Origin: Pseudobdellovibrio sp.
GTDB taxonomy: Bacteria; Bdellovibrionota; Bdellovibrionia; Bdellovibrionales; Bdellovibrionaceae
DNA: 64,000 nt
Assembly (NCBI GenBank): GCA_023701385.1
Contig: JAMPXC010000003.1
Coordinates: 62,001-126,000 of the forward strand
Direction: 5' to 3'
The position numbers were made by a program, and so were the translations under genes. The notes beneath the pieces were generated by a model. That model saw only the letters and a program-made list of their open reading frames with translations, was not told where the DNA came from and did not search any database. Positions 1 through 64,000 of this stretch are shown piece after piece (position 1 is the first letter of the stretch; every line of letters starts with the position of its first letter).

Positions 1-1311
1 CATTTCAATGATTGTACGACTGATGTAAAGACCTAATCCAAGTCCTGGATGAATGGCTGACTCGCTTGAGACAACCCTGAAAAAGCGTGTGAATAATTTG
101 TTTTGAAGTTGCTTTGAAATCCCCGGCCCGTAATCCTTGATAGACACTCTGACCATTGCGGGAGTTGCCGCAATCGATACTTCTATCGGACTTCCTGCCG
201 GTGAATAGTGAATAGCGTTATTTAAAAGATTTCCAAGCACTTGATTAATTCTTTCAGGGTCACAATCAAGAATAATTTCAGCGTCAGGTTTTGTAAAAAT
301 AAAAGCGCGGGAAGGCACCTGGTTTCTGTAATCATCCACACTTTCACTGACTAAAGCTAATATATCAGTGCGAACCGGCCGCACCACAAGAAAACCTCTT
401 TCCATTCGCGACACATCTAAAAGATCTTCCAGAAGAGTTTTAAGACGATTTGTCTGTTTTTTAATTTTCTCAAGCTCTGTCTTACCAAGTGGCATGCCTT
501 TACTCACGTAAACATTGGCCATATCAATCAATAGGGTAAGGGCTGTAACTGGAGTCTTCAGTTCATGAGCGGCAATATCCAAAAATTGGCTTTTAATATT
601 ACCTGTCAGTTCTGCATCTGATTTGGCTTTAATCAATTGGGTCACCATATCCTCGATAGAAACTGAAAGACTTCGAAATTCAGTTAAAAAATACCCGTCC
701 ATTTGCAACTGAGGAACTGCTCCAGCAGAACTCACCGCCACCGCATAGCGCTCGATTTCGGTTAATGGCTTCAGCACATTACGGCTTAAAAGAAAGTAAA
801 GAAGTAGAACGAGAACCAAATCAAGAACGAACGTAAAGAATACGATTCTAATAACAATTCCCATGAGTTCTTGTTGTATAAACTTTGAGGTAACATAGAC
901 CTGAACAGAACCAATAACTTCGTTTTTAAAAACAATCTCTTTCTCTTCTTTAAATTCTGAGGTCATCGGTGGAACTGTTTTACTCGTTACAATCTGCCAA
1001 TTAGAGTCTCGAATTCGAATACTCTTTTCTTCATCACCAACATCAACAACAACAGCACTGATGTTATTATCTAATAAAAAGCTATCGATAATTCTGTCTA
1101 CTCCGTAATTATCAAGATTCCAGCCTGGTAGTGCCAGCGCAATCGATAGCTGACTTGTTTGGATTGAAAGATTTTTTTTCAGACTATCAATACGACTATT
1201 TTTGATTTCTGAATAATTAAGAAAACCATATACGCCTAGAGCTAGCGTCACAGTAACCACGAGTAGCGTACTAACGTAAAATACTATTGACCTGACAACT
1301 GGCAATTTCAT
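1..1311 (-). CDS. Membrane sensor histidine kinase (3' end cut by window edge)
   Basis: This membrane-bound kinase should autophosphorylate on histidine and pass the phosphate to a response regulator, most likely the receiver protein encoded just upstream. The frame starts at an ATG and runs off the left edge, so 437 residues are visible and the very end of the ATPase domain is missing. Residues about 8-26 form a first membrane helix, about 27-149 a periplasmic sensor region that I do not recognise, and about 150-172 a second helix followed by a HAMP-like linker. The H-box (AAHELKTP) puts the phosphoacceptor at His249. The N-box (LLNNAIHYSP), G1 box (KDYGPGIS), F box (LFTRFFR) and G2 box (GLGLGLYIS) are all intact, so it should be active. 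Ten bases separate it from the receiver gene, which implies one transcript. The signal it senses is unknown. Confidence 0.93.
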   Translation of the reverse strand, partial: MKLPVVRSIVFYVSTLLVVTVTLALGVYGFLNYSEIKNSRIDSLKKNLSIQTSQLSIALALPGWNLDNYGVDRIIDSFLLDNNISAVVVDVGDEEKSIRIRDSNWQIVTSKTVPPMTSEFKEEKEIVFKNEVIGSVQVYVTSKFIQQELMGIVIRIVFFTFVLDLVLVLLLYFLLSRNVLKPLTEIERYAVAVSSAGAVPQLQMDGYFLTEFRSLSVSIEDMVTQLIKAKSDAELTGNIKSQFLDIAAHELKTPVTALTLLIDMANVYVSKGMPLGKTELEKIKKQTNRLKTLLEDLLDVSRMERGFLVVRPVRTDILALVSESVDDYRNQVPSRAFIFTKPDAEIILDCDPERINQVLGNLLNNAIHYSPAGSPIEVSIAATPAMVRVSIKDYGPGISKQLQNKLFTRFFRVVSSESAIHPGLGLGLYISRTIIEM

Positions 1312-1321
1312 ACACGCTCAT

Positions 1322-1702
1322 TTATATGGGAAGATATTTTTTAACCATGGCTTGAAACTCTGTGATTTCAAAGGGCTTAGCCAGGCAGTCATTAGCCTTA
1401 ACTTCTTTTGCTCTTTGCTTACTGTCAGCCGCAGCTGTCATAACGACGATTGGTACAGTATGTCCATATAAGGAATAAAATGTTTCAGCAAAGCTCCAAC
1501 CATTCATAACAGGCATCTGCATATCGAGAAATATCAATTGAAAAGGACCTTCACTTTTAATCAAATCAAGTGCAACTTGGCCGTTTTCTGCAGTCAACAC
1601 AACATAACCATCCAACTCGATCATTGTTTTTAATACAAATGCGATATCACTATCGTCCTCTATGATTAAAATTTTTCCTGAAGCTTTTGATATCATGGTC
1701 AT
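1322..1702 (-). CDS. Single-domain response regulator (CheY-like receiver)
   Basis: This is a stand-alone receiver domain of about 126 residues with no output domain. Counting from the GTG at 1705, the acidic pair is Asp17/Asp18, the phosphoacceptor is Asp61 (in FLDMQMP), and Thr90 and Lys110 (in LAKPF) complete the active site, so it should be phosphorylatable. Three in-frame starts lie close together: GTG at 1705, ATG at 1702 and ATG at 1696. A GGGTG just upstream could serve the ATG at 1696, so the exact start is uncertain by a few codons. It lies directly upstream of the histidine kinase gene on the same strand and is its likely partner. Without a DNA-binding domain it probably acts through protein contacts or as a phosphorelay intermediate. 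Confidence 0.92.
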   Translation of the reverse strand: MTMISKASGKILIIEDDSDIAFVLKTMIELDGYVVLTAENGQVALDLIKSEGPFQLIFLDMQMPVMNGWSFAETFYSLYGHTVPIVVMTAAADSKQRAKEVKANDCLAKPFEITEFQAMVKKYLPI

Positions 1703-1843
1703 CACCCAAAATATGACTTTATGTCACAAAACAGCCTCGCATCAATATTTATTGTTTAAAAAAGAAAAAACAAAAAAACCTACACTGACGTTCGGTTAAA
1801 AGTCTGTGAAATTGCAGAAAGATCGGGGCAATTTGCCCAGCCA

Positions 1844-3346
1844 TTGCGCAATACTCAATTTGCGAAAATAGTAAATCATGGAAGACTAGTTTATATTCTC
1901 AACGTGAAAACATTTTTTACTTTCATAATTTTCATTTACGTTCTGGCCCCCCACTTAATTGCGGACGCACGCACTGCCAATATCAAATTCGGAATTGATG
2001 CGAGTCATGCCCCACCTCTTTTATACCAGTTTGAAGATCCTAACTTTTCGCTGGCAACGGGAGGACTTGTTTATGAAATAACTGTGACCATCGCAGAGGC
2101 CTTAAATCAAAGTTACTCAGTTTCAGCCCTGCCGGAAGCAAGAATGATTCGGGATTTAAAGCAAGGCCATATTGATCTTGTCTGCTACATCAGTCCAGAA
2201 TGGAATCGCGACTCCAAAGATGATTTCTTATGGAGTGATCCTCTTTATACCTATGTAAACGTTTTAGTTGGCAAAAAAGAAATCCCATTTAAAAGCTTTA
2301 ATCAGTTATCAAATATCTCAATTGGTACTGTCGAAAACTATTACTATCATGAAGTAGAAGATAAATTTAAGAGTAAGGTTTTACAAAGAGATGACTCTTC
2401 TTCGATTATAGGAGGTCTTAAAAAACTTCTAGATAATCGCCTTGAGTATGTGGTCATGACTGAAATTGAATATAATTTATATAAAATGACTTATCCTCAG
2501 CTACAGAAAAGTTCGTTTACCGTAGACAAAACAGACGTCTTATGTTCGCTTTCTAAAAATTCTTCCTTGTCTTTAAAAAATCTTAACAAAACGATAGCCC
2601 AACTTAAAAATAAAAAAGAATTTAAAAAAATATATACCAGATACTCAAATTCAAAAACGATGCCCCGACCGATTGCTTATGGGATGAATGATTCTAACTC
2701 TCCACCGTTTTTACAAATTGATAATAACACAGAAACCCCAATCATTCAGGGCGGGATTTTTTTCGATTTAGGCCTTGAAATCGGGAGAAAGCTTAAACGA
2801 CCTATTCACTTTATGTTATCCCCCAGAAAGCGCCTGGACTCAGGACTTGCGGAAGGTGACATTGAACTTGTTTGTTATAACACAGAAGCCTGGGCCGGAA
2901 GTTATGCGAAAGATTACAACTGGAGTGTTCCAATTTTTGAACAGACTAATCTTGTGGTTGGATTAAAAACAAATATGAAGAATGTGTCTCTTAATTCTTT
3001 GAAGGATTTAAAAGGAAAGACGCTCGGCACCAATCTTGGTTTCGTCTACCCAGCACTGACTCCTTATTTTAAAGATGGCACTATTAAGCGTGAAGACGCC
3101 CTATCAGGGATGGATAATATTGAAAAACTTCATTCTGGGCGAGTTCAATATATTGTCTTGAATAATCTCGAATATAATTTTTATCGAAAGCAATATACAG
3201 ATTTAAAGGAAGCTCCATTTGTAATTGATCCAATTGATGTAAAATGTGCTTCATCGAAAAAATCGGATTTGAAAATTTCTGACATCAATGCAGCAGTCAA
3301 AGAGTTAAAAAAATCTGGCCGGCTGCAAAAGGTTTTTTTGAATTGA
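1844..3346 (+). CDS. Tandem periplasmic solute-binding protein (two SBP family 3-like domains)
   Basis: This exported 500-residue protein consists of two copies of an extracellular solute-binding domain of the amino-acid-binding (family 3) type. The first copy spans about residues 46-270 and the second about 275-500. They match each other segment by segment: GHIDLVCY against GDIELVCY, EIEYNLY against LEYNFY, then a D-x-x-DV-x-C element and a closing helix rich in Asn, Leu and Lys. The start is uncertain. The TTG at 1844 gives the longest frame, but a GTG at 1904 (codon 21) begins a much better signal peptide, with Lys then a hydrophobic run ending in ADA. Neither has a convincing ribosome binding site. 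No ABC permease or ATPase gene is nearby, so it may be a ligand sensor or scavenging protein rather than part of a transporter. The next gene, 9 bases on, encodes a Tsx-like channel. Confidence 0.8.
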   Translation: MRNTQFAKIVNHGRLVYILNVKTFFTFIIFIYVLAPHLIADARTANIKFGIDASHAPPLLYQFEDPNFSLATGGLVYEITVTIAEALNQSYSVSALPEARMIRDLKQGHIDLVCYISPEWNRDSKDDFLWSDPLYTYVNVLVGKKEIPFKSFNQLSNISIGTVENYYYHEVEDKFKSKVLQRDDSSSIIGGLKKLLDNRLEYVVMTEIEYNLYKMTYPQLQKSSFTVDKTDVLCSLSKNSSLSLKNLNKTIAQLKNKKEFKKIYTRYSNSKTMPRPIAYGMNDSNSPPFLQIDNNTETPIIQGGIFFDLGLEIGRKLKRPIHFMLSPRKRLDSGLAEGDIELVCYNTEAWAGSYAKDYNWSVPIFEQTNLVVGLKTNMKNVSLNSLKDLKGKTLGTNLGFVYPALTPYFKDGTIKREDALSGMDNIEKLHSGRVQYIVLNNLEYNFYRKQYTDLKEAPFVIDPIDVKCASSKKSDLKISDINAAVKELKKSGRLQKVFLN

Positions 3347-3355
3347 GGTTTAGCA

Positions 3356-4177
3356 ATGTTAAAAAGAATTTTACCTACGTTATGCCTTACACTTTGTCTT
3401 CTCTACAGCCATCGAAGCTTTGCTGCTGACTATTCTGATAACATTCATAAAAACGATAATAAGTGGCTTCAGTTCAACCTCTTACACAGTGAGAAGAACA
3501 AACTTCCTTTCAATAACCAAAATGATACTTTTTTTGAATTGGAGTTTGGAGGGCGGTCTGGGATTTTCGATCTCTATGGTTTCTTGGATGTGCTGGATAT
3601 TTTCGATACTTCCAAAAGTGATCTTCATAACGAAGATAATCTTTTTTTAAAGTTTGCTCTTAAGCTTTCTCTTGATGCAGTTACCGGAAATGATCTGTCG
3701 ATGGGCTCAATTTCAGAATGGTATATTGCGACTCAAACAAATGTCGGAGACCGGTCTATATTTGAACACTTCATTGGCCTTGGAACTGACGTGCAAGCGC
3801 CATGGTTTGGCAAAGTAACCCCTAAATTAATGGCCCGTTATGTTCGAGAGAATTTTGGCGCGGACAATGAAAGAAAGTTTGATGGATATTTATTTACGAT
3901 GGCCTGGTTTAAACCTTTTTACGTTCTCAATGATAAAAGTTTTGTAACTTATCAAGGCTTTCTAGATTATACGTTTGGCGCCAATGAAATTTCAGATGAT
4001 ATAAACCGTACTAACAGCTCACTTGCCTGGTACAACGGTTTATATTGGCATTCGGATCGTTATGCTGCCGGTTACGGTCTTAAAGTCTACAAAGATATGG
4101 CTCTGCTAAAAGATGGCGGATTCGGAGGAAACACCTCGGGATTGGGCCACTATTTTGTTTTAACGTATAAATACTAA
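3356..4177 (+). CDS. Tsx/OmpK-like outer-membrane channel
   Basis: This is a 273-residue outer-membrane beta-barrel with an N-terminal signal peptide (hydrophobic core at about 5-18, cleavage after SFA near residue 23). The N-terminal half carries a pattern typical of the nucleoside-specific channel family: WLQFNLLH, then FFELEFGGRSGIFDLYGF, then LDVLDIF. The chain ends in alternating aromatic and polar residues (GHYFVLTYKY), as barrels do. A GAGG lies a few bases before the ATG. It starts 9 bases after the double solute-binding protein, so the two are probably cotranscribed, and the channel may admit the ligand that the binding protein captures. The substrate is not certain. The stop codon overlaps the stop of the convergent gene that follows. 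Confidence 0.8.
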   Translation: MLKRILPTLCLTLCLLYSHRSFAADYSDNIHKNDNKWLQFNLLHSEKNKLPFNNQNDTFFELEFGGRSGIFDLYGFLDVLDIFDTSKSDLHNEDNLFLKFALKLSLDAVTGNDLSMGSISEWYIATQTNVGDRSIFEHFIGLGTDVQAPWFGKVTPKLMARYVRENFGADNERKFDGYLFTMAWFKPFYVLNDKSFVTYQGFLDYTFGANEISDDINRTNSSLAWYNGLYWHSDRYAAGYGLKVYKDMALLKDGGFGGNTSGLGHYFVLTYKY

Positions 4178-4656
4178 GCTTTAGAGCGAGAGTTACTTGC
4201 AACTCTACGCTTAGACTTGGAACGTGATTTCTTTTTAGATTCGCACTTTGGAAGTTCTAATTTATCTGTGGCTTGCATTTCACCAAGTTCACAATCATCT
4301 AAACTGATTTTCAAGAACTGATACTGGTTGTCTGCCTTCATGTACGGATAAAGTGCATTTCTTTGCTCATCGATATAAAATGTATATTTTGATAAATCAC
4401 CAAATGATTGCCATTTATTTGTTGGCCATTGGCAGATCTTTTTTCCTAAATCATTTACTATAGAAATATCGTTTTCTAAAATAACGCTGTTTCTTAACGT
4501 GCCGAAAATACGTTTATTGCCACGAGATAAAAGCTTATCTTCTTCCATCACTGAACATACTTTTGGGGCATCTTTAACTTTGCGCATGCGGATTCTTCCT
4601 GCCTCTGCTGCAAAAGTAAACGAAATCACTATCCATAGCGATAATATAAGTCTCAT
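4174..4656 (-). CDS. Small secreted protein with basic tail, unknown function
   Basis: I do not recognise this 160-residue protein. It has a clear signal peptide (MRLILSLWIVISFTFAAEAG), three or four cysteines that could form disulfides (one near residue 34, one near 72, two in the last third) and a strongly basic C-terminal tail rich in Lys, Arg and Ser (about residues 141-160). The tail could bind nucleic acid or an anionic surface, but that is a guess. Its stop overlaps the stop of the convergent Tsx-like gene by 3 bases. The SufE gene begins its transcript upstream, with a stop 17 bases before this start, so this may be the last gene of that operon. Confidence 0.6.
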   Translation of the reverse strand: MRLILSLWIVISFTFAAEAGRIRMRKVKDAPKVCSVMEEDKLLSRGNKRIFGTLRNSVILENDISIVNDLGKKICQWPTNKWQSFGDLSKYTFYIDEQRNALYPYMKADNQYQFLKISLDDCELGEMQATDKLELPKCESKKKSRSKSKRRVASNSRSKA

Positions 4657-4673
4657 ATAATTTATGGTAGGGG

Positions 4674-5102
4674 CTATTGTTTAGAAAGTAAATAGGCAAA
4701 TGCAGTGGCGTAGTATTTAATCTGTTTTATCATCGAATATAAGCCATTTGTACGAGAAGGAGACAGTCCGGAATCAAGACCAATATCCTTTAAAAAGGAA
4801 GCGTCATATTTCATGATATCTGAGGGAGTTTGCCCCGAATACACAGACAAAACTAGAGCTACTAACCCACGAACAATAATCGCATCGCTGTCACCGATGA
4901 AGTAAGCTTTTCCATCTTTAAGTTCTGCTTTAATCCAAACTTGTGACTGACAACCTTTAACTTTTAAATCTTCAGTTTTTAATTCTTCTGGAATACCAGG
5001 CCAAGCTTTTCCAAGCTCAATTAATTTTTCGTATTTCTGTTCCCAGTCAGTGATATTAGAAAATTTCGCAACCATTTCTTGGGCTTTTACTTCGATAGAC
5101 AT
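4674..5102 (-). CDS. sufE: SufE cysteine desulfuration protein
   Basis: SufE accepts persulfide sulfur from a cysteine desulfurase and hands it to the scaffold that builds iron-sulfur clusters. The 142-residue length fits the family. The catalytic cysteine is Cys51 in VKGCQSQVW, the same position as in the E. coli protein, and the C-terminal signature LSPSRTNGL is present at about residues 113-121. No sufS, sufB, sufC or sufD gene is adjacent; the only desulfurase in the window is the NifS/IscS-like protein at 23236. The gene starts inside the end of the upstream cysteine-rich protein gene (16-base overlap), so the two are probably translationally coupled. Confidence 0.95.
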   Translation of the reverse strand: MSIEVKAQEMVAKFSNITDWEQKYEKLIELGKAWPGIPEELKTEDLKVKGCQSQVWIKAELKDGKAYFIGDSDAIIVRGLVALVLSVYSGQTPSDIMKYDASFLKDIGLDSGLSPSRTNGLYSMIKQIKYYATAFAYLLSKQ

Positions 5103-5884
5103 GCGTACCCTTGTAACACTCTTTTTTCTAAATTCAACCCTTGTTCGCTTAAAATTTCCTTAAATGAAGCACGTGTTTGTTTTTGAACAAGCGCATAGCA
5201 AGAAAGATAAAATTCTTTGGGATCTGCATACCCGTTCCAGTAAGATTTTAGCTCTTTAGGCGCAATTGTGGTTTGTGTTTTTTCACTCTTGGTAAAGTCT
5301 TTTTTATTCAAAAATACGAGCTGATCAGAGATATCTCGAGGAGAAAAATCTTTCATCACAAGACAGTCTTCAGCTAACGCCATTTCAACATAACTTAAAT
5401 AATTATTCATTTCGGTCCAAAGATTTTGGCCCGATTTTCCGTAATCACTGCGGCAGAAAAATGTGGTGCAAACTACCCCACGAAATTCCCAAATGCCGCA
5501 GCGGTTTTTTTCTTTGTCGTAGTAATGACATAACAAATCTTCGCGATTACCAAAATCTTTTTGTTTTTTATGGGTAAAGCGGTACTGATAATCAAAATCC
5601 GGAAAAATTCCTAAAGGCAAAGCAAAGCGATTTTCATCAATTATTTTCTCAATGACTTTATGACCCTCTAATTTTTCTTTTAAAATTCCGCCCACTGCAA
5701 AATTCGGCAGAAACGGAACAAAGGTGCAACACTTAAGATTGGCTTTATAAGTATAAGGAAATCTTTTATCTCTGGCGCGCAGACAATTATCACAAGTGGC
5801 TTTTGTTTCACTGATCTCTAAATTTAAAATTTTTCGGTCTAAAAAATTTTGATAGACCTTAGGTAAAACCTGTTTAAAAGCCAT
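5087..5884 (-). CDS. Cysteine-rich putative metal- or Fe-S-binding protein
   Basis: This is a 265-residue cytosolic protein without signal peptide or membrane helix. It carries at least eight cysteines in the first 150 residues: a CxxC at 31/34, a CC pair at 52/53, and single cysteines at 119, 129, 139 and 144. The spacing recalls YkgJ-type proteins, which hold a zinc ion or an iron-sulfur cluster through conserved cysteines, but the match is loose and I call it only a putative metal protein. It overlaps the start of sufE by 16 bases. That context would suit an iron-sulfur client or accessory factor. It is the first gene of its minus-strand operon; about 170 bases separate it from the divergent gene at 6059. 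Confidence 0.65.
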   Translation of the reverse strand: MAFKQVLPKVYQNFLDRKILNLEISETKATCDNCLRARDKRFPYTYKANLKCCTFVPFLPNFAVGGILKEKLEGHKVIEKIIDENRFALPLGIFPDFDYQYRFTHKKQKDFGNREDLLCHYYDKEKNRCGIWEFRGVVCTTFFCRSDYGKSGQNLWTEMNNYLSYVEMALAEDCLVMKDFSPRDISDQLVFLNKKDFTKSEKTQTTIAPKELKSYWNGYADPKEFYLSCYALVQKQTRASFKEILSEQGLNLEKRVLQGYACLSK

Positions 5885-5997
5885 TTCTCACTTTGAGACG
5901 GGTGTTCGTCACTCTTTTGCACCTGTTATTAAACTAACACCCCAGAATCGTCAAAGCCACCCTATTCACCATAACTGGATCAGGGTGAAGCACTAGC

Positions 5998-6028
5998 TTG
6001 GCACACGGATTTCATAGGTATTTATGTA
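5998..6028 (+). promoter_or_regulatory. Possible sigma-70-type promoter for the gene at 6059
   Basis: TTGGCA at 5998-6003 differs from the -35 consensus by one base. A poor -10 candidate (TATGTA) starts 19 bases further on, at 6023. The placement about 30 bases before the start codon fits, but the -10 match is weak, so this is tentative. Confidence 0.3.
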
Positions 6029-6058
6029 TACGCTTACTCTTAAACAAAAGGAGCACTT

Positions 6059-6313
6059 ATGAAAACAGCTTTATTAACTATCGCCCTAGTATCAGCTTTA
6101 GGTTCAACTTCATTTGCGGCTTCTAAACAATGGACTTTCACTTATAAACCAAAAGCTAAAGACTCATTTGCGCTTACATTTAATGCAGAAACTAAACAAG
6201 AGGCCTTTAAGGTTGCGTCAAAAGCATGCTTTCATAAGCTAACAAATGGCCAATACCCAGGTGAAGAAAAAGGTCTAGAGTACATTGATATTTGCGCTAA
6301 TCCAAAAATGTAG
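6059..6313 (+). CDS. Small secreted protein, unknown function
   Basis: This 84-residue protein has a textbook signal peptide (MKTALLTIALVSALGSTSFA, cleavage before residue 21). The mature part is about 64 residues, with two cysteines at roughly positions 57 and 79 that could form one disulfide in the periplasm. An excellent ribosome binding site (AAGGAG at 6048-6053) sits 5 bases before the ATG and suggests strong expression. I do not recognise the family. The small gene at 6344 follows on the same strand after 30 bases and ahead of a shared terminator, so the two probably form one transcript. Confidence 0.75.
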   Translation: MKTALLTIALVSALGSTSFAASKQWTFTYKPKAKDSFALTFNAETKQEAFKVASKACFHKLTNGQYPGEEKGLEYIDICANPKM

Positions 6314-6343
6314 TTACTATAAGCTCATTAACGGAGATTCCTA

Positions 6344-6556
6344 ATGGGTATTTTAAAAACAATCGGCGATGTATTATTCGGTAAAGATCCTGAAATTTTC
6401 GACGACAAAGGCAATGTAGTTCATAAACTTCCTAAACGTAAATGGGATGACTGGGCTAACCGCTACATCAAAGGTGACGAATACAACTGGCGCACTCACG
6501 TAGGAACTAAAGCCGGGGCTAAGAACGAACAAGCTCCGAAGAACGCTAAGAACTAA
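6344..6556 (+). CDS. Small soluble protein, unknown function
   Basis: This 70-residue, highly charged protein has no signal peptide or membrane helix. It is rich in Lys, Asp, Asn and Trp (four Trp in the middle third), and ends in a flexible Lys/Ala/Asn tail. A GGAG precedes the ATG by about 7 bases. It follows the secreted protein at 6059 and is closed by a strong hairpin terminator, which supports a real two-gene transcript. The N-terminal MGILKTIGDVLFGKDPE looks like a short amphipathic helix that might touch a membrane. I do not recognise a family. Confidence 0.65.
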   Translation: MGILKTIGDVLFGKDPEIFDDKGNVVHKLPKRKWDDWANRYIKGDEYNWRTHVGTKAGAKNEQAPKNAKN

Positions 6557-6579
6557 TTTAAAAATTAAATTTAAAACTA

Positions 6580-6612
6580 AAAGAGCAGCTCTAAAAAGCT
6601 GCTCTTTTTTTT
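6580..6612 (+). terminator. Rho-independent terminator
   Basis: A perfect 9-bp stem (AGAGCAGCT at 6582-6590 against AGCTGCTCT at 6597-6605) with a 6-base loop is followed by a run of T to 6612. It closes the 6059-6556 transcript. It also lies downstream of mutS on the other strand and may work in both directions. Confidence 0.9.
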
Positions 6613-6669
6613 GAAATGTGAGCTACAGTGTTAAAAAACAAAAGTGTAAACCGAAAACAGGAGCGAATT

Positions 6670-9228
6670 CTAATTCAACTGCTCTTGCCATTTAGCAATT
6701 TGATTTAACGCCTGTAAAGGTGATGTATTTGAGATCGAAAGCTGTTTTAGCTCATTCATCAGCGCTTCAGCTTTTGGATCAATGGCAGGCTTATCAAACA
6801 GCGATAACTGGTTTGTAGCTTTCACTGGTTTTTCAGTTTTTAGCGAAACTGCACCCGTTGGTTGATTCACCGGTGCACCTAACACAACTTTTTTATTTTC
6901 TAAATTCACTAATAACGATTTTGCACGTTCAGTGATTGATTTAGGTAATCCCGCAAGCTCTGCCACTTGAACCCCGTAACTTTGCCCTGCCGGACCAAAA
7001 TTTAAGATATGCAAGAATTCAATATTACCACCGTGATCGTGAATTTTCATATGCACGTTTTTAACTTGGGTAAAAACTTGATCCATCGAAGTTAACTCGT
7101 GGTAGTGAGTCGCAAAGAAAACCTGAGATTTCACGTTATTTAAAATATGTTCTAAAATACTCTGCGCTAAACAAAGACCATCAAACGTAGCTGTGCCACG
7201 ACCGACTTCATCTAAGATTAATAGTGAATTAGGCGTAGCTTGTTTTAACATTAAAGCCGTTTCAGTCATCTCAACCATGAATGTTGATAGACCTTCACTT
7301 AATTGATCACTCGCCCCGATACGCGTAAAGATAGAATCGTATAACGGAAGCGTGGCTTCTGTAGCTGGAACATATGATCCCATTTGCGCAAGTAACGCCG
7401 TTAAAGCCACTTGGCGCATTAATGTCGACTTACCGGCCATATTCGGACCAGTAATTAAATAACAATCATTTTTATCAAGCGTGATGTTATTAGCGACGAA
7501 TTTTCCGCGCTGGAATTGCTCAACAACCGGATGACGAGATTGAATTAATTTTAATTCACCTGCGCCAGTAAATGCAGGACGACAGTAGCTTTCTTCTAGA
7601 GATAACCACGAAAGACCGCTTAATACGTCTAGCTCAGAACAGTAGCTGGCAAGCTTTAATAATTCACTCGCTGTATTTAACACTTTAGTTCTTAAAGCAT
7701 CAAAGATCGCAAATTCTAAATCATTACGTTTAGTTTGCGCCGAAAGTACTTTTTTCTCAAGTTCAATCAATTCATCAGTACAAAAACGTTCAGCATTCGC
7801 CAGAGTTTGTTTACGCTGATAATGGCTGGGCACTTTATCTTTATGTAAATGAGTAATTTCGATGTAATAACCAAACACATTATTATAACGAATTTTAAGC
7901 GAATTAATACCCGTCGCTTCTTTTTCTTTAGCTTCTAATTTTTCAATATGCGATTGAGCATTTGTTGATAACTCAATTAACTCATCAAGTTCTGGTGATA
8001 CACCTTTTTGAATAATAAAACCTTGTTTTAAAGTTAATGGTGCATCTTCTAAAACTGTTGTTTTAATTTCATTAACTAAAGCATTTAACACATCGGTGTT
8101 AACCTTAGAACCTAAGATGTTTTTAGATTTTTCAAAAGCGTCTAAAGCATAACCCACTGAAGTCGCAAGACTTGTTAAATCACGCGCATTACATTGCGGT
8201 TGAGCAATCTTAGACATACGACGTTCGATATCGCCCATACCAGATAAGATTTCGCGAAGTTTTTTAAGCAAGTACATATCTTCACGAAAGAAATGAATCA
8301 GATCTAAACGCTTTTCAATCGCTTGTTTGTTACGTAACGGAAATAAAATCCACTGACGTAATAAACGTGCACCTGAAGAAGTTTTTGTTCGGTTAATCGC
8401 TTGAAATAAAGAACCCTGATCATCACCCTTGTAGGTTGAGAAAATTTCTAAGTGACGAAGCGTTTGTGATGAAAGATTTAGTCTGTGTTCAGTTTCACGT
8501 TGTACAAACGGCTGTAAAACTTTTTGAATTTTATCATCAGCAAGACTTAAGACATATTGCTGTAATAAATCAGCTGACGCTGGTACATCGCTTAAAACTT
8601 TTTGACCGGCTTTAAAGTTTGTAACTAGTGCTACATACTTTTTGATCGTTTCAAGTTGTTCTGCATTGTATTTTGATTCATCAAGTACAAGTTCAGCGAC
8701 CGGAAGGATTTGAATTAATTTTAATTGCGCGGCCAAATCACCCACTAAAAAGTAAAACGCTTCACCTGTTGTTGAATCAATAAAGCTTAACGATTCGGAA
8801 TCAAGACCTGTGATGTAATGGCTTTGTGAAGCCTCTAACGTATCAGAATCATAAACCATACCTGGCGTTAAGATACGAGTGACCGCGCGTTTTACTAATC
8901 CCTTAGCTAATTTAGGATCTTCAACCTGATCACAGATGGCAATCTTAAGACCTGAAGCTAAAAGTTTATTAATAGGGCCTGAGATTGAATGGTGAGGCAC
9001 ACCACACATTGGTGTTTGATCTTCAGATTTTTTATTTCTTTGAGTTAACGTAATTCCTAAAATCGGTGCAGCCTTAACAGCATCGTCATAAAACATTTCA
9101 AAAAAATCACCCATACGGAAAAGCAAAATCTTATCCTGATGAAGAGATTTAATATCCCAAAACTGTTTCATTAGTGGGGTATGTTGCTTCTGCAACTGCG
9201 TTGTCAAGTCGCCGTCTTTTTTAGCCAC
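6670..9228 (-). CDS. mutS: DNA mismatch repair ATPase MutS
   Basis: MutS recognises mismatched bases and recruits the repair machinery. The 852-residue length matches the E. coli protein. The mismatch-probing Phe-x-Glu motif is Phe42-Phe43-Glu44 in RMGDFFEMFYDDA. The C-terminal ATPase has the Walker A GPNMAGKST near residue 595, the Walker B region DEVGRGTATFDG and the ATHYHELT motif. The tail carries the short Pro- and Lys-rich linker and a final helical dimerisation patch. The start is GTG at 9228, with AGAGG 7 bases upstream. It is transcribed alone or after the acetyltransferase gene, which ends 108 bases upstream. No mutL is present in this window. Confidence 0.98.
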   Translation of the reverse strand: MAKKDGDLTTQLQKQHTPLMKQFWDIKSLHQDKILLFRMGDFFEMFYDDAVKAAPILGITLTQRNKKSEDQTPMCGVPHHSISGPINKLLASGLKIAICDQVEDPKLAKGLVKRAVTRILTPGMVYDSDTLEASQSHYITGLDSESLSFIDSTTGEAFYFLVGDLAAQLKLIQILPVAELVLDESKYNAEQLETIKKYVALVTNFKAGQKVLSDVPASADLLQQYVLSLADDKIQKVLQPFVQRETEHRLNLSSQTLRHLEIFSTYKGDDQGSLFQAINRTKTSSGARLLRQWILFPLRNKQAIEKRLDLIHFFREDMYLLKKLREILSGMGDIERRMSKIAQPQCNARDLTSLATSVGYALDAFEKSKNILGSKVNTDVLNALVNEIKTTVLEDAPLTLKQGFIIQKGVSPELDELIELSTNAQSHIEKLEAKEKEATGINSLKIRYNNVFGYYIEITHLHKDKVPSHYQRKQTLANAERFCTDELIELEKKVLSAQTKRNDLEFAIFDALRTKVLNTASELLKLASYCSELDVLSGLSWLSLEESYCRPAFTGAGELKLIQSRHPVVEQFQRGKFVANNITLDKNDCYLITGPNMAGKSTLMRQVALTALLAQMGSYVPATEATLPLYDSIFTRIGASDQLSEGLSTFMVEMTETALMLKQATPNSLLILDEVGRGTATFDGLCLAQSILEHILNNVKSQVFFATHYHELTSMDQVFTQVKNVHMKIHDHGGNIEFLHILNFGPAGQSYGVQVAELAGLPKSITERAKSLLVNLENKKVVLGAPVNQPTGAVSLKTEKPVKATNQLSLFDKPAIDPKAEALMNELKQLSISNTSPLQALNQIAKWQEQLN

Positions 9229-9336
9229 GTTTTACCTCTGAAAAAATACCAATAATTAGGTGTAAAAAAGGGTATACGAAGTTTCAATTTAATTAGACGT
9301 ATTTAAGCGGTTTTTTGCTATGCGTATTTTAAGTGC

Positions 9337-9804
9337 TTATTTTAAAGGCTTAATCATCTCAACTTGCTGAGGAATAAAGCCTAATTTCACATTAAAATTG
9401 ATCATTTTTTGGTTTGAATAATAGACCTGAGTGCTGATAAGTTTTGCGCCTTGGCTTTTGGCCCATTCTTCGCCCCGTTTTTTAAGCTCAGAGCCGATGC
9501 CATTTTTACGGTAATCATCGTGAACCCAAAGCGAATCAATATTGGCGCGCAGTTGATTAAATTTTTCTTCTAGCTTTAGCCAGTGAAGACCGATCACTTC
9601 TTGCTTTTGGTTTTTAGCCACCATGATCCAGGCTTTATTTCCTAAAGATAGATTTTTTAAATAATCTACCCAAAATAAAACACGCTCATCGGTGACTTTG
9701 TAGTGTGGGTCCCAATTAAGTGGCGCACTTTCATGAATGTACGCGGCAGATCTTAACTCGGCCTCATCATTGATGTTTAAAAGCGAGTACTTAATATCTT
9801 TCAA
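9337..9804 (-). CDS. GNAT-family N-acetyltransferase
   Basis: This 155-residue protein has the acetyl-CoA-binding motif A of the GNAT fold: IDSLWVHDDYRKNGIG at about residues 89-104, with Arg99-x-x-Gly-x-Gly104 forming the pyrophosphate loop. A following helix and a final strand with the NVKLGF element (about residues 134-139) complete the fold. Such enzymes transfer acetyl from acetyl-CoA to an amine on a protein, antibiotic or metabolite; the substrate cannot be read from the sequence. It starts 7 bases after the stop of mpl on the same strand and probably shares its transcript. Confidence 0.88.
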   Translation of the reverse strand: MKDIKYSLLNINDEAELRSAAYIHESAPLNWDPHYKVTDERVLFWVDYLKNLSLGNKAWIMVAKNQKQEVIGLHWLKLEEKFNQLRANIDSLWVHDDYRKNGIGSELKKRGEEWAKSQGAKLISTQVYYSNQKMINFNVKLGFIPQQVEMIKPLK

Positions 9805-9811
9805 AGATTAT

Positions 9812-11239
9812 CTACCCCAAAGCGGCAAAAAGCTTTTGATAAATTCCGTCAAAACCACCATTCGACATAATTAAAATCACATCTTTTGGTTTTGCTGTTT
9901 GTTTTAAGTATTTAACGATCTCATCAGCAGATGCCATCACATGGGCAGGTTTATTTTTCTTTTTTAAATCATCAACTAATTCAGCTGAAGAAAAACGATC
10001 TGTTTCAGAAATCTTACCTTGATCAAACGCTTCAGCGATAATGATTTCATGACTTTCCGAAAACGCATCCACGTAATCTTTTTGAAACACTTTACGACGA
10101 GACGTCGCTGAGCGTGGTTCAAATACCGAAAACACTTTTCTAGTTTTATATTTATTCTGAATCGCCATAACTGTTTCTTTAACAGCTGTTGGGTGATGCG
10201 CGAAATCTTCGATCACTAAAATTCCGCCGGGTTCACCTAAGATATCCTGGCGGCGCTTAACACCGGCAAAAGTCGATAGACCTTTCATTACGCCATCTAA
10301 TGGAATTTGATTTGCGTAAGCTTGGACTACAACCGCTGTGGCATTTAAAATATTATAACGGCCCGTCATCGTCGTCACAAAGTCAGCTAATTTTTCGCCG
10401 TTATGAGTGACTGAAAACTTCGTGTAACCTTCAGTTTCTTCTATAATTTCACAGACAAAACTATTTGATTTACCAAAGCCATATGAAAATTTATTTTTAA
10501 TTTTGCAGTGATCAGCCACTTCGCAAACGTTTTTATCATCACCCCAGAAAACGAAATTTCCATTCTCAGGAATAAGCTTCATTAAACGTAAGAACGCAGC
10601 TTTAACCGCTGCGAAATCTGCATAGATATCAGCATGGTCAAACTCAACCGAAGTTAAAATCACATTACGTGGACGGTAGTGAATAAATTTAGGAACTTTA
10701 TCAAAGTAGGCTGTATCGTATTCGTCACCTTCAATAACAAACACATTCTGCTTTGGATTTCTAAAACTTTGTGAAAAGTTTTTAGCAATACCACCAATTA
10801 AAAACCCTGGTTCAAAACCTGCTTGATCTAAAACCCAAGACATAAGTGATGTCGTCGTGGTTTTTCCGTGCGTTCCAGAAATGACGTACGAAATGCGATC
10901 ATCAATGATAAACTCGCCCATCGCTTGTGGCAGTGAACAAAACGGAATATCAAGTTTAACCATCTCTTGCGCTTCTTCGTTGTTGGCTGAAATAACGTTA
11001 CCAACAATCACGAAGTCTGGCTTAGTTGTTAAATTGTTTTTGCTGTAAGGTTTTTGAATCTGAATGCCTAAGCTTTCTAATTGTGTCGACATCGGAGGAT
11101 AAGGATTTGAATCACTTCCAGTAACTTTATAACCTTTATCTTTTAATAAACCAGCTAACGATGCCATAGCTGTTCCGCAGATTCCCATTAAATGAACATG
11201 AGAACCCGGCTTGATTGATTTTAAACTTGATTGAGCCAT
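9812..11239 (-). CDS. mpl: UDP-MurNAc:L-Ala-D-Glu-meso-DAP tripeptide ligase Mpl
   Basis: Mpl reattaches a murein tripeptide, recovered from wall turnover, to UDP-N-acetylmuramic acid, bypassing three Mur ligase steps. It belongs to the Mur ligase family but has the Mpl-type N-terminus: LMGICGTAMASLAG at about 17-30 and TGSDSNPYPPMSTQLE at about 40-55. The ATP-binding loop GTHGKTTT lies at 122-129, and a later EDFAHHPTA motif marks the C-terminal half. The length of 475 residues suits the family. The enzyme is cytoplasmic. The next two genes upstream encode a cytoplasmic serine hydrolase and an LD-carboxypeptidase, which together look like a wall-recycling operon. MurC is the nearest alternative, but the PPMSTQLE stretch argues for Mpl. 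Confidence 0.93.
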   Translation of the reverse strand: MAQSSLKSIKPGSHVHLMGICGTAMASLAGLLKDKGYKVTGSDSNPYPPMSTQLESLGIQIQKPYSKNNLTTKPDFVIVGNVISANNEEAQEMVKLDIPFCSLPQAMGEFIIDDRISYVISGTHGKTTTTSLMSWVLDQAGFEPGFLIGGIAKNFSQSFRNPKQNVFVIEGDEYDTAYFDKVPKFIHYRPRNVILTSVEFDHADIYADFAAVKAAFLRLMKLIPENGNFVFWGDDKNVCEVADHCKIKNKFSYGFGKSNSFVCEIIEETEGYTKFSVTHNGEKLADFVTTMTGRYNILNATAVVVQAYANQIPLDGVMKGLSTFAGVKRRQDILGEPGGILVIEDFAHHPTAVKETVMAIQNKYKTRKVFSVFEPRSATSRRKVFQKDYVDAFSESHEIIIAEAFDQGKISETDRFSSAELVDDLKKKNKPAHVMASADEIVKYLKQTAKPKDVILIMSNGGFDGIYQKLFAALG

Positions 11240-11273
11240 ATCTAAATCCTTTTAGATGAGTTGTATGTAAAAA

Positions 11274-12332
11274 CTAAATTGTACGTTTAATCGCTTCGTA
11301 AATCCAAGAGTGGATTTGCGGTCTAAGCTGAACATAAGCGCGGTTTTCGCGGCCGTAGTTAACGCGATTACTTAAAGCTACTACTAATAAATCTTGGCGT
11401 GGATCATACCAGAACGAAGTTCCCGTAAATCCCGTGTGGCCAATAGAATGAATCGAGAAGTGGGGTCCGCAGCTGGCATTTTCAATTGATGGCATCATGT
11501 ATCCCATCGCCCAATCACCCGCTTCCTGATCGATGGCGCGCGCTGCAAATAGCTGAGCTGTCTTTTGTTTGATTTTATATCGAGCAATACCGTGAAGCTG
11601 TGAACGTAAATTTAAACCAAAAGCGGCCACATCATCGATTGACCCGAAAAGACCTGCATGCGATGAAATACCACCTAAAGCCCACGTGTTTTCATCGTGA
11701 ACTTCACCGCGCATCACTTTGTGACGGAACGGGCATTCTTCTGTCGGTGCGTACTGCGAAATATCATTCAATGGCACATTATCGATATGAAAATCCATTG
11801 AAGTTGTTGGGTAAAAATCGTTTTTAGCATCTTGCCAAACCTGAAGAAGATCTTTTTTATAAAACGCTTCAAGTAAAAAACCTAAAGTCATAAAACCAAG
11901 ATCTGAATAGACAGCTTTACCCGTTTGTTTTAATTCAGTTTTATTAATTTCACGGAACAACCACAAACGTTTCGTCTGCCAAGTGTCGTTTAAGCGAATG
12001 TCTTTATAAAAAGGTCTCCACCACTCAAGACCAGAGGTGTGAGTTAAAAGCTCAGTGATTTTTATTTGATCAAAAGCAAAATCAGGTAAAATGTCTTTTA
12101 CTTTGGTTTCTAAATTCCAAAGCCCTTGATCATAGGCACGCATAATACTTTGCTGCGTGAAGATCACTTTCGTTAAAGACGCTAAATCATAAATCGGATA
12201 AGTCTGACCAACTTGCACGTCACAGATCATACGCCCGTGATGATAAGCCCGCACAACAACTCCAGGAGTCACGTCCTGAATAGCGGTTTGTAGTTTTTCA
12301 ATTAAAGCTCGTTCAATACTGTTATGGCGCAT
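11274..12332 (-). CDS. Cytoplasmic serine hydrolase, class C beta-lactamase/PBP4* fold
   Basis: This is a 352-residue member of the beta-lactamase-related serine hydrolase family (Pfam Beta-lactamase type). The SxxK nucleophile motif is Ser52-Leu-Thr-Lys55 in YDLASLTK, the second motif is Tyr142-Ser-Asp144, and the third is the HTGFTG loop near residue 298. LLTHTSGLEWW at about 95-106 is a family hallmark. There is no signal peptide, so it should work in the cytoplasm, unlike most relatives. It lies between mpl and an LD-carboxypeptidase gene and overlaps the latter by 11 bases. That context suggests it acts on recovered muropeptides, for example as a peptidase or esterase, but this is inference. 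Antibiotic resistance is unlikely for a cytosolic protein. Confidence 0.88.
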   Translation of the reverse strand: MRHNSIERALIEKLQTAIQDVTPGVVVRAYHHGRMICDVQVGQTYPIYDLASLTKVIFTQQSIMRAYDQGLWNLETKVKDILPDFAFDQIKITELLTHTSGLEWWRPFYKDIRLNDTWQTKRLWLFREINKTELKQTGKAVYSDLGFMTLGFLLEAFYKKDLLQVWQDAKNDFYPTTSMDFHIDNVPLNDISQYAPTEECPFRHKVMRGEVHDENTWALGGISSHAGLFGSIDDVAAFGLNLRSQLHGIARYKIKQKTAQLFAARAIDQEAGDWAMGYMMPSIENASCGPHFSIHSIGHTGFTGTSFWYDPRQDLLVVALSNRVNYGRENRAYVQLRPQIHSWIYEAIKRTI

Positions 12333-13284
12333 ATGGTGAATACACTATCATGTTAGGGTTTTTGTCACAAGTTAGCACTGCTTTAGAGTTAAAAAATAAT
12401 GGACGCTGGATGACTCCGTGCCCAGTTTCTACTCCTGCAAAAACCGGAATTTTTGTTTGCTTAGCAAAGCGCATAAGGGTTTCTTGCACTAGGCTTTGCC
12501 CGTTAGATTCTAATCCATCAACAAAATCACCAAAGACAACAGCTGCTACATTTTTAAAAGCGTCAGCCTGACTTAAGTGCTGTAAAAAGCGATCAACTTT
12601 ATAACCGCGCTCGCCGATATCCTCAAAAAATAAAATCACATTATCTTTTTTCTGATATTTCGGCTGAAGTTTAGTTCCGATTGAAACCATAAATGTGCAT
12701 AAGTTTCCGCCGCGAACTGTGCCCTTGATCACCTTTTTCTTCGAAGCCTGGGCGTTCATTGGTGTTAAATTAGCAAACGAAACGGCGTTTTTCTCGCCAG
12801 TAATGACTTGAACAAGTTCCTGTTCAACATCAGCTGGAAGTTTATTTTGCCCCACACGATCTAACAAAGAGGCATGAAGCGTTGGCCAGCCCCATTTTTG
12901 ATTTAAGAACTGGTGCATACTTGTGATATCACTTAAGCCGATAAAAACTTTAGGCGGTGCTTTTTTAGAAAGTTTTAATAATTCTGGCCAAAGACGAAAA
13001 CTGCCATAACCACCACGCAAACACCAAATCGCTTTTGAATCTTTAGCATAAAGAGCTTTTTTTAAATCCTGAAAACGAAACGAATCTGAATTTGAAAGAT
13101 ACAAATCCGGCTGCAAAAGATGAGCATTAAAGCGTGGTTTAAATCCCATACTTTCAATCCATTTTACACCCATGCGAAAATGCTCTTCAGAACAAGCTGA
13201 GGCAGGAGCTACGATATCAACGATATCACCTCTTCTAAGAAAAAAGGCTTCTGATTTTGATGACTTACGAGATATTTTTTTCAT
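12322..13284 (-). CDS. ldcA: LD-carboxypeptidase (peptidase family S66)
   Basis: This enzyme removes the terminal D-alanine from cytoplasmic murein tetrapeptide, giving the tripeptide that Mpl uses. The S66 features are present: the nucleophile elbow GLSDIT with Ser118, the WCLRGGYGSFRLW segment at about 87-99, the Glu-bearing FFEDIGERGYKVDRF stretch, and the His-bearing GVETGHG near the C-terminus. The length of 320 residues is typical and there is no signal peptide. The gene overlaps the purB end by 20 bases and the serine hydrolase start by 11 bases, so translation of the block is probably coupled. The alternative family member MccF degrades microcin C, but the murein-recycling neighbours favour LdcA. 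Confidence 0.9.
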   Translation of the reverse strand: MKKISRKSSKSEAFFLRRGDIVDIVAPASACSEEHFRMGVKWIESMGFKPRFNAHLLQPDLYLSNSDSFRFQDLKKALYAKDSKAIWCLRGGYGSFRLWPELLKLSKKAPPKVFIGLSDITSMHQFLNQKWGWPTLHASLLDRVGQNKLPADVEQELVQVITGEKNAVSFANLTPMNAQASKKKVIKGTVRGGNLCTFMVSIGTKLQPKYQKKDNVILFFEDIGERGYKVDRFLQHLSQADAFKNVAAVVFGDFVDGLESNGQSLVQETLMRFAKQTKIPVFAGVETGHGVIQRPLFFNSKAVLTCDKNPNMIVYSPYAP

Positions 13285-14566
13285 ATTTCTTTAATCTTTT
13301 TTGAATCGCATCAACGTAGCGATCACCAGAAAATAATGTTTTTAAATCTTTTTCAGTAAAATATTTTTTAAGCGATTTATCTTTGGCAATAGCTTCCTTA
13401 AGATGCCCACCGTCTGTTAAACCGTGCGCTAGTTTTTGCACAATCGCATACGCCTCTTCGCGAGAAAGATTATGTTTCTCAACCAAATGAAGTAGCAAAT
13501 GCGAACTGTAAAGAACTCCACCTAACAAGTGAGAATTGTGAAGCATTTTATCAGTGTTTATATAAAGACCTGATAAAAGCGTATTCATGCGGCGAACGAT
13601 GTAATGGCACGCTGTAAAACTATCAGCAAAGATCACGCGTTCATTTGATGAGTGCGAAATATCGCGTTCATGCCAAAGTGGAATGTTTTCAAATGCTGTC
13701 CACGCATAGCCTTTTACTAAACGAGCCAGACCCGTGATATTCTCGGCACTGATCGGGTTTTTTTTATGCGGCATAGCCGAAGAGCCTTTTTGCCCAGGAG
13801 TAAACCCTTCAATCACTTCAGAAACTTCACTGCGCTGCAAATGACGTAACTCAATCGCTAAACGTTCTAAGCTTGCGGCCATATACGCCAATGACATAAA
13901 AACTTCAGCATGGCGGTCACGTGGGATAACTTGGGTTGCAAAAGGCTCTACCGTTAAACCTAATTTTTTAGCGACTTGAGCCTCGATTTCCATATCGAAT
14001 GAAGCAGATGTTCCAACAGCACCTGATAATTTACAAATTTTGAATTGCCCGTGCGCGCGCTTAATACGTTCTTCAGCGCGTGTTACTTCAGAAAGAAAGC
14101 CAGCTAATTTAAAACCAAAAGTTGTAATCTCGGCAAAAATACCGTGCGTACGACCCGGACAAACTGTTTTCTCGTGTTTTTTAACAAGTTTTTTCATTGT
14201 GGCTTTTAGAAGCTTAACTTCCGCTTCCAAAATCTTAAAAGCGTCAGACATCTGTAAACTTAAAGCTGTATCTAACACATCAGAACTTGTAAGACCGAAG
14301 TGAATAAAGCGGCCATTAGGCCCCACTGTTTCTGCCACCTGGCTTACAAAAGCGATCACGTCATGTTTTGTCGTTTTTTCGATTTCCAAAATACGGTTTA
14401 AGTTGATCTGACTTTTTTTCTTAATATCTTGGTAAGCTTTAACTGGAATAAGGCCTTTTTGACTTTGCACCTCGGCCACAACCGTTTCAACCTGCAACAT
14501 GTAGTGAAATCTATTTTCTTCTAGAAAAATATTTTTCATTTCTTCGGTTTGATAGCGACTAATCAT
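13265..14566 (-). CDS. purB: Adenylosuccinate lyase PurB
   Basis: PurB cleaves SAICAR to AICAR, and adenylosuccinate to AMP, releasing fumarate each time. At 433 residues it has the family length. The flexible signature loop GSSAMPHKKNPISAENI lies at about 262-278 and carries the catalytic Ser. GRTHGIFAEITTFG (about 137-150) and FGLTSSDVLDTALSLQ (about 86-101) give the other active-site histidine and substrate contacts. It stands away from the main purine cluster (45901-58907) but supplies the one step that cluster lacks. It overlaps ldcA by 20 bases and starts 3 bases after the stop of an unknown protein gene. Confidence 0.96.
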   Translation of the reverse strand: MISRYQTEEMKNIFLEENRFHYMLQVETVVAEVQSQKGLIPVKAYQDIKKKSQINLNRILEIEKTTKHDVIAFVSQVAETVGPNGRFIHFGLTSSDVLDTALSLQMSDAFKILEAEVKLLKATMKKLVKKHEKTVCPGRTHGIFAEITTFGFKLAGFLSEVTRAEERIKRAHGQFKICKLSGAVGTSASFDMEIEAQVAKKLGLTVEPFATQVIPRDRHAEVFMSLAYMAASLERLAIELRHLQRSEVSEVIEGFTPGQKGSSAMPHKKNPISAENITGLARLVKGYAWTAFENIPLWHERDISHSSNERVIFADSFTACHYIVRRMNTLLSGLYINTDKMLHNSHLLGGVLYSSHLLLHLVEKHNLSREEAYAIVQKLAHGLTDGGHLKEAIAKDKSLKKYFTEKDLKTLFSGDRYVDAIQKRLKKYEKNIS

Positions 14567-14569
14567 GAC

Positions 14570-15553
14570 CTATACCCTTTGATCTGCATTTTTAATTTTA
14601 TGCTTTTTATTAAATTCTTTTGAAAACTGGCTAAACCATTCAAGGACGTTTTCTTCTGAGTAAAAACTAAAACACGGAAAGCCTGACACACGGTTATTTT
14701 CATCAACCGTCATCTTTTGGCTATTCATTAAATGAACTGTTAGCTCGCTGACGCTTAAAAAAGAAAGGCTGATAAAACCAAACTTAGCTTCGATTTTTTT
14801 ACGAAGACGCTCTTGAAAGTCGTTGTGAAACTGTTGGTTTAAGTACTGATGATCAGGTATTAAAGCCCAGGCACTCAGTTCATTTTTGCGTGGCTGAAGA
14901 TAAAAACAATTGTCAAAAACAGATTGATAGTTGCTGTTTTCTAAAAACCAGAAATCTTCACGCGAAAAATCAGATGAAAGTTTATAATTATAACAAGCCC
15001 AGATCAAATCCGACCTGTTACGTTCTTTGACCAACAAAGCTGATTTAGTTTTAATAAAATCTAAGCAAGAATCAGTCTGTTCGGCAAATAGGTGGTCAAA
15101 ACTGATAAGCCCTTTATTTTTGATTTCAAGCTGAATATTTTTAAGATTTTTATTGTACTTAAGATCGACAATATCTTCTTTATCGAAAAACTGAATGGGG
15201 GCACTTGAATCGTTCACAACCAAGTTTTGTGTCGCTGGCTTTTTAGAACGTAAATCCTCTAAGAAATAATTTTTTAATCGCTGGCAGAACATTTCAGTTT
15301 GCTGATAATTTTCTTTATGAGCTGGCAATGTGTTGTCATTAGGATTTAGGTAATGAACCACGCCTTGATGGTACATACGATGATCGTTAAAAGGAACAAA
15401 GTTCGTATTTTTAGCGTGATCCAGAATAAGAAACGAAACCTCAACACCGAGGGCTCTAAAAAGCGAGCTAAATTTTACAGCAGTTGAGCTAGATGAAATT
15501 ACCAGTGAGCTGAGCATAGTAAAAATTAAACCAGCCAAGCCCATTTTGCACAA
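14570..15553 (-). CDS. Protein of unknown function
   Basis: I do not recognise this 327-residue protein. The first 40 residues include a moderately hydrophobic stretch (GLAGLIFTMLSSLVISS) that could be a membrane anchor or a degraded dinucleotide-binding turn; the canonical GxGxxG is not present. The middle has a segment (about 120-165) of alternating hydrophobic and charged residues ending in LISFDHLFAEQTD, which loosely recalls the middle of FAD-dependent amine-oxidase-like proteins. The C-terminus is basic. The gene ends 3 bases before purB and is divergent from the barrel gene at 15632. A role in purine or wall metabolism cannot be inferred from position alone. Confidence 0.6.
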   Translation of the reverse strand: MCKMGLAGLIFTMLSSLVISSSSTAVKFSSLFRALGVEVSFLILDHAKNTNFVPFNDHRMYHQGVVHYLNPNDNTLPAHKENYQQTEMFCQRLKNYFLEDLRSKKPATQNLVVNDSSAPIQFFDKEDIVDLKYNKNLKNIQLEIKNKGLISFDHLFAEQTDSCLDFIKTKSALLVKERNRSDLIWACYNYKLSSDFSREDFWFLENSNYQSVFDNCFYLQPRKNELSAWALIPDHQYLNQQFHNDFQERLRKKIEAKFGFISLSFLSVSELTVHLMNSQKMTVDENNRVSGFPCFSFYSEENVLEWFSQFSKEFNKKHKIKNADQRV

Positions 15554-15631
15554 TTGAAGAATTGAAAATCTAACGCCTCAAGACTTAACCCTTGTAAAAC
15601 ACTGGGCACGCCCTTAGGATTAAGAAAGCCC

Positions 15632-16429
15632 ATGAAAAAACAGCTTTTGAGCCACATCTTAAGATTCATTTTTGCATTCGTTTTAGTCACAGCAAGTGCA
15701 CTTATTCCGACGAAGTCTTTTGCCCAGACAACAACACCAGAAGCCGATGATTCTTTTGACCCTTTTTCAGATTACAATGAGTTCGAACAAGAGACTGACG
15801 AAGAAGCTGATATCCATTTTTTACGCAATGGCCGTTACCTGACTTTAGGGTTATTAGCCGGTTACCGTGGTTTTACAAAAGGCTTCGCTGAAGGTTACGA
15901 TCCTTCGTTGGATTACGGCGTTCAGTTCAGCTATTTTTTCGATTTAAACTTAGCTGCAGCTTTAAGTTATACGACAGCAGATCACGCTGTGTTCTTTCAA
16001 AGTTACGATAGTTTACAAAACAACGATGTCAGCCAAACTTATTCGGGAACAGTTAATATTCAAATTTTTGATATTCACTTAAAGTATTACATTAACACTG
16101 ACAACGTCACAAAAGGTCTGGCTGATCTAAACCCTTACCTTCTTGTGGGAACGGGTATGTTTGTCAGAACTTACAACTTAGATGAAAGTTTTGCGAATGA
16201 TCCTGATAAAGTTGTGGGTTTTCGTTTAGGTGGCGGTATTGAGATTCCGATGGTGCAGCGCCGTTTTTATATCGGAGCTCAAGCGCTATATAACTTCGTG
16301 CAATTCCCCGACGAGAATAATCACTTTATTGACGAAGGCGGATCTGGAACACCAAACCCGAAAGAAGTTTCACCTCACTTAGATGGTGATATCTTTGAAG
16401 TAAATCTGATTCTCGGAACTAATTTCTAG
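15632..16429 (+). CDS. Outer-membrane beta-barrel protein
   Basis: This 265-residue protein has a long signal peptide (basic start, hydrophobic core at about 10-25, cleavage after SFA near residue 31). A short acidic spacer (about 35-60, rich in Asp and Glu) follows, then an eight-strand-like barrel of alternating aromatic and polar residues with Gly-rich turns (LTLGLLAGYRG, YLLVGTGMF, FRLGGGIEI). The chain ends in Phe (LILGTNF), the usual barrel-assembly signal. It resembles small OmpW/OmpA-like barrels in general form only. It is a single-gene plus-strand unit facing the convergent NSS transporter. The acidic spacer after the signal is unusual for a small barrel. Confidence 0.78.
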   Translation: MKKQLLSHILRFIFAFVLVTASALIPTKSFAQTTTPEADDSFDPFSDYNEFEQETDEEADIHFLRNGRYLTLGLLAGYRGFTKGFAEGYDPSLDYGVQFSYFFDLNLAAALSYTTADHAVFFQSYDSLQNNDVSQTYSGTVNIQIFDIHLKYYINTDNVTKGLADLNPYLLVGTGMFVRTYNLDESFANDPDKVVGFRLGGGIEIPMVQRRFYIGAQALYNFVQFPDENNHFIDEGGSGTPNPKEVSPHLDGDIFEVNLILGTNF

Positions 16430-16446
16430 CTTCGCAGAAGCTGAAA

Positions 16447-17832
16447 CTAACTTCTGACTAAAGCGATAATCTGAAGGATAATTCCCGCTGCGATAAGAAT
16501 CGGAGCTGCGAATTTTAAAATCGCCTGCCAGTAATTAATTAACGCATAACTTGATTCGGTTTTCTCATCTAAGAAAAGATCTTTTTGATCCGCTAAAGGC
16601 AAAGCTTTAAAGAATAAAAAAGCCATTCCAAGACCTGAAACAGGAAGTAAATAGTTAATTAAGAATGAATCGATATTCTCTAATAATGTTTGATCAAAGA
16701 GTTTTACATCTTTTAAGGCTGAGCCCGAAAAAGCCGGAATAATCGTAAAACCTAAAGTGATCACCGTAATTAACCAAATTGAATTTTTTCGATCAGATTT
16801 TAAATATCTTTCAGAATAATTTGAAGCGAGTGTTTCAAGTAAACCCACGCTGGCATTTAAAGCGGCAGCCCATAAACAGATAAAAAATCCCAATCCAAAT
16901 AGCGCCCCAAACTGGATTTTCATAAATAGTCTTGGCAGGGCTTCAAATAATAAACTTGGATCAGTTAATGGTTTTTCACCAATACTAAAGGCAATCGGAA
17001 ATACTAATAAGACCGAAAATAATGAGATCATCACATCGACCATCATCACGCGAAAACCCACTTTAGGAAGATGATCTTCGGCTTTAAAATACGATCCAAA
17101 AGTAACCAAAGCCCCTACCCCGATAGATAATGTGAAAAACACGTGACCGATCGCATGCCCTAAAGAGCGTAAATTAAGTTTTGAAAAATCTGGATAAAAG
17201 ATAAAGCGTAATACTTCAGGCGTTGAATCAAGCGACAATGAACGCACTAATAACATCGCAAATAAAAATACAAACACCGGAATAATAAAAGTCGTAAGAA
17301 TCTTCTCAAAACGATTAGTAATACGCTGGCCAACGATAAGCCCCGCCACAATCAAATGCACCGAAGCTAAAGCAAACTGAAGCCAACCGTTATCGGTTAA
17401 AACCTTCATATTTAACGATGAAATATACTGTAAGGTATCTCCGCGAAAAAATCCCACAACGAACTGAGTGATATAGTGAAGAACCCAACCGCTGATCACC
17501 GAATAGTACGATAAGATCACTAGCGTAATAAACAACGTTAAACGCGAAATCCAAAAATATGGCTTTTTATGAGTTGTCGATACGCGGCGAGTGATTTTTA
17601 AAAGACTGGCTTCTGATTTTTTACCTAACATCAGTTCAGCGATCAGAATCGACACACCCACAGTAAAAGCTAACAATAAATAAAGCAGGATAAACGCCCC
17701 GCCTCCGTTTTCACCGGCCACGTAAGGAAAGCGCCAAATATTACCAAGACCACACGCAGAACCCACGGCCAGTAGATAGAAGGCGAATCTATTACGCCAC
17801 AAAATTTTTCCGGTGAATTTGTTAGCTGGCAT
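16447..17832 (-). CDS. Sodium-dependent NSS-family transporter
   Basis: This is a 461-residue inner-membrane transporter of the neurotransmitter:sodium symporter family (LeuT type), which imports amino acids or related compounds with sodium. The family signature is clear in the first helix: AVGSACGLGNIWRFPYVAGE at about residues 18-37, followed by NGGGAF with the unwound substrate- and sodium-binding segment. About eleven hydrophobic helices can be counted. The bacterial members often have 11 rather than 12, and this one matches that. Its start codon overlaps the der stop by 1 base, so it is cotranscribed at the end of the der-era-rnc operon. The substrate is unknown. Confidence 0.93.
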   Translation of the reverse strand: MPANKFTGKILWRNRFAFYLLAVGSACGLGNIWRFPYVAGENGGGAFILLYLLLAFTVGVSILIAELMLGKKSEASLLKITRRVSTTHKKPYFWISRLTLFITLVILSYYSVISGWVLHYITQFVVGFFRGDTLQYISSLNMKVLTDNGWLQFALASVHLIVAGLIVGQRITNRFEKILTTFIIPVFVFLFAMLLVRSLSLDSTPEVLRFIFYPDFSKLNLRSLGHAIGHVFFTLSIGVGALVTFGSYFKAEDHLPKVGFRVMMVDVMISLFSVLLVFPIAFSIGEKPLTDPSLLFEALPRLFMKIQFGALFGLGFFICLWAAALNASVGLLETLASNYSERYLKSDRKNSIWLITVITLGFTIIPAFSGSALKDVKLFDQTLLENIDSFLINYLLPVSGLGMAFLFFKALPLADQKDLFLDEKTESSYALINYWQAILKFAAPILIAAGIILQIIALVRS

Positions 17833-19196
17833 TATAAGTTACTTTCACCGCCACGACGTGACTTCATACAGAAAATTCTAATAGGAATTCCGTGTAAATC
17901 AAAACGCTCTTTCATGTTTTTAATTAAGAAACGGCGGTATGAGTTATCAACACCTTCTGGATGATTACAGAAGGCGATAAATGCCGGGGGCTTTTGGTAC
18001 GTTTGAGTTAAGTAGTAAAACTTAACGTTCGTGTGACCCCAAACCGGAGCTGGTGCTTTACGGATAGTTTCAAAAAAGAAATCATTAAGTTCAGACGTTG
18101 AGATTTTAAGACCACGTTTATCAGCCACGCGTTCGATCTCATCGAATAAATCTTTAATACCGTGAGATTTCGTCGCACTCGTAAATACTAAAGGAACGTC
18201 TACGAAGAAGTGAAATACACGTTCGATTTGCGCGCGGAATGTTTCGCGGTATCTTTCAACTTCTTCCTGACCTAAGTCAGATTTATTCGCCACAACGATC
18301 ACACCTTTGTGGTCATCTAAAATGGCTTGCATGATCTTGGCATCTTGCTCTGATGGACCTAATACGCCATCAATAACTAATAATACCACATCTGCTCTGC
18401 GGATTGATTCTTGTGATTTAAACGCTGAAATGATTTCGATATCTTCTTCACGTTTTGATTGGCGGCGAAGACCAGCTGTATCAACTAACATATAATCACG
18501 GTCATTGTAATGAAATGGAGCATCGACTGAATCGATAGTTGTTCCAGCCACGTCACTTACTAACATGCGGTTTTGTTTTAATAAGCAGTTACAAAGAGAA
18601 GATTTACCTACGTTTGGTTTACCCACCATTGCAATACGTAACGATTTACCAATTTCTTTAGGAACTTCTGGAACCATTTTTACGATCCATTCCAATACGT
18701 CACCAACACCACGGCGTTGTTCAAAGCTGGCATCGATCACATCAAGACCGAATTCATAGAAGTCAGCTTTTTGTAAATCGGCTTCATGGGCGCGATCAAC
18801 TTTATTGATCACAAGCAACATCGGCTTACCCGTTTGTTTTGCGATTTTGATAATATCACGATCTTCAGGAACAAGCCCTGCACGACCATCCATTACACAT
18901 ACGATGTAATCAACCGAGAATAAAAATTCAGTCACTTGCTCTTTAATAAGTCTTGAGAATAAGTCACTGGCTTCTGTTACCCCGCCCGTGTCGATAAGAT
19001 CAAATTTCTTACCCCACACATCAACTGGTTGGATTAAAATATCACGAGTTACACCTGGTTGGTTTTTCACCACGGCTTTACGTGAGTCTGTTAAAATATT
19101 AAATAACGTAGATTTACCTACATTCGGGCGACCAATGATGGCTACCTTTGGCGAATCTACAAAACCCTCATCTCCACTATTCTGAATCAACGACAT
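17832..19196 (-). CDS. der: Ribosome-assembly GTPase Der (EngA)
   Basis: Der is an essential double-GTPase that matures the 50S subunit. Two GTP-binding domains are visible: the first with GRPNVGKSTLFN (about 22-33), DTGG and NKVD, the second with GKPNVGKSSLCN (about 192-203), DTAG and NKSD. The C-terminal KH-like domain (about 365-450) follows, with the conserved FIAFCNHPEGVDNSYRRF and PIRIFCMKSRRGG. At 454 residues it is a typical length. The start at 19196 overlaps the end of era by 20 bases, so translation is coupled. Confidence 0.97.
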   Translation of the reverse strand: MSLIQNSGDEGFVDSPKVAIIGRPNVGKSTLFNILTDSRKAVVKNQPGVTRDILIQPVDVWGKKFDLIDTGGVTEASDLFSRLIKEQVTEFLFSVDYIVCVMDGRAGLVPEDRDIIKIAKQTGKPMLLVINKVDRAHEADLQKADFYEFGLDVIDASFEQRRGVGDVLEWIVKMVPEVPKEIGKSLRIAMVGKPNVGKSSLCNCLLKQNRMLVSDVAGTTIDSVDAPFHYNDRDYMLVDTAGLRRQSKREEDIEIISAFKSQESIRRADVVLLVIDGVLGPSEQDAKIMQAILDDHKGVIVVANKSDLGQEEVERYRETFRAQIERVFHFFVDVPLVFTSATKSHGIKDLFDEIERVADKRGLKISTSELNDFFFETIRKAPAPVWGHTNVKFYYLTQTYQKPPAFIAFCNHPEGVDNSYRRFLIKNMKERFDLHGIPIRIFCMKSRRGGESNL

Positions 19197-20097
19197 ACTT
19201 CAACTCTTTCAGGGTTTGTTTATTCTCAAACCAATTTTCTTTAACTGTTACATTTAATTCTAAATACACTTTTTCACCCATTAACGCTTCGATCTCTTTA
19301 CGTGAAATCTGACCGATTTGTTTAATCACAGATGCACCTTTGCCAATGATAATTGGTTTGTGCGATTCTTTACCCACCATAATGTCGGCGTAAATTTTTG
19401 GACATGGCTTAGCGTTTTCATCAAATTTTCTGATTTGCACCGCTAATTGGTACGGAATTTCGTGATTTAATACTTCAAAGCATTTTTCACGGATAATTTC
19501 TTCAGCTAAATCGCGTACATTTTCAGTCGTAAACATTTCTGGGTCATACAATGGTTTTTCTGACTCAGGTAAGATCTTAACTAATTCTTTTAACAATTCT
19601 TGGCGATCAGCTTCACCGTGTTTTTTATTTGAAACTGTTAACGCTTTACCACCAAATTTTTCAACTAGGCCGCGTAAGATCATCACACGGTGTTCAGTTT
19701 CTTTAAGATCGATTTTAGTAATCACTGCAATCCACGGTTTTCTAGATTTAGAAACTAGTTCTAATATTTCTTCATTTCTTTCAGCTGTATCTTCGGCCAC
19801 TGATAAAACAGCAACGATTGCATCTGAAGATTTAATCACATCATGAGCTTCTTTTTCTAAGAATGTGTTTAATCCTGATGTTGATTTCACTAAACCCGGA
19901 GCATCGATAAATACGATTTGCCCTTCAGGAGTTGTGTGAAGACCTGTAATACGACGGCGAGTCGTTTGTGGTTTTGGAGTAACGATCGATACTTTTTCTT
20001 TAACCAAAAAATTTAATAACGAACTTTTACCTGCATTGGGTTGTCCGATAAGACCTAAAAATCCGGCTCTGAATGGTGATTTTGCCATGTTATACAC
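19177..20097 (-). CDS. era: GTPase Era
   Basis: Era binds the 3' end of 16S rRNA and helps mature the small subunit. The G1 loop is GQPNAGKSSLLN at about 16-27, followed by TTRRRITG (G2), DAPG (G3) and TKID (G4). The C-terminal KH domain carries the RNA-binding loop IIGKGASVIKQIG at about 251-263. The 306-residue length is normal. The start codon overlaps the end of rnc by 8 bases, matching the common rnc-era order seen in many bacteria. Confidence 0.97.
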   Translation of the reverse strand: MYNMAKSPFRAGFLGLIGQPNAGKSSLLNFLVKEKVSIVTPKPQTTRRRITGLHTTPEGQIVFIDAPGLVKSTSGLNTFLEKEAHDVIKSSDAIVAVLSVAEDTAERNEEILELVSKSRKPWIAVITKIDLKETEHRVMILRGLVEKFGGKALTVSNKKHGEADRQELLKELVKILPESEKPLYDPEMFTTENVRDLAEEIIREKCFEVLNHEIPYQLAVQIRKFDENAKPCPKIYADIMVGKESHKPIIIGKGASVIKQIGQISRKEIEALMGEKVYLELNVTVKENWFENKQTLKELKYVVDSE

Positions 20098-20812
20098 TTT
20101 TCCTTTTAACTTGCTCAGTTTCTAATGATTGAATTAATTGCTGAGCGGCACTCTGCTCGGCAGCTTTTTTACTTTTTCCTGTCGCGCGGAATTTCTCCAC
20201 GGGCTTGCCGTTTTCATTAAGATAAATTCCTACTAAAAACTCTGGATTATGCGACGGGCCTTCTGATCCAATTAATTGGTACTCAGGTGTGCCTAATTTT
20301 AATTTTTGAGTCAGCTCTTGAAGACGTGTTTTATAGTCACGCTCAAATTCAAGGTCTGGTTTAATTTGTTCAATATCAGCTTTGAACTCTTTTTGAACCC
20401 AAGCTTTAATTTGCGCGTAATCTGAATCTAAATACACCGCGCCCAAAACAGCTTCGTAGACTGAACATAAAATTCTTGGTTTTAAATTTGATTCTTGTTC
20501 TTTTTCGCCTGGACCCATAATAAGCAAGCTGTCTAACTTATAGCTCAAAGCTTTTTTAGCCAGAACATCTTGATTCACCAAACTTGCACGCTTTTTTGAA
20601 AGTAAACCTTCATTGTCTTGCGGAAAGATCTGCATCAACTGTTCAGCCAATACAAAACCTAGAATCGCATCACCTAAGAACTCTAAACGCTCATTGTGCG
20701 ATTGTTTCTTCTTTTCATTAATGCAGTAACTTTTGTGTGTTAATGCCTCAACAAGAAGATTACGATTTTTAAATTTGTAGCCGATCACTTGCTCTAAACT
20801 TTGTTGAATCAT
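20090..20812 (-). CDS. rnc: Ribonuclease III
   Basis: RNase III cuts double-stranded RNA, including the rRNA precursor. The family signature ERLEFLGDAIL is at residues 41-51 and carries metal-binding Glu and Asp residues; the second acidic pair is in the EAVLGAVYLD stretch at about 118-127. A double-stranded RNA-binding domain fills about 160-235 (YKTRLQEL near its start, KSKKAAEQSAAQ near its end). The length of 240 residues is typical. The start overlaps the mtaB stop by 4 bases. The ribonuclease, the two GTPases and the tRNA-modifying enzymes around it form a translation-machinery operon. Confidence 0.97.
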   Translation of the reverse strand: MIQQSLEQVIGYKFKNRNLLVEALTHKSYCINEKKKQSHNERLEFLGDAILGFVLAEQLMQIFPQDNEGLLSKKRASLVNQDVLAKKALSYKLDSLLIMGPGEKEQESNLKPRILCSVYEAVLGAVYLDSDYAQIKAWVQKEFKADIEQIKPDLEFERDYKTRLQELTQKLKLGTPEYQLIGSEGPSHNPEFLVGIYLNENGKPVEKFRATGKSKKAAEQSAAQQLIQSLETEQVKRKSV

Positions 20813-22161
20813 AAAATGACTCCTTCAAGCTGGCCTTCGCCAGTTTCAAAGTTTACGCCGGTGATTTTAACTTGCACTTCGCGGCCTGAGAGCTCTTTTA
20901 ATTTTTCTTCAGATAAATTTAAACGCACCGGCCAGTAATTACGTGTTAAACCTTCAGCTTTTCTAGAGGCTTTATTTAAGATTAATGTTTGGTGAACATT
21001 ACCCACTTGTTTTAAGGCTTCAGCCTGAAAACGGTGTAAACTTAATTCACGTAAACGTGCGGCACGTTCTTTACGAACGTGATGAGGAACTTGATCCATA
21101 ATCGCCGCACGCGTACCTGAACGCTCGCTATAAGGAAACACATGCAGTCTTGTCCATGGAGTTTCAGATAAACGTTTATAAGTATTTTCGAACTGCTCTT
21201 CAGTTTCAGATGGGAATCCTGCGATCACATCCATTCCGACAAACACATCTTTAACTTTAGAAATCTTATGTAACGCAGCTTCAACTTCGTTTTCAGAATA
21301 TTTACGTTTCATCTGATGAAGTGTTTCAGTATCCGCTGCTTGAATGCTCATATGAAAGTGCGCACATAAACGTGGGTTTTCATACATTGCTAACAAACGA
21401 TCAGAAATTTCGATGGGCTCTAATGATGATAAACGAACACGAGAAATCGTAGTACGAGCTAAAACAGCTTCAACAAGATCATCCATATTTTTACCGTTAT
21501 CTTCGTAATCACCGATATGAACGCCGGTAAGAACAACTTCTTTCTTACCTTCAGCGACTACTTGGTTCACTTTTTCTACGATATGAGCAATTGAAATTGA
21601 ACGGCTCTTACCACGCGCATAAGGAATAATGCAGAACGAACAAAACGAATTACAGCCGTCTTGAATTTTTAAAAATGTTCTTGTGTGTGAAGCCTCTTCG
21701 CCACCATCAGCTTCAAGTTCTTCTTTTTTAAAAATATTTGATTTAAAGGTCTTTTGTTGAAGCTCACCACGGAAATGCTTTTTTAATAAATCAGGAAGCA
21801 AACCTTTGTGCGAGTTAGCGATAACTAAATCGGCTCCCGGTAAGTTTTCAAAAGCTCCCGTATCAACTTGGGCTGCGCAGCCAGTGACAACGATTGTTGA
21901 AAACGGTTGTTGCGCTTTGATTTTACGAATTGTCTTAACAGCTTCTTTCGTGGCTTCAGCGGTAACAGCGCATGTGTTTAAAATATGGATCTGCGTTTTC
22001 GCTTTATCTAGATTATCCAGACTTAAGCGACTAATCCCCAATTTAAAACCATTCGTTGCCATATTCTTTTGAATAAGGCCGCCGTCATAAGTGTTTACCT
22101 TACAACCAAACGTATGCACCACGAAATCATTCTGTTGAGAGGTCACTAGATTTTGATCCAT
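20809..22161 (-). CDS. mtaB: tRNA t6A37 methylthiotransferase MtaB
   Basis: MtaB is a radical-SAM enzyme that adds a methylthio group to t6A at position 37 of tRNAs reading ANN codons. The N-terminal UPF0004 domain has three cysteines for one cluster (in FGCKVN, NTCAVT and TGCAAQ, within about the first 95 residues). The radical-SAM CxxxCxxC is in GCNSFCSFC at about 168-176, and a C-terminal TRAM-like region lies at about 370-445. The text [15 protein letters not shown] and TAEATKEA match MtaB/YqeV better than MiaB or RimO. The length of 450 is typical. It lies between rnc and mnmA and overlaps both, which fits a role in tRNA modification. Confidence 0.92.
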
Positions 22162-23243
22162 CCGCCTCCTAATAGAACTTTCTCTTGAGAATAGAACACA
22201 GCCGCCTGACCTGGAGTGATCGCGCGTTGTGGTTCTTTGAATTTTAATTTGTAACCTGTTGAAGACTTTGAAACTTTGGCAATTGAGCCTTTGTGTTGAT
22301 ATCTGATCTTAACTGATAACTCTTCGCCATCGTTAAACTGGCTGATGATATGTGGTTCGATCACATCGACTTCATCATGGAATAAGTATTTCTCTTCGCC
22401 CACCCAAACCGTGTTATCAGTAGCATCGATCTTTAGCACGAATAGTTTTTCGTGATAAGTCATGCCTAAGCCTTTTGATTGGCCGATTGTGTAGTGATGA
22501 ATACCATCATGCTGTGCCATAACTTCGTTTGAAGGGTAACGTTTAATCACGCCACGTTTTGTTTTTAACACCGCCTCAGATACTTGGCCTTTAATGAAAT
22601 TATCGTAGCCCATATTCCCCACAAAGCAGATACCTTGTGAATCTTTTTTCTTAGCTACAACTAGACCTTGCTGCTCAGCAATTTGTCTAACTTCAGGCTT
22701 TTTTAAATGACCCACGGGAAATAATAATTTTGGAACAATCGCTGGATCAATCGTGAATAAGAAATAAGTTTGATCTTTCCAATCATCTTCAGATGTTTTG
22801 ATTTGGTATTCACCACGATCATTCTGGATAACTTGCGCGTAATGGCCTGTGGCTAAGTAATCACACTCAAGCTCTTTCATTTTTTTAACTAAGTGGTCAA
22901 ATTTTAAATACGTATTGCAGTTTACACACGGAAGTGGGGTTTGACCTTGAAGGTACGCATTTACAAAAGGATCAATAACCGAAGCCTTAAATTTTGCTTC
23001 GCAATTTAAAACATAAAAAGGAATATCTAACTTATCAGCTACCGATCTGGCATCATCCACATCAAGTGATGAACAGCAAGTCCCGTTACCTTCAGTGATA
23101 TCGCAGTTTGTATAATCCCAAACCTGCATCGTGGCGCCTACAACATCGTACCCTTGTTCTTTTAAAAGAGCCGCTGCCACAGAAGAGTCAACTCCCCCGC
23201 TCATGGCCACTAATACTTTTTTCTTTTTTGCCGTATTAGACAT
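22146..23243 (-). CDS. mnmA: tRNA-specific 2-thiouridylase MnmA
   Basis: MnmA puts sulfur on U34 of tRNAs for Lys, Glu and Gln. The PP-loop ATP site [10 protein letters not shown] is at about 15-24. The sulfur-carrying cysteines are in [11 protein letters not shown] (about 105-115) and [11 protein letters not shown] (about 201-211). The ATGHYAQV element (about 131-138) contacts tRNA. Length is 365 residues, normal for the family. The gene overlaps the cysteine desulfurase upstream by 8 bases and mtaB downstream by 16. The neighbouring desulfurase is an obvious sulfur donor, an arrangement also seen in Gram-positive bacteria with YrvO and MnmA. Confidence 0.97.
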
Positions 23244-24423
23244 TTGTGCTTTCCATTTCGTTAACGCTTCTTAAGTGCGCAACAATTTCAACTAATTGGT
23301 GAATAAATAAATCAACATGCTCTTGCATAGTCGTCCAACCAAAACTTACACGCAGTGAGTTCTGCGCTTCTTGGCGAGTAAGGCCCACCGCCAATAACAC
23401 TGGACTGGGCTCTGGGTTACCGCTTGAACAAGCAGCTCCTGTGCTCACCGCAAAACCTTTTAGATCTAAAGAAACCAAAAGCGTTTCGCCATCTACACCT
23501 GCAATCACTAAGCTTGATGTATTAGCTAAACGTTTGGAATTTTCGCAAGTGATAGAAACGTTTGGAATTTGGGATTTAATTTCTGTTTCAAAATAATCAC
23601 GCAGTTTTTTTAATTCAGTTTCTTTTTGAGATACTTCTGACAGCTGGTCTAACATTACACCAAGTGATGCAATGCCTAAGATATTTTCTGTACCACCACG
23701 ACGAGCGCGCTCTTGCCCGCCCCCATGAACCAGATTGATGTAAGGCGCGTTTTTACGAACAAACAATACACCACAACCTTTAAGAGCGTAAAACTTATGA
23801 GCTGAGATTGTGGCGTAATCAACGCCTAGCTCAGCTAATGTGAAATCAGTCTTACCAAAAGCTTGTACGCAATCTGAATGCACTAAAACATTTTTAGTTT
23901 TTGCTATCGCTACGATTTCTTTAATCGGAAACACTGTACCTGTTTCGTTATTGGCAAACATGCAGCTGATCAGCGCCGTACGCTCAGAGAGTTTTTCTTT
24001 GATAAAGTTTAAATCTAAGTCGCCTTCGCGATTCACCGGAATCCAGTGAACAATAGCGCCTTCAGATTCTAAGAACTGTGCGGTCTTTGTGATGCTTGGA
24101 TGCTCAACTGAAGAAATTAAAAACTCATTTTTAACAGTATGGCCAAAATGATTGCCTGGGCGATAAGTATTCCACACCGATTTTAAAACCGTGTTGTTAC
24201 CTTCACTGGCACCCGAATTAAAAATAATTTCTAAAGCCGATACTTTTAAATAATCTGCTAATTTTTTTCGAGTTTCGCGCAAGATTGTTTTGGGGCCGCG
24301 AGATGCTAAATGGATTGACGACGGATTACCCCACAGTTCTAGCAACTGTGGCATGGAGGTAATCACTTTTTGCGCTAGCGGTGCTGTCGCATTAAAGTCT
24401 AAGTAAATTGGCGCTTTTAGCAT
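23236..24423 (-). CDS. Cysteine desulfurase (NifS/IscS type)
   Basis: This pyridoxal-phosphate enzyme takes sulfur from cysteine and carries it as a persulfide for clusters or tRNA thiolation. The PLP lysine is in [10 protein letters not shown] at about 206-215. The catalytic cysteine sits in the short-loop motif [14 protein letters not shown], near residue 332, which is typical of group I enzymes (IscS/NifS) rather than SufS. The [10 protein letters not shown] start and the [15 protein letters not shown] stretch are also family hallmarks. It directly precedes mnmA with an 8-base overlap and probably feeds it. It may also supply the SufE encoded at 4674, though SufE normally works with a SufS-type partner. 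Confidence 0.94.
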
Positions 24424-24442
24424 GGCTAAAGACTTTTACACG

Positions 24443-24478
24443 ATATTGAAAAAAATGAAAAGGACTTGCGCCTTTTCC
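24443..24478 (-). terminator. Rho-independent terminator
   Basis: On the minus strand a 7-bp stem (GAAAAGG against CCTTTTC, plus-strand arms at 24457-24463 and 24471-24477) with a 7-base loop is followed by a T-run (the A-run at 24448-24455 on the plus strand). It separates the small membrane protein gene at 24546 from the cysteine desulfurase operon. Confidence 0.75.
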
Positions 24479-24545
24479 ATAAAGATTATCTATGTAAAAT
24501 TAACCAGTTAGAATGAAACAATAAGAAATTTTAAGAGCTGTTTAA

Positions 24546-24746
24546 TTAAGCCATTCTCGTCGAACGAGTATAAGGCTTTTTCTTGAGTGGAGGATAAACA
24601 GGTCTAGGTTCATTCTTAGACGGCTTATCCTCAACGACCGGTGCCTTATATTCGTTATATTGGACTTCACGGTTTTGCACCATAACAAAAGCCATCATTC
24701 CAACAAAACTTGCGACCGAAAACCACTGGATAAGTGTTGTAATCAT
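24546..24746 (-). CDS. Small single-helix membrane protein
   Basis: This 66-residue protein has one membrane helix at about residues 7-24 (WFSVASFVGMMAFVMV) followed by a charged, Pro- and Lys-rich tail (about 38-62), probably on the cytoplasmic side. An excellent ribosome binding site (AGGAGG) sits 6 bases before the ATG, and a terminator follows the gene, so it appears to be a stand-alone, well translated transcript. The general form recalls small subunits or regulators of membrane complexes such as CcoQ-like proteins, but there is no specific match and I give no function. Confidence 0.65.
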   Translation of the reverse strand: MITTLIQWFSVASFVGMMAFVMVQNREVQYNEYKAPVVEDKPSKNEPRPVYPPLKKKPYTRSTRMA

Positions 24747-24916
24747 AGTTTCCTCCTGAAACTACTAATTAGACACTGACCGTCCGGACCAAGGTTAATG
24801 ATGACGTCAAAAATATCGACATTTTTGTAGAAATTACCCTAGTTAGAGCTGGACTGCGCAAAACGAATTCCTTGTTTAGCCTAAATTTCACGAGGCAAAG
24901 GTCCGATATTAAAAAC

Positions 24917-25843
24917 ATGGGATTTGAGCAAAACTGGGAACATTTTTTTCCTGACGCAATTTTATCAGTCGAAGAACTTTTAACTTCGGGTGATCCCGGG
25001 CTTTTGCAAAAATCAAAATTAAAAATCGCACTCGAAAATAAATTTCTAACTTGGAATGATTATAAAGCCTGGGCTTCAAATTTTTACGGCGTTCCGGTTC
25101 TTGAAAAATTAGACGAACAATCAATTACAAAACTACGCAAGCAGCATTTAGAACTTGTTGAAGGTTACAGCCAATACACGGTTTTAAATTCTGAATTAAT
25201 TCCTCTGCAAACTTGGGACGGTCATCTGTTAGTAGCAGGTCTTGAATACGATGCGGATAAATTTCAAACTTTACCACAGGCTATTTTCTTTTTATGTTCA
25301 CCGGAAAATTTATCTTTTATTTCGAAAACACCAGTGCGTAAGGTTCTAGAACCTATACAACCTGTTGCCGCAGTTGTGGCACCGCAACCTGTCGCAGCCC
25401 AGCCTACTCCCCTTCACGCTGTTTCTGAATCTGGAATGACCGGCAATCATGTTTGGCAAAACTTAGAAACTCAACACGGAAGCTTTTCTGAAATAGCCCG
25501 TAAAAATTTCGATGCTTATGTGGTTTTAAGAGTGAATCCTTCGAATAATAAAACTGAGCTTTATAAAATGGATGAAGATCTTGAAAAAGAAGATTTAGAC
25601 CGCATGCTTTTTTCTTACGATCTCAATGAAGATAATCCTTTTACTAACGTTTATAAAAATCATTTCACTGAGCAATTTAACATCAATCAGTTAGGTCTTA
25701 AAATTTTAGATTTCAAATACGCTTGTATTTCAGCAATCAAATTAGGGCCAAAAGTTGTAGGCTTTTTAGTGGGCTTTAAAACAACTCACCTTTCACAAGA
25801 CGACATCACAACATTAGAATCTATCTCGGAAAAAGCAGTTTAG
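24917..25843 (+). CDS. Two-domain soluble protein, MshEN-like N-terminus and GAF-like C-terminus
   Basis: I chose the ATG at 24917; a TTG at 24872 extends the frame by 15 residues but has no better ribosome binding site. Numbering from this ATG, the protein is about 308 residues. Residues about 1-145 resemble the N-terminal domain of type II secretion/pilus ATPases: a helical part (NKFLTWNDYKAWASNFYG) then a strand part (LIPLQTWDGHLLVAGLEYD). A Pro/Ala/Gln/Val linker (about 155-180) separates it from a C-terminal domain with the closing pattern of GAF domains (KLGPKVVGFLVGF, then a helix starting LSQDDITTLE). Both assignments are weak, by eye only. It is flanked by convergent tsaE and a divergent small membrane protein. 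Confidence 0.7.
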   Translation: MGFEQNWEHFFPDAILSVEELLTSGDPGLLQKSKLKIALENKFLTWNDYKAWASNFYGVPVLEKLDEQSITKLRKQHLELVEGYSQYTVLNSELIPLQTWDGHLLVAGLEYDADKFQTLPQAIFFLCSPENLSFISKTPVRKVLEPIQPVAAVVAPQPVAAQPTPLHAVSESGMTGNHVWQNLETQHGSFSEIARKNFDAYVVLRVNPSNNKTELYKMDEDLEKEDLDRMLFSYDLNEDNPFTNVYKNHFTEQFNINQLGLKILDFKYACISAIKLGPKVVGFLVGFKTTHLSQDDITTLESISEKAV

Positions 25844-25855
25844 CTTTTAATTCTA

Positions 25856-26281
25856 TTACGCTACAGTTTCTATTAAAACTTCGCGCTCTGTCTCTGAAAT
25901 TTTATTGATCGTAATTTTAGTGATATCCCAATCCAGCGGCCATAGATCATCTGAAATTTTTGACGACCATTCGACAAAAACCATCGAATCTTCATCTTCA
26001 AAGATTTCCCAAAAGCCCGTGGCGTCGATTTCTTCCATGCTTTCTAAACGGTATAGATCAACATGAATCAGATTTTTATGCTGTGAAATTAACGAAAAAG
26101 TGGGTGAAGCCACCATCGGAATATTTAGTTTTTTAGCGATAAGACCAACTAATGTGGTCTTACCAGCTCCTAAATTTCCCTCGAGTAAAAATAGGTTTTT
26201 TCCTCGTAATTTTGCAGATAAAGCAGAAACTACTTTATCCCAATCAGACATTGACTGAACTACGATAGAGTCACGCGACAT
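25856..26281 (-). CDS. tsaE: tRNA t6A biosynthesis ATPase TsaE
   Basis: TsaE is the ATPase that helps the TsaBCD complex make threonylcarbamoyl-adenosine at tRNA position 37. The Walker A motif is LEGNLGAGKTTL at about residues 34-45. Further hallmarks are SPTFSLI (about 59-65) and HVDLYRLESMEE (about 73-84), followed by FVEWSSKI. It is 141 residues, within the family's usual range. The start overlaps the pdxJ stop by 1 base. The product t6A is the substrate of MtaB (20809), so both steps of one modification pathway are encoded in this window. Confidence 0.94.
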   Translation of the reverse strand: MSRDSIVVQSMSDWDKVVSALSAKLRGKNLFLLEGNLGAGKTTLVGLIAKKLNIPMVASPTFSLISQHKNLIHVDLYRLESMEEIDATGFWEIFEDEDSMVFVEWSSKISDDLWPLDWDITKITINKISETEREVLIETVA

Positions 26282-27006
26282 TAGTTAAGAGCTTTCACCA
26301 TTTTTTGCACTGACATTTTTAAACCATCAGTTAATGAATAACAAATTAAGCTGTGGCCAATATTGGCTTCAACTAAATGCGGAAGTGATTTGATCATTTT
26401 CGCGTGAGCATAATCAAGACCGTGACCTACATGTACACGCAAACCTAAACGGTTAGCTTCAATAGCTGCTTCAACTAGGCGTTTATATTCAGCTTTCTTT
26501 TTTGCGCCTTTAAGTAAAACCCAGTGGCCCGTGTGAAACTCAACAGCGTGAGCTCCGCAAAGCGCTGAAGCTTCAACTTGAGCAATCGATGGCTCGATAA
26601 ACATTGAAACTTTAATTTTAGCTTTGGCTAATCTATGAGTGATTGATTCTAAAGTTTTAAAACCTTTTAAAACGTTTAACCCACCTTCAGTTGTAAGTTC
26701 GGCTCTTTTTTCAGGAACCATACAAACCCAAGTTGGCTTATTTTTTAAAGCGATCTTCGTCATTTCTTCAGTCGCACCCATTTCTAGATTGATTTCTAAA
26801 GAAGCTTTTTTACATAGAGAAATCACATCGTAATCTTGAATATGACGTCTGTCTTCACGAAGGTGGATAGTGATTTGTTTGGCGCCACCAGCTTTCGCTA
26901 GCTTAACCATTTCTAACATATTTGGGTAAGGAGTTGTTGCGCCACGAACTTGTCTTAATGTGGCCGCGTGATCAATATTTACACCTAATCGAACTTTATT
27001 TTTCAT
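26281..27006 (-). CDS. pdxJ: Pyridoxine 5'-phosphate synthase PdxJ
   Basis: PdxJ condenses 1-deoxyxylulose 5-phosphate with aminoacetone phosphate to make pyridoxine 5'-phosphate. The N-terminal signature VNIDHAATLRQVRG is at about 9-22, and ITIHLREDRRHIQD (about 46-59), EFHTGHW and VHVGHGLDY give the other active-site segments of the TIM barrel. The length of 241 residues is typical. It lies between tsaE and glmM in one operon, a linkage seen in other bacteria for pdxJ with neighbouring cell-envelope genes. Confidence 0.96.
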   Translation of the reverse strand: MKNKVRLGVNIDHAATLRQVRGATTPYPNMLEMVKLAKAGGAKQITIHLREDRRHIQDYDVISLCKKASLEINLEMGATEEMTKIALKNKPTWVCMVPEKRAELTTEGGLNVLKGFKTLESITHRLAKAKIKVSMFIEPSIAQVEASALCGAHAVEFHTGHWVLLKGAKKKAEYKRLVEAAIEANRLGLRVHVGHGLDYAHAKMIKSLPHLVEANIGHSLICYSLTDGLKMSVQKMVKALN

Positions 27007-27022
27007 AATAAAAACTTTCTAA

Positions 27023-28435
27023 TTAACTTAATTCTTTTTCTAAAAACGAAGCGATCTCTTCAGCGATAGCTGAGATTTTCTCTTTACTTGAACCTTCAGC
27101 TAAAATTCTGATTAACGGCTCTGTTCCTGAAAAACGGATAAATAAACGGCCATCGCCATTTAATTCTTTTTCTTTTTCAGCGATTAATTCTTTATAACCT
27201 TTGATTTCATCTAAAGCTTTACGATTACGCACTCGGCAGTTGATAAGAACTTGTGGCATCTCTTCAAAGATTTTTGCTAAGTCACTTAATTTTTTACCTG
27301 ATTCTCTCATAACTGATAAAACATTAAGAGCGGCTACTGTTCCATCACCTGTTGTAGAATGATTTAAGAAAATAATGTGGCCCGATTGTTCACCACCTAA
27401 ATTGTAATGATTTTTTCTCATCTCTTCGACAACGTATTTATCACCTACGTTTGTCTTAATCGTTTTAATTCCAAGCTCAGTCATTTTCTTTTCTAAGCCG
27501 AAGTTACTCATTTGAGTTACAACAATCGTGTTATTTTTTAATTCGCCCTTTTGTTTCATATGCAGAGCGCAGATCGCGATAATTTTATCGCCGTTTACGA
27601 TTTGACCATTATCATCAACCATAACGATACGATCGGCATCCCCGTCTAAACCGATACCCACATCAGCGCGGTATTGGCGAACAGCGTTTGCGATATTTGC
27701 TGGATGCAAAGCCCCTGATTTATCATTGATGTTTGTGCCATTAGGTTGCGAACCTAAGTGAATCACTTCCGCGCCAAGCTCTTCAAAAATCGCAGGACTT
27801 ACTTTATAAGCGGCCCCGTGAGCTGTATCTAAAACGATACGCATACCTTCAAGAGTGTATTCAAGAGGGAAGGTGCTTTTAGCGTGAACGATATAACGAC
27901 CTTGGGCATCTTCGATACGGCGAGTGCGACCTACTTCGTTTGACGGCGGAAGAAGAGATAATAAGTTATCTTCGGAAACTAAACGTTCGATTTCTTTTTC
28001 TAATGAATCATCTAATTTAAAACCATCTGGCCCAAAAATTTTAATACCGTTATCTTGGTAAGCATTATGCGAAGCTGAGATCACAATCCCTGCCACCGCA
28101 CGCATAGTACGTGTCAAATAACCGATACCTGGAGTTGGAAGCGGACCTACAAGCTGAACGTAAATTCCCATCGAATTTAAACCACTCGATAAAGCTTGTT
28201 CGATCATGTAACCAGAAAGACGTGTATCTTTTCCGATCACGACTTTCATGTTTTTTGAAGTTGAAGAAATTCTTCCGGTACGGATTAAATAGCCAATCGC
28301 TTGACCAACTTTAACGACCACATCTGGCACCATGGGAAATTGATTAGCTGTTCCACGGATACCGTCTGTACCAAATAGCTTAGTAATTTTTTTGTCTGTT
28401 ACTTTTTTTTCTGTGATTTTATTCGTCTCTGACAT
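27023..28435 (-). CDS. glmM: Phosphoglucosamine mutase GlmM
   Basis: GlmM converts glucosamine 6-phosphate to glucosamine 1-phosphate for UDP-GlcNAc and so for peptidoglycan and LPS. The start FGTDGIRG (about 21-28) and the phosphoserine loop IVISASHNAYQDNGIK (about 117-132) identify it. The metal loop DGDADR (about 264-269) and the phosphate-binding RFSGTEPLIR near the C-terminus are intact. At 470 residues it is slightly longer than the 445 of E. coli because of a charged N-terminal extension of about 19 residues rich in Lys and Thr. It follows cdaA and cdaR, as in many Gram-positive genomes where the cyclase complex controls GlmM. Confidence 0.97.
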   Translation of the reverse strand: MSETNKITEKKVTDKKITKLFGTDGIRGTANQFPMVPDVVVKVGQAIGYLIRTGRISSTSKNMKVVIGKDTRLSGYMIEQALSSGLNSMGIYVQLVGPLPTPGIGYLTRTMRAVAGIVISASHNAYQDNGIKIFGPDGFKLDDSLEKEIERLVSEDNLLSLLPPSNEVGRTRRIEDAQGRYIVHAKSTFPLEYTLEGMRIVLDTAHGAAYKVSPAIFEELGAEVIHLGSQPNGTNINDKSGALHPANIANAVRQYRADVGIGLDGDADRIVMVDDNGQIVNGDKIIAICALHMKQKGELKNNTIVVTQMSNFGLEKKMTELGIKTIKTNVGDKYVVEEMRKNHYNLGGEQSGHIIFLNHSTTGDGTVAALNVLSVMRESGKKLSDLAKIFEEMPQVLINCRVRNRKALDEIKGYKELIAEKEKELNGDGRLFIRFSGTEPLIRILAEGSSKEKISAIAEEIASFLEKELS

Positions 28436-28446
28436 AACGTCAGATT

Positions 28447-28854
28447 CTAGTTTTTAATCTTGGCTATTTCAACACGAATTACATTGGGCTTAACGTTTAG
28501 AACCTTAACTCCCTCTGGAACATCAATGCGATTGTTAGGCACATCAATCTCAACCAAACCTTCACCGCTGTCAGATAGATCAAAAACGACTTTTTTGAAA
28601 CTATCTTTATACTTTTTAAGCACCGGTTGAGCGCCTGAAATCTTAACACGAAGTTTATCATGGCTTTGGCCTACGACCATGTAGCCTGGAGGCAACACTA
28701 ATTGAACACTCATCTCTTTAGTGGTTACGAAATCACGGCGTCCTAGAATCGAAATCCAAAGAATTAAAGCCACAAACAGAGAAACAACCTTATAACTAAG
28801 ATTATCTAAGAAAAATGATTTAAAAACCTGAGATCTGTCGATTTGCGGCTTCAT
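28447..28854 (-). CDS. cdaR: YbbR-domain membrane protein (CdaR-like, single domain)
   Basis: This 135-residue protein has one N-terminal membrane helix (about 20-38, YKVVSLFVALILWISIL) and then one YbbR domain of about 85 residues, recognisable by VQLVLPPGYMVVG and VRIE-type edge strands. The family regulates the diadenylate cyclase CdaA from the outside of the membrane. Firmicute CdaR usually has several YbbR repeats, so a single copy is a minimal form. The start overlaps the cdaA stop by 4 bases, and glmM follows after 11 bases. This is a conserved cdaA-cdaR-glmM arrangement. Confidence 0.85.
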   Translation of the reverse strand: MKPQIDRSQVFKSFFLDNLSYKVVSLFVALILWISILGRRDFVTTKEMSVQLVLPPGYMVVGQSHDKLRVKISGAQPVLKKYKDSFKKVVFDLSDSGEGLVEIDVPNNRIDVPEGVKVLNVKPNVIRVEIAKIKN

Positions 28855-29666
28855 GTTGCACTCTCATGGTGAAGAACTTTGTATTTTAAACCAAAAGCAT
28901 CATAAAGAGCTTTGCGAACATCTATAAGTTCAACGTTTGGTCGCATATGACCACTTGTTACGATACTGATTGATTTTGTCTCTTCAGAAACAACTAAAAC
29001 TAAAGCATCAGTTTCTTCTGTTAACCCGATCGCAGCTCTGTGACGAGTTCCTAAGTTTTTATCTAAAGCTGGATTTTTACTTAATGGTAAAAAACACCCC
29101 GCATAGGCAATTTTACCAGAACGGATCAACACTGCTCCATCATGCATAGGTGCCTGTGGATGAAAAATCGACTGAATTAATTCAGCAGATACGCGCGAAT
29201 CCATTTCAGTTCCGATTTCAATATGGTAATCAACCATGATGTCTTTTTCGATCACCAAAAGAGCGCCGTAACCCTTTTCAGCTGCGGTAATTACGCCTTT
29301 AGCGATTTCTTCAACCATATGAGTTTCCATCACCGCTGACACATCAGAGAATAATGGATGACTTCCGATTTGTGCAAGCGCACGACGAATCTCGGCCTGG
29401 AATAACACCACGATAATAACGAATAAATTCGAGAAGAATTTATCTAAGAGCCAATTCATCGTGAATAGCTCAAACCAAATTGTCATGATGTAAGTGATGG
29501 CTAAAATACCCAGTCCAGAAAGAATCTGAACCGTGCCCGTACGACGAATAATCATCAGCACGCGGTAAATAACTAACCAGACAAGCAGGATGTCAAAAAC
29601 ATCCTGAAGTCTCAGGTGTGAACTAATAAAGATCAAGTTTTCCCAGAATGTTTGAAAATATGTCAT
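28851..29666 (-). CDS. cdaA: Membrane diadenylate cyclase CdaA
   Basis: CdaA makes cyclic di-AMP from two ATP. The 271-residue protein has about three membrane helices in the first 100 residues (roughly 20-37, 42-58 and 65-88) and a DAC domain after that. The catalytic motifs DGAVLIR (about 176-182) and GTRHRAAIG (about 207-215), plus the SEET segment, are intact. Homologues are best known in Firmicutes, where c-di-AMP controls potassium and turgor. It heads the cdaA-cdaR-glmM-pdxJ-tsaE row, 22 bases after the ftsH stop. I saw no obvious c-di-AMP phosphodiesterase (GdpP or PgpH) in the window. Confidence 0.95.
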   Translation of the reverse strand: MTYFQTFWENLIFISSHLRLQDVFDILLVWLVIYRVLMIIRRTGTVQILSGLGILAITYIMTIWFELFTMNWLLDKFFSNLFVIIVVLFQAEIRRALAQIGSHPLFSDVSAVMETHMVEEIAKGVITAAEKGYGALLVIEKDIMVDYHIEIGTEMDSRVSAELIQSIFHPQAPMHDGAVLIRSGKIAYAGCFLPLSKNPALDKNLGTRHRAAIGLTEETDALVLVVSEETKSISIVTSGHMRPNVELIDVRKALYDAFGLKYKVLHHESAT

Positions 29667-29688
29667 CTAATACAAATCATTCTTGGCT

Positions 29689-31650
29689 TTACGATACAGG
29701 GACTGGTTTTTTACCAGTTGGAATCGGTGTTGTATTATCCGGATCGATAATCATACCTTGATTGCCGCCACCAGATGACGATGATGAGCTAGATTCTTTT
29801 TTATTAGCGCGCACTTTATGAATCTCAGAAACTGCAGCACCTTTAACAAGCATATCTACTTCTGAACCATCAATCGTTTCAAACTCTAATAGAGCTTGTG
29901 TGATTTTCTCTAAAGCCTCACGGTGATCTTTTAAAATCTTAACTGCTACCGCGTAACCGTTATTGATGATTTTAGAAATCTCAGCATCAATCTCTTGAGC
30001 TTTCGCTTCAGAGTAATGTTTTTGTTGATTTCCGTGTCCCATTCCTAAGAATACAGGACCATCATTTTTTTCAAAACCAATTGGACCTAACGGAGACATA
30101 CCCCATTCAGTCACCATTTTGCGAGCCATACCTGTAGCGCGTTCAATATCGTTTGCAGCACCAGTTGTGTAATCAGTAAAAATTAATTCTTCAGCCGCAC
30201 GGCCACCGAACGCAAATGCGATCCAGTTTTCAGCTTGGCGTTTAGAGAATGATACGGCGTCTTTTTCAGGTAACGTTTGAGTTAAACCTAAAGCCATACC
30301 ACGCGGGATAATAGTTACTTTATGAATAGGATCTAAACCTGGAAGCATAATACCCACAAGAGTATGACCGGCTTCATGGTAGGCTGTATTCTTACGGTCT
30401 TCTTCCGAGATAACCATAGATTTACGTTCAGCACCCATGATGACTTTATCTTTCGCTTTTTCGAAATCTTCCATCTCAAGGTATTTTTTATCTGCACGAG
30501 CTGCCACTAAGGCTGCTTCATTCACTAAGTTTTCTAAATCAGCTCCAGAAAAGCCTGGAGTACCACGAGCAATTTTTGAAGCATCAACATCAGGTCCTAA
30601 CGGCGTTTTTTTCATGTGAACTGATAAGATTTGTTCACGGCCTTTAAGATCTGGTTTACCCACAACAACACGACGATCGAAACGACCTGGGCGTAGTAAA
30701 GCTGGATCTAAAACGTCAGGTCTGTTTGTCGCAGCAATAAGGATTACACCTTCTGTTGATTCAAAACCATCCATCTCAACTAACAATTGATTTAGAGTTT
30801 GCTCACGCTCATCGTGACCGCCACCCATACCAGCGCCACGGTGGCGACCTACAGCATCGATCTCATCGATAAAGATTAAGCATGGAGCATTTTTCTTACC
30901 TTGTTCAAATAAATCACGAACGCGGCTTGCGCCCACACCCACGAACATTTCAACGAAGTCAGAACCAGAGATTGTAAAAAACGGCGCGCCGGCTTCACCA
31001 GCCACAGCACGTGCTAATAAAGTTTTACCAGTTCCCGGAGGACCTACTAATAAAACCCCTTTAGGAATACGACCACCAAGTTTAGTGAATTTTTTCGGGT
31101 CTTTTAAGAAGTGAACGATTTCCTGTAAATCATCTTTAGCTTCATCAACACCAGCAACGTCTTTAAACGTTACGCGGTTTTTGTTTTCAACTAAACGCGC
31201 ACGCGATTTACCAAACGACATGGCTTTACCGCCACCCGCTTGAATTTGGCGCATGATAAAAATAAACATACCTACAATAAGTAGTAACGGTAACCAGTTA
31301 ATAAAAAATGAAGATAGAAAACTTTCTGATTGAGCGTTTTCGTATTTCGGGATGTAACCGAATTTTTTAATTTCTTCGTAGGCTTTATCTGTGTCGCCAG
31401 AAAATTCAAATCTGTGACCAGAGTAACGTTTTTCAAACTCAGGTTTAATTTCACCGCGGATTACTTTCGCATCCGGCATGAAAATAACCGAGTCGTCTTT
31501 AACTTCTTTTAATTCAACTGCCTTTAAAAATTTTGGATAATCAAAATCTACAATTGTTTTTTGGCGTTTAATTTCCCAAGCCTGGAAAACAAAAATCGAC
31601 ATAATTAAAATAAAAAACCATAGGGCTAGTGTTTTTTGATTCGTCTTCAT
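29689..31650 (-). CDS. ftsH: ATP-dependent zinc metalloprotease FtsH
   Basis: FtsH is a membrane-anchored protease that degrades membrane and short-lived proteins. It has two helices (about 8-24 and 113-132) around a small periplasmic domain. The AAA+ domain has Walker A GPPGTGKT (about 203-210), Walker [11 protein letters not shown] and the SRH segment [20 protein letters not shown]. The protease has the zinc-binding HEAGH near residue 425. The C-terminal tail is low in complexity, rich in Ser and Gly then Pro and Thr. Length is 653 residues. The start is 29 bases downstream of the tilS stop, matching the common tilS-ftsH neighbourhood. Confidence 0.98.
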
Positions 31651-31678
31651 CTTTAAAGTCCTTTTTTGTGAAGTCTGC

Positions 31679-32644
31679 TTACATTAATTCTAGCATAACT
31701 TGCTGCGCGTTAATAAACCAATTAACGCCTGCTACAGAAAATATGATGTCTTTTTGATTTTTGTCGAGGCGCTTAATGATTTCTTCTAGTTGACCTTGAG
31801 AAAAGTCACGTTGCCCGATGCCCTTTAAGGCCGTCGCAAGCGTTTTAAACTGGTCTGAGTGACTCAATTGCAGAAATTCTGTGCGATCAAAGTAGGCTTT
31901 AGTCTGGGGGTTGTTTTTTGAAGACTCATAGCTAATAGCAATCGTCTCATCATCTTTTTGAATTTCATCGACCAAACGTTGCAACGAACTGGTCAAATTC
32001 CCAAGTGAGCCGGGAACTTTATTCGCCAAACTTTGCAGCCACTCATTGCGAAGCCAATTGCGCAGATAGTCGTTTTGCTGATTCGTCGGATCTTCTAACC
32101 AAGTTAAACCTTCTGCTTTAGCGTATTCGACAAGTTCAGCTTTAGTGAAAGTTAAAAGTGGTCTTAGCGTTTGGCCATTCCAGAATTTAAAATTTTCTAA
32201 ACCTTCAGGACCTGTTCCGCGAATCATTTTCAGTAACCAGGTTTCTAAAAGATCATCTTTGTGGTGAGCCGTTGTTAAAATGCTTTCAGAAAAATCACCT
32301 TTAATTTGCGAAAAAAACTTTAAACGTTGCTGCCTGAAGGCCTCTTCGCTCGTTAGTTTTTCGAGTGATTTTCCAGAGTAGAAAGATAAATTCAAAGCCT
32401 CAGCCGAAGCTTTCACCATACTTAAAGCTTGATCGCGGTAAGTTTGAATTTCTTTGATTTCACTATCACCGTGGTGAAAGTGCGCTACGATCAATTGCGC
32501 TTTTGGTTTTAGTGTTTTTAAAGCATGAAGCAGAACCATTGAATCAAGCCCGCCAGAAACCGCTAAAATAAAAGACTCACGGTCTTCTAAACCGTGTTTT
32601 TTAAGCTCTTTCCAGATCGAATGTTCGAAATCGTTCCATGACAT
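31679..32644 (-). CDS. tilS: tRNA(Ile)-lysidine synthase TilS (short form)
   Basis: TilS adds lysine to C34 of the minor isoleucine tRNA so that it reads AUA. The PP-loop is [15 protein letters not shown] at about residues 28-42, and [21 protein letters not shown] (about 124-144) contains the tRNA-contact stretch. It has 321 residues, about 100 fewer than E. coli TilS, and appears to lack the C-terminal domains; a similar short form is known from Aquifex. It ends just before ftsH and starts 9 bases after the aldehyde dehydrogenase stop. An essential modification step makes loss of function unlikely, so I read this as a natural short form rather than a truncation. Confidence 0.92.
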
Positions 32645-32653
32645 AAATAACTT

Positions 32654-34078
32654 TTATGTAAATCTAGTCGTGCTGACAACTTGAATGTCAGTAAACTCTG
32701 TAAAACCATGAGCGCCAAGCTCACGGCCGATTCCCGACGATTTAACGCCCCCAAAAGGAAGCATCGCATTTGAAGCCACAGCATCGTTAATAGCTACAAA
32801 GCCCGATTCAAAACGTAAAGCCACCTCTTGGGCGTGCTGGATACTTTCTGAATACACTGAGCCACCAAGACCAAAATTCGTGTGATTCACCAAATTTAAA
32901 CCTTCTTCAAGGTTATTCACTTCAAACACCAACAATGTCGGCGAGAAAAACTCTGTGGTTTTTAAATATTTTAAAAACTCATCGGTTAATTTTCTAACTT
33001 TTAAAATACGAATCGGCACAAACGCTTGGCGTGAAGGTTCTACACCTAAGGATTTAACAATGTTTTCATCAGGCTGACGTTCATAAACCACTTCGCAGAA
33101 ATTTTTAGCGTAAGCTAAGCGCGCTTCATCTTCAGGCTTAAAACGCACTGAAGCTAAGGGACCTAGAGTGGTGTTTTTATCTAAAACATCACCCCAAACG
33201 TATTTATCAAAATTAATAATCAATTGATCTATTAAGGCTTTTGAAACTTTCTGATCAACAACCACACGTTTGGCAGCGATACAGCTTTGCCCTGTGTTTT
33301 GCAGACGAGATTTAGCAATGTTAAACGCTGACTTTTCAATATTCGCATCGCTTAAAACTAAATGCGCATCACTGCCACCTAATTCAAACACTCCGCGCTT
33401 CATGTATTTACCCGCATATTCTGAAAGTAAATACCCAGCTTTTACAGAACCCGTAAGACTTACTCCGCCGACCCGGCTATCAGCAATGATAGACTCAGTT
33501 AAGCTATGATCAAAAATTAAATGATCGAAAATATTTTTAACTTCAACTTGTGAAATAATTCTTTTAATTAAATTTCCTGTCGAAGGCGTATTTTCAGAGT
33601 GCTTTAGTAAAACTGTATTTCCTGCTAAAAGTGCTGGAAAAATCATACGCACCGACTGCCAAAATGGAAAATTCCACGGCATTACACCTAAAATAACACC
33701 TTTAGGTTTGTGATAAATCTGATGACTTACTTTTTCTGAATCCGAAAAAGTTTTAACTGGTTTAACATCAAGCTCAGGACACGGAGCTGTGCACATGTAT
33801 TCTAACGACTGAAGCGATTTATCAATTTCAGATAAACTTTGAGCGTAGGGTTTACCCATCTCTTCAGTGATCATTTTGGCTAATTCATCTTTAGCTTGAT
33901 TAAACAATCCAACTGCAGGACGTAAAACTTTCTGCCTTTCAGCAAAAGATAACGTGCTCCAGCGTTTAAAGCCAAGATGCAGATTCTCTAAAGCTTTTGA
34001 AACATCCGTAGCCGTTGCAAACGGATATTCATGCAAAAATTTTCCCGTAGCGGGATTGTAGGTTTTAAATGTAGCCAT
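32654..34078 (-). CDS. NAD(P)-dependent aldehyde dehydrogenase (succinate-semialdehyde type)
   Basis: This 474-residue enzyme oxidises an aldehyde to a carboxylic acid. Family motifs are present: MPWNFPFWQSVRM (about 133-145) for cofactor binding, FELGGSDAHLVL with the general-base Glu (about 244-255), and the catalytic Cys in NTGQSCIAAKR near residue 284. The C-terminal NHTNFGLGG and MLPFGGVKSSGIGRELG stretches complete it. The overall pattern resembles GabD-like succinate-semialdehyde dehydrogenases, but the exact substrate is unknown. It sits upstream of tilS and downstream of a small protein gene, with short gaps, so it may belong to a broad operon. Confidence 0.92.
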   Translation of the reverse strand: MATFKTYNPATGKFLHEYPFATATDVSKALENLHLGFKRWSTLSFAERQKVLRPAVGLFNQAKDELAKMITEEMGKPYAQSLSEIDKSLQSLEYMCTAPCPELDVKPVKTFSDSEKVSHQIYHKPKGVILGVMPWNFPFWQSVRMIFPALLAGNTVLLKHSENTPSTGNLIKRIISQVEVKNIFDHLIFDHSLTESIIADSRVGGVSLTGSVKAGYLLSEYAGKYMKRGVFELGGSDAHLVLSDANIEKSAFNIAKSRLQNTGQSCIAAKRVVVDQKVSKALIDQLIINFDKYVWGDVLDKNTTLGPLASVRFKPEDEARLAYAKNFCEVVYERQPDENIVKSLGVEPSRQAFVPIRILKVRKLTDEFLKYLKTTEFFSPTLLVFEVNNLEEGLNLVNHTNFGLGGSVYSESIQHAQEVALRFESGFVAINDAVASNAMLPFGGVKSSGIGRELGAHGFTEFTDIQVVSTTRFT

Positions 34079-34089
34079 AGGATCATCTC

Positions 34090-34374
34090 CTAAGATTTAG
34101 AATCGTCTTTCTTCATGATTTCGATTTCAGCCGTCACTTTAAATTTGTGATTTTCAGCAAATTTCGAAAATTCTTTTACGAAATCGATTTTTTGAATCAA
34201 AGAAATCATTTCATTAGTCGCTTTCAACGTGATGTCGTCTTTAGTTTTTAAAACCTGGCCAACAACTGTCGTTAAAAGCTCTTTAGAAATGTCTGTGGGA
34301 GACCCTGCCGTTAAGATTTTCTTAATAGCATCGGTGATCTTTGGATCTTTTTTGTCGTTATCTCCGTTACTCAC
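34090..34374 (-). CDS. Small conserved-looking protein, unknown function
   Basis: I do not recognise this 94-residue soluble protein. It is mostly helical, with hydrophobic positions spaced for an amphipathic helix (about 25-65: ISKELLTTVVGQVLKTK and onward), then a charged C-terminal segment containing FKVTAEIEIMKK. The pattern of two helices and a final strand is similar to small proteins that occur next to SRPBCC or lipid-metabolism genes in related bacteria, which I recall only vaguely. It begins 4 bases after the stop of the SRPBCC gene, so they are probably made together. Confidence 0.6.
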   Translation of the reverse strand: MSNGDNDKKDPKITDAIKKILTAGSPTDISKELLTTVVGQVLKTKDDITLKATNEMISLIQKIDFVKEFSKFAENHKFKVTAEIEIMKKDDSKS

Positions 34375-34378
34375 TGAC

Positions 34379-34813
34379 TTATTTCCCGTAAACTGTTTTG
34401 ATTCGTTTTTTGAAATTATTGATCATAATTGGCAGATTCACACTGACCAGCGTGTTAGCCATTGGACCCGGAACTAACATCCCAAAAGTGGCCTCAACCG
34501 AGTAGTTGACCTTACATTTGTCAGCACCTTCTGGGGCAATTTGCCAAGAACCCTTCATCGTTTTGAACACATCGCCGCCGATAAAGTGAAAATCAACTTT
34601 TGAAGGAGAGTTTTCTGTCGATTGAAGTTTGTATTTAAACGTCTTAACTAAAGAAACGCTATATTCCATTTCTTTAACGTTGCCGTCATTTTTCGTGATT
34701 TTTACAGATTTAACTTCAGGTAAAAATTCTGGGTATTTTTCGAAATCAGATACGATTTTGAAAAATTCTTCCGGAGTACAATTGAAAACTTCCGATGTTT
34801 GAGCCGTTGCCAT
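34379..34813 (-). CDS. SRPBCC-fold protein, RatA/COQ10-like
   Basis: This 144-residue protein belongs to the START/polyketide-cyclase superfamily. It starts with the typical strand and helix (SEVFNCTPEEFFKIVSDFEKYP) and ends with a long C-terminal helix. The nearest group is RatA/COQ10, whose members bind a lipid or quinone in a hydrophobic cavity; the phrase YPEFLPEVKSVKI (about 27-39) is the usual family hallmark. RatA of E. coli is also described as a ribosome-associated toxin, so function is not settled. It is the middle gene of three small proteins upstream of glpX, each separated by 4 to 35 bases. Confidence 0.85.
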   Translation of the reverse strand: MATAQTSEVFNCTPEEFFKIVSDFEKYPEFLPEVKSVKITKNDGNVKEMEYSVSLVKTFKYKLQSTENSPSKVDFHFIGGDVFKTMKGSWQIAPEGADKCKVNYSVEATFGMLVPGPMANTLVSVNLPIMINNFKKRIKTVYGK

Positions 34814-34848
34814 GATAAAATATCCTTTCTTCCTTGATATTCTTTTAA

Positions 34849-35133
34849 TTAACTTTTTTTAAATAGAGCTTCTGCTGCTGCTTTTAGTTTTGCTTTTTCA
34901 TCCACCGCCGGGCCTTTGCCTGAGGGTTGGAAAAAATCACAGAAGTTAAATTTTTCTTTATCGCGTACAACATCTGCTGATGGTTCACGGCATTCGTTAT
35001 ACGCCTTTGGATCATAGAACTGACAGTTCTTACAAACATGCAAATCTGCTCGGCAGTGTAAACACTCTTCGCGGTAACCGACTTTAGCGTCGACCTTATT
35101 TGCTTTTTGGCATTTAAAACAAATCAGTTCCAT
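34849..35133 (-). CDS. Zinc-ribbon-like cysteine-rich small protein
   Basis: This 94-residue protein carries eight cysteines, three of them pairs in CxxC spacing (near residues 5/8, 24/27 and 34/37) and two further ones at about 47 and 64. This is what a double zinc ribbon looks like. The C-terminal 25 residues are an Ala/Lys helix. I use the ATG at 35133; a TTG directly before it adds one residue. The sequence CAGG lies 12 bases upstream, within the end of glpX. It starts 6 bases after glpX and precedes the SRPBCC gene. No function can be assigned beyond metal binding. Confidence 0.7.
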   Translation of the reverse strand: MELICFKCQKANKVDAKVGYREECLHCRADLHVCKNCQFYDPKAYNECREPSADVVRDKEKFNFCDFFQPSGKGPAVDEKAKLKAAAEALFKKS

Positions 35134-35139
35134 CAATAA

Positions 35140-36102
35140 TTAAACCTGAGGTTTGATTGAGAAATCGTGATAAGTTTCTACGTTTCTGATTGTACCGGTT
35201 TGTGAACGCATCACCACAGAGTGAGTGCGTGCTTTACGGCCTGGGTAAACTTTCACACCTTTTAGGAGTGGGCCATCAGTTACACCCGTCGCACAGAACA
35301 TCACATTGCCTGAGGCCAGTTCATTTAACGTATATTTTTTATTTAAATCTTTAACACCCATACGAAGTGCGCGTTCTTTTTCTTCTTCGTTTCTGAATTT
35401 TAGACGGCCTTGAAAGTCGCCACCTAAACAGCGCATCGCTGCAGCTGAGATAACACCTTCAGGTGCTCCACCGATACCAAATAACACGTCAATTCCTGAA
35501 TCTGGCCAAGCGGCCGCAACAGCGGCTGACACGTCACCATCGCCGATTAAGTGAATACGTGCGCCAGCTTTTCTAACTTCAGCAATTAAAGCTTCATGAC
35601 GAGGGCGTTGCAAAATAACCGCTGTGATTTCGTTCACTGGTTTTTTTAAAGCTTCAGAAATACGGTTTAAATTTTCAGTCGCTGATTTATCAATATCAAT
35701 ACAGCCTTTAGCTGCCGGACCAACTGCGATTTTATCCATGTAAGTGTCTGGTGCATGTAAAAAACCACCGCGTTCAGCCATCGCCATTACAGAGATTGAA
35801 CCTACTCCACCTGTAGCACAGATTGTTGTTCCTTCTAAAGGATCAAGTGCAATATCAATTGCTGGAGCGTCGTCAGTCTTGTTACCTACTTTTTCACCGA
35901 TATATAACATCGGAGCTTCATCACGCTCGCCTTCACCGATAACTACAGTTCCATCCATACGAACAGAATCGAACGCCTTTCTCATAGCATCAACAGCGGC
36001 TTGGTCAGCGGCTTTTTCTTGGCCCGAGCCAATCCATTTTGCTGAGGCAATGGCTGCTGCTTCGGTAATACGTACAAATTCTAAAGCCAGGTTTCTGTCC
36101 AT
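35140..36102 (-). CDS. glpX: Class II fructose-1,6-bisphosphatase GlpX
   Basis: GlpX removes the 1-phosphate from fructose 1,6-bisphosphate in gluconeogenesis. The metal site is formed by GEGERDEAPMLYIGE (about 57-71) and DPLEGTT (about 87-93), as in E. coli GlpX. GIGGAPEGVISAAAMRCLGG (about 209-228) is also characteristic. It is 320 residues, close to the usual 330. Its start overlaps the thioesterase stop by 22 bases, and the zinc-ribbon gene follows. The presence of gluconeogenesis suits growth on amino acids or fatty acids rather than sugars, which is inference. Confidence 0.96.
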   Translation of the reverse strand: MDRNLALEFVRITEAAAIASAKWIGSGQEKAADQAAVDAMRKAFDSVRMDGTVVIGEGERDEAPMLYIGEKVGNKTDDAPAIDIALDPLEGTTICATGGVGSISVMAMAERGGFLHAPDTYMDKIAVGPAAKGCIDIDKSATENLNRISEALKKPVNEITAVILQRPRHEALIAEVRKAGARIHLIGDGDVSAAVAAAWPDSGIDVLFGIGGAPEGVISAAAMRCLGGDFQGRLKFRNEEEKERALRMGVKDLNKKYTLNELASGNVMFCATGVTDGPLLKGVKVYPGRKARTHSVVMRSQTGTIRNVETYHDFSIKPQV

Positions 36103-36509
36103 GGGGTATCCTTTTTGACTGCGTCGATATATTTAGGCGCCAGACGCTTTGGTTTTAACTTTTCATTTACACTACAGTGGGTTGTTTCAGCAATGGCACA
36201 AATGTTTGTGTCATTTAAAACTTTGTATTGAAATCGCAAAATGATGCCATCAATTTGAGCCTGCATTTCGACACGCATATTGTCGGAATACTTAATCGGG
36301 GCCTTATGTTTCACGCGCGTTTCAACCACTGTTAAATCAAAGATGTTTTGATGCTCAAAATCGAAATCGCTCGGTACGTGGGCAACAAACTTTCTGCACC
36401 ATTCAACCCGCGCTTCTTCCAAAATGCGTAAGTAATTAGAATGGTGAACAATACCCATTAAATCCGTCTCATAAACGTGAATAATTCGCGAAAAAGTGAA
36501 CATCGACAT
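36081..36509 (-). CDS. Hotdog-fold acyl-CoA thioesterase (YbgC/4HBT type)
   Basis: This 142-residue enzyme hydrolyses acyl-CoA thioesters. The 4HBT signature is visible at the N-terminus: VYETDLMGIVHHSNYLRILEEARVEW, with the catalytic Asp in the ETDLMG stretch. I place the start at the ATG at 36509. An upstream in-frame start at 36587 would add 26 residues that lie inside the divergent pgsA gene and do not resemble the family, so I exclude it. The alternative ATG at 36503 would be two residues shorter. The gene overlaps the glpX start by 22 bases. YbgC proteins often associate with the Tol-Pal system, but no tol gene is nearby. Confidence 0.88.
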   Translation of the reverse strand: MSMFTFSRIIHVYETDLMGIVHHSNYLRILEEARVEWCRKFVAHVPSDFDFEHQNIFDLTVVETRVKHKAPIKYSDNMRVEMQAQIDGIILRFQYKVLNDTNICAIAETTHCSVNEKLKPKRLAPKYIDAVKKDTPWTETWL

Positions 36510-36512
36510 ATC

Positions 36513-36542
36513 TTGACATAAGGGGCCCTGCTCACTCAAGAT
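36513..36542 (+). promoter_or_regulatory. Possible pgsA promoter
   Basis: A perfect -35 hexamer TTGACA (36513-36518) is followed after 18 bases by a poor -10 candidate (CAAGAT, 36537-36542). Transcription would then begin about at the pgsA start codon (36550), which lacks a ribosome binding site, as expected for a leaderless message. The -10 match is weak. Confidence 0.3.
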
Positions 36543-36549
36543 CAAAGCG

Positions 36550-37101
36550 ATGAAGAAACTTCCTCTGATTCTTACGGTGGCCCGCATCTTTGCTACGATT
36601 CCTGTGGCTGTTCTATTGCTCTATAGCGATAGTTACCCCGAATTTTATTTTGATTGGATTGCGGTAGTTCTTTTTTACGCAGCCTCTATTACTGATTACT
36701 ACGATGGTTACTTCGCCCGCAAATACAATGCAGTCACTAATCTTGGAAAATTCTTAGATCCTGTCGCTGATAAAATTTTAGTCATGGCAATCTTAGTGAT
36801 CTTACTGAAGCAGGGCTTAGTTGATCCGTGGATGGTGATTTTATTCTTAACGCGTGACACTTTAGTGGGCGGAATTAGAGCTGCCGCTTCAGCCGATGGC
36901 TTAGTTATTCCTGCTCAAACTACAGGCAAATGGAAGGCCGCTTTACAAATGATAGCCGTTCCTTTCATGATGGTGAACGAAATACATCCCTATTTCCCTA
37001 ACCAAATAATCGGATATGGACTTCTTTGGTTCAGTGTTTTATTAAGCCTCATCAGCGGTTGGGATTATTTTAAACTCTACTTAGACGAGAAAAAGTCTTA
37101 A
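36550..37101 (+). CDS. pgsA: CDP-diacylglycerol-glycerol-3-phosphate 3-phosphatidyltransferase
   Basis: PgsA makes phosphatidylglycerol phosphate, the committed step to phosphatidylglycerol, in the inner membrane. The CDP-alcohol phosphotransferase motif is complete in TDYYDGYFARKYNAVTNLG (about 51-69) plus KFLDPVADK, with all three acidic positions. The protein is 183 residues with about four or five membrane helices, as usual. The start MKKLPLILTVARIFA matches the family N-terminus. No Shine-Dalgarno is visible before the ATG. It is divergent from the thioesterase gene, with only 40 bases between the two starts. Confidence 0.93.
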   Translation: MKKLPLILTVARIFATIPVAVLLLYSDSYPEFYFDWIAVVLFYAASITDYYDGYFARKYNAVTNLGKFLDPVADKILVMAILVILLKQGLVDPWMVILFLTRDTLVGGIRAAASADGLVIPAQTTGKWKAALQMIAVPFMMVNEIHPYFPNQIIGYGLLWFSVLLSLISGWDYFKLYLDEKKS

Positions 37102-37112
37102 AAGGGAATGTC

Positions 37113-37259
37113 ATGCTTCACTATATGCAAATGAGAAATTGGTTTATCGTGTTTATGGCGTTAACTTTGACGTACATGATCCACCAACGCATGAACCAAA
37201 ACAGAAGCTCAGCATCTACTTTACGCGCTCAAGCTATTGTTACTTCTATTTTTCGCTAG
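37113..37259 (+). CDS. 48-residue single-helix membrane peptide
   Basis: A short open frame starts at ATG 37113 and ends at TAG 37257-37259. It is preceded by AAAGGGA with a 6-base spacing, a plausible ribosome binding site, and starts 11 bases after the pgsA stop. The product is Met-rich, with one hydrophobic stretch of about 14 residues (WFIVFMALTLTYMI) then a basic, Ser/Asn-rich tail. It is a likely small membrane protein cotranscribed with pgsA. No family is recognised; chance occurrence cannot be ruled out. Confidence 0.45.
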   Translation: MLHYMQMRNWFIVFMALTLTYMIHQRMNQNRSSASTLRAQAIVTSIFR

Positions 37260-37271
37260 TTTCTAAGAATT

Positions 37272-37299
37272 AAACGAAGCGCAAACAACTTCGTTTTCG
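37272..37299 (+). terminator. Possible weak terminator after pgsA
   Basis: An 8-bp stem (AAACGAAG at 37272-37279 against CTTCGTTT at 37289-37296) with a 9-base loop lies 12 bases after the small membrane peptide. The T-run after it is short, so it may be a weak terminator or simply a stable 3' end hairpin. Confidence 0.45.
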
Positions 37300-37340
37300 A
37301 TAAGATCAAATTCTCTACAAAAAATCTACCCTCAAACGAC

Positions 37341-37369
37341 CATCTGGAATTGCAAAGCAATTCCAGATG
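37341..37369. repeat. Perfect 13-bp inverted repeat
   Basis: CATCTGGAATTGC (37341-37353) and GCAATTCCAGATG (37357-37369) are exact inverted copies separated by AAA. No T-run follows in either direction, so this is not an ordinary terminator. It may be an operator, a repeat element or an mRNA stabiliser. It lies in the intergenic stretch between the pgsA unit and the convergent membrane protein at 37443. Confidence 0.7.
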
Positions 37370-37442
37370 CACCAAGCCGCCCAAGAATTTATTTATATTC
37401 CAAGACTATTTCGGCGCGGTAGCTATGTTGAGATCTTTAGAC

Positions 37443-37904
37443 TTATAACAAAAAGAAGAACTTTAACCAGCTAAAAAAACCCTCATCTTGAGGTACGTCA
37501 GCGCAGTTAGTAAAATTTTGTAATAAACGGGCATTTTTATCCGTCATACCTTTAGACAACTGCCATGGTGGGTAAGGAAAAAACGCAGCCACTACACAGT
37601 TGCCGGCTTGAACAGCACCCCATTTACGGTCTTCACTTGAAGCCATGTGGATTTCGTTAGTGCGAAGATCTTTAATCGCAACAGAAAAAGAAAAAACCTG
37701 AGGGTTAAATGGCTGATTATTAGTAATCACGGCTTGCGGTGACACGTGCTCAATTTTTTGCACTTCACCGACTACTTTTGATTTAAAAACAAAAGAGAAA
37801 TTCCAAATAAACACCCAGAATAAGAAGAAGAAAATAACAAAACCAATAACCGCTTTTTTTGCTGTCGATAATATTTTTAACCACATTCTTATTTTGTACC
37901 ACAT
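37443..37904 (-). CDS. Single-pass membrane protein, unknown function
   Basis: This 153-residue protein has one N-terminal membrane helix rich in Phe (about 19-40, AVIGFVIFFFLFWVFIWNF) and then an exported domain of about 110 residues. Two cysteines lie in the exported part, in AGNCVVAAF and FTNCADV. The form recalls inner-membrane proteins with a beta-rich periplasmic domain (DUF1523-like), but this is only an impression. The exact start is unclear: ATG at 37904 or ATG at 37886, neither with a ribosome binding site. It is divergent from the MFS gene at 37970. Confidence 0.6.
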   Translation of the reverse strand: MWYKIRMWLKILSTAKKAVIGFVIFFFLFWVFIWNFSFVFKSKVVGEVQKIEHVSPQAVITNNQPFNPQVFSFSVAIKDLRTNEIHMASSEDRKWGAVQAGNCVVAAFFPYPPWQLSKGMTDKNARLLQNFTNCADVPQDEGFFSWLKFFFLL

Positions 37905-37969
37905 AACGCAGGACGTTCACAAAAGAAAACCTTCAAGTGTGTATCCCTAAAAGATAGAATTTACAGATT

Positions 37970-39235
37970 GTGTTTACGTCGTTAGAGAAAAAAATATTAA
38001 CTGTCTTAGCTTTTGTTCAATTCAATCACATCGTGGATTTCATGATTATCATGCCGATGGGAACTCAATTGATGCGTTTATTTAATATCGAAGCGCAACA
38101 GTTCAGCCTTTTAGTTTCAAGTTATACATTTTTTGCCGGCCTTTCTGGTTTTCTAGCTTCGTTTTATATGGATCGTTTTGACCGCAAAAGAAGTTTACTA
38201 CTTTTATTTACCGGATTTACCTTAGCGACAATTTTTTGCGGATTAGCACGCGACTACCACAGTCTGCTGATCGCGCGCGCGCTGACTGGATTTTTTGGCG
38301 GCGTGATGAATTCAATTATTCTTTCGATCACGTCAGACCTCATTGATTACAAACGCCGTGGCATGGCCATGGGATTTTTAGCGACAGCTTTTTCTGCCGC
38401 TTCGATTATGGGTGTTCCGTTTTCAATTTTCTTATCACAATCTTTAGTGTGGTATGCCCCATTTATTTTCTTAGCTCTTTTATGCTTAGTTATTTTAGTG
38501 GGTATTCACAAATACGTTCCAAGCATTAACCAGCACTTAAATGAACAACCGATGCAGTATGTGCCTCGCACGACTTTCTGGCAACCCGTTGTTTCTGTTC
38601 TGCAATCACCCGTTCAACGTGTGTCTTTGATTTTTATGTTTTTCGTGATGTTTTCGCATTTTAGCATCATTCCGTTTATTGCCACTTCTCAGGTTGTAAA
38701 TGCTGGCTTAAGCGAGCAGCAATTAACATGGATCTATTTGATCGGCGGCATCTGTTCTTTCTTTAGTGCACCGATTGTGGGTCGTATGTCGGACAGTTAC
38801 GGTAAAGCTAAGGTTTATTTTTACTCGATTATGTTTTCGATTGTGCCCATTATTCTTATCACCCATCAAGGTCGTGATGGTCTTTGGTTGATCTTATTGT
38901 ATGCGGGATTATTTTTTATCTCGGCAGGTTCTCGCATGATTCCAGCGCAAGCTTTAGTGTCTGCGGCGGTTTCATCACAGCAGCGCGGAACATTTATGAG
39001 CTTACTGAGCTGCCTTCAATCCTTAGCGATGGCCGCTGGAGCTTATATCGCGGGATTAATTGTAACAATTGATCCAAAAGATGGACGTTTATTAAATTAC
39101 CCAACAGTTGGTTATATGGCCATTGGTGTTGGATTATTCACATTAGTGATTTTACAAAAATTAAAATATTTAGATCAGCCGACAGCTACCGATCATGAAG
39201 CGATGGTAGAGGCTGAAGTTCAGGGACAAATTTAA
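37970..39235 (+). CDS. Major facilitator superfamily transporter
   Basis: This 421-residue inner-membrane transporter has about twelve hydrophobic helices in two groups of six. The signature loop between helices 2 and 3 is FYMDRFDRKRSLLLL (about 64-78), close to the family D-R-x-G-R-R pattern. ARALTGFFGGVMNSII (about 102-117) is the motif C-like region of drug/proton antiporters, and RRGMAMGFLATAFSAASIMG is similar to AraJ or YdhP-like exporters. The start is GTG at 37970. The substrate is unknown. The rny gene follows after 2 bases, so they are probably cotranscribed. Confidence 0.9.
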   Translation: MFTSLEKKILTVLAFVQFNHIVDFMIIMPMGTQLMRLFNIEAQQFSLLVSSYTFFAGLSGFLASFYMDRFDRKRSLLLLFTGFTLATIFCGLARDYHSLLIARALTGFFGGVMNSIILSITSDLIDYKRRGMAMGFLATAFSAASIMGVPFSIFLSQSLVWYAPFIFLALLCLVILVGIHKYVPSINQHLNEQPMQYVPRTTFWQPVVSVLQSPVQRVSLIFMFFVMFSHFSIIPFIATSQVVNAGLSEQQLTWIYLIGGICSFFSAPIVGRMSDSYGKAKVYFYSIMFSIVPIILITHQGRDGLWLILLYAGLFFISAGSRMIPAQALVSAAVSSQQRGTFMSLLSCLQSLAMAAGAYIAGLIVTIDPKDGRLLNYPTVGYMAIGVGLFTLVILQKLKYLDQPTATDHEAMVEAEVQGQI

Positions 39236-39237
39236 GT

Positions 39238-40902
39238 ATGAGTTTAGATGTCGTTTTAAATTTTATTATCGGGTTAGTATTTGGTGGCGGAGTTATCTTT
39301 GCTATTTCTCGCGCTGTTCAACGTATGGTTCTTAAAGAAGCCAAAGAAGAAGCGGCTGATATCGTTAAAGAAGCTCAAGATCAGTTCCAGCTTGAAGAAG
39401 ACGAACGCAACGAAGTGATTCAAGAGATTGAATTAACAGCGTGGGGAAAAGTCGAAGAGGCGCATTTATTAATGGAAGGCCGTTGTTCTGATTTAGAACA
39501 ACAAATCGCTGACCGTAAAAAAACGCACGAAGAAACTGACAAAGGTAATCGCGCCGGTTTATTTAAACTTGAAACTGATCTTCGTGATCTTTCAATGCGT
39601 TTAACAGACCAACAAAAATCATTTCAGATTTTCGTTGATAAATTAAACCAGCTTAAACAGAACTACCAAACTCAATTACAAAATAAAACTCAGCTTAAAG
39701 AAACTGATGTAATTCGCGATATCACAACTCAGCTCATCACTGAAGCAAATCAAGATTTCGAAAATTACATTAATTTTGCCGAAGAAGAACATAAGGAATT
39801 CGGCGAATCCAAAGCTAAGCGCATTTTAGGTTTATGTATCGACCGGTTCACAAAAGAAATGAGCACGGAAAGAAATATCGCTTCAAGTTACTTTCCTGAT
39901 GAAAGAGTACGTGGTCTTTTCTGCCAAAACTTAAAAGACAATATTGCAGCCGTTGAAGAAGTTACGGGCTGTGATATCTTTATCGATGAAAAACCAGATC
40001 CAGAAAGAATGTTAAATATTCAAGTGATCGGTTACGATCCGGTACGCCGCGAATTAACTCGCCGTCTGTTTGAAAAAATGTTTAAAGACATTGAAAAACA
40101 CAATAAGCCAACAACGCCTGAACACATCCGTAAGACCGGCGAAAATTTAAAAAATGAATTGTTAAAACAAATCAAAAAAGATGGAGATCTTCAAGCTAAA
40201 GAACTTGGCATGCAGAACCTTCACCCCGAAGTTCGCCAAGTTATGGGTTCACTTCGTTACCGTTATTCGTACACGCAAAACCAATACTTTCACTGTGCCG
40301 AAGTGGGTTGGTTTGCTTCGCTTCTTGCTGCTGAAATTAAAGCGGATATTAAAAAATCAAAACGTGCAGGCTTACTTCACGATTTAGGTAAAGCTTTAGA
40401 TCACCAATTTGATGGTTCACACGCCGTTATCGGTGCGGATTTTATCGAAGCTCGCGGCGAAGACCCTGAAGTAGTTCACGCGGTTCGCGCCCATCACTAT
40501 GACGTACAACCAGAAGCTGATATGGATTTCTTAGTGATCGCAGCCGATGCGATTTCTGGTGGACGCCCAGGTGCCCGCCGTTCAACGATGGAAACCTACA
40601 CACAAAAAGTCACAGGCCTTCAAGAGATTTCTAAACGCTTCCAAGGCGTTACAGACGTGTTTGTATTAAACGGTGGACGTGAATGCCGTGTCTTAGTGAA
40701 TTCTCGCCAGGTGGATGATTTGGGCGCTTTACAGATCGCTGAGAAAATCGCAAAAACGATCGAAGAAGAGATGCAGTACCCAGGACAAATCAAAGTTGTT
40801 GTGGTTCGTGAAACGATCGCTTCCGAATCTCGCCAAGGTCATGGCCACCAAGGTGGGGGCAATCATGGCAAACACGAAAATCACAGAGAGCGTAACCGTT
40901 AA
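39238..40902 (+). CDS. rny: Ribonuclease Y homologue with degenerate KH loop
   Basis: RNase Y is a membrane-anchored endoribonuclease that starts mRNA decay. This 554-residue protein has the family order: N-terminal helix (about 1-24), charged coiled coil (about 25-190), KH-like region (about 205-300), HD domain (about 340-470) and the C-terminal domain ending PGQIKVVVVRETIA. The HD catalytic residues are intact: His near 350, His381-Asp382 in LLHDLGK, a His in GSHAVIG, HH in RAHHYD, and Asp in AADAIS. The KH loop where relatives have a G-x-x-G (GREG) instead reads FCQNLKDNI at about 228-236, so RNA-binding there may be changed. The C-terminal tail (about 530-554) is unusually rich in His and Gly. 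It starts 2 bases after the MFS gene. Confidence 0.92.
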   Translation: MSLDVVLNFIIGLVFGGGVIFAISRAVQRMVLKEAKEEAADIVKEAQDQFQLEEDERNEVIQEIELTAWGKVEEAHLLMEGRCSDLEQQIADRKKTHEETDKGNRAGLFKLETDLRDLSMRLTDQQKSFQIFVDKLNQLKQNYQTQLQNKTQLKETDVIRDITTQLITEANQDFENYINFAEEEHKEFGESKAKRILGLCIDRFTKEMSTERNIASSYFPDERVRGLFCQNLKDNIAAVEEVTGCDIFIDEKPDPERMLNIQVIGYDPVRRELTRRLFEKMFKDIEKHNKPTTPEHIRKTGENLKNELLKQIKKDGDLQAKELGMQNLHPEVRQVMGSLRYRYSYTQNQYFHCAEVGWFASLLAAEIKADIKKSKRAGLLHDLGKALDHQFDGSHAVIGADFIEARGEDPEVVHAVRAHHYDVQPEADMDFLVIAADAISGGRPGARRSTMETYTQKVTGLQEISKRFQGVTDVFVLNGGRECRVLVNSRQVDDLGALQIAEKIAKTIEEEMQYPGQIKVVVVRETIASESRQGHGHQGGGNHGKHENHRERNR

Positions 40903-40989
40903 TCTTTCTCAGGGAATTTAGCCCCGAAAACCTCTTATTATCCTAAGAACAAAATTTGCATCAGGTTCCCCGAATCTTGGGGGACTTGG

Positions 40990-41406
40990 GTGAAAAAACT
41001 TATTCTATTTTTATCGCTACTTTTAATGACTCAGCTGACGGCGGCAACGATCAGTCGCTACAACCTCTGTCGTGTGTGGTATTCTTTCGATATTTTTCAG
41101 ACTTACCTTAATTTATCGGTAGACCTTAAAGGGCCTACTTTAATTATGGATCAACACATTCCCTACGGGATTCGCCCTATGAGAAATGACATTACCCAGA
41201 TTTCTTGTGACCACGAGACCACAACCCTTCAAATTTCTGCAAAGAACGGCTTTAATCAGGATATTCGCTTTGGGTTCAAGTCCCAAGGAGAGTATCAAAC
41301 CCAGTCAGGCACCGTAACCTATCTAGATCCTAAGGGAAATCCCTCAAACTCTAAAGACTGGGAATGCTCTCTGGATGCGGTTAAGAAGCTGTGCCTGGAA
41401 TTATAG
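40990..41406 (+). CDS. Small secreted protein, unknown function
   Basis: This 138-residue protein starts at a GTG with a G-rich leader and has a clear signal peptide (KKLILFLSLLLMTQLTAA, cleavage near residue 19). The mature part has four cysteines that could make two disulfides, and about a third of it is beta-like (YSFDIFQTYLNLSVDL, DIRFGFKSQGEYQT). It is not a recognised family. It follows rny after about 88 bases and precedes the DUF4956 operon by 147 bases; the direction is the same, but the spacing does not show whether they share a transcript. Confidence 0.62.
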   Translation: MKKLILFLSLLLMTQLTAATISRYNLCRVWYSFDIFQTYLNLSVDLKGPTLIMDQHIPYGIRPMRNDITQISCDHETTTLQISAKNGFNQDIRFGFKSQGEYQTQSGTVTYLDPKGNPSNSKDWECSLDAVKKLCLEL

Positions 41407-41454
41407 ACTTAAGAGAGGACCGTCCAATTTTTGTACGTTCCATGAAATGAATTC

Positions 41455-41533
41455 TCTATAAGCATATTTTCATTTATAGAACCCCTTAAATTTGAGAAAA
41501 CCTAAACCTACGAAAAAAATAACGAAAACCTAA
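41455..41533 (+). promoter_or_regulatory. Repeat-bearing leader of the DUF4956/VTC operon
   Basis: The 147-base gap before 41554 contains a perfect 7-bp inverted repeat (TCTATAA at 41455-41461, TTATAGA at 41474-41480) and two direct copies of GAAAACCTAA (41496-41505 and 41524-41533), starts 28 bases apart. These could be binding sites for a regulator of the downstream operon. No clear sigma-70 hexamer pair is visible. Confidence 0.35.
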
Positions 41534-41553
41534 CGTATTTTTGAGGCTTATCC

Positions 41554-42237
41554 ATGTTTGATTTCGGCGTTTTAAACTCAACCACAACCCATCTCAGCGA
41601 ATTCTCGATTCTTTTTGCCTTCTGCTTATCATTCGTCATGGGCTGTATGATTGCCTTTACCTACATTAAAACTTTTCGTGGCCTTTCGTATTCACGTAAC
41701 TTTATTCACTCCTTAATCCTAAGCCCGATCGTCACAGCGATTGCCATGCAGGCCATTGGCGATAACGTTGCCCGCGGTATCGGTATGATGGGGGCGGTTT
41801 CATTACTGCGCTTTAGAACTAATATTAAAGACCCGCGCGATATGTTTTTTATCTTCGCTTCGCTGGCATTGGGTCTGGCAGCGGGTGCGCACTCATACAT
41901 TATCGCTGTCTTTGGAACCATCGCGTTTGCCGTTGTGGCTGTGATTCTTCACAAAACACCTTTTGCTAACGAGACTTATTTTGATGGTCTTTTAAGACTT
42001 AACTTGGATAAAAGCGGCGACGATGTGCGTGCTTTAGAAAAGCTTTTAAGCGATAGTTGTTCGAATTTTTACTTACTTAACGTGCGTGAAGTCGCTCAGG
42101 GTGACCGCGTAGACTACACTTACCAAATTAAATTTAAACCAGGAAAAACATCACACGAGCTTGTTGTTCAAGTTCAAAAACTTCCATCGGCTAAAGCTGT
42201 CAATGTGATGATGCAAGAAACCGTTGTGGATTTATAG
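41554..42237 (+). CDS. DUF4956-family inner-membrane protein
   Basis: This 227-residue protein has about four membrane helices in its first 135 residues (about 17-37, 52-68, 97-113 and 115-132) and a soluble C-terminal domain of about 95 residues. The family motif SLLRFRTNIKDPRD (about 83-96) sits between helices, as in other DUF4956 proteins, whose function is unknown. From memory, DUF4956 genes are often neighbours of VTC-domain genes in bacteria, and a VTC gene is present here at 45128. It heads a four-gene run with the adaptor, TolC-like and VTC genes; the adaptor starts 8 bases later. It is the best candidate for the inner-membrane core of the set. Confidence 0.9.
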   Translation: MFDFGVLNSTTTHLSEFSILFAFCLSFVMGCMIAFTYIKTFRGLSYSRNFIHSLILSPIVTAIAMQAIGDNVARGIGMMGAVSLLRFRTNIKDPRDMFFIFASLALGLAAGAHSYIIAVFGTIAFAVVAVILHKTPFANETYFDGLLRLNLDKSGDDVRALEKLLSDSCSNFYLLNVREVAQGDRVDYTYQIKFKPGKTSHELVVQVQKLPSAKAVNVMMQETVVDL

Positions 42238-42245
42238 GATGTAAT

Positions 42246-44030
42246 ATGAAACAAGTCACAAGCAAGAATCATAATTTAATTTTCGCATCGATTATCGGGG
42301 CTATTGTCATCTGCGCTTTGCTGTACAATTCAATCCGCGTAGAAAGAATCGGTTTTTTAGGAATCGCCGATTCAAAAGAGTTACAAATCAACTTTGAATA
42401 CCCGGTTGAAGTTAAACGTATTCACGTGATTCAAGGTCAGAACGTGCGTAAAGGCGATTTACTTTTAGAACTTGATCAATCCGAGCTAAACACAAAAATT
42501 CGCGAAGTCGAGTTCAACATGAACCGTCTTTCGTCAGAGATTAAATTACGTAAGCAATTTGCCCGCATTATTCCTAAGTCTTCTAAAGCAGCCTTTAAAA
42601 ACGCTGGCGAATTCACTAACCCGTTACAATCTGAATACGACGATTTAGTTAAAGAAAAAGATTACTTAGAAAAAAAGAAGAAAAACCTTTATGTCTTCTC
42701 ACCGGCTGATGGTGTTGTTGGACAAATCAATTTTAAGGTTGGCGAAAAAGTTGGTGGCTTTGCCACTTTAATGACTTTAGCTAACAGTTCTCCGACATTT
42801 GTTACCGGCTTCATTAATGAAAGTCTTGATGTGACTTTAACTGAAGGCCAACAAGTTAAAGTTCGCTCAGCCGCTCGTCCTGATGTTACCGCAACAGCCG
42901 TCGTTAAAAGCATCGGCCGCAGAACTGTTGAAATGCCGTTACGTTTATTAAAATACCAGAATGTAACGGCTTACGGCCGCGAAGTAACTTTAGCATTGAG
43001 TGAAAGCAATCAGTTCTTGATAGGTGAAAAAGTGGTCGTTGATCCGTCTAAGCCGATCTTAAGTTTTATGGCGATGGCTAAAGCGTCTAAAGGCGAATTA
43101 CTTTCTAGCTTTGAAACTTCAACCCAGTTTTCATTAAAGAAAATGGATATCCCTAATTCACTTTATGAATTAACTAAGTTTGAACCCTCTGGAGCTATTT
43201 GGCTTGCGGACTTAAATAAGTACTTAGTGATCAGCGACGATACCGATGACACGCATTCGCCGCTTTTATTTTTAATGAACCGCGATGGCAGCATTGATAG
43301 CGCTCCGTTAAAAGTGTCTGGTCTTTCTGAAATTATGGATATCGAATCAATCGCCCAAGACGGTCAATTTATCTATCTACTGTCTTCACAATCTCGCAAC
43401 TCGAGTGGTGATGTTAAAAATAACCGTAGTTTAATCGTTAAGGTTAAACGTGTAGGTTTAGAATTAACTGCTGTATCAAGCTTTCAATTACGCCCGCTTT
43501 TAATGGAGGCTTTAAGTAAATCTAAAAACACAGAATTAAATACTTTAGCTTTAACTATTCAATCTGGCACTGTTAAAAACGGAGACCTTGATATCGAAGG
43601 TATGACTTTGGTTGGAAACGATATCTTAATCGCTTTAAAATCTCCGCACAATTCGTCAGATGAAAGCTACATCCTACGTTTAGCGAATAAAGACTATATT
43701 TTTACGAACAAATACTTTCATGCATCACAAGTGTCGGTTGAGGCTAAATTAAACTTTCATGGTAAAACTGAAACTGATGAAAGTAATAAAATGGGCTTAA
43801 GTGATTTAGTTTACGCTAATGGCATATACTACCTTTCTACAACATGCAAAAAAGCCAACTGTTCTGCACTATGGAAAACTTCAAAGCTTGATAGCGACCA
43901 CCTTAAACTTTTAAAAACGTTTCCGGTTAACCAGCTAGAGGGTATTGCCCTTGGGCATGCTAACGAAATCCTTGGTGTCTTCGATGAAGGTAAGAGCGAA
44001 CCTTATTATTTTATCAATGAAACACACTAA
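42246..44030 (+). CDS. HlyD-like membrane-fusion adaptor fused to a propeller-like domain
   Basis: This 594-residue protein is a natural fusion. The N-terminal half has a membrane anchor (about 11-28), a lipoyl-like domain (VEVKRIHVIQGQNVRKGDLLLELDQ, about 54-78), a coiled-coil hairpin (about 80-145) and the closing lipoyl and beta-barrel parts (about 150-265). These are the parts of an HlyD/EmrA-type adaptor linking an inner-membrane pump to TolC. The second half (about 290-594) has repeated strands such as YLVISDDTDD, SIAQDGQFIYLLSS and LVYANGIYYLSTTC. They recall beta-propellers of the esterase-like phytase or DUF3616 type, though not closely. No pump gene is adjacent. It overlaps the next gene by 14 bases. 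Confidence 0.82.
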   Translation: MKQVTSKNHNLIFASIIGAIVICALLYNSIRVERIGFLGIADSKELQINFEYPVEVKRIHVIQGQNVRKGDLLLELDQSELNTKIREVEFNMNRLSSEIKLRKQFARIIPKSSKAAFKNAGEFTNPLQSEYDDLVKEKDYLEKKKKNLYVFSPADGVVGQINFKVGEKVGGFATLMTLANSSPTFVTGFINESLDVTLTEGQQVKVRSAARPDVTATAVVKSIGRRTVEMPLRLLKYQNVTAYGREVTLALSESNQFLIGEKVVVDPSKPILSFMAMAKASKGELLSSFETSTQFSLKKMDIPNSLYELTKFEPSGAIWLADLNKYLVISDDTDDTHSPLLFLMNRDGSIDSAPLKVSGLSEIMDIESIAQDGQFIYLLSSQSRNSSGDVKNNRSLIVKVKRVGLELTAVSSFQLRPLLMEALSKSKNTELNTLALTIQSGTVKNGDLDIEGMTLVGNDILIALKSPHNSSDESYILRLANKDYIFTNKYFHASQVSVEAKLNFHGKTETDESNKMGLSDLVYANGIYYLSTTCKKANCSALWKTSKLDSDHLKLLKTFPVNQLEGIALGHANEILGVFDEGKSEPYYFINETH

Positions 44031-45138
44031 ACTACTTCTTACACTTCTAAGTTTAGTCGCGGTTAAAGCTTATGGCTTTCAATCACCGTTTAAAGATGCG
44101 CAATTAAGCGTTGCGAATAAAGACTTAGAAGGCCAAACTTACGAATACGCCTTAAAATTTAAACTTTTTGGCTATGAAGAATACCAAAAATGGGGAAAAG
44201 TGCGTGAGATCGACTTGCGCTTTAAATCCCTCAATAGCCAGTTTATCAATTCAGAAACAGATCTTAATAACATTAAAAGCTACATTCAGGCATTAGATGT
44301 AAAACAAAAGCAAAAACAATTTCAAGACTACAATAAATGGATGAGTAAGTTTCGCGATACACTGACGGCAACTTATGAAAATTCAGATACCGATGTAAGC
44401 ACAGTCATGAAAATCATCGCTCAAGACGAAGAAAAACAAATCATGGGTCTTGAGCTCAATGAACAGAAAAACGAACTAGTTCCATTACTTGCACAAATGC
44501 GGATGACTTGGGAGCAAGTTCCTGGCGAAGCGGCTCTTAATGTTAAAAATATTCATAATCTGATCGATTCATTTAGCACGAATTATTTAGCAACCCAGTC
44601 AGCGAAATCTTACGATCTGTATTCAAAATTAGCTATGGCCGAATACGAATACAACCGCGTTGAAGACACCGCGATTTTTGATGGCTTTGAAGTAGTTTAT
44701 GAAAAAGACTACGAAAAAGATAACGACAAAGGCGCTTACGGCATTAAGGCGGTATTTAATTTAAATTTCTTACGTGAATCTAAAACGTTGTATTATTCTG
44801 ACCGATACAACCTGCAAAGAAAGCTATTAACTGAAAGAACAAATACACAAACGCGAGCTAACGAACTTAAAAACATTAAAGAAACTCTTAAACACGATAT
44901 CGAACTTGTACAAGAGCTGCAAAAATCCAGCTTTAAAGAAGATAAGTTCTTAAACAATAAAAAGAACATCTATAACGTGATTGATCTGCAAACGATTCAA
45001 AGCTTACAAAAAAATAAGTACGAAAAGAACTCTAAGTTAGTTTCTCTTAAAACTTCTATTTTAGAGAAAGTTTTAACATTGATGTACGAATCTGAACGTC
45101 CGCTGACACTCGTTGAGCTTAGAAAGTATGTCAGATAA
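44017..45138 (+). CDS. TolC-like outer-membrane efflux component (putative)
   Basis: I use the ATG at 44017, which begins a good signal peptide (MKHTKLLLTLLSLVAVKAYG) and gives 373 residues; longer in-frame starts lie inside the previous gene. The mature chain is largely long coiled helices with a short beta-like element near residues 225-245 (GAYGIKAVFNLNF). A C-terminal half follows with the pattern NVIDLQTIQSLQKNKYEKN-, then LKTSILEKVLTLM, like the second helical hairpin of TolC-type proteins. The barrel strands are not obvious, so it may be a shortened TolC or a periplasmic coiled-coil partner. It sits between the adaptor and the VTC gene, overlapping the latter by 11 bases. Confidence 0.65.
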   Translation: MKHTKLLLTLLSLVAVKAYGFQSPFKDAQLSVANKDLEGQTYEYALKFKLFGYEEYQKWGKVREIDLRFKSLNSQFINSETDLNNIKSYIQALDVKQKQKQFQDYNKWMSKFRDTLTATYENSDTDVSTVMKIIAQDEEKQIMGLELNEQKNELVPLLAQMRMTWEQVPGEAALNVKNIHNLIDSFSTNYLATQSAKSYDLYSKLAMAEYEYNRVEDTAIFDGFEVVYEKDYEKDNDKGAYGIKAVFNLNFLRESKTLYYSDRYNLQRKLLTERTNTQTRANELKNIKETLKHDIELVQELQKSSFKEDKFLNNKKNIYNVIDLQTIQSLQKNKYEKNSKLVSLKTSILEKVLTLMYESERPLTLVELRKYVR

Positions 45139-45904
45139 TCAAGCTGGCGTTTCGCCCCTATTCTTTGAACGTTATGAGATCAAATATTTGATCCCTTACC
45201 GCTTAGTTGATCCTATCTCAGAATACGTTAAAGCTTATTGCGATATGGATTATTATTCTGAGATTTCACCGGATAGCTTCTATACTATTAACTCTTTATA
45301 TTTAGATTCACCGGTTCATACGTTTTACCATAACAGCGATGGCGTTAACCCTAAACGTTTTAATATGCGGATTCGTTCGTATGGTGATGATCCAAAACCA
45401 CCGTATTTTTTTGAAGTTAAAGAAAAAACAGCAGACTTTGTGAAAAAAAGCCGCGCCAAAGTTAAAACGGCAAATATTCAATCTGTCTTAGAAGGCACTT
45501 ACAATCCTGAAGATGTTGATATGGGCTCAAAAAAGAACCTGGATAAGTTTTTAAGCTTCGCTCAAATTTACAATGTTCAACCGCAGGTTTTAACCCAGTA
45601 CCGCCGCCGCGCTTTTTTATCAAATGTAGAAGATTACGTGCGCATCACGTTTGATGTGGATTTAAAATGCAAAGAAGAAAACACTTTCAACCTTTGGCCT
45701 AATCCCCGCGAAATGCTGAGCTATGATTCATCGTTAATTTTTGATGACGGCGTAAGTAATGAAAGTCTAGCTATTCTAGAGCTTAAATGCGAAAGCCGTG
45801 TGCCACTCTGGTATTTAGATTTAATCCGCGTCTTTGAATTAGAACGCGGATCATTTTCTAAATATGGCAACTCTTTAGAACGAGCAACCAAGCTATATCT
45901 CTAG
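45128..45904 (+). CDS. VTC-domain protein, polyphosphate-polymerase-like
   Basis: This 258-residue soluble protein is a VTC domain, which in yeast Vtc4 is a triphosphate-tunnel enzyme that makes polyphosphate from ATP. The tunnel residues are visible: E-x-K in ERYEIKYLIP (Glu17, Lys19), Arg residues in RFNMRIRSYG, Lys and Glu in FEVKEKTADFVKKSR, the basic run in TQYRRRAF, and the acidic strands ITFDVDL and LAILELK. The C-terminal FSKYGNSL is also typical. I place the start at the ATG at 45128, inside the end of the TolC-like gene. Catalysis is plausible but not proved. The gene converges on purM with a 4-base overlap. Confidence 0.92.
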   Translation: MSDNQAGVSPLFFERYEIKYLIPYRLVDPISEYVKAYCDMDYYSEISPDSFYTINSLYLDSPVHTFYHNSDGVNPKRFNMRIRSYGDDPKPPYFFEVKEKTADFVKKSRAKVKTANIQSVLEGTYNPEDVDMGSKKNLDKFLSFAQIYNVQPQVLTQYRRRAFLSNVEDYVRITFDVDLKCKEENTFNLWPNPREMLSYDSSLIFDDGVSNESLAILELKCESRVPLWYLDLIRVFELERGSFSKYGNSLERATKLYL

Positions 45905-46914
45905 CTGATTTCTTCGCCTTTTAAGAACACTTTACCAGTACCTGACTTAACATGACCTAGGACAAATGATTTTTCACCTAGCTCGTGCAGTGCCTGCATC
46001 ACTTGTTCTGGTTTATCTGTGGCAATGACAAAGCCTACCCCCATATTAAACGTTTTATGCAGCTCTAACTCCGTTAAACCACTCATCTCGCACACTGACT
46101 GCATAAAAGCAGGTAAGCTTGCAGTTTGTGTGACTTCATAATCGAATTTTTCATTCATACGTGGAATATTTAAAAATCCAGAACCTGTGATATTAGCTAG
46201 CCCCTTAATATTATCTTTAAATTTTGTAAGTAGTGATAAAACACTATTTACGTAAATTCTTGTTGGCGTTAGACAATCTTTTTTGAGCTGTTCTAATTCT
46301 TGAGTTGAAAGCTTTTTGCCAGCGACATCTGTAATGATTTTTCTGACTAACGAATAGCCATTTGAATGAAAGCCAGAACTTTGAATCGCTACTAAGGTAT
46401 CACCGGCTTTTAGTTTTGTGCCATCGACTAAGCTGTGGGTGAACACTTCACCCACTGAAAAACCGGCCAAGTCGTAATCACCTTCTTGGTACATACCTGG
46501 CATTTCCGCAGTTTCACCACCGATTAAAACCATTTTTGATTGCAAGCACCCTTCAACAATACCTTCGATGATTTTTTCTGAAGTTTTAAGCTCTAATTTT
46601 GAGCTGGCGAAATAATCTAAGAAAAATAAGGGCTTTGCGCCCGAACAGATTAAATCATTCACACACATCGCCACTAAATCAACACCAATGGTGTCGTGCT
46701 TATCTAACTCAATAGCTAACTTAAGCTTAGTGCCCACCCCGTCAGTGCTTGAAGCTAAGAATCTTTCTTGATCCATTTTATAAAGAGCACAAAAGCCCCC
46801 TACCCCACTCTGTACACTTTGGTTGTATGTGGATTTCACCATCTGTGAAATTTTATTCACAAACACATCCGCTTTATCGATATCCACACCACTGTCTTTA
46901 TATGAAATAGCCAT
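45901..46914 (-). CDS. purM: Phosphoribosylformylglycinamidine cyclo-ligase PurM
   Basis: PurM closes the imidazole ring, turning FGAM into AIR (step 5 of purine synthesis). The family features are SYKDSGVDIDKAD (about 4-16), SSTDGVGTKLKLA (about 55-67), VGGETAEMPGMY (about 136-147), and the C-terminal HKTFNMGVGFVI. It is 337 residues, slightly shorter than E. coli (345). It is the last gene of the minus-strand purine operon; its start lies 10 bases after purH. Its stop overlaps that of the convergent VTC gene. Confidence 0.97.
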   Translation of the reverse strand: MAISYKDSGVDIDKADVFVNKISQMVKSTYNQSVQSGVGGFCALYKMDQERFLASSTDGVGTKLKLAIELDKHDTIGVDLVAMCVNDLICSGAKPLFFLDYFASSKLELKTSEKIIEGIVEGCLQSKMVLIGGETAEMPGMYQEGDYDLAGFSVGEVFTHSLVDGTKLKAGDTLVAIQSSGFHSNGYSLVRKIITDVAGKKLSTQELEQLKKDCLTPTRIYVNSVLSLLTKFKDNIKGLANITGSGFLNIPRMNEKFDYEVTQTASLPAFMQSVCEMSGLTELELHKTFNMGVGFVIATDKPEQVMQALHELGEKSFVLGHVKSGTGKVFLKGEEIS

Positions 46915-46924
46915 GTTACCTCTT

Positions 46925-48490
46925 TTAATGACGGAAATGTCTTACGCCTGTCATCACCATAGCGATAGCGTACTTGTTACACGCTTCAATCACTTCGTTA
47001 TCCCGAATACTTCCACCCGGCTGAACGATCGCTTTAATTCCGACTTCGTTGCAAACATCGACTGAATCAGCAAATGGAAAGAACGCATCTGAAATCATTA
47101 ACACTTGATCCATCGGGATATTCTTCATTTTTGCACGGTGAACTGCTAATAAGCGTAATGAATCTAAGCGGTTTGGTTGCCCCATGCCTGTACCAACTAA
47201 GGAAAAGCCAAGATCTGTTTTTGCAACTAAAGCAATACCGTTAGACTTTAAATGTTTACACGCTAAGACGCCGAAATCGACTAGCTCTTGATGATGTGTA
47301 CTTAGTGCATTTTGAGTGACGAGCTTTACTTCTTCAGTTTTAGCAGACCTTTCGTCTTCGTCCTGAATTAAGATACCGCCAGAGATAGAACGCATCATCG
47401 TTTCTTTTTGTTTGTATTCACGAATCGGCGTTTTAAGAAGTCTTACATTTTTCTTTTTTGTGAATAACTCTAAAGCTTCTTGCGAGAAATCAGGAGCGAT
47501 TAACACTTCGATAAAGTTTTGTGTAAGAAACTCAGCATGTTTAGCTTCTACTTTATAAGAGCAAGCAATGATACCCCCGAAAGCCGAGATATTATCACCA
47601 TTCCAAGCCTGCAATAATGAATCAAAACTCTCTGTCGTAGCCGCTAGACCACACGGATTAGCGTGCTTAATAACGGCAGTCACAAATGTATTTTGTGATG
47701 CGTGTGCCACATCACTCATCACACGCCAAGCGCTATCAGCGTCCATCCAGTTATTATAAGATAATTCTTTACCTTGAATAAATTGAGCTTTGGCTAAAGT
47801 GATTTGCGAATCCGTGTTATTCTTAATCATTAGACTTGCGCTTTGATGAGGGTTTTCACCGTAGCGTAAAGTTTGGTTTAATTCAGGCATGTAGTTTTTA
47901 GTTAGCTCTTGAGCAATAGCTTGATCGTATTCAGCCACACGTACGAATGTTTTAATTGCTTGATTACGGCGAAATTCAAAATTTGTGCTCGCCTTGTTTT
48001 CCATAAAGTGAGTCATAAAGTTCATGTACTCTTGAGATCCTGATAAAACAGTAACTGATTCATAATTTTTAGCAGAGGCACGTAACATTAACGGCCCACC
48101 GATATCAATGTTTTCAATTAACACATCTTCAGGCGAATTCAGATTCATATATTTTTCAAACGGATACAAATTACAGATCACAAGATCAATCGGTTTGATA
48201 TTTAGATCTTTTAATTCTTTTTGATCTTGCTCATGGTATCTGCGAAATAACAATCCAGAAGAAATCTGAAAGCTGATGGATTTCATTCTTCCACCGAAAG
48301 CTTCAGGATTACCTGTTAGTGATTCAACACTTGTCACAGGTAAACCTAGTTCTTCTAAGTATTTTTTAGTTCCACCGGTTGAAATAAGTTCTACTTTGTA
48401 TTCAAATAAGAATTTCGCAATTTTATCAATACCGGTTTTATCTGAAACGCTGATTAAGGCTCTTTTGATTCCTAGATTTTCTGTTCTCAT
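46925..48490 (-). CDS. purH: Bifunctional AICAR transformylase/IMP cyclohydrolase PurH
   Basis: PurH catalyses the last two steps to IMP. The N-terminal IMP cyclohydrolase begins KRALISVSDKTGI, with TGGTKKYLEE and IDIGGPLMLRASAKN. The C-terminal transformylase has the LRYGENPHQSAS stretch, the ACSYKVEAKHAEFL region and the KHANPCGLA catalytic segment, with the usual PGGSIRDNEVIEA near the end. I use the ATG at 48490, with GGAG about 10 bases upstream; the longer frame would begin at GTG 48508. It starts 1 base after the purQ stop. Length is 521 residues, typical. Confidence 0.97.
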   Translation of the reverse strand: MRTENLGIKRALISVSDKTGIDKIAKFLFEYKVELISTGGTKKYLEELGLPVTSVESLTGNPEAFGGRMKSISFQISSGLLFRRYHEQDQKELKDLNIKPIDLVICNLYPFEKYMNLNSPEDVLIENIDIGGPLMLRASAKNYESVTVLSGSQEYMNFMTHFMENKASTNFEFRRNQAIKTFVRVAEYDQAIAQELTKNYMPELNQTLRYGENPHQSASLMIKNNTDSQITLAKAQFIQGKELSYNNWMDADSAWRVMSDVAHASQNTFVTAVIKHANPCGLAATTESFDSLLQAWNGDNISAFGGIIACSYKVEAKHAEFLTQNFIEVLIAPDFSQEALELFTKKKNVRLLKTPIREYKQKETMMRSISGGILIQDEDERSAKTEEVKLVTQNALSTHHQELVDFGVLACKHLKSNGIALVAKTDLGFSLVGTGMGQPNRLDSLRLLAVHRAKMKNIPMDQVLMISDAFFPFADSVDVCNEVGIKAIVQPGGSIRDNEVIEACNKYAIAMVMTGVRHFRH

Positions 48491-48491
48491 A

Positions 48492-49259
48492 CTACAACAT
48501 CTCCTCACAGTGTTTCACTGCGTTCATAAAAAATTGAGTTCCGAAAGCTTGTTCCGATTTTTTAGCTGTGCCATCTGGCAGTAGCCAGTTCGACGTTGCA
48601 GCTTCTGGGTGTGGCATTAAACCTAAAATACAGCCCGTTGGATCAGTAACGCCTGCGATCTCTTGATACGACCCATTCACATCTTCAGTGTACGATAAAG
48701 CAATTTGTCCGTTGGCCACTAACGCCTGAAAAGTATTATGTTGCGTAGCTTGATCACCAGCGAAAGTGATTTTTCCCTCACCGTGACGGATCGGCAGTTG
48801 AATTTCTTTTCCTTGTAAAGACTTAGTCCATACACATTTTGATTCAGGAACTTTTAAACTGACCCATTTATTAATAAAATGACCTTGGCGGTTGTGAGTT
48901 AAAGTCATTTGCCTTTCGGTAAATGGTTTGGGTAATAAACCTAAACGCACCAACACCTGAAAGCCGTTACAAATGCCGATAATCAATTTTCTTTGGTTGA
49001 TAAATTCAGTCAGCGCCACGCCTAAAGAGTATTTAAGTTTTAACGCTAAGATTTGTCCCGAACCAATTTCATCACCAAATGAAAATCCGCCAGGTAAGGC
49101 TAAAATTTGGTAGTGATTTAATTGCCCTGGTTGATCGATGAGATCTTGCACGTGCATGATTTTAGTTTCGCAACCATACTGCGCGAAAGCTAACGCTGTT
49201 TCATTTTCGCAGTTAATCCCATCACCCGTTAAGATAAGAGCTTTTACTTTTTTACTCAT
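48492..49259 (-). CDS. purQ: FGAM synthase glutaminase subunit PurQ
   Basis: PurQ is the class I glutamine amidotransferase that supplies ammonia to PurL in step 4 of purine synthesis. The nucleophile is in GICNGFQVL (Cys near residue 97), and the catalytic His-Glu pair is in LMPHPEAAT (about 214-222). The start has LTGDGINCENE, usual for the family. At 255 residues it is longer than the B. subtilis protein (227). It sits between purL (1-base overlap) and purH (1-base gap), so it is translated together with its partner subunit. Confidence 0.95.
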   Translation of the reverse strand: MSKKVKALILTGDGINCENETALAFAQYGCETKIMHVQDLIDQPGQLNHYQILALPGGFSFGDEIGSGQILALKLKYSLGVALTEFINQRKLIIGICNGFQVLVRLGLLPKPFTERQMTLTHNRQGHFINKWVSLKVPESKCVWTKSLQGKEIQLPIRHGEGKITFAGDQATQHNTFQALVANGQIALSYTEDVNGSYQEIAGVTDPTGCILGLMPHPEAATSNWLLPDGTAKKSEQAFGTQFFMNAVKHCEEML

Positions 49260-52258
49260 TAGTTTACTCCTTGGCGCGCCTGCGGCACGACGTCTCCTTT
49301 AGCTTTGATGCGGTAAGCGTTTAGACTTTCAGTGTTTGCTACTGTTAATTTATTTTTAATTTCTAATTGCGCGGTAGTTGTTACAGTTCCTAAAAACGTT
49401 AGATCACTCACAAATAACGCTTCAAAGTCTTTTTGTTTCGCTTTATCGATGGTAACGACAATGCGCCCGGCACTTTCTTTAAAGAGATCAAGTGTCGTAT
49501 TGATTTCCATTCCTAATGTTGTCGCCATAATTTTTTCGGCAAGTGAAACAGCCAAGCCACCTTCAGAAACATCATGCGCGCTTTTTACAAAACCAAGAGT
49601 AATGGCTTTATGTAATGATTTATAAAGTTCTAACTGCTTTTTAAAATCTGTTAATTGTTCAGGACCCATTAAATAAACTAAATCACCAGAGGCTTTCACT
49701 TCACTTGTGGTCATATGATTTAACGATCTTACGCGGCCCATGGCAGTTACGAGTAAAGTCGGTTGCACCGAGATCTTTACATCATCAGCCATAAAATCGT
49801 TTTTCATCGAATCTTTGCCGCTGACAAAAGGCATGCCGTAATCAGTGCTCAAATCATAAATCGCTTTTGACGTACGAACTAATTGTGCAAGCTTATGAGC
49901 CCCGTCTGGATTTTTTTGAGAGGTGATTGGGTCAGGCCAGCAGTAATTATCGACTAGCACCATCTCTGCAGGATCTGCACCCACACAAACGCTGTTTCTG
50001 ACCGCTTCATCTAAGGCATGAACGGCCATCTCATAGGCATCAAACTGACTCACTTGTGGAGCAATACCACAAGACACAGAAATTGCATTATCTTGTTCAC
50101 CACCATGCGGGTGCAACCAAATAACGCCGGCATCAGTTGGTGCGTGACGACCGATTTCTTTTGTTCCCGTAAATGGTTTAACCAAAGTCGCGGCTTTTAC
50201 TTCGTGATCGTATCTACGAACCAGATGTTCATGTGATCTGATATTGGCCGAAGAGAGTAATGATAATAATTGTTCTTTTGCTGAAGCTGACTTTGCAGCT
50301 TCTTTAATCTTACCTTTTAACCAGTGCGAAGCTTTCGAAGTCTCAATTGATAAAGTATCAATATGCGCTTTTAACTGCATCGGTTTTAATGATTCATGTA
50401 AAAAGTGAAGATTTAAATCAGCTACAGTTTTACCTTGATAGCGCACTAAAAGTTGACCTTGGTTGGTAAACTCCCCGATCACTGTTGATAGAACGCTACG
50501 TTTTTCTGACAGCTGTAAGAACTGGTGAATTTTTTCTTTCGGTACAGCAAAAGTCATACGCTCTTGCGATTCACTCACCATCAATTCAAATGGTGAAAGC
50601 CCTGGGTATTTAGTCGGTGCCCGATCTAATTCAACGATGGCGCCATTAGTGTAGGTAGCCATCTCACCCACTGATGAACTTAAGCCCCCTGCCCCGTTAT
50701 CTGTTACACTTGAAAATAAATCTTTTTGTCTTGCTTCAATTAAAAAATCACCTAAACGTTTTTGCGTGATCGGATCCCCGATTTGCACAACTGAAGCTGG
50801 TGCATTTTCGTTTAACTCCATCGAACTAAAAGTGGCACCATGAATTCCGTCTTTACCGATTTTTCCACCCGACATCACGATGTAATCACCAGCTTTTTGT
50901 CTTTTTTCAGCTGTTGATTGATTGTGTTCAGTTTGTGGCAACACCCCTACTGTTCCGCAGAACACTAAGGGTTTGCCGACGAAATCATGATCGTAAACAA
51001 AAGCGCCATTGACTGTTGGAATGCCTGACTTATTACCGCCATCTTGTACACCTAAATGAACGCCTTCGGCGATGCGATCAGGATTTTTAAGTTTAGAGTG
51101 AAGTTTAATATTATTTTCTTTAAAGAATGAATCTTCAGCTAAGCAAAACACATTGGTATTAGCGATAGGTTTTGCGCCTTGACCGCAGCCTAAAATATCA
51201 CGGTTGACTCCCAAGATACCTGTCAGTGCCCCACCGTAAGGATCAAGTGCTGAGGGTGAATTGTGCGTTTCAACTTTAATACACACATCAACGTTTTTAT
51301 CAAAACGAACAATCCCTGCATTATCGTGAAAAATAGAAACTAACCAATTTAAATTGCGATCTGCTTTGATCTTCTCAGTAGCTCCGCGAATAAAAGTTTT
51401 AAATAAACTGTTTACTTCAAAGTTACCGAGCTTTTTCATGTGATTTGGAAGTTCACCTTCAGAATATTCAATGTGGCTTGCAAAAATTTTATGTTTACAG
51501 TGCTCTGACCAGCTTTGCGCAATCACTTCCATCTCAACATCGGTCGGATTACGGCTTAGTGTTTTAAAATAATCACGCACAAAATAAATTTCTTCTAAAC
51601 TTAAAGCCCAGCAATTATCCGTGTTTAACTTTAACAGTGTTTGTTCATCTTGGTTTAAATTAATCGTTGTCGCTTCATGTGAGGTTGACAGCACTTCAAC
51701 AATTTTAGGCGCTTGCATACGTGTGTTTATCTGAATCGCGTCTTTACGCCCAATTATAACTTTCTGTAATAACTGATTAGCTAGTTTTTCATAAGTGATT
51801 TTTTCATACTCAGCATCAGTTAAGTTTACAGTGCTTTGCAAAAAGTAACATTCGCCAGAAGCTACGTTTAATTCGTATTTTTTAAGATCAGGAATAAGTT
51901 TAAAAGCTTCTAAGACCGCCTGTGCTGAATTATCAGTAACACCTGGCTTAAAACTGATATCACACAGCACAGGATTTGAAAAACCACGTTTTCCTAAGTA
52001 AGAAATCATATCCATGTTTTTTGATTCAGAAGAAAATAACACTTCAGTCACTAAATCCGTTAAAATTGTTTTAGCATAAGTATCAATTTCAGGAATCGGC
52101 TCATTTGCTTCTAATAAAAAGTAATTAGCTTTAAATAGTTTTTCAAATTTTATGTTGCAGTATTTTTCAAACCATTCCGTAAGTTTAGTTTCGGATAAAC
52201 TCATCGCAAAAGATTGATGTTCATTCGGGTAAATTTCAAATCTGTAAGTCGTTTTCAC
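49259..52258 (-). CDS. purL: FGAM synthase PurL with fused PurS-like N-terminal domain
   Basis: PurL turns FGAR into FGAM with ATP and ammonia. This 999-residue protein is between the small PurL (about 740, with separate PurS) and the large PurL (about 1,300, with fused glutaminase). Residues about 1-180 are two PurS-like halves (YRFEIYPNEHQSFA, then CDISFKPGVTDNSAQAVLE), and the rest carries the catalytic repeat. QSWSEHCKHKIFASHI (about 246-261) and KVETHNSPSALDPYGGA (about 327-343) are core signatures. The glutaminase is separate (purQ, adjacent). It overlaps purN by 4 bases. This PurS-PurL fusion with free PurQ is a known but less common form. Confidence 0.95.
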   Translation of the reverse strand: MKTTYRFEIYPNEHQSFAMSLSETKLTEWFEKYCNIKFEKLFKANYFLLEANEPIPEIDTYAKTILTDLVTEVLFSSESKNMDMISYLGKRGFSNPVLCDISFKPGVTDNSAQAVLEAFKLIPDLKKYELNVASGECYFLQSTVNLTDAEYEKITYEKLANQLLQKVIIGRKDAIQINTRMQAPKIVEVLSTSHEATTINLNQDEQTLLKLNTDNCWALSLEEIYFVRDYFKTLSRNPTDVEMEVIAQSWSEHCKHKIFASHIEYSEGELPNHMKKLGNFEVNSLFKTFIRGATEKIKADRNLNWLVSIFHDNAGIVRFDKNVDVCIKVETHNSPSALDPYGGALTGILGVNRDILGCGQGAKPIANTNVFCLAEDSFFKENNIKLHSKLKNPDRIAEGVHLGVQDGGNKSGIPTVNGAFVYDHDFVGKPLVFCGTVGVLPQTEHNQSTAEKRQKAGDYIVMSGGKIGKDGIHGATFSSMELNENAPASVVQIGDPITQKRLGDFLIEARQKDLFSSVTDNGAGGLSSSVGEMATYTNGAIVELDRAPTKYPGLSPFELMVSESQERMTFAVPKEKIHQFLQLSEKRSVLSTVIGEFTNQGQLLVRYQGKTVADLNLHFLHESLKPMQLKAHIDTLSIETSKASHWLKGKIKEAAKSASAKEQLLSLLSSANIRSHEHLVRRYDHEVKAATLVKPFTGTKEIGRHAPTDAGVIWLHPHGGEQDNAISVSCGIAPQVSQFDAYEMAVHALDEAVRNSVCVGADPAEMVLVDNYCWPDPITSQKNPDGAHKLAQLVRTSKAIYDLSTDYGMPFVSGKDSMKNDFMADDVKISVQPTLLVTAMGRVRSLNHMTTSEVKASGDLVYLMGPEQLTDFKKQLELYKSLHKAITLGFVKSAHDVSEGGLAVSLAEKIMATTLGMEINTTLDLFKESAGRIVVTIDKAKQKDFEALFVSDLTFLGTVTTTAQLEIKNKLTVANTESLNAYRIKAKGDVVPQARQGVN

Positions 52259-52842
52259 GAATACTCCTTAAACAGTTTTTCTAAAATAATTGGATAAATT
52301 CTATTTTCAGCTGCTAAGCCGCGCGCTTTAAAGACTTCAAAGTCTTCACCTTCAATTTTTCTTAAGCGCTCTTGGTAAATCATTTTTCCGGTATCCATAC
52401 CTTCATCGACGAAATGAATCGTGCAACCGTACTCAGGCATACCTGATTTAAAAGACTGATCATAAGCCTCTTTTCCCGGAAATAACGGCAACAATGAAGG
52501 ATGAATATTTACGACTTTAAATTGTTTGATTTTTTGATCGTAAAAATTCATTAAAAAGTTTTTTGATAACAACTTCATAAAACCCGCCAGCACAATCCAG
52601 TCAGGCTGATGTTTTTGAATCACATGAACCAGACGCTCTTCAAATTGCATTTTAGATTCGTCTTTAGTTTTAATAACTGTTTCAACTTCAACACCTAAAT
52701 TTTTAGCGCGTTGTAAAACTAAAGCTTCAGATTTATCGCTAATGACAGTAGAAACATGATACGTGTTATGCGCTTGTGCGTAACGAATGATGCTTTCAGC
52801 ATTTGATCCGCTGCCAGAAGCTAAAATCACAATCTTAGCCAC
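52255..52842 (-). CDS. purN: Phosphoribosylglycinamide formyltransferase PurN
   Basis: PurN adds a formyl group from 10-formyltetrahydrofolate to GAR (step 3). The catalytic region is FKVVNIHPSLLPLFPG (about 107-122) with Asn and His, and GCTIHFVDEGMDTG (about 139-152) provides the Asp. The phosphate-binding start GSGSNAES (about 9-16) is present. It has 195 residues, close to the usual 200 or so. The start overlaps purD by 8 bases and the stop overlaps purL by 4 bases. This is the folate-dependent form; no purT was seen. Confidence 0.96.
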   Translation of the reverse strand: MAKIVILASGSGSNAESIIRYAQAHNTYHVSTVISDKSEALVLQRAKNLGVEVETVIKTKDESKMQFEERLVHVIQKHQPDWIVLAGFMKLLSKNFLMNFYDQKIKQFKVVNIHPSLLPLFPGKEAYDQSFKSGMPEYGCTIHFVDEGMDTGKMIYQERLRKIEGEDFEVFKARGLAAENRIYPIILEKLFKEYS

Positions 52843-54133
52843 GCGAAACCTCTTTCGCTAAACCCTGCACACCGATATCGGTTCTAAATTGAGCTCCGTC
52901 AAAATTAACTCTTGCCACATCACCGTAAGCTTTAGTGCGAGCGGCCTCATAAGTATCAGCTAACGCGGTTAAACCTAACACGCGACCACCGGCTGTTAAT
53001 AAACGACCGTCTTTACGATCAACACCGGCAAAAAAGATTTTAGATTTTAATTCAATCGGAAGGGTAATTTCATCGCCGCTACGAACAGTAATTCCTTCAG
53101 TACCAGGATAACCGTGGGCTGCCATCACCACATGAATGGCTTTTTCGGGCGACATTTTAATTGAAGTATTATGTAACATGCCCTCGGCACACGCTAAAAA
53201 CAGCGGCACAACGTCATCTTCAATTAACGTCATTAACGCTTGTGTTTCTGGATCTCCAAAACGCACATTAAATTCTAAGGTTTTGTAACCGTTAGAAGTT
53301 TTCATTAATCCGGCAAATAACACTCCTGAAAAAGGTACTCCGCGCTTTTTCATTTCAGCAATCGTTGGCTTAATAATTTTATTCATAACGATCTCTTCAT
53401 CGCCATCGTTAAAAAATGGCGAAGGCGAGATCACACCCATACCGCCGGTATTGGGCCCTTGATCATGATCACGTAAACGTTTGTGATCACCAGCGGTTCC
53501 TAAAAAAGTTACGTTATTTCCGTCACTTAGTGCAAAAACTGAAATTTCTGGACCAACTAAAAACTCTTCGATTAACAAATCCTGAACTTTAAAACCCAAG
53601 ATATCGTTAATCATAAAATCTTTGACCGCAGATAAGGCTGTGGCTTTATCAGAGCAAACAACCACGCCCTTGCCTGCGGCCAAACCATCAGCTTTAACAA
53701 CCATTTGCGTCCACGGTGTGCGTTCAATAAATTCACTGGCTGTTTGAAAACTTTTAAATGATTTAAAAGCTGCGGTTGGAACATTTGCCGCCTGCATAAT
53801 TTCTTTAGCAAAACTCTTTGATGACTCTAACTGTGCGGCTGCTTTCGATGGGCCAAACACTTTTAAACCATTCGCTTTAAACAAATCACAAACTCCTTTT
53901 TCTAAGGAATTTTCAGGACCTACAACTGTTAGATCAATTTTTTCTTTAAGCGCAAAAGCTAATAAAGCTTCAACATCTGTGACCTTAACATCAACCGGTG
54001 TCAGATTTGGCAGTTTATGAAACATTCCGCCGTTACCCGGAGCTACAAAAACTTGTCTGACTTTAGTCGACTGCAAGATCTTCCAAGCTAGCGCATGTTC
54101 ACGCCCCCCTGAACCTAAGATTAAGATCTTCAT
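52835..54133 (-). CDS. purD: Phosphoribosylamine-glycine ligase PurD
   Basis: PurD joins glycine to phosphoribosylamine with ATP, giving GAR (step 2). The ATP-grasp fold shows in MVVKADGLAAGKGVVVC (about 143-159) and the C-terminal FNVRFGDPETQALM, which holds metal-binding residues. The N-terminal LGSGGREHALAWK (about 6-18) is the family signature. It is 432 residues, as usual. It overlaps purC by 4 bases and purN by 8 bases in the same direction. Confidence 0.97.
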   Translation of the reverse strand: MKILILGSGGREHALAWKILQSTKVRQVFVAPGNGGMFHKLPNLTPVDVKVTDVEALLAFALKEKIDLTVVGPENSLEKGVCDLFKANGLKVFGPSKAAAQLESSKSFAKEIMQAANVPTAAFKSFKSFQTASEFIERTPWTQMVVKADGLAAGKGVVVCSDKATALSAVKDFMINDILGFKVQDLLIEEFLVGPEISVFALSDGNNVTFLGTAGDHKRLRDHDQGPNTGGMGVISPSPFFNDGDEEIVMNKIIKPTIAEMKKRGVPFSGVLFAGLMKTSNGYKTLEFNVRFGDPETQALMTLIEDDVVPLFLACAEGMLHNTSIKMSPEKAIHVVMAAHGYPGTEGITVRSGDEITLPIELKSKIFFAGVDRKDGRLLTAGGRVLGLTALADTYEAARTKAYGDVARVNFDGAQFRTDIGVQGLAKEVSRG

Positions 54134-55170
54134 AAGTATTTCTCCACATAATTTTTAACGTTTAATTCTGGAGAAAAAGGCAGCGGTAAATGCATTAATT
54201 CATAAACCGAATTGCAATACCCTTGATAAAGATCTTCAGCTTTTTGTTTATTCTGGTTTGATAGGGGTTGCGGCTGTTGGCCGTACTTCGTTTTACAAAT
54301 TTCTTTAAAATCGACCAAGGTGATCAGCGATTCTTCTTTTGAAGCATTTAAAGCATTATACCATTCAGACTCTTTATAAACTTCGCGTAAAAATTCTTTA
54401 GATAGACTTTTACCCTGACTAACCAAGCGAAGCTCATCAATACCGATAGAATCCACCAGCATAAAATCACGCTCTAAACCCTCACCTTGAGTAAAAGCAA
54501 ACTCAACTTTTCCATCCCAAAGTTTCAGACCCATTTTTTGGTGAAAGTCTTTTAAACTTAAGGCAATTTCAGTCGCCAGATTTTTTAGCTTTTGAAATTC
54601 ACCTTCGCTCATTCCAGAAATCGTGCGAGCCTCATCATAAGTCAAATAACGATCGCCACTTTCTAGTTTTGTTGAAAAATCAATTAGTGGTGCTTCTAGC
54701 ATCGCCCCTTCTAAAGGCACCGAAGTTAAGCCAAATTGTTTTACCAATTCAGGATTTGTTTTAAAACGTTTTGATAAAGAATTACCGTTGGATAATCCTA
54801 AGCGAAAGATCACTTCTAACGGAACCAAAGCATTAACTAAACGATCTTGATAAGCACGGTAATTATAAACCGCCCCCTGCTTGGTCGGGCGAACGACTTT
54901 AACGTTTTTAACTTGGCAACAATTGGTTATACCTGATCCTACAAGCCCCAACATATGATGTTTAAGACCTATTTGTTTTTCTAGATATTGAAAAAACGCA
55001 TAGCCCATTAAATTTAAAGCTGAACCCTTACCAGAAATTTGATCCGGCATTTCACCCCAATCAAAAATCGAATAACGATCCGAATATTCAAAAACTAAAA
55101 AATCATCTGACGTTGACCCACGAACATTTTTAACTGAGCCCTGATATAACAGAGGCGGTAACTGATTCAT
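54130..55170 (-). CDS. purC: SAICAR synthase PurC (long form)
   Basis: PurC joins CAIR and aspartate to form SAICAR (step 7). The start LLYQGSVKNVRG (about 7-18) is the phosphate-binding segment of the family, with ISGKGSALN (about 45-53) following. LWDGKVEFAFTQG (about 218-230) and DSIGIDELRL are the other conserved stretches. It has 346 residues, roughly 100 more than E. coli PurC (237), with insertions in the middle (about 130-190) and an extended C-terminus. It resembles long forms I recall from other deltaproteobacteria-like and Legionella-like groups. It sits between purF (2-base gap) and purD. Confidence 0.9.
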   Translation of the reverse strand: MNQLPPLLYQGSVKNVRGSTSDDFLVFEYSDRYSIFDWGEMPDQISGKGSALNLMGYAFFQYLEKQIGLKHHMLGLVGSGITNCCQVKNVKVVRPTKQGAVYNYRAYQDRLVNALVPLEVIFRLGLSNGNSLSKRFKTNPELVKQFGLTSVPLEGAMLEAPLIDFSTKLESGDRYLTYDEARTISGMSEGEFQKLKNLATEIALSLKDFHQKMGLKLWDGKVEFAFTQGEGLERDFMLVDSIGIDELRLVSQGKSLSKEFLREVYKESEWYNALNASKEESLITLVDFKEICKTKYGQQPQPLSNQNKQKAEDLYQGYCNSVYELMHLPLPFSPELNVKNYVEKYL

Positions 55171-55172
55171 AA

Positions 55173-56672
55173 CTACGCCTCCCTATGCGCTTGGCGCATT
55201 TCGCTAAATGATTTTGTGTTGCAATCAACAGGGTATTTTCCGTCAATGCAAGCCATGCAAAGTTTTTCTGAACCGATACTTTTCTTTAGACCTTCAGTGG
55301 TTAAATAGAAAATATGATCGGTCCCTAACATCTTGGCCACTTCTGGCTCGGTTTTACCATGGGCCACTAATTCATTCGGATCTGGAAAATCTACCCCGTA
55401 AAAACAAGGATGACGAATCGGCGGACACGTCGAAGCTAGGTAAACTTCATTCGCCCCTGCTTCACGAACCATATCGATAATTTTTTTAGATGTCGTTCCG
55501 CGCACCACTGAATCATCAACAAGCATCACGTTTTTACCTTTAATTTCAGAGGCAATCGCTGTGAGTTTTAACTGCACTGCGCGCTTACGTGACTCTTGTG
55601 TATTTAAAATAAAACTACGTTGAATATAGCGATTTTTAATAAGAACTTCACGGTACGGAATTCCTAATGTTTCACTCATACTAATAGCAGCTACGCGTGA
55701 AGTTTCTGGAATAGGAACAATAATATCTGGCTTAATCGTGCCAGAATCAATTTTCGAGCGAATCTCTTCGGCTAAGTGTTTTCCGAAATTTAGGCGCGCC
55801 CCATAGATACTGACATTTTCTAATTTAGATTCAGGATTAGAAAAATACACATATTCAAACATACAAGTTTTTGCCGGAATCTTATTCTGCGTTGAATAAT
55901 TCGATGATGAATAAACTTCGCCGGTATGATCGATAAAAATAATTTCACCGGGGCTTAAATCGCGCACCACTTCATAGCCTAAAAAATTAAGTGCATTTGT
56001 TTCAGAACTTGCGCAGTAACTGATACCAAAATTATTCGGTTGTTGTTTCTTTTCTTCGTCTGTTAAGCGTCTACGGCCTAAAATTAACGGCCTAATTCCG
56101 TGCGGATCACGAAAAGCAAAGAACCCTTTTTCGGCGACAACCCCTAAAACTGAAAATCCCCCTTTGGCTTGGTCAAAGAGGGATTTTACAGAGGCTTGAA
56201 ATTTGTCGAAAGAAAAGTTTAGGTCATTTGTAGCTAATAGATTTTGCGAAAGAATATTTAATAAGGCTTCAAGATCATTTTGCGTAAATAGAATTCGGTT
56301 CGTAGCTTCTTTCAGGTCTTTTTTTAACTGGTAATAATTTACTAAATTACCGTTATGAACCATCCCGATACCGAAAGGATAATTCACCATCATTGGTTGC
56401 AAATCCCTCTTGGCGTCCAGTGCGGTCTTTGGCCCCACTGTGGCGTACCTTGTATGTCCAATACTGATATCGCCGCTGATGCCATAAAGTTTTGATTCGT
56501 CGAAAACTTTAGAAACAAGACCTACATCTTTATATAATGAGAAATTTTTTGATTGGGAATTGAACGAAAGGATCCCAGCTGCGTCTTGACCACGGTGCTG
56601 CAAAAGTTGCAGACCTTGTTGAACCTCTTGAGATGAATAAGGAGTTCCAAAAACTCCAATTACACCGCACAT
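55173..56672 (-). CDS. purF: Glutamine PRPP amidotransferase PurF
   Basis: PurF starts the pathway by making phosphoribosylamine from PRPP and glutamine. I place the start at the ATG at 56672, where MCGVIGVFG puts the Cys nucleophile right after the Met, as in the mature enzyme. GGAG lies 8 bases before this ATG. A longer frame from 56720 would add 16 hydrophobic residues and block the nucleophile. The PRPP loop is NVMLVDDSVVRGTTSKK. Cysteines in AKTCMFEYVYF, the RHPCFYG segment and EKLCMACIDG match the iron-sulfur form of B. subtilis, but without its propeptide. It heads the purine operon. Length is about 499 residues. Confidence 0.96.
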   Translation of the reverse strand: MCGVIGVFGTPYSSQEVQQGLQLLQHRGQDAAGILSFNSQSKNFSLYKDVGLVSKVFDESKLYGISGDISIGHTRYATVGPKTALDAKRDLQPMMVNYPFGIGMVHNGNLVNYYQLKKDLKEATNRILFTQNDLEALLNILSQNLLATNDLNFSFDKFQASVKSLFDQAKGGFSVLGVVAEKGFFAFRDPHGIRPLILGRRRLTDEEKKQQPNNFGISYCASSETNALNFLGYEVVRDLSPGEIIFIDHTGEVYSSSNYSTQNKIPAKTCMFEYVYFSNPESKLENVSIYGARLNFGKHLAEEIRSKIDSGTIKPDIIVPIPETSRVAAISMSETLGIPYREVLIKNRYIQRSFILNTQESRKRAVQLKLTAIASEIKGKNVMLVDDSVVRGTTSKKIIDMVREAGANEVYLASTCPPIRHPCFYGVDFPDPNELVAHGKTEPEVAKMLGTDHIFYLTTEGLKKSIGSEKLCMACIDGKYPVDCNTKSFSEMRQAHREA

Positions 56673-56731
56673 GGGTACTCCTATAAAAAACATCACATAT
56701 GTTACTAGTCTACTGAACACATGGATGGTTA

Positions 56732-56748
56732 AGTGTTGTGTTCACACT
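56732..56748. repeat. Imperfect 17-bp palindrome upstream of purF
   Basis: AGTGTTGTGTTCACACT has matching AGTGT/ACACT arms and a loosely symmetric centre. It lies about 60 bases upstream of the purF start, between the NUDIX stop and purF, where an operator for the purine operon could sit. It is short and could be chance. Confidence 0.3.
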
Positions 56749-56754
56749 ATAGAG

Positions 56755-57213
56755 TTAGATTTTTTTCTTATCAAGCAGATTGTCGGCTAAAGTCTCTTTT
56801 AACATCTCGGGATAAAATGGTGTCGTTTTTTGACTTAAAAAATTAGCATCGACCCATTCCGCGTCATTTAAAATTTCACCGGGCTCAAAAAGTTTAATGC
56901 GTGTTTTGTTATATTGAGACTTATCAATAAATTCGCAGACATACACTTGCACAAGTTCATGTTTTTGTTTTCCGTGCATTATATAGATACTTTCAAAAGT
57001 TCCTAAAAATTTCGGACGATGCACTTGAAGATGAGTTTCTTCAAAAAATTCACGAATCGCTGCTTTTTCAGACAACTCACCGAATTCGACACGTCCACCG
57101 ATCAGTCTATATATATATTGTCCGGTTTTCTCGTCTTTAACGCGATATACGAGGATCTTGTCGTTATAAGCAATTAAAACCTGTGCTTTGACTTTAACTT
57201 TGGGTGTTGCCAT
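56755..57213 (-). CDS. NUDIX hydrolase
   Basis: This 152-residue enzyme hydrolyses a nucleoside diphosphate linked to another group. The Nudix box is GRVEFGELSEKAAIREFFEE followed by THL (about 40-62), so it fits the pattern G-x5-E-x7-R-E-x2-E-E-x-x-hydrophobic with one departure: the usual Gly before the last hydrophobic residue is His. The catalytic Glu pair is intact. Substrate cannot be inferred. It lies on the same strand as the purF operon with an 82-base gap to purF, and it is divergent from purK with a 54-base gap, so it shares its promoter region with purK. Confidence 0.9.
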   Translation of the reverse strand: MATPKVKVKAQVLIAYNDKILVYRVKDEKTGQYIYRLIGGRVEFGELSEKAAIREFFEETHLQVHRPKFLGTFESIYIMHGKQKHELVQVYVCEFIDKSQYNKTRIKLFEPGEILNDAEWVDANFLSQKTTPFYPEMLKETLADNLLDKKKI

Positions 57214-57267
57214 GGCTAAGATATATTCTTATATTAAACCTACAAAAGGTAAAGGATCATACGACGT

Positions 57268-58407
57268 ATGAATTCAGATACGGTCTTAGGTATTTTAGGA
57301 AGCGGACAGTTGTCACGTATGACAGCTCTGGCCGCGTACGAACTTGGGATTAAAACTCATGTTCTTTGCACCGACCCTAAAGATTCTTTAAGCCCCGCCT
57401 CTCAAGTTTCAACGTTTACAACAAAATCTGATTTTAACAATCTTGAACAAATTTTAACCTTCGCAAGTCGTTGCGACTTTATTACTTTAGAAAATGAATT
57501 TATCGATCAGTCTATTCTAGATGCCATTGAAGAAAAATTTCCAGGCAAACTTTATCCTTCAGCAAAAAGTTTTAAATTAATTGGCGATAAGATCACTGAG
57601 AAAAACACTTTTGCTCGCGCTGGTATTGCGGTTTGTCCTTATAAAGAAGTTTCAACTAAAACTGATGTTTTAAATTTTATCAAAGAGCACGGCTTACCCA
57701 TTGTTTTAAAATCCGCTAAGGGTGGATACGATGGTTATGGTAACATCACGATCAAATCTGAAGACACCATCGAAGAAGCATTAGTTAAACTTAAAGGGCA
57801 AAAGTTAGTTGAAGCTTTTATTCCGTACGCGAAAGAAATGGCGATCATGGCCGCTCGCAATTCCACAGGCACTGTGCTTTACCCGATTGCTGAAACCGTT
57901 CAAGAAAATCACATCTGTCATTATGTTACATCACCTTCAGAAATTTCACCTGAAGTTGAAAAAGAAATTAAAGATTACACTGAACGTGCACTGACAGCGA
58001 TTGATGCCCGCGGCATTTATGCTTTCGAATTTTTCTTAACTGCCGATGGTAAAGTTTATTTAAATGAATCAGCACCGCGTCCGCATAACTCAGGTCATTA
58101 CACGATGAATGCCTGTGTAACGTCACAATTTCACAATCATGTGCGCAGCGTTTTAAATTTACCACTGGGCGAAACGACGTTAATTACAAAATACGCTGTG
58201 ATGCTCAATTTACTGGGCACAAAATCACAGGTGGCCGAACTTCAGCCAATCAATGAATTTATGAACGTGCCCAATGGCCATTTACATCTTTATGGCAAAA
58301 CTGAATCTAAACCCGGACGCAAAATGGGCCACTTTACTGTTTGCGGAAATAATAAAGATGAAATCTTCTCGACTGTTAAAAAATTAAAAGGAATGTATTC
58401 GTTATGA
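57268..58407 (+). CDS. purK: 5-(carboxyamino)imidazole ribonucleotide synthase PurK
   Basis: PurK makes N5-CAIR from AIR, bicarbonate and ATP (first half of step 6). The N-terminal [14 protein letters not shown] (about 10-23) and the ATP-grasp segments [12 protein letters not shown] (about 149-160), [11 protein letters not shown] (about 271-281) and EVE-like metal residues place it in the family. It is 379 residues, typical (E. coli 355). It overlaps purE by 4 bases. It is divergent from the NUDIX gene with 54 bases between, so it does not share a message with the minus-strand purine genes. Confidence 0.97.
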
Positions 58408-58907
58408 AAAAGATTACACGTGCTCCTAAAAAATCGAAAGCTCAAGTTGCTGTTATCATGGGAAGCCAATCTGATTGGGAAACTATGAAAGCCGCTTGTG
58501 ATGTATTAACTGATTTTAAAATTTCTTTTGAGAAAAAAGTTTTATCAGCTCACAGAACTCCAGATGATATGCGTGATTTTGCGATGAACGCCCGTGATAA
58601 CGGAATTAAAGTGATTATCGCAGGCGCTGGCGGAGCGGCTCACTTGCCGGGAATGACCGCATCTTACACGACATTACCGGTGATCGGTGTTCCCGTTAAA
58701 TCTAAATCATTAGACGGCATGGATAGTCTACTTTCAATCGTGCAAATGCCAAAAGGTGTTCCTGTGGCTACGGTTTCTATCGACAATTCAGCGAACGCTG
58801 GGCTTTTAGCGTTACAAATGTTAGCCATTGAAAATTCTGACATTGCCAAGAAATTAGAAAAGTTTAGAAATGATCAAAGTGCTACAGTTAAAAAAATGAG
58901 GATTTAA
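58404..58907 (+). CDS. purE: N5-carboxyaminoimidazole ribonucleotide mutase PurE
   Basis: PurE moves the carboxyl group of N5-CAIR to give CAIR (second half of step 6). The start region [14 protein letters not shown] (about 16-29) and the HRTPDDM stretch (about 50-56) hold the substrate, and [11 protein letters not shown] (about 76-86) is the core loop. It is 167 residues, as in E. coli. The short basic extension before residue 14 ([12 protein letters not shown]) is a little longer than usual. It overlaps purK by 4 bases and is followed after 1 base by the YccF gene. Confidence 0.97.
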
Positions 58908-58908
58908 G

Positions 58909-59301
58909 ATGTTAAATTTTTTATTAAATATTTTATGGTTAGTGTTCGGTGGCTGGGCTACAGCGATTTCATGGTTTACCTCAGCTCTTATTATGGTGAT
59001 TTCAATTGTCGGAATTCCTTGGGCGCGTGCAGCTTTTAATATTGGTTTATTAAATCTATGGCCTTTCGGCTCACAAGTTGTGGCCCGTGAAACTATCAGT
59101 GGTCACGATATTGGAACTGGCACTTTAGGTTTTATTGGTAATATTATCTGGTTCGTCTTCTGTGGTTGGTGGTTAGCGGCCATGCATGTTTTATGGGGTT
59201 TATTATTCTGCATTACGCTGATTGGTATTCCAGTTGGACTTCAGCATTTTAAACTCGCGAAGATTTCATTTGCGCCTGTTGGTAAAGCGATCGTTTTCTA
59301 A
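58909..59301 (+). CDS. YccF-domain inner-membrane protein
   Basis: This 130-residue protein has two YccF repeats, each with a Trp-Gly-containing helix pair: LNILWLVFGGWATAISWF (about 6-23) and GNIIWFVFCGWWLAAMHVL (about 76-94), each followed by GIPWARAAFNIGLLNLWPFG- or GIPVGLQHFKLAKISFAPVG-type segments. About four hydrophobic helices can be counted. YccF proteins are inner-membrane proteins of unknown function. It starts 1 base after purE and overlaps the next gene's start by 1 base, so it is likely carried on the purKE transcript. Confidence 0.88.
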   Translation: MLNFLLNILWLVFGGWATAISWFTSALIMVISIVGIPWARAAFNIGLLNLWPFGSQVVARETISGHDIGTGTLGFIGNIIWFVFCGWWLAAMHVLWGLLFCITLIGIPVGLQHFKLAKISFAPVGKAIVF

Positions 59302-59744
59302 TGACCTTCGCAAAAAAGCATTACTTTATTATCGGTAGCATCTGGGGTTTATGCATGGCCTTGCTTGTCGGCTATTGGGCCATGAATAAATCTTTATGGT
59401 CAATGATGTTTTCATTTGAAAAATATAATGGTCTTGTTCCGATTTTTTGCGGCTGCATCACCATTCTTGCGATCGCTAAACTGTTTGATAAAAAAATTAA
59501 AAATGAAAGCTACTGGCTTCGTGGTTTAATACTTCCATCTGTTATTTTCATGAGCGGGGTAATTGTCGGTTGTCTTTTTAATATCATGAATTACGAAGCT
59601 GAATATACCTTTGCTTCGCAATTTTATGACTACGTCATTAAACCGTTGTATTGGTTAACTGCTTTAGGTTTACCAGCGGCGTTCTTACTTGGCGGCGCTT
59701 TGTTTATTACAGTTTACACAAAATACAATCCCACACGCGTTTAA
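59301..59744 (+). CDS. Four-helix membrane protein, unknown function
   Basis: This 147-residue protein has about four hydrophobic helices (about 10-28, 43-59, 75-94 and 117-140), so it is probably an integral inner-membrane protein. A charged loop (KLFDKKIKNE, about 62-71) separates helices 2 and 3. Start and YccF stop overlap (TAATG). No family is recognised. Together with the YccF gene it closes the purK-purE transcript. Confidence 0.72.
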   Translation: MTFAKKHYFIIGSIWGLCMALLVGYWAMNKSLWSMMFSFEKYNGLVPIFCGCITILAIAKLFDKKIKNESYWLRGLILPSVIFMSGVIVGCLFNIMNYEAEYTFASQFYDYVIKPLYWLTALGLPAAFLLGGALFITVYTKYNPTRV

Positions 59745-59782
59745 GGCGATTTAAGAGTCTTAACAATACCCTAACTTGCGAA

Positions 59783-59827
59783 TACTCCCGAGATTTGGCA
59801 CAAAGGCCTCACAAATCTCAGGGAGTA
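59783..59827 (+). promoter_or_regulatory. Hairpin that sequesters the ribosome binding site of the gene at 59832
   Basis: TACTCCCGAGATTTG (59783-59797) pairs with CAAATCTCAGGGAGTA (59812-59827) to form a 15-bp stem with one bulged A and a 14-base loop. The GGGAG on the 3' arm (59821-59825) is the ribosome binding site of the next gene, 6 bases before its ATG. It has no T-run, so it is not a terminator. Control of translation by unfolding, protein or RNA binding is likely. Confidence 0.72.
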
Positions 59828-59831
59828 AACC

Positions 59832-60485
59832 ATGAAAACAGTGTTATTTATCGCCGGTCTATTTTTAAATATTAACGTTTATGCTTTCACGCAAAACGCA
59901 ACTTTAGATTTTACAAATCTTTACAACAGCACAAACGCTGGCAAATACGAAATGAGCATAACTTTTATCTCTAAAACTACGCCATCAGTAGGAGCTTTAA
60001 AATTTTCTACTCACCGTGATGACAATGATCTTTACTGCGTGACTGAAGCGCAATTTGAAGTCGGTCAAATGACATTCTCTTTAACAGACGTAAAAACAGG
60101 CTGGAACTTTATCTTATCTAAAGCTGTATTAGCAACAGTGTCTCATCAAGCAGACAATGAAACATGTATAACGGATGTAAACTTTTTCGCTGGCGAAAAA
60201 ACTTTATGGGCGCAAGTGGGTTTAAACCAAGCGATCGAACTTCCAGTCGCAGCCCCAGTTGGCTATGAGCGCGTAGCGGCTTACCTATCACCATTTAACG
60301 GCTACTTAAATTTAGCAGCTAAATTAACTGTGGTGAACGGCCAATTAGTAGTTAATCCGAGCACGTTATTAACAGCAAAAAGCATCACTTCACAAAACAC
60401 ACAAAATGCTTCAGTAACATATTACGTATTCGCATCTAAAGAAAACACATCGCTTTCTTTAGGCACAGGCTTAATTAAATTCTAA
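59832..60485 (+). CDS. Secreted protein with likely beta-sandwich, unknown function
   Basis: This 217-residue protein has a signal peptide (MKTVLFIAGLFLNINVYA, cleavage near residue 18) and a mature part of about 200 residues rich in Thr, Asn, Leu and Val with alternating patterns typical of beta strands (LDFTNLYN, KYEMSITFISK, SLSLGTGLIKF at the end). Two cysteines at about 71 and 118 could form a disulfide. I do not recognise the family. The message begins with a hairpin that covers the ribosome binding site, and the gene ends at a strong terminator, so it is an independent and probably regulated unit. Confidence 0.75.
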   Translation: MKTVLFIAGLFLNINVYAFTQNATLDFTNLYNSTNAGKYEMSITFISKTTPSVGALKFSTHRDDNDLYCVTEAQFEVGQMTFSLTDVKTGWNFILSKAVLATVSHQADNETCITDVNFFAGEKTLWAQVGLNQAIELPVAAPVGYERVAAYLSPFNGYLNLAAKLTVVNGQLVVNPSTLLTAKSITSQNTQNASVTYYVFASKENTSLSLGTGLIKF

Positions 60486-60504
60486 GATAAAATTACAATA
60501 CAAA

Positions 60505-60538
60505 TAAAAAAGGCGACTTCTTCAAGTCGCCTTTTTTA
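60505..60538. terminator. Rho-independent terminator between convergent genes
   Basis: A 10-bp stem (AAGGCGACTT at 60510-60519 with AAGTCGCCTT at 60524-60533) has a CTTC tetraloop and A/T runs on both sides. It should end the transcript from 59832 and, in the other direction, that of fadE. Confidence 0.9.
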
Positions 60539-60579
60539 TTTTATGGCACGCTGCTTTCCAAAAAGTAACGGCCTACCAA

Positions 60580-63087
60580 TTAAGGAAGTTTATTCTGATA
60601 TTCAGTCTCAGTAAAGTCGTCTACTAAGATAGCGTCGTAACGAACTTTATCCGCTTCTGACAAAAGTTTGAATTCGTCTTGAGAGATGATTTTCTTAGCC
60701 AAAGCATCTTCCCATGAAGCGAGGCCTTTTTTCTTAGGAATAGAACCAGATTTAACCGCTGCACGGATTTTCTTTTCTGCCGCTTCAGCACGAGTCACAA
60801 CGTTAAATGCGTTTTCTAAACGAGCTGTTTGATCACCTTTCGCTAAACGAGCAATCACTTCGGCTGGACCGTGAGATTTTTCACCCACCCAGTAAATACC
60901 AGAAGTAATACGATCGCGTTGTTCGCCAGCTTTCATCATAGAAGCTGTGATTAAGTGTGACCAACCATCAGTACCTTGAGAACCGATTGAATTGATACGT
61001 GACCAAGCGCCTAAGATATCTTTCATGACAAAACGATAGATACCACCAATTACCGGAACCTCTAATTTTAAGTTATCAAATAAACCATCAAAAGATTTTT
61101 GAATTTGCGCCATAGAATCTTTTAAGAAGTACTGAACATATGGAAGATCTTCTTCGCGTTGACCTTCTTCTTCGAAACGGCGTAATACCGCAGTCGATAA
61201 ATACATTTGGGCAAAAATATCGGCAAAGCGACCAGTGATTTTTTCTTTTAATTTTAATTGGCCACCTAATGTACCCATTGCAACATCTGCTAAGATAGCG
61301 AATGTAGCTGAAGCCCATTGTAAACGGCGGTAGTGGATTTTTGTTTTAGGATGCACACCAGATGGAGCGCAAGCTAAGTAACCACGAGATACTGATAATA
61401 AAATCGAACGGCACATGTTTGATACAACGTGACCGATATGCCCCCAGAAAGCCGCATCAAATCCTTTAGTGTTTCCTTCAGCGATTGTACGAACTTCTTC
61501 GAATGCATAAGGATGGCAACGTAAAGCGCCTTGTCCGAAGATGATTAAAGTACGAGTCATGATGTTCGCACCTTCAACCGTGATCCCGATTGGCATAGCT
61601 ACATAACCTTCAGCGATTAAGTTGCGCGCGCCTAAAGAAATACCTGCACCACCCATGATATCCATACAATCATTTACAGCTGAACGAGACATTTCTGTCG
61701 CGTGATATTTCATCATCGCAGTTACAACTGGAGGTTTGATACCTTTATCAAGAGCGCCTAATGTAAATCTACGAGCCGCATCTAAGGCGTAAGCTTTAGA
61801 TCCGATACGAGCCATTGGCTCTTCAACACCTTCGAATTTACCGATTGAAAGACCAAATTGCTTACGGATGAAAGCGTGAGATGAAGCTGTTCTATAACAT
61901 AACTTCGCTCCGCCAGTGCTTTGCGCTGGAAGTGATACACCGCGACCTGCAGCTAAACACTCCATTAACATACCCCAACCTTTACCGCAGCCAGCAGCAC
62001 CGCCAACAACAGCCTCTTCAATTGTTACAACAACGTCTTTACCTTGCGTAGGACAGTTGTGGAACGGGATCGTTAAAGGATCGTGACGGCGATCGTGAAT
62101 GACTCCAGGAGTAGAAGCTGGAACTAAGGCACAAGTGATACCAACATCTTCGCCTTTACCTAATAAGTTTTCTGGGTCACGTAAACGGAACGCTAAACCA
62201 ATCACCGTAGAAACTTGCGCTAATGTGATCCAACGTTTATTCCAGTTAAGTTTAATTTTTAATTTGCCATCAGTGTCTTTAAATACTGTACCAGAAGAAG
62301 TGATAGAACCCGCATCAGAACCGGCTTGTGGCTCAGTTAAACCGAAGCATGGGATCTCTTGTCCTTTAGCTAAACGAGGTAACCAGTGATTTTTTTGCGC
62401 TTCAGTTCCGTAGTGAATTAATAATTCTGCAGGACCAAGCGAGTTCGGAACCATCACAGAGATCGAAGCTGAAATTGAACGTGTTGATAATTTCATGACA
62501 ACTTCAGAGTGCGCCATATTAGAAAAACCAAGACCTCCGTACTCTTTCGGAATGATCATTCCTAAGAAACCTTTGTCTTTAATGAATTGCCACATTTCTT
62601 GAGGCATTTCACGGTTACGCCAAATTTTCCATGGGTTAGCCATTTTGCAAAGTTCTTCAACCGGGCCATCCATGAATGCTTGCTCTTCAGCCGTTAATTT
62701 TGCGTAAGGCTCAGCCAAGATTTTTTTGAAATCTGGTTTACCAGAGAATAAATCTTTTTCGACCCAAACTACGCCCGCTTCTAACGCTGTTCTTTCAGTG
62801 TCAGAAATTTTCGGCATGATCCCTTTCATCGCTTTCATGAGCGGTGTTGAGATCAATAAAGCTCTAAGAGGTTTAATTAAGAATAAGACAAACAACGCTG
62901 CAACAACCGCAGTGGCTGTCGTAGAAGCACCCAGGCCGAATAATAGACCTACTGAAACCACCGCCCATACGAACAACGGTAGGCTAAAAAAGCCGATAAA
63001 AAGAAAGATTAAAATTGAACCAACGATCAGAAGCCAGCAAGGTGCTAGATTCGTTAAAAATCCTTGGTAAGCTAATAGTGCGTCCAC
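60580..63087 (-). CDS. fadE: FadE-type acyl-CoA dehydrogenase
   Basis: FadE carries out the first step of fatty-acid beta-oxidation, making trans-2-enoyl-CoA. This 835-residue protein matches the large FadE form (E. coli 814). It has two or three hydrophobic segments in the first 85 residues (about 15-37, 40-55 and 58-72), then the acyl-CoA dehydrogenase fold. CFGLTEPQAGSDAGSITSSG (about 248-267) and the C-terminal MDIMGGAGISLGARNL (about 473-488) are the flavin and active-site segments. The start is GTG at 63087 with AAGGAG 7 bases upstream. It stands alone on the minus strand, with a 352-base leader region. It implies growth on fatty acids, perhaps prey lipids. Confidence 0.94.
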   Translation of the reverse strand: MDALLAYQGFLTNLAPCWLLIVGSILIFLFIGFFSLPLFVWAVVSVGLLFGLGASTTATAVVAALFVLFLIKPLRALLISTPLMKAMKGIMPKISDTERTALEAGVVWVEKDLFSGKPDFKKILAEPYAKLTAEEQAFMDGPVEELCKMANPWKIWRNREMPQEMWQFIKDKGFLGMIIPKEYGGLGFSNMAHSEVVMKLSTRSISASISVMVPNSLGPAELLIHYGTEAQKNHWLPRLAKGQEIPCFGLTEPQAGSDAGSITSSGTVFKDTDGKLKIKLNWNKRWITLAQVSTVIGLAFRLRDPENLLGKGEDVGITCALVPASTPGVIHDRRHDPLTIPFHNCPTQGKDVVVTIEEAVVGGAAGCGKGWGMLMECLAAGRGVSLPAQSTGGAKLCYRTASSHAFIRKQFGLSIGKFEGVEEPMARIGSKAYALDAARRFTLGALDKGIKPPVVTAMMKYHATEMSRSAVNDCMDIMGGAGISLGARNLIAEGYVAMPIGITVEGANIMTRTLIIFGQGALRCHPYAFEEVRTIAEGNTKGFDAAFWGHIGHVVSNMCRSILLSVSRGYLACAPSGVHPKTKIHYRRLQWASATFAILADVAMGTLGGQLKLKEKITGRFADIFAQMYLSTAVLRRFEEEGQREEDLPYVQYFLKDSMAQIQKSFDGLFDNLKLEVPVIGGIYRFVMKDILGAWSRINSIGSQGTDGWSHLITASMMKAGEQRDRITSGIYWVGEKSHGPAEVIARLAKGDQTARLENAFNVVTRAEAAEKKIRAAVKSGSIPKKKGLASWEDALAKKIISQDEFKLLSEADKVRYDAILVDDFTETEYQNKLP

Positions 63088-63439
63088 GAAAGTCTCCTTA
63101 GTTGTGTGCCTATGGCATACATGATGTAAATATACAAATATTTCAGCACCTTAAGAGCTATCTGACAAGCAGCTTTCTCTAGAGCCTTAGCTCTTCAAGT
63201 CTATACGAGGTAATAGTCCATATCGCCCCCGTTACGGTAACCCGTGCTGTATCGAGATGGTCGAGTTTTAGCTCTACGAACTAAATAAAGTTTATAGAAG
63301 TTAAAACAAAAATCAGAAGGAAAAATGGGACAAACAAAAAAGAAGGAGAGCAAAGCCAAGACAAGCGCAAAAAAACAAAAAGCCAGCCCTTTTCAGGAAC
63401 TGGCTTTTCATATCTAGCAATAGCTAGCTAAAAAACTAA
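63088..63439. other. 352-base intergenic region with several inverted repeats
   Basis: This is the longest gene-poor stretch. It holds AAGAGCTA (63153-63160) with TAGCTCTT (63188-63195), a nested AGAGC/GCTCT hairpin (63181-63194), and GTTACGGTAAC in a locally GC-rich segment around 63217-63240. The minus-strand fadE leader and its promoter probably lie here, and a non-coding RNA on either strand is possible. A 30-codon plus-strand frame (63325-63417) runs into the terminator. I saw no tRNA. Confidence 0.5.
63371..63410 (-). terminator. Rho-independent terminator of the gene at 63440
   Basis: On the minus strand a 9-bp stem (AAAAGCCAG with CTGGCTTTT; plus-strand arms at 63378-63386 and 63400-63408) is followed by a long T-rich run (the A-rich plus-strand stretch 63371-63380). 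It lies 32 bases after the stop of the Ala/Pro-rich protein gene. Confidence 0.85.
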
Positions 63440-63667
63440 TTACTTAGTTTCAGTAGCTGGCGCTGCTGGAGCTGCTTCAGTAGGAGCTGCAGTTGCTGCT
63501 GCGCCTTCTGTTGGAGCTGCTGTGCCTTCAGCTGGAGCTGCTGGAGTAGCTTCTGCTGTAGGTTGAGTTGCTTCAGTTGGAGCTGCTGCTTCTGGAGCGT
63601 TTTTAGAACAAGTAAAACCTGTTGTGAATGATAATGCTAATAAAGCTGTTACTAATAATGCTTTCAT
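63440..63667 (-). CDS. Ala/Pro/Thr/Glu-rich exported protein, low complexity
   Basis: This 75-residue protein has a signal sequence (MKALLVTALLALSFTTGFTC) and then a 55-residue stretch almost entirely of Ala, Pro, Thr, Glu and Gly, with imperfect repeats of AAPTE type. The Cys at about residue 20 follows GFT, which is not a canonical lipobox, so lipoprotein processing is uncertain. A good ribosome binding site (AAAAGGA, 6 bases before the ATG) and a terminator suggest abundant expression. Such chains may serve as flexible spacers in the periplasm. It follows mutM, 75 bases after its stop. Confidence 0.68.
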   Translation of the reverse strand: MKALLVTALLALSFTTGFTCSKNAPEAAAPTEATQPTAEATPAAPAEGTAAPTEGAAATAAPTEAAPAAPATETK

Positions 63668-63742
63668 GGAAAGTCCTTTTGTTAAAACCGGTAACGGTTA
63701 TTGTTTATTAAGTTTGTGTTAAATTAAAGAAATCACGAATTT

Positions 63743-64000
63743 CTACCTTTGGCAAGCGTTACAAAAAAAAGTTGATCGACCTGCTTGAACTTTGCGAACA
63801 ATGATTCCCGTCTTACACCGAGGGCATTTCGTCTTTTCTTTGCCATAAACTAAGTGTGATTTTTGAAAACTTCCCTCTTCTTCATTCACATTTCTGTAGT
63901 TTTTAATACTCGATCCGCCTTTAGAAATGGCTTGTTTGAGATTTTTTTTGATCGCTTGAATGAGCTTTAAAAATGATTCTTTTTTAACCTTTGCAGCGAT
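63743..64000 (-). CDS. mutM: Formamidopyrimidine-DNA glycosylase MutM (5' part cut by window edge)
   Basis: MutM removes oxidised purines such as 8-oxoguanine from DNA. Only the last 85 residues are visible. They contain the helix-two-turn-helix end and GGSSIKNYRN. The zinc finger has two CxxC pairs (CPRC and CNAC), with QAGRSTFFCNACQR closing the chain; these are unmistakable for the family. The start lies beyond the right edge. The gene precedes the small Ala/Pro-rich protein gene on the same strand. Confidence 0.95.
   Translation of the reverse strand: MAAKVKKESFLKLIQAIKKNLKQAISKGGSSIKNYRNVNEEEGSFQKSHLVYGKEKTKCPRCKTGIIVRKVQAGRSTFFCNACQR

Follow-up and report, generated by a model that had tools for sequence, protein, structure and literature searches.

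A conserved gene cassette joining DUF4956 and VTC-domain proteins to a periplasmic adaptor and a TolC-fold protein in Bdellovibrionota and Fibrobacterota

The window analysed here is a 64,000-nucleotide stretch of a 3.18 Mb genome whose relatives are Bdellovibrionota. Four plus-strand genes, A to D, lie together at 41554-45904 of the window, with spacings of +8, -14 and -11 bases (Table 1). Gene C starts at the ATG at 44017, giving a 14-base overlap with gene B, and gene D starts at the ATG at 45128, giving an 11-base overlap with gene C. The gene order and spacing reported in the preliminary description of this DNA match the open reading frames exactly. An RNase Y-like gene, an MFS gene (about 2.3 kb upstream) and a small ORF with no Pfam family over the cut-off lie 5′ of these genes, and genes that read as purine biosynthesis follow on the opposite strand; the cassette therefore stands alone. 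A scan for promoters and terminators gave fewer sites than were found in shuffled sequences.

Table 1. Positions of the cassette genes and of features at this and related loci
Feature	Location	Strand	Description
Gene A	window 41554..42237	+	membrane protein of 227 aa (DUF4956), candidate for the inner-membrane channel
Gene B	window 42246..44030	+	periplasmic adaptor, residues 1-270, fused to beta-propeller, about 290-594
Gene C	window 44017..45138	+	signal peptide and divergent TolC-fold outer-membrane channel, 373 aa
Gene D	window 45128..45904	+	VTC / polyphosphate polymerase domain, 258 aa
Small ORF	window 40990-41406		directly 5′ of the cassette; 138 aa, GTG start, apparent signal peptide
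A, B and C genes	L070 3014-6764		Bdellovibrionota; no VTC gene after C
Adaptor-like, DUF4956 and TolC-family genes	L118 3760-6997		Hymenobacter volaticus plasmid NZ_CP095062.1
CotH kinase-like and LTD genes	L109 1542-3146; L111 7411-8976; L116 1344-2909 and 7827-9359		flanking the cassette
CotH-family matches	C71:52676-53620; C12:19174-20019; C75:23705-23833		window genome, other contigs
Large secreted protein	L049 769-7857; L055 3992-7939; L054 1820-5419		also directly after D in L069, L071 and L072
PPDK_N protein	L051 5801-7891		about 110 bases upstream of DUF4956
DUF4956 and VTC genes of the non-cassette type	L025 and L026, about 8000-12300		neighbours, judged by eye: a UbiA-like gene and a large RND-like membrane protein

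Gene A belongs to the Pfam family DUF4956 (PF16316), with an E-value of 8e-13 and a score of 48.9 bits against a cut-off of 30.6. It also shows a weaker resemblance to MgtC, below the Pfam cut-off. The protein had been described as having four helices. Three clear hydropathy peaks were seen (residues 17-35, 50-68 and 114-132); a fourth helix was not shown by this crude scan, and the four-helix description remains plausible. The family has invariant arginines, R86 and R88 in gene A (LRFR motif), which would suit an anion path. A DUF4956 profile found no clear relative among the PDB sequences. Gene A is 52-58% identical to its cassette relatives. A quick tree groups the DUF4956 genes of the cassettes together with support 99, as a clade apart from other DUF4956.

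The product of gene B has the architecture of an HlyD/MFP adaptor, with membrane anchor, barrel-sandwich, alpha-hairpin and beta-barrel. It matched the Pfam families HlyD_D23 (PF16576, 3e-10) and HlyD_3 (PF13437), and its profile matches in the PDB were MacA and EmrA. An AlphaFold2 model (pLDDT 86.8) contained one N-terminal helix, the barrel-sandwich, the beta-barrel and a hairpin (30 and 21 residues), and Foldseek placed EmrA, MacA and MexA adaptors best (top E 2e-12). The second domain that had been claimed for this protein proved to be a C-terminal beta-propeller. Its closest solved structures in VIA-align were E. coli YjiK (Z 20.9) and then human Ca2+-activated nucleotidase (Z 18.2), and relatives of the propeller match DUF3616 or Phytase-like; the fold that it shares with YjiK and the nucleotidase gives no function on its own. 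The motif R-x3-L-x6-S, the RLS-type motif by which adaptors dock to TolC, is absent from the hairpin of the window protein, and matches to it outside the hairpin fall mostly in the lipoyl part. We know of no demonstration that this motif is needed by all adaptors.

Gene C of the window matched no family in Pfam or NCBIfam, including Pfam OEP. Its counterparts at two Fibrobacterota loci (L102 and L103) pass the OEP cut-off. In an AlphaFold2 model (pLDDT 81.5, pTM 0.70) strands and long helices occur in two repeats, as in the TolC fold, where a strand-strand-helix unit occurs twice. In Foldseek, the 44 highest-ranking PDB chains were without exception TolC-family outer-membrane channels (best E 2e-10), and the structural match to TolC had a Z-score of 21.6 over 349 residues, compared with 8.8 for the first unrelated chain. 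The modelled fold bears out the earlier claim of a TolC-like protein, and a signal peptide is present. Structure prediction had been proposed as a check on both envelope proteins, and it returned an adaptor fold for gene B and a TolC fold for gene C. When window gene C alone was used as a phmmer query, no counterparts were found. This gave a first impression of non-conservation, which was dropped once position and profiles had recovered the counterparts. These are 13-18% identical to window gene C; the gene evolves fast.

Gene D matched Pfam VTC (PF09359) with an E-value of 5e-47, and a profile of 19 VTC proteins (gene D and relatives) aligned with yeast Vtc4 over nearly its full length (E 5e-23). 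A VTC domain with its tunnel residues had been recognised here before, and the comparison with yeast agrees: all ten Vtc4 positions compared (K200, R264, R266, K281, R361, R373, E426, K428, S457 and K458) are kept in gene D, as K19, R81, R83, K98, R160, R172, E218, K220, S244 and K245. Substitution of R264, R266 and E426 inactivates the yeast enzyme (PMC9911596). Hydropathy gave no membrane segment in gene D, and its product is probably cytoplasmic. The window genome has PPK1, as do 72 of 80 relatives, and the idea of gene D as a substitute for a missing PPK was therefore rejected. Polyphosphate can therefore be made without the cassette, and gene D would serve a separate pool. No biochemical data or activity for bacterial VTC or DUF4956 proteins were found in the open-licence literature.

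To measure conservation, a profile of cassette-type DUF4956 was run on 369 Bdellovibrionota genomes, 58 of them matching at E <= 1e-10. The scores fell into two well-separated groups, with 38 places at E <= 5e-79 and the rest at 6e-42 or weaker, and the cassette group was defined by this score before the neighbours were read. Thirty-one of the 38 loci were testable, having at least 3.9 kb downstream of DUF4956. Genes B and C follow DUF4956 in 31/31 of these and gene D in 30/31; contig ends truncate the remaining seven, which match the A-B-C-D order as far as the sequence reaches. In Fibrobacterota the cassette-type DUF4956 gene was found in 105 of 168 genomes (E <= 1e-20), all but one of the matches being at 6e-69 or better, and the order A-B-C-D was present in all 19 loci read as a sample. 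At more distant, weaker DUF4956 loci, B or C was found in 0/22 and a VTC gene nearby in 16/22, and several had CotH-like neighbours. The gene order is therefore not due to chance. These counts are of loci, not of independent events, because near-copies occur among them. Eighteen relatives among the 80 genomes compared have a DUF4956 match over the cut-off, and each of them has VTC as well. A wider scan across phyla used two peptide patterns and missed the Fibrobacter type, so that its cover of other phyla was uneven.

The adaptor and TolC-like genes are thus kept beside DUF4956 and VTC in relatives from two phyla, as the preliminary description had expected of a true system, and its statement that no pump is present also holds across relatives. 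None of the loci read contains an ABC, MFS or RND subunit inside the cassette, and no such family recurs with the cassette across lineages. The sole transporter among the most recurrent flanking families is an ABC-type ATPase gene, found in six Bdellovibrio-type loci only. The MFS gene upstream of the window cassette was considered as the missing pump, but the recurrent flanks listed do not include its family. The anatomy and conservation of the cassette are well supported.

Some loci depart from the full arrangement. At L070, the sole testable Bdellovibrionota exception, A, B and C are present and C is followed by no VTC gene. A contamination of 9% is given for the genome of this locus, which contains further DUF4956 genes. 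On the Hymenobacter volaticus plasmid, in a third phylum and with a gene order unlike A-B-C-D, an adaptor-like protein, DUF4956 and a TolC-family protein (OEP 5e-41) occur in that order. The adaptor-like protein is annotated as hypothetical and has a weak NCBIfam HlyD match (6e-6), and no VTC match was found among the neighbours tested. This plasmid suggests that DUF4956 can accompany an adaptor and TolC without VTC. From both loci it follows that VTC is not strictly required. In most Fibrobacterota loci gene B is an adaptor alone, without the propeller. In L109 the propeller is a separate gene matching Phytase-like, and in L108 and L116 it appears fused to the adaptor. The propeller is therefore an add-on.

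The flanks of the cassette vary between lineages. In Fibrobacterota a CotH gene lies 5′ of gene A in L109, L111 and L116, and in most loci a lamin-tail-domain (LTD) protein or lipoprotein follows gene D. The cassettes with CotH and LTD flanks give the impression that two forms of the VTC system meet there. No CotH gene was found near the window cassette, and CotH is lacking in the majority of the sampled Bdellovibrio genomes that bear the cassette; three CotH-family matches lie on other contigs of the window genome. A family of large secreted proteins, of about 1150-1300 aa, flanks the cassette in several lineages, with several Halobacteriovorax-type loci carrying it either before A or after D, and has extra copies in many Bdellovibrionota genomes, including two in the window genome. 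These proteins have conserved D/N-rich motifs reminiscent of kinase loops. They matched no Pfam family over the cut-off and gave no clear PDB match, and a relationship to CotH was unsupported (hhalign probability 0.1%). On a contig titled Fibrobacteres, L051, whose phylum is Fibrobacterota, a protein with the ATP-binding domain of pyruvate phosphate dikinase (PPDK_N, 4e-19) lies upstream of DUF4956.

These features are best read as export across the envelope without a conventional pump. On the cytoplasmic side of the inner membrane, gene D would use nucleoside triphosphate to build polyphosphate, and the growing chain would be threaded through an oligomer of the DUF4956 protein. The adaptor would join this oligomer to the TolC-like duct, which would open outside the outer membrane, so that a polyanion would be made inside and moved across the envelope. 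In the periplasm, the propeller may bind the product, trim it or anchor it. DUF4956 is the candidate inner-membrane partner because, apart from the anchor of the adaptor, the cassette has no other conserved membrane protein, and adaptor and TolC need such a partner; the Hymenobacter gene set strengthens this assignment. The driving force would be chain growth itself, as has been suggested for the yeast VTC complex, in which cytoplasmic synthesis is coupled to membrane translocation (PMC9911596). By analogy, synthesis-coupled translocation may be the energy source of the cassette, which would explain the missing pump. We infer the physical assembly, the DUF4956 channel, the polyphosphate cargo, polymerisation as the energy source and the role of the propeller.

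The four products probably act as one trans-envelope assembly. To the whole reading, a pumpless assembly that exports polyphosphate, we assign a probability of roughly 0.4. It is favoured by the A-B-C-D order in two phyla, the folds of B and C, the kept tunnel residues and the lack of a recurring pump. Against it are the docking motif missing from the B hairpin, the fast divergence of C, the occurrence of A-B-C without D and the presence of PPK1.

The same assembly might carry another cargo. DUF4956, adaptor and TolC would then export or position a surface polymer or protein, and the phosphate polymer made by VTC would donate phosphoryl groups for surface phosphorylation, carried out by CotH kinases or others, or would regulate it. 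The CotH genes before three Fibrobacterota cassettes and the LTD lipoprotein after D in most of them fit this explanation, as does the Hymenobacter gene set with no VTC match nearby. CotH, polyphosphate polymerase and DUF4956 genes adjoin Pel operons in streptococci, clostridia and bifidobacteria (PMC7112168), and in Streptococcus intermedius, mutations in the CotH gene and in the four-helix gene of one such locus alter Pel level and aggregation (PMC12345266). However, CotH is missing from most cassette-bearing Bdellovibrio genomes, and neither a glycosyltransferase gene nor any other cargo gene is recurrent next to the cassette. Another cargo seems rather unlikely, though it is the strongest competitor of polyphosphate export.

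In a conventional arrangement, an MFS, ABC or RND pump encoded elsewhere would complete an ordinary tripartite exporter with B and C, and A and D would be an independent pair in the same operon. This would agree with the general rule that adaptor and TolC require such a pump. Candidates could be seen in the upstream MFS gene of the window and in the ABC-type ATPase gene flanking six Bdellovibrio-type loci, but neither family recurs across lineages. In the loci read from two phyla, moreover, B and C occur only with cassette-type DUF4956 (0/22 otherwise), and we consider an unlinked pump improbable. Least probable of all is a device for uptake or turnover, in which a phytase- or nucleotidase-like propeller and gene D, acting as a tunnel phosphohydrolase, would degrade external phosphate polymers and the duct would import. 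The nucleotidase is the second-best structural relative of the propeller, the separate propeller of L109 matches Phytase-like, and tunnel enzymes accept and act on widely differing substrates (PMC4641920). YjiK is nevertheless the closest match of the propeller, and gene B lacks the propeller in most Fibrobacterota loci. For YjiK we know of no hydrolase activity, and known adaptor-TolC assemblies work as exporters.

If polyphosphate export is the function, the cassette would be, to our knowledge, the first adaptor-TolC system driven by polymer synthesis. We hold it possible, with slightly less confidence than the export reading itself, that it represents a new class of tripartite envelope machine with a polymerase as engine instead of a pump, and that some Gram-negative bacteria have dedicated polyphosphate secretion to the cell surface. 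We know of no dedicated machine to which the delivery of polyphosphate to the outside of bacterial cells has been assigned, nor of a function for the widespread DUF4956, VTC and CotH loci. A conserved operon that joins DUF4956 and VTC to an adaptor and a TolC duct offers a concrete, testable hypothesis. It is found in Fibrobacterota and in relatives of Bdellovibrio, many of which are predators.

The cassette shares the adaptor fold and the outer-membrane duct fold with MacAB-TolC and EmrAB-TolC. It differs from them in having no ABC, MFS or RND subunit, in the propeller borne by the Bdellovibrionota adaptor, and in that the docking motif was not found in the B hairpin. With the eukaryotic VTC complex (Vtc1/Vtc3/Vtc4; PMC9911596) it has in common the VTC tunnel domain, the same catalytic residues and a membrane partner, and the coupling of synthesis to translocation in that complex is the model borrowed here. 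The cassette has DUF4956 in place of the Vtc transmembrane domain, however, lacks an SPX domain and has two membranes to cross. The Gram-positive Pel loci resemble it in having VTC and DUF4956 side by side. Their link to CotH is absent at the window cassette but present at L109, L111 and L116. Those loci, as described, have neither adaptor nor TolC (PMC7112168, PMC12345266), whereas most cassettes here have no CotH and no adjoining Pel genes, and their DUF4956 forms a separate clade. The open-licence literature on bacterial VTC, DUF4956 and polyphosphate export via TolC contained no description of this combination and no paper with an adaptor and TolC version, in line with the initial impression that it is not a described system. 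The cassette consists of known parts in an undescribed assembly and, should the mechanism be demonstrated, could represent a new exporter class.
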